Virus record (IMG/VR): IMGVR_UViG_3300037493_001629
Coordinates: 1-20,641 of that record
Direction: 5' to 3' (one strand)
DNA from: a virus
Length of the DNA: 20,641 nt
Part shown: piece after piece, positions 1 through 20,641 of the stretch
Numbering within the stretch: position 1 is the stretch's first letter
How the letters are laid out: the number at the start of each line of letters is the position of its first letter
Notes under the pieces: generated by a model
What the model saw: only the letters and a program-made list of their open reading frames with translations
Databases searched by the model: none
Told to the model about the DNA's origin: nothing
Program-made: the position numbers and the translations under genes

Positions 1-755
1 ATACTGTTAACCCGACGCTTATTGGTGTTGCGGTATCAGGTGGTGCTGCTGATTTGGTTGTTGATCTTGTTATGGAAATCGGAACAATTACTGGTCCTAC
101 TGGATACGGTTCATACACAGTCAATCCGACACTCACTGCCGGAGCAACTACTGGGGCTGGCACCGATGCTACTATCACAGTGACTATGGGCGCGCTTACT
201 GCCGTAGTTGCAACTGCCGGTGATTACACTGTGCTACCTGCTGATGTGACAATCGTGCCTGCTACGGGCGGTGGCACAGGAGCGTTATTCAATCTGACTT
301 TCAAGGTTGTCAGCGCAGCAATCGTGCTTGCTGGTTCCGGATATGCTTCAGTTCCAGTAGTCACTGTGTCTGCAGGTAACGCAACTGGTGTGGCAGTATT
401 GACGACTGGCGGCGCAAACGCAATCGTTGCTTATGCTTACACAGGCGGCAGCAACAAGATTGCTGACATTGTGAAGCAAGAAGGTTCAACATACTACAAG
501 GTTCTGACTTCGGACAGCGTAGTTGGTGTTGATGATCGCGCTGTGTTACAACCGCACACCCCAGCTGCTGTTGGTGAAATGACAATCACTGCGTTTGACG
601 AGGGCGGTGGAACTTACTTTGTGACAAAACTCACAATGAATTTGGCAACTCTTGTACCTGACACAGGTGTTGTGTATGCTGCTAATACAGCAGTTCAGTG
701 GTCGTTTGCAGCAGCAGTTGACGCAACTCCAATCGTTCAGATTCAGAACGCATAA
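1..755 (+). CDS. Virion structural protein, C-terminal part (5' end outside window)
   Basis: The reading frame is open from base 3 and ends with TAA at 753-755. The TTG at 54 is unlikely to be the start, because the frame continues upstream in the same composition. The protein is rich in Gly, Ala, Thr and Val. It has repeated beta-strand-like motifs: TVNPTL occurs at bases 3-20 and again near base 117, and there are blocks of the type GSGYASVPVVTV. Such low-complexity repeats are common in phage tail and fibre-like proteins. The C-terminal part (about GSNKIADIVKQEGSTYYKV to the end) looks like a domain I associate with structural proteins of marine T4-like phages. The stop overlaps the next start (TAATG), so the two are probably cotranslated. 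A role as a tail or head decoration protein is inference; the exact function is unknown. Confidence 0.6.
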   Translation, partial: TVNPTLIGVAVSGGAADLVVDLVMEIGTITGPTGYGSYTVNPTLTAGATTGAGTDATITVTMGALTAVVATAGDYTVLPADVTIVPATGGGTGALFNLTFKVVSAAIVLAGSGYASVPVVTVSAGNATGVAVLTTGGANAIVAYAYTGGSNKIADIVKQEGSTYYKVLTSDSVVGVDDRAVLQPHTPAAVGEMTITAFDEGGGTYFVTKLTMNLATLVPDTGVVYAANTAVQWSFAAAVDATPIVQIQNA

Positions 756-1201
756 TGGTGGATGATATGGAAACATCTCGACGCAAAACAGATTCGGTAA
801 CAGACATTTCGCTGATGATAGCGAATGAAAATGATCCGAAGCAGCGAGCCTTTCTGATTGTTCTGAACAGTATCAACCTGGCTCTTGAGGCTAACACCGC
901 AACAGTCAGGGAGATAAGCCAAAAACTTGAACATCTTCTTGATGACTTTGACAATCATGTAACAGAAGATGAACGACTTGTTAATCAAGGTCGTGGAGCC
1001 TGGAAGGTCGCGGCTTGGGTCATAGGTATTGCTCAAGTAATGGCCACCGGCGCTTGGGTTACACAACGAAATGAGATATCTGACCTTACTAAGGCGGTTC
1101 AGGCTGAATTGATTGTAGATACTCAGGTAAAGGCAAGAGTTGATGTACTGGAAAAAACAGTAGCAAGTCACATTGACGCAAGCACCAGAAAAGGACCTTA
1201 G
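755..1201 (+). CDS. Small protein with one membrane segment between helical regions
   Basis: 148 residues. The ATG shares its A with the TAA stop of the preceding gene, so translation is probably coupled. Residues about 82-102 ([20 protein letters not shown]) form a likely transmembrane helix. It is preceded by an acidic helical stretch (residues 45-75, [20 protein letters not shown]) and followed by a heptad-like segment (about 105-140) that may be a coiled coil. The arrangement of a soluble helical arm, one membrane span and a coiled coil is reminiscent of XhlA-type or holin-accessory proteins, but no diagnostic motif confirms this. It ends in the shared terminator with the opposing Nudix gene. 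I do not recognise the family; a membrane-associated phage protein is as far as the sequence goes. Confidence 0.6.
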
Positions 1202-1213
1202 GGCCCTTTTTTT
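1189..1213. terminator. Bidirectional intrinsic terminator with both stop codons in its loop
   Basis: AAAAGGACC (1189-1197) pairs with GGCCCTTTT (1202-1210) with one A-C mismatch, around the loop TTAG (1198-1201). A run of seven T (1207-1213) follows on the plus strand and four T on the minus strand. The plus gene's TAG (1199-1201) and the minus gene's TAA (complement of 1198-1200) both lie at the loop. Confidence 0.75.
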
Positions 1214-1617
1214 GTTGTTAACACTTTCAACTTGTCGATCACAACATCAAAATTTACGGTGTTGAACAATCCGGGATGCAATGGTTTGGGATATTGATTA
1301 TCCCCTACCCATGCATACCCGCAATGTTCATGATTTAGCACCGGAGTAAACTCGTTTTCAACCTCACAGAAGAAGGTGTGATACACAAACGAATGATTGG
1401 TAAACTTCTGAATAGGAATAAGTTTGGCCTCTGTAGGAAAGAATCCGATCTCCTCTTGGCATTCTCTTGTGACGCCCTCAAGCAGAGTTTCACCATTTTC
1501 TACTTTACCACCAGGGACACCCCAATTGCTGGAGTTTTTCGGTGTGGAGCGTAACAAATACAAATATCGTTTTGTTTTTGATGCGTAGAAAAATATACCT
1601 GCGGCAACACTCATCAT
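1198..1617 (-). CDS. Nudix hydrolase
   Basis: 139 residues with a complete Nudix box G-x5-E-x7-R-E-x2-E-E-x-G: G37, E43, R51, E52, E55, E56, G58. The glutamates bind the divalent metals. The preceding NWGVPGG and the ATG-proximal strand ([10 protein letters not shown]) fit the Nudix fold. Nudix enzymes cleave nucleoside diphosphates linked to another group, such as oxidised NTPs, ADP-ribose, NAD-like compounds or RNA caps; the substrate cannot be told from the sequence. T4 carries a Nudix enzyme (NudE), but orthology is not established. It is the last gene of a minus-strand operon behind gp14 and gp15, 26 bases after the gp15 stop. The start has two adjacent ATG codons and only a weak ribosome-binding site, suggesting dependence on upstream translation. 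Confidence 0.88.
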
Positions 1618-1643
1618 CTACTTATGATACCACAGGGCCCTCT

Positions 1644-3014
1644 CTAAATTACTATGGAATAGTCACCTTGTTCAATCCAACCTTCCCAAGACTTCATCCA
1701 CATATCTTGGGTGAACCTGTACTGGACATTGGTTGTGAGGTTGGTGACATACTGAACGGCAGTCGCATTAATACTGTTGAAACTAACAAACCATTCCGCT
1801 GCCGTTGAGTCATATTCAATGATGTCATTGGCATTGGCAACTAATGTTCCCCATGCAACAGTGGAGTCACCAGGGTTGCCGATGTTTTCCACGATGAGAT
1901 ACCGACGCCCATTTACTGGACCCGGTAGTCCGGCATTAGGCCCCGTGAGCAATGGGTTGACTACACTATCAACTGGCAACAGGGTGTTCTGTGGCAAAGT
2001 ATCAACGTCGATATTATAAATCAGCAGACGATCATCATTTGGGTCAATGACAATGGTGCCGACAATCTCTGTGGTCATATACGGATTCTGAATCCAGATT
2101 TGAGATATACCAGGACGCATGGTGCCGTATACGTTCAGCACACTCGTCCAATAGACATCAGTATTCGGTGGCGCCGGCAAGTCAAGATCCTGGTTGTTAG
2201 GGTATGGTGCCGAGTCTGCAGGTAGAATCTGTAGAGAGTTGCCGAGTAATAACAATTTGTAGCCGTATGGAGTAATCTTCTGTCGTGTGCCGAGCAACAG
2301 ATCATCATCCTGAATATCAGTAAGGGCATTTCCCTTGAAAATTGACGCAATGATCTTCTCAATGACGCCGAATTTCCTCAGCTTGGAAGCAGTGCTAATC
2401 CAGATAGGCATGTAGAACTTCCACGACATCACATCAATAGGATTACCGGTGCCTTGAGGTATTGTGCGTGAGGAGAAAGTTAGCCCGTCTTGAAATACCA
2501 CACTCAGAGAGGTCCAGTCAATGAAGTTATCAGTTGATTGTATTTCTAATGCAGGATTGAATAGGGCACCGAGTTGCTCAATGATCTGTAACTTCTGATT
2601 ATAGTTCGTGGTCCACATGTCAACTGTGACGCGCAGGGTATACGGCACGGGCATCAATCTCTCAATGGAGAATGCCTGTCCTTGCACTTGCTCATATGAT
2701 TGAGTTTCTGTATTGTATGAGCGTTGACGAACATTGATGCGGTCAACGAAGGTTGGATCTTGTGTTCGCTTCTGATCATACTCAAGACCACTGATATAAA
2801 ATGTAATCATTGGAGCACTCGGTAGATTGCTTGCACTGTTGTTAGCAATGATAGTGGCGGCTTGTCTACTTGAATCACCATACATCACCGGAACTCGGAC
2901 GATGATATCATTACCTGCAGGGTCTTTGCCTTTAGTTACATGCCAATTGGAGAAAATCTTTCCAAATTGAATTAGAAACCTGCGTATTTGGTTATCATAG
3001 AAGAATTGTGCCAA
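1644..3014 (-). CDS. 15: Tail sheath stabiliser / completion protein (T4 gp15-like)
   Basis: About 456 residues. The N-terminus (AQFFYDNQIRRFLIQFGKIF, then VRVPVMYGDSSRQ) matches the T4 gp15 pattern FYNSSFRRYATLMGDLF with IRVPITYASK. Further gp15-like elements are the PVPYTLRVTVDMWTTNYNQK and QIIEQLGALFNP segments. In T4, gp15 forms a hexameric ring that caps the finished tail and joins it to the neck. I place the start at the TTG at 3014, because AAGGA lies six bases upstream and overlaps the gp14 stop; an upstream ATG (3104) would add 30 residues read in another frame of gp14. The protein is much longer than T4 gp15 (272 residues), with an extra C-terminal beta-rich region of roughly 200 residues of unknown role. 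It lies 10 bases after gp14. Confidence 0.82.
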   Translation of the reverse strand: MAQFFYDNQIRRFLIQFGKIFSNWHVTKGKDPAGNDIIVRVPVMYGDSSRQAATIIANNSASNLPSAPMITFYISGLEYDQKRTQDPTFVDRINVRQRSYNTETQSYEQVQGQAFSIERLMPVPYTLRVTVDMWTTNYNQKLQIIEQLGALFNPALEIQSTDNFIDWTSLSVVFQDGLTFSSRTIPQGTGNPIDVMSWKFYMPIWISTASKLRKFGVIEKIIASIFKGNALTDIQDDDLLLGTRQKITPYGYKLLLLGNSLQILPADSAPYPNNQDLDLPAPPNTDVYWTSVLNVYGTMRPGISQIWIQNPYMTTEIVGTIVIDPNDDRLLIYNIDVDTLPQNTLLPVDSVVNPLLTGPNAGLPGPVNGRRYLIVENIGNPGDSTVAWGTLVANANDIIEYDSTAAEWFVSFNSINATAVQYVTNLTTNVQYRFTQDMWMKSWEGWIEQGDYSIVI

Positions 3015-3024
3015 GATGAATCCT

Positions 3025-4722
3025 TTATAGCACCGGCGGAAGTGGATCCGGTGCAAGTTGTAATATTGAAGACAACGGCTGCTTCTGTGGCACCAGAGTG
3101 CCATCGGTCATCAATGTTTGGTTGTCGTTGTTGATGAAACTTGATGTTTGTGATTTGTCTGCTGTCGTCATGCCAGTGTCGGTTCTGACATCCGATGAAA
3201 TTCTGATCCATAGTTGACCGTCCCAGCGATATAGTAACTGCGGGAAATAATCAATACGGAGAAAGTAATCACCGATCTGTGGATTCGTCGGGAAAGTAAT
3301 ACCGGCGCCAGTTGGGAAACCGTTTGGTGCAGTGCCATCGCCCGCCAAGTATCCTGTGGTGTATCCGAAAGATCGCGGGCTGCTACGAGCAATGTATTGG
3401 AACCGTGGATCGCAATCTGCGCGATAGTCCATGGTGTTTGGTCCATACGGTTCAGTTCCGGTGAAGCCAGCAGCCTCTGGATTCTGATCTGCTGTGGCAT
3501 ACGTGTTGTCAGCAGTTCCATAAGGTCCTGTGACAGCCCCCATTGATTGAACTGATAGAACGGACTCACCACTTATCGGACCTGAACCAGATCCTATTCT
3601 TGTCGGCGGCAACTCAATTGATTGCAAACTCATCTGAAGGAATTCTGCCAGCGGTTCATTTGACATATCCGCTGTCATATCCCAGATGCTTTGTATAGCC
3701 TGCTTGGAGATGCGAATAGCAGGGCTGGCTGTCTTGAATTCAGGTGAGCGCATCATCACCACAGTTCCTACTGCCGGTGGTCCGCCTCCTGCAGTAACAA
3801 CGATGTCAATAGGTGGTGCAGGTTGATTTAGGTTGTTTGAGTCTGCCCCGTATGTCGGAACAATGTATAACTTAGTGGTGTCGTATCCTGCTTTCGGTAA
3901 CAACCTCTTCGCCTCTGCCAGAACAGCATCATTGACAGCAATGTTCTTGTTATAGGTTGACAGAATATCTTTTAGATTCTGATTAGGATCAAGTTCCCAA
4001 TATAAAGGATCCGGTGGCATGATTCCTATTGGAACGTCCTGCTTGGAGATGTATGTCTTATCACCGAATGTAATTGAGTATCCCGCTGGGTATGTCTTTG
4101 CGGCATCCCATATTCCAAGAAAGTTATCCTGATTGATTGGCGCAGAGAGAATCTGTGAGAACTCTTGTGAGTCAACAAGTGGTTCGCATTTGATACGCCA
4201 CAGATGTGGGAACCAAGTTGGAGAGAACCCCTCACTGGCATAGTTCCCGTCGGTGACTTGATAGAAGCGCCTAAGCGATGTTGGTATCTTGTCATTCAGT
4301 GGATTGTAGTCAAGCAAATGCGGCAACTCAAGCACATCACCTACAATCAACTTACGACCGATAAGGTCAATCATGGTGTTGTAATGAACTGTGATGAACA
4401 GAATGTCGTTGTTCAGGAACAGACCGAACTGACTAAGATCGAAGTCCAGATTCTGTACGTTGTAGTGACCACGCAGCCTGATAATATCAGGTTCGTATGT
4501 TCTATCCCTGTTCTCCATAAACAGCAGATCCTGGATATGAGTAGGATCCAGTGAATCATACTGCGGTTGAGTGGCATCAACCGATGGTCCCTGATTTGTT
4601 GGTCCGAGATACTTGTGAATGTACAGATCCGTGGCGCCAGCCTGGAGCATCTCGGCAATGGTACGATCAATGTACCGATAGTTATTTGACTTTTCGGGAC
4701 GGTATAAACTTAGACGGGGCAT
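3025..4722 (-). CDS. 14: Neck protein (T4 gp14-like) with inserted carbohydrate-binding-like segment
   Basis: 565 residues from the ATG at 4722 (MPRLSLYRPEK). The N-terminal helix (YRYIDRTIAEMLQAGATDLY), the SQFGLFLNNDI segment, GDVLELPH and the run RFYQVTDGNY to SQEFSQIL follow the order seen in T4 gp14, which with gp13 forms the neck between head and tail. T4 gp14 has 256 residues, so this is more than twice as long. At residues about 203-243 there is a W-x3-Y-x2-G-Y-x2-F-x3-Y...P-x-Y-W pattern resembling chitin/cellulose-binding modules, followed by a return to gp14-like sequence (KDILSTYNKNIAVNDAV). The last 250 residues are Pro/Gly-rich, ending with a GDYFLRIDYFPQLLYRWDG motif. An alternative ATG at 4737 would add MINIT. 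No clear Shine-Dalgarno is seen. Confidence 0.8.
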   Translation of the reverse strand: MPRLSLYRPEKSNNYRYIDRTIAEMLQAGATDLYIHKYLGPTNQGPSVDATQPQYDSLDPTHIQDLLFMENRDRTYEPDIIRLRGHYNVQNLDFDLSQFGLFLNNDILFITVHYNTMIDLIGRKLIVGDVLELPHLLDYNPLNDKIPTSLRRFYQVTDGNYASEGFSPTWFPHLWRIKCEPLVDSQEFSQILSAPINQDNFLGIWDAAKTYPAGYSITFGDKTYISKQDVPIGIMPPDPLYWELDPNQNLKDILSTYNKNIAVNDAVLAEAKRLLPKAGYDTTKLYIVPTYGADSNNLNQPAPPIDIVVTAGGGPPAVGTVVMMRSPEFKTASPAIRISKQAIQSIWDMTADMSNEPLAEFLQMSLQSIELPPTRIGSGSGPISGESVLSVQSMGAVTGPYGTADNTYATADQNPEAAGFTGTEPYGPNTMDYRADCDPRFQYIARSSPRSFGYTTGYLAGDGTAPNGFPTGAGITFPTNPQIGDYFLRIDYFPQLLYRWDGQLWIRISSDVRTDTGMTTADKSQTSSFINNDNQTLMTDGTLVPQKQPLSSILQLAPDPLPPVL

Positions 4723-4727
4723 AGTTA

Positions 4728-4735
4728 TATTTATC
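4728..4735 (-). promoter_or_regulatory. Late promoter (GATAAATA) for the gp14-gp15-Nudix operon
   Basis: The minus strand reads GATAAATA immediately upstream of gp14, matching the T4-type late promoter octamer TATAAATA. With T4 spacing the transcript would begin about six bases after the motif, at or next to the gp14 ATG, giving almost no leader. Confidence 0.6.
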
Positions 4736-4747
4736 ATTCCACCACGG

Positions 4748-4776
4748 TTGACAATAAACCCGAAATCTGCTATAAT
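4748..4776 (+). promoter_or_regulatory. Consensus sigma70 promoter (early)
   Basis: TTGACA at 4748-4753, a 17-base spacer, and TATAAT at 4771-4776, with TGC just before the -10. Both hexamers match consensus exactly. The expected start is near 4783, giving a leader of about 15 bases to the ATG at 4798. It lies back to back with the late promoter at 4728-4735. Confidence 0.88.
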
Positions 4777-4797
4777 ACGGGTTACTGAAAGAACATC

Positions 4798-5073
4798 ATG
4801 GAACCCGAAATCAAAGTCACCCGAATCAAGAATCGTTGGCATGCTCGACTGATTGAAGATGGGCGCGTACACTCTGAAATGGCGTGTGCCGAGCGCGAAG
4901 ATATCGGCTACATCTGCCGTACTCTGTTGCGTTGGTACGACAAGTGCGGTGGTGTCAGCATCTACGCACACAAGTCCCGCGAACGCCTGAACACCAAAGA
5001 AACGAACCTCGGTGGACCAATCGGACAGATTTGGCACTCGGGCTACTTTCTGACAACCCGTACCCAAACTTGA
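4798..5073 (+). CDS. Conserved-looking small phage protein, function unknown
   Basis: 91 residues, first gene of the early-type block, directly behind a consensus promoter. Visible features are a basic N-terminal strand region (EIKVTRIKNRWHARLIEDGR), a central acidic/helical part (CAEREDIGYICRTLLRWYDKCG) and a polar C-terminus. There is no catalytic motif, signal peptide or membrane segment. The TGA stop (5071-5073) lies within the -35 hexamer of the next promoter. I have an impression of similar WHARL...DGxVxxEMAC proteins in other large phages, always uncharacterised. Small early proteins like this often act on host functions, but nothing in the sequence shows which. The coding call rests on the promoter, the start position and the compact fit to neighbours. 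Confidence 0.72.
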   Translation: MEPEIKVTRIKNRWHARLIEDGRVHSEMACAEREDIGYICRTLLRWYDKCGGVSIYAHKSRERLNTKETNLGGPIGQIWHSGYFLTTRTQT

Positions 5074-5098
5074 CAATAATACCCAAATCTGCTATAAT
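5070..5098 (+). promoter_or_regulatory. Second consensus sigma70 promoter, near-copy of the one at 4748
   Basis: TTGACA at 5070-5075, a 17-base spacer, TATAAT at 5093-5098. The spacer ends in AAATCTGC, as in the promoter at 4748, so the two promoters look like duplicates over about 30 bases. The stop codon of the preceding gene is inside the -35 box. It drives the gene at 5128. Confidence 0.88.
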
Positions 5099-5127
5099 AC
5101 TTCTATCAACTCGCAAAACGACACAAA

Positions 5128-5487
5128 ATGACATACGACGAAAACATTGTTTCTGATCTGCACAAAGACGCTTTCGGGTTCCGCCCGAGTCAGAACTGGT
5201 GGGCAGATTGGGGTTCAATGAACCCGGTGGAAAAGCAAGCCGAGTGGGACTCGCTGATCAGCGCGATGGAAGCATCGTCTGTCAGGGAAAAAGAGGATGA
5301 AGCTCACGCCATCGAGGTGTTTGAGATTCAAGTCACCCGTTGCAAACTCAATGGCGCGAAGTCCCGCGAGATGGCCCTGCGCTGGCTCATTGAAGGTTCA
5401 CGCGCCGACGGCGACTGGGATTATTTCTGCTTCCTCAACGGTCTCCCCTACACTTATTTCAACACAAAATCGGAAATCTACGCATGA
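5128..5487 (+). CDS. Conserved phage protein of unknown function (DLHKDA motif)
   Basis: 119 residues. The N-terminal motif DLHKDAFGFRPS followed by W-x2-W is, as I recall, shared by a widespread but uncharacterised family in phages and some proteobacteria. A helical middle (EKQAEWDSLISAMEASS) and a C-terminal part with GAKSREMALRWLIEG and DWDYFCFLNGLPYTYF complete the pattern. There is no recognisable catalytic or nucleic-acid-binding motif. It follows its own sigma70-type promoter (about 23 bases from the likely start site to the ATG) and has no obvious Shine-Dalgarno sequence. Its TGA overlaps a possible 13-codon reading frame (ATGA), leading into the next gene. Expression early in infection is inferred from the promoter. 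Confidence 0.8.
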   Translation: MTYDENIVSDLHKDAFGFRPSQNWWADWGSMNPVEKQAEWDSLISAMEASSVREKEDEAHAIEVFEIQVTRCKLNGAKSREMALRWLIEGSRADGDWDYFCFLNGLPYTYFNTKSEIYA

Positions 5488-5525
5488 AAACAAAACCCAA
5501 ACAACCTGACGCCAAGGCAAACTAA
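5484..5525 (+). CDS. Possible 13-residue coupling peptide
   Basis: A reading frame of 13 codons plus TAA (MKTKPKQPDAKAN) begins inside the stop of the upstream gene (ATGA at 5484-5487) and ends inside the start of the next (TAATG at 5523-5527), so it bridges them without a gap. The sequence AAGG at 5514-5517, likely the ribosome-binding site of the next gene, lies within it. It may be a real micro-peptide, a device to carry ribosomes from one gene to the next, or simply a leader that happens to be open. The length is too short for any coding statistic. Confidence 0.3.
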   Translation: MKTKPKQPDAKAN

Positions 5526-5794
5526 TGTTTCTTATCAAAGCCGGCACTGTCATTCAGATCGAAGCTCTGAAATCGCAGAAGTTCTGGCACACCACAGGTT
5601 GGGTGCCGTACACCACGAAGGAAGACAAACTCTATGACAAAGAGGAAGTCTGGGATGCTGTATCGTGTTACAACGACCAAGCACTGTTGCCCATGTGGGC
5701 ACATCGCAACATCATGGAACACGGCTATGTCGTGATCAAACGCGCCGGCAAGTACGCCATGGTGCGCCCCGCTAACATTCAGTATCTGGACTAA
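5525..5794 (+). CDS. Small protein of unknown function
   Basis: 89 residues with strand-rich composition and many aromatic residues (KFWHTTGWVPYTT, YVVIKRAGKYAMVRPANIQYLD). The start ATG at 5525 is preceded by AAGG at a seven-base spacing. The C-terminus, with alternating hydrophobic and basic residues, could be a small beta-barrel, but no family is recognised. It is cotranscribed with the gene at 5128, the pair being linked by overlapping start and stop codons. The TAA stop lies in the loop of a 9-bp hairpin that runs into the next promoter. A product that is expressed early and soluble is inference from context. Confidence 0.7.
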   Translation: MFLIKAGTVIQIEALKSQKFWHTTGWVPYTTKEDKLYDKEEVWDAVSCYNDQALLPMWAHRNIMEHGYVVIKRAGKYAMVRPANIQYLD

Positions 5795-5803
5795 CCAGAT
5801 ACT
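5781..5803 (+). terminator. Perfect 9-bp hairpin abutting the next -35 box
   Basis: AGTATCTGG (5781-5789) and CCAGATACT (5795-5803) are perfectly complementary around the loop ACTAA, which holds the stop codon of the preceding gene. No T-run follows, so it is not a classical intrinsic terminator. It may stabilise the 3' end of the mRNA or attenuate transcription. Its last base is the first T of the downstream TTGACA. Confidence 0.5.
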
Positions 5804-5831
5804 TGACACCTTCTCTAAATAGTGTTATACT
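5803..5831 (+). promoter_or_regulatory. Sigma70 promoter for the 402-residue gene
   Basis: TTGACA at 5803-5808, a 17-base spacer, TATACT at 5826-5831. The spacer contains CTAAATA (5815-5821), a weak match to the late motif, so dual early/late use is conceivable. AAGGAA lies just before the ATG at 5849. Confidence 0.82.
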
Positions 5832-5848
5832 GACACATAAGGAAACTC

Positions 5849-7057
5849 ATGGCAACTCGTAAAATCAAAATCAAAAAGACCGAAGATCATTCACAAGTCA
5901 AGGCGCTAAACCCGCGTGACGCCGATCAAAAATATATGGGCGACGAACCGCTATTTGCGGAACAGCCGATGCCCGAAAATCGTGGCTCTGCCATTGCCCG
6001 TTCACTGAACTGGTATCACCGCTTCTACTCCAAGAAAGACGCCCGCGATATGCTGGCAACTTATCTTGACTTCCATGATCGCGTTGCCGACGGCAAGGTC
6101 ATGCGTAAAGTTGACGATGCTGAATTCCGTCTGCCCACTTTTGCGTGGCTGTCTCGTATGGTTCTGCGCGGTCTGGATCTGACTGAACATGAAATGCTGG
6201 CACTGGAGAACGAAATCACCAGGTTGCTTCAAACAATTCACAAGCCCGAAGTAAAGGGCGTCAGTCAGTTCGGTAAAACAACAAAGTCTCCGGATCAAGT
6301 TGCCACAGCAAAGAGCAACATCCAGGAAACGATGCGCGAAAAGGCACGTGAAGCCGCAGGTGAACTTGAGGGTCTCTTTGACGAATACTTCCTCGCTGGT
6401 TCCCCGACGAAGCACTCGCTACGTCCTATGGATGAAGTATCCAAGAAGAATGTGCTGCCTCATCACATCAGCATGATCACCGAAGTTTGGACGAAGAAAC
6501 TGAACGAAATGAAGGAACTCCTTGAAGGCAAGGACGCTCAATTGGTTCAGGCGTATGCTCATTACTCCAAGCAACAAATCAAGAACACCATCAAGTTCAT
6601 TGAATTGGTGTTGAGTGACCTGAATAGTTACATCACCGTCAAGAAGGCAGCGAAGGCTCCTCGTGCCCGTAAAGCAGTTCCGGTGGAAAAGCAAGTCGCC
6701 AAGATGAAGTTCATGAAGGCGTTCAAGGATCCAGCAATGAAGTTGGATCTGATCAGTGTGTCTCCTGTGAAGTTGCACGGATGCTCTGAGGCGTATCTGT
6801 ACGATACCCAGTTGCGTAAGTTGACATATTTGGTTGCTGACGATTACTCCAAGACATTGACGGTGCGCGGAACAACGATTCTTGGGTTTGATTCTGTGAA
6901 GAGCCAGACGAAAACTCTCCGCAAGCCGGCTGAGCAACTGAAGGAAGTTATGGGCAGCAAGCCTGCTGGTCGTAAATTCTTTGAGTCAATCAAGTCAGTT
7001 GGTATTACACCGAAGGGTCGTAGCAACGAGCGAACGATTATAGTCAAGGCTTGGTAA
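5849..7057 (+). CDS. Conserved phage protein of unknown function, 402 residues
   Basis: The ATG at 5849 follows AAGGAA with good spacing. The N-terminus is very basic (MATRKIKIKKTEDH). Then comes ARSLNWYHRFYSKKDARDMLATY, a segment resembling the LNWYN-type start of an uncharacterised family I associate with T4-like phages. A mostly helical middle follows (about residues 105-270), with a basic linker near 265-285 (KKAAKAPRARKAVPVEK). The C-terminal domain (about 290-402) contains LHGCSEAYLYDTQLRKLTYL and ends with RTIIVKAW. There is no Walker, HNH, zinc or membrane motif. The overall positive charge is compatible with binding nucleic acid, which is inference only. It has its own early-type promoter and a strong C(TTCG)G hairpin after its stop, so it forms a single-gene transcription unit. 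Confidence 0.82.
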   Translation: MATRKIKIKKTEDHSQVKALNPRDADQKYMGDEPLFAEQPMPENRGSAIARSLNWYHRFYSKKDARDMLATYLDFHDRVADGKVMRKVDDAEFRLPTFAWLSRMVLRGLDLTEHEMLALENEITRLLQTIHKPEVKGVSQFGKTTKSPDQVATAKSNIQETMREKAREAAGELEGLFDEYFLAGSPTKHSLRPMDEVSKKNVLPHHISMITEVWTKKLNEMKELLEGKDAQLVQAYAHYSKQQIKNTIKFIELVLSDLNSYITVKKAAKAPRARKAVPVEKQVAKMKFMKAFKDPAMKLDLISVSPVKLHGCSEAYLYDTQLRKLTYLVADDYSKTLTVRGTTILGFDSVKSQTKTLRKPAEQLKEVMGSKPAGRKFFESIKSVGITPKGRSNERTIIVKAW

Positions 7058-7058
7058 A

Positions 7059-7089
7059 AAGGAAATGGGGGCTTCGGCCCCTATTCCTT
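7059..7089 (+). terminator. Long hairpin with C(TTCG)G tetraloop after the 402-residue gene
   Basis: The arm AAGGAAATGGGGGC (7059-7072) pairs with GCCCCTATTCCTT (7077-7089), with one bulged A and one G-T pair, closed by TTCG. Extra-stable C(UUCG)G loops are known at T4 gene junctions. There is no long T-run, so termination may be partial or the hairpin may protect the mRNA end. Confidence 0.7.
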
Positions 7090-7100
7090 CGCCTATTTTC

Positions 7101-7129
7101 TTGTGTTCTCTCCCTGAATAGTGTAAAAT
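7101..7129 (+). promoter_or_regulatory. Sigma70-like promoter for mazG-like gene
   Basis: TTGTGT at 7101-7106, a 17-base spacer, TAAAAT at 7124-7129; each hexamer differs from consensus at one or two positions. The likely start near 7136 leaves a short leader with TTTTAGGA before the ATG at 7147. Confidence 0.68.
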
Positions 7130-7146
7130 ATCATTTTAGGAATAAC

Positions 7147-7551
7147 ATGATTGATCTGAATAAGTACGCTGAATTTGTCGAGGCCATAACAAGCCCGGCA
7201 AGCAATGACCTTCCCTCTTTTATCAACTCCGTTCATCGGGTTGAGGTCAACTCTGATGTGAATGTGCCACTGCTGCTGACCGGTGCCATGGGCATGTGTG
7301 GTGAAGCAGGTGAGTTTTCGGAGATTATCAAGAAGGTTGTGTTTCATGGTAAGGAATTGACCCAAGAGGTTCACGATCACCTTGTCAAGGAACTGGGCGA
7401 TGTAATCTGGTATTGGACAAATACATGCCGGGCACTGGGCGTATCACAAGAGGAAGTGATTGTCCGGAACATGGAAAAGCTGATGCCGAGATATCCGGGC
7501 GGTGTCTTTTCAATTGATGCCAGCGAGAACCGCAAAGAAGGCGATATCTAA
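7147..7551 (+). CDS. mazG: MazG-like nucleotide pyrophosphohydrolase
   Basis: 134 residues. The MazG metal-binding signature is present: E53-x2-E56 in CGEAGEFSEI and E82-x2-D85 in KELGDVIWYW. MazG enzymes hydrolyse nucleoside triphosphates to monophosphate and pyrophosphate on a four-helix bundle; phage versions have been linked to dNTP pool adjustment and, earlier, to ppGpp control. The start is set at the ATG at 7147, six bases after AGGA; the longer open frame from 7051 would cross the promoter and the upstream hairpin. The TAA overlaps the next ATG (TAATG). It has an early-type promoter, consistent with nucleotide metabolism ahead of DNA synthesis. Confidence 0.85.
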   Translation: MIDLNKYAEFVEAITSPASNDLPSFINSVHRVEVNSDVNVPLLLTGAMGMCGEAGEFSEIIKKVVFHGKELTQEVHDHLVKELGDVIWYWTNTCRALGVSQEEVIVRNMEKLMPRYPGGVFSIDASENRKEGDI

Positions 7552-7739
7552 TGGGAACGGACACCACGGATAAACTAATGGGTGCAATAACTTTCAAGAT
7601 GGGCGACTCCGAAATGCTGCGGATTGAGAAAGATCGGTTTGTTGTCCGTGGTGTTTCTATCGGAAGCGAACAGGAAGCCGAAAAAGTATATGGCGCCTTC
7701 CGACAATGGCTCACCTGGGCCCTACTTCAACAACATTAG
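7551..7739 (+). CDS. Small conserved protein of unknown function
   Basis: 62 residues. The start shares a base with the mazG-like stop (TAATG), so the pair is probably cotranslated. The core MLRIEKDRFVVRGVSI with a following helix (QEAEKVYGAFRQWL) gives a two-strand plus helix pattern that I associate with short hypothetical proteins in T4-like phages. No catalytic or binding motif is visible. The partner may be MazG-like, given the coupling, but this is only a guess from position. Confidence 0.7.
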   Translation: MGTDTTDKLMGAITFKMGDSEMLRIEKDRFVVRGVSIGSEQEAEKVYGAFRQWLTWALLQQH

Positions 7740-7755
7740 CCATGGCTCCTTCTCT

Positions 7756-7763
7756 GATAAATA
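7756..7763 (+). promoter_or_regulatory. Late promoter for gp13, inside an inverted repeat
   Basis: GATAAATA, with a predicted start about 13 bases before the gp13 ATG and an AGGGAA ribosome-binding site in the leader. The motif lies within a perfect 7-bp inverted repeat, CTGATAA (7754-7760) and TTATCAG (7766-7772). Confidence 0.68.
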
Positions 7764-7781
7764 GATTATCAGGGAAACACT

Positions 7782-8546
7782 ATGGCCTCAGGACTTACAT
7801 TAGACGAACTAAAACAAGAGATGTTTTCCAACCTGGGCTACAGGTTGGGTTCAGGCATCGTTGACATTGAACTTGACCCTACACACTACGAAGCGGCATA
7901 TCAATATGCCATAAGAGTGTATAGGCAACGGGCTCAAAACTCCACAGAAGAAACTTACACCCTGTTCACCACAGAAAAAGATGTGGATACATACACCCTT
8001 CCGGAGCAGTTCATCAACATTCGATCATTGTTCAGACGCACCGTTGGGCTTGATACAGGACCGGCTTCTTCGTCATTTGATCCATTCAGTAGCGCCATAC
8101 TAAACACTTATCTGCTGAACTACAACGCCGCTGGTGGTCTGGCCACGTATGATTTCTATGCAGGATATGTTGAACTGGCAGCAAGAATGTTCGGTGGCTA
8201 TGTCATCTACACGTTCAATCCAGTTACTAAGGTGATGCGTATTGTGCGTGACCCTAAGGCAACTGGTGAGAAGATTCTCATCTGGGCCGACGTTCTGAAA
8301 CCAGAAGAAGTTCTGCTGAAAGACCACGGATCAGGTGTTTGGATCATGGATTGGACACTTGCCGAACTCAAGGTGATGATAGGTCAAGCCCGTGAAAAGT
8401 TCGCCATGATCGCAGGACCAGGTGGTGGTACTTCACTAAATGGCGCAGCAATGAAAGCCGAAGGCGAGAAGATGAAAACTGATCTGCTTGAAGACCTGAA
8501 ACGGTTCGTTGACTATTCACAGCCCCTTACCTGGGTCCAGGGCTGA
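7782..8546 (+). CDS. 13: Neck / head-completion protein (T4 gp13-like)
   Basis: 254 residues. The N-terminal pattern (LKQEMFSNLGYRLGSGIVDIELDPTHYEAAYQYAIRVY split by helix breaks) matches T4 gp13, where LRDYVLRALGAPLIAINVHD is followed by a helix with IDDALRFFQLY. A strand region follows with VDTYTLPEQFINIRSLFRR. The C-terminus has helix-rich MDWTLAELKVMIGQAREKF, a GGG turn and a last helix with MKTDLLEDLKRF, also as in gp13. With gp14 it forms the neck that closes the packaged head and receives the tail. T4 gp13 has 309 residues. The gene has a clean late promoter and is followed by a homing endonuclease. Unusually, gp14 and gp15 are on the other strand 3 kb away. Confidence 0.78.
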   Translation: MASGLTLDELKQEMFSNLGYRLGSGIVDIELDPTHYEAAYQYAIRVYRQRAQNSTEETYTLFTTEKDVDTYTLPEQFINIRSLFRRTVGLDTGPASSSFDPFSSAILNTYLLNYNAAGGLATYDFYAGYVELAARMFGGYVIYTFNPVTKVMRIVRDPKATGEKILIWADVLKPEEVLLKDHGSGVWIMDWTLAELKVMIGQAREKFAMIAGPGGGTSLNGAAMKAEGEKMKTDLLEDLKRFVDYSQPLTWVQG

Positions 8547-8570
8547 TTTACTTGGATTATCGGATGGCGG

Positions 8571-8578
8571 ACTAAATA
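8571..8578 (+). promoter_or_regulatory. Late-promoter-like ACTAAATA before the homing endonuclease
   Basis: ACTAAATA differs from GATAAATA at two positions. T4 spacing would put the transcript start on the ATG at 8584. No Shine-Dalgarno sequence is visible. This could be a weak late promoter or chance. Confidence 0.3.
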
Positions 8579-8583
8579 CAAGT

Positions 8584-9393
8584 ATGAAACAACTACTTGA
8601 AACCATACTATCAACCGATACCAGTTACAATAAATCAGCAACACGCTATCTTCCAAGAACACACCCTGACCTCTGGGCAAAAATAGTAGAGGCTACTGCA
8701 TTCCTACCAACTACATCTAAACCGAAACAACGGGCATGGCATATACTACATGAAATATACGAGATACCAAAATGCCCCGTTACTGGCGAGGAAGTAAAGT
8801 GGTATGAAAATCGGTATTTGAAAACGCTGAACTACACAGCGAAGGCAAAAATGCAGCACGCTAGAGGTGACTTCGTAAATGCGAATGCTCCTGAACACAG
8901 AGAAAGTCGGCGACAAGGAAATCTACTGGCGGTGAAAAATGGCCGCAAGTATCGCAACAAAGCAACCTATTCAGCGGCTGACCGCGAGAAAGCAAAGCAA
9001 ACATGTTTGGATAGATATGGCGTCGGAAACGGTAGTCAGTCTAAGTTTGCCCGAGACAAAATAAGTGACGCAAGAATAAGAAATGGGGCCACACCAAAAC
9101 ATCTAAGAGGGGCATATACCAAATACAATGAGGCTGTATTTACATATACAAGAGAAAGTTGGGTGGAGTTCCAGGATAAAATAAATCCCGACTGCTTACC
9201 TCGCGGAAGAACTTACACAGTCGATCATATCTACAGCATTTATCAAGGGTTTATGGAAAACATTCCGGCATACATCATCGGACATTGGACTAATCTACAG
9301 ATGTTGACCCTAAGTGAAAATTCCCACAAAAATGCCCGGTGTCATAAAACGCAGGACCAACTATTTGAGGACTTTTTCGAGGTAATCGGATAA
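8584..9393 (+). CDS. HNH-type homing endonuclease, free-standing
   Basis: 269 residues from the ATG at 8584; the ATG at 8509 lies inside gp13 and adds residues unlike a domain. The C-terminal block TYTVDHIYSIYQGF...HWTNLQML...SENSHKN (from about residue 210) fits an HNH nuclease, with D-H at about 214-215 as the metal/general-base pair and later N and K residues. The middle segment KAKQTCLDRYGVGNGSQS resembles a module found in several phage homing endonucleases, and an N-terminal CPVTGEEVKW hints at a partial zinc site. Such genes cut related genomes lacking them and spread to that site. It sits exactly between gp13 and the gp1 promoter and has a more A-rich, less phage-like codon pattern than its neighbours (judged by eye). 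The exact subfamily is unsure. Confidence 0.75.
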   Translation: MKQLLETILSTDTSYNKSATRYLPRTHPDLWAKIVEATAFLPTTSKPKQRAWHILHEIYEIPKCPVTGEEVKWYENRYLKTLNYTAKAKMQHARGDFVNANAPEHRESRRQGNLLAVKNGRKYRNKATYSAADREKAKQTCLDRYGVGNGSQSKFARDKISDARIRNGATPKHLRGAYTKYNEAVFTYTRESWVEFQDKINPDCLPRGRTYTVDHIYSIYQGFMENIPAYIIGHWTNLQMLTLSENSHKNARCHKTQDQLFEDFFEVIG

Positions 9394-9401
9394 AATAGTT
9401 C

Positions 9402-9430
9402 TTGCTTTTCTTCGGCAGATATCGTATAAT
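9402..9430 (+). promoter_or_regulatory. Sigma70 promoter for gp1 kinase
   Basis: TTGCTT at 9402-9407, a 17-base spacer, TATAAT at 9425-9430. It begins nine bases after the homing endonuclease stop. AGGAG is seen shortly before the ATG at 9450. Confidence 0.78.
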
Positions 9431-9449
9431 ATCTGTTCACAGGAGTATC

Positions 9450-10115
9450 ATGAACAAAATAATCTCAGTGTCGGGATTCATAGGATCCGGTAAGGATTCA
9501 GTCGCCGACTATCTCATATCAAAACACTATTTTAGAAAAATGAGTTTTGCGTCAACTCTCAAAGACGCAGTGGGCGCTGTCTTTAGTTGGGACCGAGAAA
9601 TGCTCGACGGCCTTACTCCGGAGAGCAGAGCATGGCGTGATCAGGTCGATACCTGGTGGGCAAAACGACTGAAGATCAAGCACCTGACACCGAGATGGGT
9701 TCTCCAACAATGGGGAACTGAGGTGTGTCGTATGCACTTTCATAACGATATATGGGTCGCCAGTGTAGAAAATCAACTACGATCAACGGCTGATGATATT
9801 GTCATCACAGATTCCAGATTCAAAAACGAATTGAAGTGTATCAAGCAAGTCGGTGGCACCACTATTAGAGTTCGCCGTGGCCCAGAACCCGAATGGTACA
9901 AAGCAGCATCAGATTATAATAAAGGTCCAGACGGAAACTGCGGATGGGCCATTGGTAAAGCAGTATTGGACAAGCACAAGGTTCATGCCAGTGAGTATTC
10001 ATCGGTCGGCCTGAAATATGACTACCATCTGACCAATGATGATACCCTGGAAACACTCTACTCAAGTGTAGACGCAATCCTCAATCAACTATCAAGTCGC
10101 CCCGCTTCCAAGTAA
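9450..10115 (+). CDS. 1: Deoxynucleoside monophosphate kinase (T4 gp1-like)
   Basis: 221 residues. The Walker A loop G9-F-I-G-S-G14-K15-D16 opens a P-loop kinase. The segment VLQQWGTEVCRMHFHNDIW corresponds to T4 gp1 MQALGTDL...W, and IVITDSRFKNELKCIKQVGG corresponds to IVPDTRQDHEMDAARAMGA, where Asp and Arg lie at the active site. In T4, gp1 phosphorylates dGMP, dTMP and 5-hydroxymethyl-dCMP; here the substrate range is unknown. The start at 9450 follows AGGAG; the open frame from 9402 would begin within the promoter. An early-type promoter suits a role in dNTP supply before replication. The last 35 bases overlap the end of the opposing gene at 10081. Confidence 0.85.
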   Translation: MNKIISVSGFIGSGKDSVADYLISKHYFRKMSFASTLKDAVGAVFSWDREMLDGLTPESRAWRDQVDTWWAKRLKIKHLTPRWVLQQWGTEVCRMHFHNDIWVASVENQLRSTADDIVITDSRFKNELKCIKQVGGTTIRVRRGPEPEWYKAASDYNKGPDGNCGWAIGKAVLDKHKVHASEYSSVGLKYDYHLTNDDTLETLYSSVDAILNQLSSRPASK

Positions 10116-10422
10116 CCTGCTTGCGTTTGACAACCTCAACGCAACATAGGCAGATCGTCCTCAGATTTGCCAGATCAATATTCTCCAACTTACCGTCGAT
10201 GTGAAAGACAGTAAGTTGGCTCGGATACACGGCATGAAAGCCGCATAGATCACACACCACCTTCTTCTTATACTTGCTCCGCGTCCACTGTGGCCTCCGT
10301 GGACCCAGCTTGGCATTCTTCCTGTTGCACTCATCGCACCTGCTTCGGTAGTGAATAACACCTGCTGCATGGTAGTTCACAGCACGAAAGTTTTTGTTAC
10401 ACTGCAGGCAGATAGGTCTCAT
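10081..10422 (-). CDS. Zinc-binding HNH-like protein, convergent with gp1
   Basis: 113 residues with cysteine pairs C5-x2-C8, C29-x2-C32, C57-x2-C60 and C91-x2-C94, which could form two zinc sites. Between the last two pairs lies H74-x-D76 followed by N86-L, a layout like an HNH nuclease core, but the second catalytic histidine after the last cysteine pair is not evident (CLCCVEV). I recall similar proteins in many T4-like cyanophages, annotated as hypothetical or HNH endonuclease. It may be a nuclease, an inactive relative or a zinc-ribbon regulator. It is the only minus-strand gene in this half of the window, sits alone and overlaps the 3' end of gp1 tail to tail. The strand and isolation would fit a mobile gene that became fixed. 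Confidence 0.75.
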   Translation of the reverse strand: MRPICLQCNKNFRAVNYHAAGVIHYRSRCDECNRKNAKLGPRRPQWTRSKYKKKVVCDLCGFHAVYPSQLTVFHIDGKLENIDLANLRTICLCCVEVVKRKQVTWKRGDLIVD

Positions 10423-10426
10423 TTTC

Positions 10427-10434
10427 TATTTAGT
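10427..10434 (-). promoter_or_regulatory. Late-promoter-like ACTAAATA before the zinc protein
   Basis: The minus strand reads ACTAAATA, then GAAA, then the ATG at 10422. This is the same motif and nearly the same spacing as before the homing endonuclease at 8584. It is too close for a normal leader, and the motif is not exact. Confidence 0.3.
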
Positions 10435-10492
10435 TCAAAAAACCTTCGGAAGGTGCCATTTCTGTTATTACAGACACTTTTTTCAACAAAAT

Positions 10493-10500
10493 GATAAATA
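10493..10500 (+). promoter_or_regulatory. Late promoter for tail sheath gp18
   Basis: GATAAATA, giving a predicted leader of about 48 bases with AAAGGA before the ATG at 10554. The rest of the 131-base gap holds a small inverted repeat (ACCTT/AAGGT at 10442-10454) that on the minus strand is followed by six T and might stop antisense transcription. Confidence 0.68.
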
Positions 10501-10553
10501 TCTATATGCATTTAGGGTGTAACCCTCATAATATTACTTAAAGGAAAAATAAA

Positions 10554-13500
10554 ATGGCATTAACATCACCAGGCGTAGAAGTCGTTATTAACGACCAAAG
10601 TCAATATCTTCCGGCAGCACAGGGTTCAGTACCGCTTGTGGTGTTGGCAACAGCACAAAACAAAGCTGATGCCTCAGGAGCGGCTGTTGCTGCTGCAACA
10701 ACCGCTGCTAATGCCGGCAAGTTGTATCAAGTTACAAGTCAGCGAGATTTGGTTAATCTTTACGGTTCACCTTTCTTCTACAACACCACTAACGGAACAC
10801 CTATTCAAGGATATGAACTCAATGAATACGGTTTGTTAGCGGCATACTCAGCATTAGGTATTACTAATCGTGTGTATGTGCTTCGTGCTGACATTGATCT
10901 ATCAAGTTTAGTTGGTAACACTGGACGACCAACTGGCGCGCCAGGTAACGGAACTGCATGGCTTGACACCTCCACAACAACATGGGGTATCTATGAGTTC
11001 AATGCCACTACTGGCACCTTTGCAAATCAGTTACCGATCGTCATCACTGACTCGGCTGATCTGACTGCTGGTGTACCAAACGCAAGTTTAGGTAATATCG
11101 GTGATTTTGCCGTGAATGCCATTCAACTTACTGGGACTCCAATGTCCAGCCCTGAATATTTCTACAAGAATATAAGTAACGCATGGGTTCAAGTTGGCTC
11201 TGCCGACTGGAAATTGTCTTTGCCTACTATACAGAGCACCAGCAGTCCAGTGTCAACATCAGGAACATTTACTATTTCTCTTGGTGCCTACAACGTTGTG
11301 CCTACAGTGCCGCAGGCACTTATCACTGCTGTGGCCACAGATAATTCGGGCATTGCCGGACTAATCAACGCCTTAGGTTGGGCTGACCTTACTGCTGCTG
11401 TTGTAGATAGCAAGTTATGCCTATACACCACAAGTAATTTCATTACGATTACTACAGGGTCGGGAACAGTTCTAGCAGACATTGGTGTCACTGTTGGTGT
11501 ACACTACAGACCATATATGTCGTATGGTACTTCGGCTCAAATGCCGCTATGGCAGACGGGGCAGACAACCCCGAGACCAACTGGCTCAGTCTGGATTAAG
11601 GTTGGCGCAGCTGGTATTGGATTGAATCCTGTAGTATCTGTTTATAATTCAACAGTTGCCGCATGGGTTAACAAAAATGTCTCTCTGGCAACGTCAGATT
11701 GGTTGGCGACTAATGCGCTTGATTCAACTGGCGGAAAAGCAATCCCAGCGGGAACAATATATGGTCAGTATGCATACACTGGGCAAACGGTTCGTTCTCC
11801 GGTTTATCTATGGGAAAGATTTGCCACTGGCCCTACAGTGATTACAGGAGACACAATTCCTGCTTTCGTAGCAGCTGGTTACATGAACGTGTACGTGTCA
11901 ACTCCTAGCGCAAACACTCTATCAGGCCCATTTCAAGTAAACGTCGGCATTACAGCCGCACCAACAGCGGCGACAGCCTTCGTCACTGCTTGGCAGAGCG
12001 CAAACATTCCGTATACTACTGCCAGTGTCACAACTGACGGTAAGTTACAGATAACTCATACTGCCGGCGGCATCATAGAAATGGATGATGCAGTAACTAG
12101 TGGGTTTGTGAATACAGGAACATCAAATGGTTTCATTGCTGCTGCTGGATTTGTAACAGGTACAACCTCAGGATGCAAGTATGGTCAAATGTCAACTGTG
12201 TCTGTCGTGGATGCCGCAACAACTGCGGTCACTGGCATCGGCACTGGTTTAACGGCAAGTGTGACTTATGATGCATCTGGGTTTACTACGTTCAGCATAG
12301 GTGGCACCGGTAGCCCGGCTGGCTATGTAGTTGGTGATAAGGTTAAGATTCTCGGAACTGCATTAGGCGCTGCAACTACAGCGAACGATCTAGTGCTTGT
12401 GGTGGCGGCTCTTAGCGGAGTTGGCGTCCCGTCAGTATTAACTTACTTTACTGGTGTTACTCCTGATATTTACATGACCCAGTTGTCAAACTGGAGAGAG
12501 TTCACATATACTGCAAATGAAGGACAACTCGTTGCTGCTCCTACAAACAACACAAACTGGTTCTATAGTGTCACTGATCAAGTTGACATCATGGTTCAAT
12601 CTGGTGGTGCTTGGGTAGGCTACGGAACAACGAACTTTAGTTCATCTGGTTTCCCTATGGCCGGCGCAAACACAACCGATCCTGCAGGTCCGATTATTGC
12701 TGCTTCTGCTCCAACACTGCAAAGTGATGGAACTGCGCTGGCATACGGTGATCTATGGATTGACACAAGTAATCTGGAAGTTTATCCGGTAATTTCTCGT
12801 TGGGAATTGGTTGATGCTGTTGCACAATGGGTTCTGTTGGATAACACAGACCAAGTTGGTTCAACTGGTGTTCTATTTGCGGATGCTCGTTGGGCAACAT
12901 CGGGTTCAATTAGCCCGACTGATGATCCAATTGTATCCATTGCAACCCTTTTAGATAGCAGTTATACTGACCTTGATGCACCGGAACCAACTATATACCC
13001 AACAGGTATGTTACTATGGAACACTCGTCGCTCAGGTTACAATGTGAAACAGTTCAGAACGAACTACTTCAGTAATGCTAACTTCCCCGGTGATTCGTTA
13101 CCAACGCAAAAAGATGCATGGGTAACGGTCAGTGGTAATCAATCCAATGGCTCTCCATACATGGGTCGTAAGGCTCAACGTGCTATGGTAGTTCAGGCAC
13201 TTAATGCAGTCGTGGCAACTAACACTGATATCCGTGATGAGGACAATGCGTTCAATCTGATCGCTGCTCCAAATTACCCAGAGTTACAGCCAACTATGGT
13301 TGCGTTAAATGCTGATCGCGGAGAAACAGCGTTCATCGTCGGTGACACTCCGATGCGTCTGGCAGATGATGCAACTGCGATTCAAGCATGGGCAACCAAT
13401 GCAGCAGGCGCAACTTCAACAGGTGAAGATGGATGTGTTACTCGTAACACATATCTAGGACTGTTCTATCCGAGTGGTATGACAACTGACCTGTCCGGTA

Positions 13501-14102
13501 ATCTGGTTGCTGTGCCATCGTCACACATGATGCTAAGAACATTACTGCGTAACGATAACATTGCTTATCCGTGGTTGGCGCCAGCTGGCACTCGTCGTGG
13601 TAACATTGAAAATGCCACAAATATCGGCTATCTGAATGGTCAAACTGGTGAATTCCAGACTATTAAGACTCGCGTTGGTATTCGTGATGTGTTATATACG
13701 AACTTCATCAACCCAATGGTGTTCTTCACCGGTGTTGGTTTGTTGAACTACGGTAACAAGTCCAGTTTCAATTCATCAAGTGCGCTTGACAGAGTTAACG
13801 TGGCTCGTTTAGTTGCATACATTCGTCGTCAATTGACATTAGCGGCTCGTCCGTTTGTGTTTGAACCGAATGATGCACTGACTCGCGCACAGATCGCCGG
13901 TGTTGTTCAAACACTCATGGTTGATCTAGTGGCTAAGCGTGGTCTGTATGACTATCTTGTGGTGTGTGATGATTCAAATAACACCCCTGCAAGAATAGAT
14001 CGTAATGAGTTGTGGATTGATGTTGCAGTGGAGCCTGTGAAGGCTGCTGAATTCATCTATATCCCAGTTCGTATTATGAACACAGGTGAATTAAAAGCGT
14101 AA
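10554..14102 (+). CDS. 18: Tail sheath protein (T4 gp18-like), greatly enlarged
   Basis: 1182 residues; T4 gp18 has 659. The N-terminus (MALTSPGVEVVINDQSQY, then VPLVVLATAQNKADASG) and the C-terminal domain (FINPMVFFTGVGLLNYG, DRVNVARLVAYIRRQL, PFVFEPNDALTRAQI, ending PVKAAEFIYIPVRI) are characteristic of contractile sheaths. The sheath polymerises around the tube and contracts on infection; the termini interlock neighbouring subunits. Residues about 121-870 appear to be inserted surface domains. They hold two similar modules (about 235-315 and 440-530) and repeated W-containing strands such as TAWLDTS, SVWIKV and DLWIDTS. A late promoter and AAAGGA precede the start. A C(TTCG)G hairpin follows the stop. 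Confidence 0.95.
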   Translation: MALTSPGVEVVINDQSQYLPAAQGSVPLVVLATAQNKADASGAAVAAATTAANAGKLYQVTSQRDLVNLYGSPFFYNTTNGTPIQGYELNEYGLLAAYSALGITNRVYVLRADIDLSSLVGNTGRPTGAPGNGTAWLDTSTTTWGIYEFNATTGTFANQLPIVITDSADLTAGVPNASLGNIGDFAVNAIQLTGTPMSSPEYFYKNISNAWVQVGSADWKLSLPTIQSTSSPVSTSGTFTISLGAYNVVPTVPQALITAVATDNSGIAGLINALGWADLTAAVVDSKLCLYTTSNFITITTGSGTVLADIGVTVGVHYRPYMSYGTSAQMPLWQTGQTTPRPTGSVWIKVGAAGIGLNPVVSVYNSTVAAWVNKNVSLATSDWLATNALDSTGGKAIPAGTIYGQYAYTGQTVRSPVYLWERFATGPTVITGDTIPAFVAAGYMNVYVSTPSANTLSGPFQVNVGITAAPTAATAFVTAWQSANIPYTTASVTTDGKLQITHTAGGIIEMDDAVTSGFVNTGTSNGFIAAAGFVTGTTSGCKYGQMSTVSVVDAATTAVTGIGTGLTASVTYDASGFTTFSIGGTGSPAGYVVGDKVKILGTALGAATTANDLVLVVAALSGVGVPSVLTYFTGVTPDIYMTQLSNWREFTYTANEGQLVAAPTNNTNWFYSVTDQVDIMVQSGGAWVGYGTTNFSSSGFPMAGANTTDPAGPIIAASAPTLQSDGTALAYGDLWIDTSNLEVYPVISRWELVDAVAQWVLLDNTDQVGSTGVLFADARWATSGSISPTDDPIVSIATLLDSSYTDLDAPEPTIYPTGMLLWNTRRSGYNVKQFRTNYFSNANFPGDSLPTQKDAWVTVSGNQSNGSPYMGRKAQRAMVVQALNAVVATNTDIRDEDNAFNLIAAPNYPELQPTMVALNADRGETAFIVGDTPMRLADDATAIQAWATNAAGATSTGEDGCVTRNTYLGLFYPSGMTTDLSGNLVAVPSSHMMLRTLLRNDNIAYPWLAPAGTRRGNIENATNIGYLNGQTGEFQTIKTRVGIRDVLYTNFINPMVFFTGVGLLNYGNKSSFNSSSALDRVNVARLVAYIRRQLTLAARPFVFEPNDALTRAQIAGVVQTLMVDLVAKRGLYDYLVVCDDSNNTPARIDRNELWIDVAVEPVKAAEFIYIPVRIMNTGELKA

Positions 14103-14107
14103 GGAAA

Positions 14108-14131
14108 ATGGAGACTCTTCGGAGTCTCCAT
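14108..14131 (+). terminator. Perfect 10-bp hairpin with C(TTCG)G loop between gp18 and gp19
   Basis: ATGGAGACTC (14108-14117), TTCG, GAGTCTCCAT (14122-14131). It closely resembles the C(UUCG)G intercistronic hairpins of T4. There is no T-run downstream, so partial termination or mRNA protection is more likely than complete termination. Confidence 0.68.
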
Positions 14132-14135
14132 AAAA

Positions 14136-14143
14136 GATAAATA
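14136..14143 (+). promoter_or_regulatory. Late promoter for tail tube gp19
   Basis: GATAAATA, five bases after the hairpin. The predicted leader is about 14 bases and contains AGGAG before the ATG at 14163. The combination lets the tube gene be expressed independently of the sheath gene. Confidence 0.7.
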
Positions 14144-14162
14144 ATATTAATAGGAGAATTAC

Positions 14163-14798
14163 ATGGCAACAGCCTCACAATCATTGTTTAACATGACCGT
14201 AGCATCTGACAATGCAGGCGGAAATCAGGGCCTATTGATGCCCAAACTTCAATTCAGGTTCAGAGTTAACTTTTTAAACTTTGGAGTAGGTTCTGCTCTG
14301 GAACTTACGAAACAGGTTATTGACTGCAACAGACCTAATCTGACCTTCGATGAAATCAAAGTACCTGTATATAACTCAACGTTGTATCTTGCAGGAAAAC
14401 ACACCTGGGCTGATCTAACCGTGAACATCAGAGATGATGCTCAAGGTGGTGTGTCAAAATCAATTGGTCAGCAACTCCAGAAACAAATGGACTTTGTTGA
14501 ACAAGCAAGCGCAGCAACTGGTCAGGATTACAAGTTCCAAACTAACATTGAAATTCTGGACGGTGGTAACGGCGGTAATGCTCCATCTGTGTTAGAAACA
14601 TGGGAATTGTATGGTTGCTGGATTAAAACAGCAAACTATGATCAACTTGCGTATGCCACAAGTGAAGCAGTTAAGATTGCTCTGACACTCAAGTTTGACA
14701 ATGCAGTTCAGTCTCCATTATCAGGCGGAGTTGGCGCAGTAGTTGGTCGAGCATTTGGTGGAACATCTTCTACTGGTATCGGGTCTAACGCAGGTTAA
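14163..14798 (+). CDS. 19: Tail tube protein (T4 gp19-like)
   Basis: 211 residues, compared with 163 for T4 gp19. The pattern of strands FRFRVNFLNFG, DCNRPNLTFDEIKVPVYNST, LAGKHTWADLTVNIRDD, a connecting helix (IGQQLQKQMDFVEQ), then TWELYGCWIKTANYDQLAY and KIALTLKFDNAVQ is the standard gp19 beta-barrel order. Hexamers of this protein stack to form the inner tube through which DNA passes. It follows the sheath gene as in T4. The C-terminal 25 residues are Gly/Ser-rich and look disordered. It has a strong ribosome-binding site and its own late promoter, as expected for an abundant protein. The next gene's ribosome-binding site is folded into a hairpin starting three bases after this stop. Confidence 0.93.
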   Translation: MATASQSLFNMTVASDNAGGNQGLLMPKLQFRFRVNFLNFGVGSALELTKQVIDCNRPNLTFDEIKVPVYNSTLYLAGKHTWADLTVNIRDDAQGGVSKSIGQQLQKQMDFVEQASAATGQDYKFQTNIEILDGGNGGNAPSVLETWELYGCWIKTANYDQLAYATSEAVKIALTLKFDNAVQSPLSGGVGAVVGRAFGGTSSTGIGSNAG

Positions 14799-14801
14799 AC
14801 T

Positions 14802-14820
14802 CATACACTAGGAGTGTATG
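14802..14820 (+). promoter_or_regulatory. Hairpin that hides the start codon and ribosome-binding site of the next gene
   Basis: CATACACT (14802-14809) pairs perfectly with AGTGTATG (14813-14820) around the loop AGG. The ATG of the gene at 14818 lies in the stem, and AGGAG lies in the loop and stem. A ribosome finishing gp19 at 14798 would come close enough to melt it, so the next gene is probably translated mainly by coupling to gp19. Confidence 0.6.
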
Positions 14821-15954
14821 TCGTTTCTACCACCTAATCTTTTACAGGACGCTGTCGGAGCATTCTTCGGCAGCGATTACCTACGGGATTACACCCATGC
14901 TTCAAAGACGTTTAGGGCGGACAATTATAAGAACGCGCCTAAACATAAATTTCTCTTCCATGTTTACTTTGATGTGAACACTGAGGCTCTACCTAACTGC
15001 CCTAATCCTACTTGGGGACTATTGGTAAAATCAATCAAGTTACCGAGTTATACTTTTGCCACACATGAGATGAATCAGTATAACCGTAAGCGAATTGTGC
15101 AGACAAAGATCAAATACGACCCGATTGACATTGACTTCCATGATGATAATGGTGACATGATTCGTAAGTTGTGGTATAACTACTATACCTATTACTACAA
15201 AGATGCCACGCATATTCAAGGTGGAATGGGCGGGGCGTCGTCAAGTCAAATTCTACCAGGAACGACATACAATGAGCGAACTCAATATCAACCGTCAATA
15301 ACAGGATATGATGATTGGGGTTTCTCGGGAGAACCGTCTGCCCTTTCGGCAGGAACTAAAAAGCCGCCGTTCTTCAAGAACATTACAATCTTCGGAATGA
15401 ATCGTCATAAATTTTCTGCATATACTCTTATCAATCCGATAATTACTCGATTCGGGCATGACACATATTCGTATGCTGATTCTAGTGGTGTCATGGAAAA
15501 TAAAATGACCATTGACTACGAAACGGTTAAATATTACGACGGTGACATAGCCGGACAATCTCCTGATGCAATCGTAACCGGATTTGGTAATGTTGCCAAT
15601 TATGACCGCACAAAGAGTCCGATATCAATACCTGGATCACAGAGTTCTATTCTTGGTCCAAATGGTTTAGTGGATGGTGGCCTTGGTGTGCTAAACGATT
15701 TACAGAACGGAACATTCTCCTTGAACACTCTGAAAACTCTCGGAACTACGATAAAGACAGCATCATCTATGAATCTGAAACAAGCAATCATAGGCGAAGG
15801 AACCGCGCTGGCCACACAAGCATTAGTTGTCCAGGCAGGCAAAGTAGATATGAATAGAAACCTATTGGCAACATTCCCGAGTGCCCCAGGTGTTGCCGGA
15901 CAGCAACAAACTAATGTTGTTACGACCCCGGCACCAGTAATTACCATTACATAA
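14818..15954 (+). CDS. Second tail-tube-like protein
   Basis: 378 residues. After MSFLPPNLLQDAVGAFFGSDYL come strand patterns like gp19: HKFLFHVYFDVN, LLVKSIKLPSYTFATHEMNQ, TKIKYDPIDIDFHDD, then ITIFGMNRHKFSAYTLINPII and NKMTIDYETVKYYDG. In the T4 tail, several proteins share the tube fold (gp19, gp48, gp54, gp3); gp48 and gp54 start the tube at the baseplate. The size and the location beside gp19 suit such a tube initiator or adaptor, but a direct match to gp48 or gp54 is not clear. The C-terminal 110 residues (from about 260) are Ala/Gly/Thr-rich and unlike gp19. The start lies in a hairpin, which suggests expression well below that of gp19. Confidence 0.75.
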   Translation: MSFLPPNLLQDAVGAFFGSDYLRDYTHASKTFRADNYKNAPKHKFLFHVYFDVNTEALPNCPNPTWGLLVKSIKLPSYTFATHEMNQYNRKRIVQTKIKYDPIDIDFHDDNGDMIRKLWYNYYTYYYKDATHIQGGMGGASSSQILPGTTYNERTQYQPSITGYDDWGFSGEPSALSAGTKKPPFFKNITIFGMNRHKFSAYTLINPIITRFGHDTYSYADSSGVMENKMTIDYETVKYYDGDIAGQSPDAIVTGFGNVANYDRTKSPISIPGSQSSILGPNGLVDGGLGVLNDLQNGTFSLNTLKTLGTTIKTASSMNLKQAIIGEGTALATQALVVQAGKVDMNRNLLATFPSAPGVAGQQQTNVVTTPAPVITIT

Positions 15955-15956
15955 TC

Positions 15957-16316
15957 ATGGCAAAAATAATAGACTCCCGCAACACCATTGACAAAACAAT
16001 CAAAATATTTGATTCGTTCTATGCCTACAACTCCATTGTCAATGGCAATGAATTTGATATTGTCAATGGATACTTCACCTCAATTATACCGAGCAAAGGT
16101 ATCGCAGGTAACTTCACCGCAATGTTATTCAGAATCTCTCAGGAAACTGGTGTACCTGTTTTGGAACTTCTCGGGTATATCAAGGGCATCAATAAACTAC
16201 AGATGAATCAGGTTCTGGCGTATTACCTCAATAGTTTCAAATCAAAAACATCTCTATACGGTGTGGGTGTAATCCCGCAACCTAATCAACCTGTGGCGCG
16301 CAACATCGTCCTTTGA
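15957..16316 (+). CDS. Conserved protein of the T4-like late module, function unknown
   Basis: 119 residues, starting two bases after the previous stop with no visible Shine-Dalgarno, so probably translated by reinitiation. It is mostly helical, with KTIKIFDSFYAYNS, AGNFTAMLFRISQETGVPVLELL, KLQMNQVLAYYLNSFKSKTSLYG and a C-terminal tail IPQPNQPVARNIVL. I recall closely similar sequences in T4-like cyanophages beside virion genes, without an assigned role. Its position between a tube-like protein and gp4 suggests a role in virion assembly. There is no enzyme motif or membrane segment. Confidence 0.75.
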   Translation: MAKIIDSRNTIDKTIKIFDSFYAYNSIVNGNEFDIVNGYFTSIIPSKGIAGNFTAMLFRISQETGVPVLELLGYIKGINKLQMNQVLAYYLNSFKSKTSLYGVGVIPQPNQPVARNIVL

Positions 16317-16317
16317 T

Positions 16318-16761
16318 ATGCAAAGAGGTAAGTATGCTCAGGGCTTATTCACCCCCAAGAACCCTGAAAAATACATAGGCAAGGGAACGCCGAAGTATAG
16401 ATCAAGTTGGGAGATGGCCATGATGACCTTCTTTGACAACAATGATCACATACTACACTGGGCCAGCGAATCAATATCGGTTCCATATCGTCACCCATTC
16501 ACCGGTAAAATCTCCAACTACATTCCTGATTTCTTCTGTGTATATGTTGATAACAAGAATAAACAACATGCCGAAATCATTGAGGTGAAACCGAGGTCAC
16601 AAACTATTATGACTGAAGCCAGAAATAAAGGTGATCAGCAACAAGTCATCATCAATACTGCTAAATGGCAAGCCTGTCAGGCATATTGTAAACGAAATGG
16701 CTTCACCTTTCGCATTGTAAACGAGCAGGATTTGTTCGCAAACGGTAGAGGAAAAAGATAA
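16318..16761 (+). CDS. 4: Head completion protein (T4 gp4-like)
   Basis: 147 residues. The pattern YRSSWEMAMMTFFDNN, then W-x-S-E near residue 45, PYRHPFTGKISNYIPDFFCVY, and AEIIEVKPRS is the signature of the gp4 family, which has a TnsA/restriction-endonuclease-like core: E at the start helix, D in YIPDF, and E-V-K in the last strand. In T4, gp4 (with gp2) completes the packaged head and is needed before the tail joins. All three core acidic/basic residues are present, so nuclease-like activity is possible, although this is not demonstrated here. It starts one base after the previous stop without a Shine-Dalgarno. Its stop overlaps a late-promoter motif. Confidence 0.87.
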   Translation: MQRGKYAQGLFTPKNPEKYIGKGTPKYRSSWEMAMMTFFDNNDHILHWASESISVPYRHPFTGKISNYIPDFFCVYVDNKNKQHAEIIEVKPRSQTIMTEARNKGDQQQVIINTAKWQACQAYCKRNGFTFRIVNEQDLFANGRGKR

Positions 16762-16764
16762 ATA
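16757..16764 (+). promoter_or_regulatory. Late promoter at the end of gp4
   Basis: GATAAATA, overlapping the gp4 stop codon (16759-16761). It would give a leader of about 55 bases for the homing endonuclease at 16825, and read on into gp16. Confidence 0.6.
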
Positions 16765-16769
16765 GAAGT

Positions 16770-16820
16770 GTAGTTCGCGGGACGGGAACCCCCAACTACT
16801 CTAACGCCGGGGAGGGCTTC
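16770..16820 (+). other. GC-rich structured leader upstream of the HNH gene
   Basis: GTAGTT (16770-16775) pairs with AACTAC (16794-16799), and inside this GGG pairs with CCC. A second G-rich stretch (GGGGAGGG, 16809-16816) follows and could alternatively pair with the CCCCC at 16789-16793 or serve as a ribosome-binding site nine bases before the ATG. The segment is far more GC-rich than its surroundings. Its role is unknown; control of endonuclease translation is a guess. Confidence 0.45.
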
Positions 16821-16824
16821 AGCA

Positions 16825-17574
16825 ATGATATTTATCAATAACAAGTATACCAAATGGTATAACGCGATAATAACTCGCGCATCAACGCGAGAAAATTCTG
16901 GTTATACAGAGAAACATCACATTATACCGTTATCATTATCGGGTAACAATAAGAAGGATAATATAGTTATTCTAACACCCAGGGAACATTTTATATGCCA
17001 CTTACTTCTTACAAAAATGACAACTGGTAATGGTATTTACAAAATGAAATATGCGCTTTCTATGATAGTAAATATCAACCACATAGGAGGTGGAAGATAC
17101 ACACCAACGGGCCGTACCTATTCAATGGCCAAGCGATTACAAAAAGAAGCAATAATTGACTACTGGACAGAAGATAAAAGAAAAGCACATGCAGAGTTGG
17201 TTAGAAAAAAACAAAAACCTCGCTCTCAGGAAGGTAACGCAAGCATGATTCAATATCAAAAAACCAAGACTTGGACAGAGAAGGCTTTGCTCAACCGCAC
17301 TAATATTGTTAAAAAATCTGCGGAAGCTAGGACTGGGGTGCCGTTATCACCTGATCATAAAGCGAAGATAGCTGCCGCGGCCCATATGCGAAAATTGAAA
17401 TTTATTGATGAAAATATCTTATCAATTGAGTTAGCATTTGATTTAGAAAAAAATAAGGTGAATCGTAATCAGATTTCTAAACTAACTGGATTGTCATGGG
17501 ATAGAGTAGACTGGATACTATCGTCCAATAGAAACATTATTACCGAACATTTGAAACCGATAAATAGGGTATGA
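16825..17574 (+). CDS. HNH homing endonuclease with NUMOD3-like DNA-binding motif
   Basis: 249 residues. Near the N-terminus, TEKHHIIPLSLSGNNKKDNIVILTPREHFICHLLL (split by strand and loop) is a textbook HNH core, with paired histidines at about 32-33, asparagines in GNN...DN, and a final H in REHFICH. The segment TGVPLSPDHKAKIAAAAH (about 170-190) matches the NUMOD3 motif of phage homing endonucleases that bind DNA in tandem. A last helix-turn-helix-like part (NRNQISKLTGLSWDRVDWIL) may add recognition. It lies between gp4 and gp16, and its TGA overlaps the gp16 ATG. It is richer in A/T and Lys/Asn than the neighbours, which fits recent arrival. A late promoter precedes it. Confidence 0.88.
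   Translation: MIFINNKYTKWYNAIITRASTRENSGYTEKHHIIPLSLSGNNKKDNIVILTPREHFICHLLLTKMTTGNGIYKMKYALSMIVNINHIGGGRYTPTGRTYSMAKRLQKEAIIDYWTEDKRKAHAELVRKKQKPRSQEGNASMIQYQKTKTWTEKALLNRTNIVKKSAEARTGVPLSPDHKAKIAAAAHMRKLKFIDENILSIELAFDLEKNKVNRNQISKLTGLSWDRVDWILSSNRNIITEHLKPINRV
17559..17566 (+). promoter_or_regulatory. Late-promoter motif inside the end of the HNH gene, before gp16
   Basis: GATAAATA lies in the last codons of the HNH gene, only four bases from the gp16 ATG. A T4-spaced start would fall on or within the ATG. It may be the original gp16 control region retained at the insertion junction. Confidence 0.45.
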
Positions 17575-18044
17575 CTAAACGACTTGAAGAACTGTTCTCC
17601 CTTCCATCATCATCTGTAGAATCAGAGGTAGTTCCTGATGTTGCTACTTTGGTCACCATTGACACCCTTTCAAATCTGGAAAAAATTGAATCTGCTCTAC
17701 CTGCGGTCCGTGGGTTAGAGGCTGCTGATAGCGATATGGATGAGTTAGCTGACCTGGCCAAGAACTCATACAAAGACCTCATGGACCTCGGACTTCAAGT
17801 TGAAGCACGATTCTCCGCTGAGATTTTCAACTCAGCAGGAACCTTTTTAGGGCATGCCATCACTGCTAAAACAGCAAAACTGAACAAAAAACTCAAGATG
17901 ATTGAACTTCAACTGAAGAAGGCAGCACTTGACCAAAAGGTTTCCAGTAAGGTTGAAGAAATTGAATCAACACCATTAGGAGACGGAAAAACTCTGGATC
18001 GTAATGAACTTTTGAGAATTCTGTCTGCCAAAAATAATGAATAG
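17571..18044 (+). CDS. 16: Small terminase subunit (T4 gp16-like)
   Basis: 157 residues, against 164 in T4. The N-terminus (MTKRLEELFSLPSS) and an acidic linker are followed by MDELADLAKNSYKDLMDLG, then LQVEARFSAEIFNSAGTFLG and a long heptad-type helix (AKLNKKLKMIELQLKKAAL). This mirrors T4 gp16, where [35 protein letters not shown] and NREILKLHKDM occur in the same order. The small terminase forms a ring that binds DNA and stimulates the large terminase gp17 in DNA packaging. The large subunit is not in the window. The ATG overlaps the HNH stop (ATGA), so translation is probably coupled to the mobile gene, and there is no good Shine-Dalgarno beyond AGGG. Confidence 0.82.
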   Translation: MTKRLEELFSLPSSSVESEVVPDVATLVTIDTLSNLEKIESALPAVRGLEAADSDMDELADLAKNSYKDLMDLGLQVEARFSAEIFNSAGTFLGHAITAKTAKLNKKLKMIELQLKKAALDQKVSSKVEEIESTPLGDGKTLDRNELLRILSAKNNE

Positions 18045-18045
18045 T

Positions 18046-18053
18046 GATAAATA
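18046..18053 (+). promoter_or_regulatory. Late promoter for the gene at 18073
   Basis: GATAAATA, starting two bases after the gp16 stop. The predicted leader is about 14 bases and contains AGGA before the ATG at 18073. Confidence 0.7.
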
Positions 18054-18072
18054 CTTATATATAGGAACAAAC

Positions 18073-18687
18073 ATGATCAGCCTAAAACAATACATCGTGG
18101 AAAGCGTCAGGTCGTATAATTATACGATCAAGATCGCCGGAGATGTCGATAAGAACTTCATTGAGATGTTCAGATACAATCTGAATAAGTTCGATCCAAT
18201 CTCCATTGGTGATCCAACTACCACCCCGATTCAAAAGGATCCGTATGGTTTCCCGGGAGTGACAAATCAACCCGTGACAATTATCAAAGCCGAGTTCAGG
18301 TATCCTGCTACCGAGCCGATGATACAACAGATTGCCATGTTACTAGGACACAACATCAATCTGGTCAGAGTAGTCACATCTGACTTTGATGACAGCATCA
18401 ACTCTGAGGCAGAGGGATATGCAAATCAAGCAGATCACAATCCATTGTTGAACCATGCTGAGTTGGAAGACAGCGGCAAAGAGGCTTCAAAAGAATACGG
18501 AGATTCATATCTTAGTTCCATCAAGAAACAATCTGAAGGATCAAAGATTGACATTCCATATGCAGGTAAAAAGACACCAGATGCTTTTGATCCATTCAAA
18601 CAACCTGTAATGGACAAATTGGGCATTAATAGCCCGATGAGTAAGCATACACAACCAGCAAGGCCTGCGACAGGCGCATCCAAATAA
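18073..18687 (+). CDS. Putative virion (internal head?) protein with capsid-targeting-like N-terminus
   Basis: 204 residues from the ATG at 18073, which follows AGGA with good spacing; the ATG at 18037 overlaps gp16 and lies upstream of the predicted late start. The first residues (MISLKQYIVES) resemble the capsid-targeting sequence of T4 internal head proteins (MKTYQEFIAE), which ends at a prohead-protease site, (L/I)-x-E; here I-V-E. The body has YTIKIAGDVDKNFIEMF, PIQKDPYGFPGV and AEFRYPATEPMIQQIAMLLG, a pattern I recall from T4-like marine phages as an unassigned protein. The C-terminus (from about 135) is polar and disordered. Export to the prohead is inference from the N-terminus and late context. 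Confidence 0.72.
   Translation: MISLKQYIVESVRSYNYTIKIAGDVDKNFIEMFRYNLNKFDPISIGDPTTTPIQKDPYGFPGVTNQPVTIIKAEFRYPATEPMIQQIAMLLGHNINLVRVVTSDFDDSINSEAEGYANQADHNPLLNHAELEDSGKEASKEYGDSYLSSIKKQSEGSKIDIPYAGKKTPDAFDPFKQPVMDKLGINSPMSKHTQPARPATGASK
18112..18127. repeat. Perfect 16-bp palindrome inside a coding region
   Basis: TCGTATAATTATACGA is its own reverse complement and contains TATAAT on each strand. No -35 box lies at a proper distance on the plus strand. It encodes residues S-Y-N-Y-T of the gene at 18073. It may be chance or a protein-binding site. Confidence 0.4.
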
Positions 18688-18695
18688 GGAAATAT

Positions 18696-20641
18696 ATGAA
18701 CATTTTAGACATGATGAACAAACTAACTGCGCTTTCGCAACCTATCGTTGAAGCGAAAGAAGAAAAGACAACTCATAAGGGTGGTACTGCCACTACTGAT
18801 GAAAAAGGCACCAAGCACAAGGGCAAATACGGCACTGCATTTCAAGGTGACGAAGATAATGATAAGACGGATGACTACGGCAAGAAGAAGAAAGCAAAGC
18901 CAGCCGTTGCTGCTCCTGCTGCTGAAAAGCGTGGTCGTGGTCGTCCTAAGAAAGGCGCCGACATTGAAGGCAACGTGATGAAGCCTGACTTCTCGGCATT
19001 TGGTGCCAAGAAGGATGTCAAACTGAAGCCATGGGACAAGAAGAAAACAACGAAGCACTCGTTGAAAGACTGGATTGAGCATGCCGAAGCATCGTTGAAC
19101 GAAGGTGATCAGTATACAACTACTCCATTGCCAGGTGCCACTGCCATCAAGAATGCCCAAGGCAAGCAAGTCGCCACAGCGTCAACTCCTCAGGCGGCAG
19201 CAATGATGACCAAGGGTGACATTACCATTACTGATCCGACTAAGCAACTGAAAGAAGTTGAGAAGAATCACATGGGTGAAACACAATATCATGGTTACTA
19301 CAAATGGAAAGTGGCATGCCGTAAAGCAGGTGCAGTTGAGTTCGTAGGTGACCGCGACATTGACGAAGGACATGACTCCCGTGGTAAAGCAGTTGGCGAA
19401 TGGGACGGCGTAGTAGGTTCAGTGTACGGTGACGCACACAAGCAAAAACCTACTGTCGGACAAATGGCAGAGGCAAAGAAAGCAAGGCCAGACTTCCTCG
19501 ACAAAGACAAAGACGGCAACAAGAAAGAACCGTTCAAGAAGGCCGTGAAGGACTCCGGTAAGAAGGTTGAAGAAGCAAAGAAAGCAAAGCCAGACTTCCT
19601 TGACAAAGACAAAGACGGCAACAAGAAAGAACCGTTCAAGAAGGCTGTAAAAGATACAAAGAAGAAGCCAGTAGAAGAAGGCAAGATGAAGGACCTATCT
19701 ATGGACTTGGGTAACAAGAAAGATAGTTTACCTGATGCAGAATTCAAGAAGAAATACGGAAAGAGCAAGGCTGATATGACTAAGGACACAAAACAGGATC
19801 CGAAGAAGCCGGTGAGCAAGATCAAAGAGAGTATTCTCCGTGAATCTCACGACACAATGAAGCACATCATCAGCAAGTTCAAGCACGAAGTCAGAAACTT
19901 TGTAGCCGGAGAAGAATTAGATCAGGATCTGTATGATGCGCTGTATGATTACTATTGTGACATGGGCGAAATGCCTTATGGAACGATGAAGGCACGTGAC
20001 GGTGATCCATTCGAATGGGTAATGCAGAAATTTAACGACGATGTTCAAGACCACGATGTTCCTGTTGATGAATCAACCAACCCAATGATTGAGATTCCGG
20101 CGATTACCCGCAAGTATCAAGGTTCAAACGGAGAAAAACGTCATCCTATGACATTAGATCAAGTTGGTCGTAATGATAGTATGAGTCATCTGCCTAATCT
20201 CAAAGCAGCAGGTGATAGACTTGCCACCGCAAGCCCATGGGATGCTGCACCAGTTGCTAATGTTCAGTTTGAAGGATGGGCAAAAGAACTTGACAATCTG
20301 TTAGCAGAAGGTATGAATGTCACAGCAAACACCGGTCTCGGTGATGGACCCGACTCAGTTACTATTTCTGCAACTGACGAAGATGCACAACATCTGTTAG
20401 CAATCGTCAAGTCAGCTGGTCTCGGTATGTTTGCCGGTGACGCCCAAGCAGACCAAGAGGGTTCTCCACAGATGTCCATTCAGTCTCAGAATAATCCTGA
20501 AGCAGACATTGACGTAGTTGACGACCACGATGATATGCTCGGTCTCATTCGCAAGATGACCGGGCAAGGTGGTGGACAACCCGGCACTGCTGAAGTTGAA
20601 GTTGATGAAGGCGGATGCCAAGCATGTGAATCTGGCTCTTG
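18696..20641 (+). CDS. Large lysine-rich protein with AT-hook and repeats (3' end outside window)
   Basis: At least 648 residues; the frame is open to the last base. The ATG at 18696 follows AAGGA. The N-terminus (MNILDMMNKL...QPIVEA) carries an I-V-E/A prohead-protease-like site at residue 19. A basic region contains an AT-hook core (RGRGRPKK, 79-86), which binds the minor groove of A/T-rich DNA. Two 34-residue-spaced repeats (PDFLDKDKDGNKKEPFKKA at about 264-282 and 298-316) have a DxDxDG loop that could bind calcium. Further (L/I)-x-E-(G/S) sites occur at LNE 134, IDE 222, IKE 376, LRE 381 and LAE 536. The last part is acidic. A DNA-associated internal head or scaffold-type protein processed during maturation is inferred; no direct homologue is recognised. 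Confidence 0.8.
   Translation, partial: MNILDMMNKLTALSQPIVEAKEEKTTHKGGTATTDEKGTKHKGKYGTAFQGDEDNDKTDDYGKKKKAKPAVAAPAAEKRGRGRPKKGADIEGNVMKPDFSAFGAKKDVKLKPWDKKKTTKHSLKDWIEHAEASLNEGDQYTTTPLPGATAIKNAQGKQVATASTPQAAAMMTKGDITITDPTKQLKEVEKNHMGETQYHGYYKWKVACRKAGAVEFVGDRDIDEGHDSRGKAVGEWDGVVGSVYGDAHKQKPTVGQMAEAKKARPDFLDKDKDGNKKEPFKKAVKDSGKKVEEAKKAKPDFLDKDKDGNKKEPFKKAVKDTKKKPVEEGKMKDLSMDLGNKKDSLPDAEFKKKYGKSKADMTKDTKQDPKKPVSKIKESILRESHDTMKHIISKFKHEVRNFVAGEELDQDLYDALYDYYCDMGEMPYGTMKARDGDPFEWVMQKFNDDVQDHDVPVDESTNPMIEIPAITRKYQGSNGEKRHPMTLDQVGRNDSMSHLPNLKAAGDRLATASPWDAAPVANVQFEGWAKELDNLLAEGMNVTANTGLGDGPDSVTISATDEDAQHLLAIVKSAGLGMFAGDAQADQEGSPQMSIQSQNNPEADIDVVDDHDDMLGLIRKMTGQGGGQPGTAEVEVDEGGCQACESGS
19473..19652 (+). 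repeat. Tandem repeat, two copies with a 102-base period
   Basis: A near-identical block of about 78 bases starts at 19473 and again at 19575, with only a few changes, mostly silent. It encodes AKKA(R/K)PDFLDKDKDG and the following KEPFKKAVKD. The high DNA identity points to recent duplication. Confidence 0.85.

Follow-up and report, generated by a model that had tools for sequence, protein, structure and literature searches.

Two neighbouring genes of a T4-related myovirus fragment probably encode an internal head protein and a protease-processed prohead-core polyprotein

Two neighbouring open reading frames, here called P1 and P2, lie at the end of a 20,641-base IMG/VR virus fragment (IMGVR_UViG_3300037493_001629, positions 1 to 20,641; this whole stretch is the window below), and raise the question of whether their products are packed into the phage head and cut there by a prohead protease. 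A first-pass annotation had proposed that both are internal head proteins that could be packaged, cleaved into peptides, and perhaps injected with the DNA. Taken as a whole, the evidence is probably best explained by P1 being an internal head protein similar to the internal proteins (IPs) of T4, and P2 being a scaffold-associated core polyprotein processed by an S77-type protease. In uncultivated large phages, head-internal proteins are almost all annotated as unknown, and the combination of leader positions, protease motif, and scaffold-type tail offers a sequence-only prediction of head-packed proteins, including possibly injected enzymes.

The gene order of the window is that of T4-related myoviruses. 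A gp15-like tail-sheath stabiliser, a head-tail adaptor, a dNMP kinase, the tail sheath, and two tail-tube-like proteins are followed by head closure, an HNH gene, a 157-aa protein, and then P1 and P2 (Table 1; ORF starts come from a crude caller). Pseudomonas phage PA5oct shares this order: its gp283 matches the 157-aa protein (37%, E=3e-30, BLASTP), gp282 matches P1 (28% identity over 174 columns, E=3e-11, BLASTP), and gp281, the positional homologue of P2, is followed by the large terminase. In the window’s own clade, a long fibre-like gene, not the terminase, comes after P2, and the terminase lies elsewhere. P1 relatives are encoded at 275 loci in IMG/VR, and Atu_ph07 gp113 is a further homologue; none was found in GTDB genomes, the P1 profile gave nothing significant against PDB sequences, and the PA5oct and Atu_ph07 proteins used as IMG/VR queries brought no additional relatives. 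The P2 frame is open at the window end, and 646 of its 648 residues are identical in contig L003, which contains the whole ORF (about 821 aa). P2 and PA5oct gp281 have in common the segment W-x-x-AC...GDxDI...GEWDG; a tblastn search of cultured phages with the GEWDG segment returned a single chance-level match (E=2), and matches of whole P2 to cultured phages were limited to its DxDxDG cassette (E 0.3-1). The T4 late -10 consensus is TATAAATA, and a GATAAATA box stands upstream of P1 in PA5oct and in all 15 of the other IMG/VR relatives inspected.

Table 1. Predicted features of the P1-P2 locus in window coordinates (arrows mark predicted cuts)
Feature	Position	Strand	Basis
T4-late-promoter-like box TGATAAATA upstream of P1	18045..18053	+	inferred promoter
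P1, 204-aa predicted internal head protein with N-terminal capsid-targeting sequence	18073..18687	+	PA5oct and Atu_ph07 homology
P1 leader MISLKQYIVE, predicted cut after E10 (codon 18100-18102)	18073..18102	+	conservation, T4 IPIII likeness
P1 mature domain, aa about 13-108, predicted ferredoxin-like fold	18109..18396	+	AlphaFold2 model
P2, predicted prohead-core polyprotein, cut by window end (648 of about 821 aa)	18696..20641	+	L003 and PA5oct gp281 homology
P2 leader MNILDMMNKLTALSQPIVE, predicted cut after E19 (IVE↓A, codon 18750-18752)	18696..18752	+	relatives’ leaders
AT-hook core RGRGRPKK, aa 79-86, in basic stretch aa 61-120 (net +14)	18930..18953	+	motif
Conserved segment GYYKWKVACRK...GEWDG common to PA5oct gp281	19293..19409	+	BLASTP 35% over 69 aa, E=2e-6
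Cassette copy 1 AKKARPDFLDKDKDGNKKEPFKKAVKDSGKKVEE, between MAE↓A and VEE↓A	19473..19574	+	102-bp tandem duplication
Cassette copy 2 AKKAKPDFLDKDKDGNKKEPFKKAVKDTKKKPVEE, between VEE↓A and VEE↓G	19575..19679	+	102-bp tandem duplication
Conserved segment FEGWAKELDNLLAE↓GMNVT...VVDDHDDMLGLIRKMTG	20268..20564	+	alignment of seven relatives

Both proteins had been described as starting with a short leader that ends in I-V-E followed by S or A, and the two ORFs do begin in this way, P1 with MISLKQYIVE↓SVRS and P2 with MNILDMMNKLTALSQPIVE↓AKEE. The P1 leader is unlikely to be a chance resemblance, since it was present in 80 of 80 relatives read, and 50 distinct sequences gave the consensus M-(K/R/I/L)-S-L-(K/R)-x-(Y/F)-I-x-E-S, in which S3, L4, I8, E10, and S11 are invariant, residue 7 is Y or F, and position 9 varies (T/V/M/A). 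T4 IPII and IPIII carry the leader MKTYQEFIAE↓A, and the genetics of IPIII assign residues 4 and 7 mainly to targeting and residues 8 and 10 to processing (PMC9026906). Across the 50 sequences the P1 leader matches this one position by position, and has the length (10-20 residues), the targeting positions (4 and 7), and the processing positions (8 and 10) of a T4-type capsid-targeting sequence, in agreement with the likeness suggested in the first-pass annotation. The Atu_ph07 homologue also has such a leader (MKTLQDYLTE↓S), encoded ahead of the annotated start. In PA5oct gp282 (MKSFRDYYDAS), the aromatic residues at positions 4 and 7 are retained and the cleavage residues at 8 and 10 are lost; judged by the T4 data, this protein would be targeted but not processed, and the PA5oct record still lists it as detected in virions by ESI-MS/MS. 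The leaders of P2 are 15-19 aa long and terminate in hydrophobic-x-E↓A, with MDFKSLLSQLDQLNE↓A or a similar form in most relatives. A reading of the P1 and P2 leaders as signal peptides was rejected by inspection, as they have polar or charged residues throughout and no hydrophobic core. Outside P1 and P2, a leader by itself predicts packaging only weakly, because neither their association with MS-detected proteins in PA5oct (p=0.06) nor, genome-wide in the 348,701-bp relative G001, their link to a T4-like late promoter box (p=0.18) is significant.

The lack of a gp21 homologue had been named as an observation that would refute the first-pass proposal, and it did not apply to the relatives in which the protease was detected. 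Peptidase_S77 is absent from the window, which says little as the fragment is only 20 kb long, and was found in four relatives, namely G001, G005 (174 kb), PA5oct, and Atu_ph07 (E 2e-22 to 4e-29). It was not found in seven other partial records, all of them fragments, including G009 (176 kb) and the window’s two nearest longer relatives, G002 (142 kb) and G003 (121 kb). The relatives carry the protease within a portal-protease-scaffold-capsid cassette, which in G001 (protease phrog_207) is ordered as portal (phrog_213), gp68-position protein, protease, scaffold-position protein (phrog_10922), and major capsid protein (phrog_138). We ranked the 356 predicted proteins of G001 of at least 60 aa by their excess of [LIVMF]xE[AGS] over shuffled versions of each protein, using motif definitions that were partly picked after the sequences were seen and were informed also by T4. 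The scaffold came first (15 sites vs 2.6 expected) and P2 second (14 vs 2.8 expected), followed in ranks 3-5 by a 631-aa protein (12088-13983), the protease, and a 293-aa leader-bearing protein. As a control, the same procedure applied to 130 kb of T4 (187 proteins) put gp22 at rank 1, gp21 at rank 2, and gp23 at rank 5; the signal was weaker in PA5oct, where the scaffold was fifth. P2 thus has the high site density for its composition that marks gp22-type proteins, and the proposal of cleavage into peptides would suit P2 but not P1, which ranked only 98th and is not a multi-site protein.

This ranking also means that P1 is expected to be cut at its leader and nowhere else, so that it probably loses just these 10 residues. 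The AlphaFold2 model of P1 (mean pLDDT 62.7, with 70-80 for most of the core) has a helix at residues 4-11 and then a b-a-b-b-a-b arrangement, such that the folded part, a ferredoxin-like domain beginning near residue 14, starts right after the predicted cut. The best VIA-align match of the model was ribosomal protein S6 (Z 9.0, 86 aa, 2.7 A); a function drawn from this match or from ACT-like folds was rejected, as the fold is common and implies no function. P1 resembles T4 IPI, IPII, and IPIII in the length and residue pattern of the leader (MKTYQEFIAE↓A vs MISLKQYIVE↓S), in the small mature protein left after it, and in its predicted late expression, but differs from them in its ferredoxin-like domain and disordered tail, and matches no IP family. 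Of the two proposed internal head proteins, P1 is IP-like, and P2 is more scaffold- or core-like in its scaffold-type tail and cassette architecture, features that the first-pass annotation did not mention.

The body of P2 is rich in potential cut sites. The at least five further (L/I)-x-E-(G/S) sites reported earlier were counted as exactly five (LNE↓G 136, IDE↓G 224, IKE↓S 378, LRE↓S 383, and LAE↓G 538); with [LIVMF]xE↓[AGS] the number in the window is 11, and [LI]xE[SAG] occurs 6 times vs 0.8 +/- 0.8 in shuffles of P2. The AT-hook noted in the first-pass annotation is present as a core, and [KR]GRP recurs at about the same position in most relatives, but it is a short motif only, and P2 scored 11.7 bits against Pfam AT_hook, below the cut-off of 17.4. 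Likewise, the strongly basic region exists but is restricted to aa about 61-120 and 241-360, and full-length P2 has a net negative charge (-57 for the 821 aa) owing to its E-rich C-terminal part. Among the fragments predicted from the L003 version, 20-136 and 260-378 are basic; acidity rises along the fragments beyond 383 (-49 for 639-807), and the protein closes with 14 residues of neutral charge following MKE↓S, the last peptide being MKE↓STDLLKDWVKLSGL. An AlphaFold2 model of the C-terminal conserved segment was uninformative (mean pLDDT 54.4) and was set aside.

The 102-bp tandem repeat of the window (19469-19667) consists of one cassette present twice, with predicted cuts at MAE↓A 259, VEE↓A 293, and VEE↓G 328. 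The DxDxDG repeats that had been noticed in P2 lie inside this duplication, at aa 269 and 303, and are not canonical EF-hands because loop position 12 is not acidic. The differences between window P2 and its counterpart in contig L004 are entire modules, delimited by PVKE↓G and GVAE↓G. Among 112 distinct P2 sequences, 254 indels of at least 25 aa with conserved flanks formed 20 insert-sequence clusters (12 in an earlier set), and an indel end was scored as a seam when within one residue of an [LIVMF]xE cut, with the expectation taken from random placement. Both ends were at such sites in 6 of 20 clusters vs 0.20 expected (p=0.001), as were 13 of 40 single ends vs 3.8 expected (p=0.001). Over the same 20 clusters, [LIVMF]xD, [LIVMF]xK[AGS], and [DKNQ]xE[AGS] were not enriched; plain [LIVMF]xK gave 2 double-ended clusters vs 0.21 expected (p=0.017), and its single ends were not in excess.

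P2 also has a C-terminal tail in common with the scaffold. Complete P2s terminate in (W/F)xxL(A/S)G(I/L/F)(K), and the more general pattern [LIVMFWY]x1-3[LIVMF][AS]G[ILVMF][KRN]0-3 stands at the end of only 4 of 363 G001 proteins: the scaffold (..VIDIKRLAGL), P2 (..LLTDWRKLSGIK), the 631-aa protein (..DDLARILNIAGIKK), and one 166-aa protein. Apart from the 166-aa protein, these are precisely the top three in site enrichment, and a homologue of the 631-aa protein, gp278, is likewise among the MS-detected proteins of PA5oct. Scaffolds of PA5oct (..VEELRRLAGIK) and G005 (..VIDLKRLAGL) end alike; the C-terminus of T4 gp22 does not have this type of tail. The tail may dock to the shell or the core, and its removal would have a precedent in the C-terminal cut of T4 Alt at LTE-619 (PMC5694885).

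Put together, P1 and P2 would be late-expressed head proteins of a large myovirus related to T4, drawn into the prohead core by T4-type targeting peptides and cut in the prohead by the gp21/S77 protease seen in relatives. This reading is supported by the ESI-MS/MS notes that mark their PA5oct homologues, gp282 and gp281, as virion proteins. P1 would shed its leader and remain as a small ferredoxin-like internal protein. P2 can be read as a targeting peptide, mostly basic cassettes each closed by a protease site, a C-terminal half that is acidic, and a scaffold-like last peptide, and would be cut into peptides once the shell is assembled; the leaders and the acidic parts of P2 probably exit, and the basic, AT-hook-bearing pieces may remain with the DNA. 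Because the cassettes are bounded by cut sites, their gain, loss, or duplication would leave the rest of the protein undisturbed, and related P2s show such a pattern.

Known head proteins resemble P2 only in part. P2 is far larger than the T4 IPs and is multi-site; it has many (L/I)xE sites like T4 gp22, and its acidic part recalls gp67, yet it differs from gp22, gp67, and gp68 in its AT-hook core and interchangeable basic cassettes. P2 matched no gp22 family, and the gp22 position in G001 is occupied by a separate scaffold. The inner-head and ejection proteins of phiKZ and SPN3US receive several cuts each from an S77-related prohead protease (PMC5694885, PMC10052503), and multiple S77-type cuts in one internal protein are also predicted for P2; those proteins combine folded mature parts with long propeptides, whereas P2 has a T4-short leader and a body of repeated or exchanged cassettes. 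Against PHROG and Pfam, neither P1 nor P2 matched a phiKZ-type virion protein, and their leaders of 10-19 aa compare with a criterion of >70 aa for such propeptides.

Several other readings were weighed against the one above. P1 and P2 could be ordinary internal or core head proteins with a leader, the internal sites of P2 staying mostly uncut and its cassettes reflecting the fast evolution of a disordered, charged protein. P2 is indeed disordered-looking, of low complexity, and fast-evolving, in 14 of 20 indel clusters at least one end lies away from a site, and the record of PA5oct carries ESI-MS/MS virion notes (which do not distinguish head from tail) for gp282 and for gp281, the latter despite its few protease sites. 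However, the sites of P2 in G001 exceed composition-matched shuffles (z 6.4) and the indel ends follow hydrophobic-x-E rather than the D- or polar-x-E controls, and we consider this reading quite improbable. That P2 is purely a second scaffold, wholly degraded and leaving the head with nothing kept with the DNA or injected, would fit its scaffold-like C-terminus, its place next to the scaffold in site density, and the degradation of T4 gp22 in such a fashion (PMC5694885). It appears very unlikely given that PA5oct gp281 is MS-detected whereas gp330, at the scaffold position, is without an MS note, and that the AT-hook core and basic cassettes are retained across relatives. The neighbouring tail and head-closure genes, and in PA5oct the terminase, would suit neck, tail, or packaging proteins with a coincidental likeness in the leader; with E10 and S11 invariant in 50 distinct sequences, leader positions that fit the function mapped in T4, and the scaffold’s tail on P2, such a coincidence is extremely improbable.

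The preferred reading, of P1 as an IP-like protein and P2 as a processed core polyprotein, can be extended to a broader and unlikely proposal, in which P2 would be one of a class of phage ‘cassette polyproteins’: short peptides or mini-domains linked through prohead-protease sites, swapped among phages by recombination there, packaged via a scaffold-like tail, freed in the head, delivered with the DNA, and acting early in the next host. The cassette pattern in itself would exemplify protein evolution with protease sites as seams for module exchange. Searches of open-access papers turned up no account of protease-site-delimited cassette polyproteins in the heads of phages. Similar cassettes are also present in cultured phages. 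Cyanophage S-SCSM1, whose virion proteome has been measured by MS (PMC9602691), encodes gp280, an annotated virion protein that carries PDFLDLDKDGNKKEPMKKA, related to cassette copy 2. In Caulobacter phage Cr30 gp064, LDEISKxTLGSYIKKAS repeats are separated by xNES/xEES-type sites. Although S-SCSM1 gp280, Cr30 gp064, and S-SKS1 SWZG_00082 have another cassette order and set and no recognisable end-to-end homology with P2, all three contain the same kinds of cassettes, with xE[AGS] sites in or between the repeats.

Beyond the neighbouring head proteins P1 and P2, the 348,701-bp relative (G001) encodes several proteins with similar leaders (see table). Three, on tiles L117, L127 and L131 and with no known family, share a leader of the MRA(I/K/T)(E/H)F(V/I/L)xE type and are candidate head cargo. 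A 317-aa leader-bearing protein contains sigma-70 region 4 (Pfam E 8e-19), as well as a HELTH metallopeptidase-like motif, and, if packaged, would be a candidate injected transcription factor. In another ORF, the leader is followed by a weak match to the T4 RegB endoribonuclease (E 0.0085, under the cut-off); next come another leader-like segment (MKIEELITE↓GEN) and a DUF6321 module of basic character. The 631-aa protein of G001, with 12 protease-type sites and a scaffold-like C-terminal tail, is likely a third core protein; its Pseudomonas phage PA5oct homologue has been detected by mass spectrometry (MS).

The helical-looking protein upstream of P1 is homologous to PA5oct gp283 and phrog_16202 (function unknown). 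Given its position ahead of P1/P2 and the terminase in PA5oct, it is possibly a small terminase subunit.

For the P1 homologue of Atu_ph07, the annotated start (14088) leaves out the conserved leader MKTLQDYLTESKKCYTYHVKF, which would be invisible to virion MS searches using this short version. In cyanophage S-SCSM1, NMN adenylyltransferase (NMNAT) has been found in virions by MS (PMC9602691); its N-terminus resembles a T4 targeting leader, a feature that would account for the enzyme being in the particle. In the cultured Caulobacter phage Cr30, xNES/xEES-type sites separate the repeats of which gp064 is composed.

Coordinates of the features discussed (↓, predicted protease cut)
Feature	Location	Strand	Detail
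Leader-type protein	G001 16385-17154 (L117)
Leader-type protein	G001 203586-205708 (L127)
Leader-type protein	G001 286863-287489 (L131)
631-aa protein	L117:12091-13983 = G001 12088-13983	-	PA5oct gp278 homologue
317-aa protein	L131:4986-5936 = G001 284983-285936	-	MRAIELYE↓SAA
RegB-like ORF	L130:1485-2807 = G001 261485-262810	+	MRFTEIITE↓STD
157-aa protein	window 17571-18044		upstream of P1
Atu_ph07 gp113, longer ORF	L002:14001-14756		start 14001
S-SCSM1 gp281 (NMNAT)	L147:3741-4970		MKSFLQFLKE↓AAE
Cr30 gp064	L149:1259-3307		several LDEISKxTLGSYIKKAS repeats
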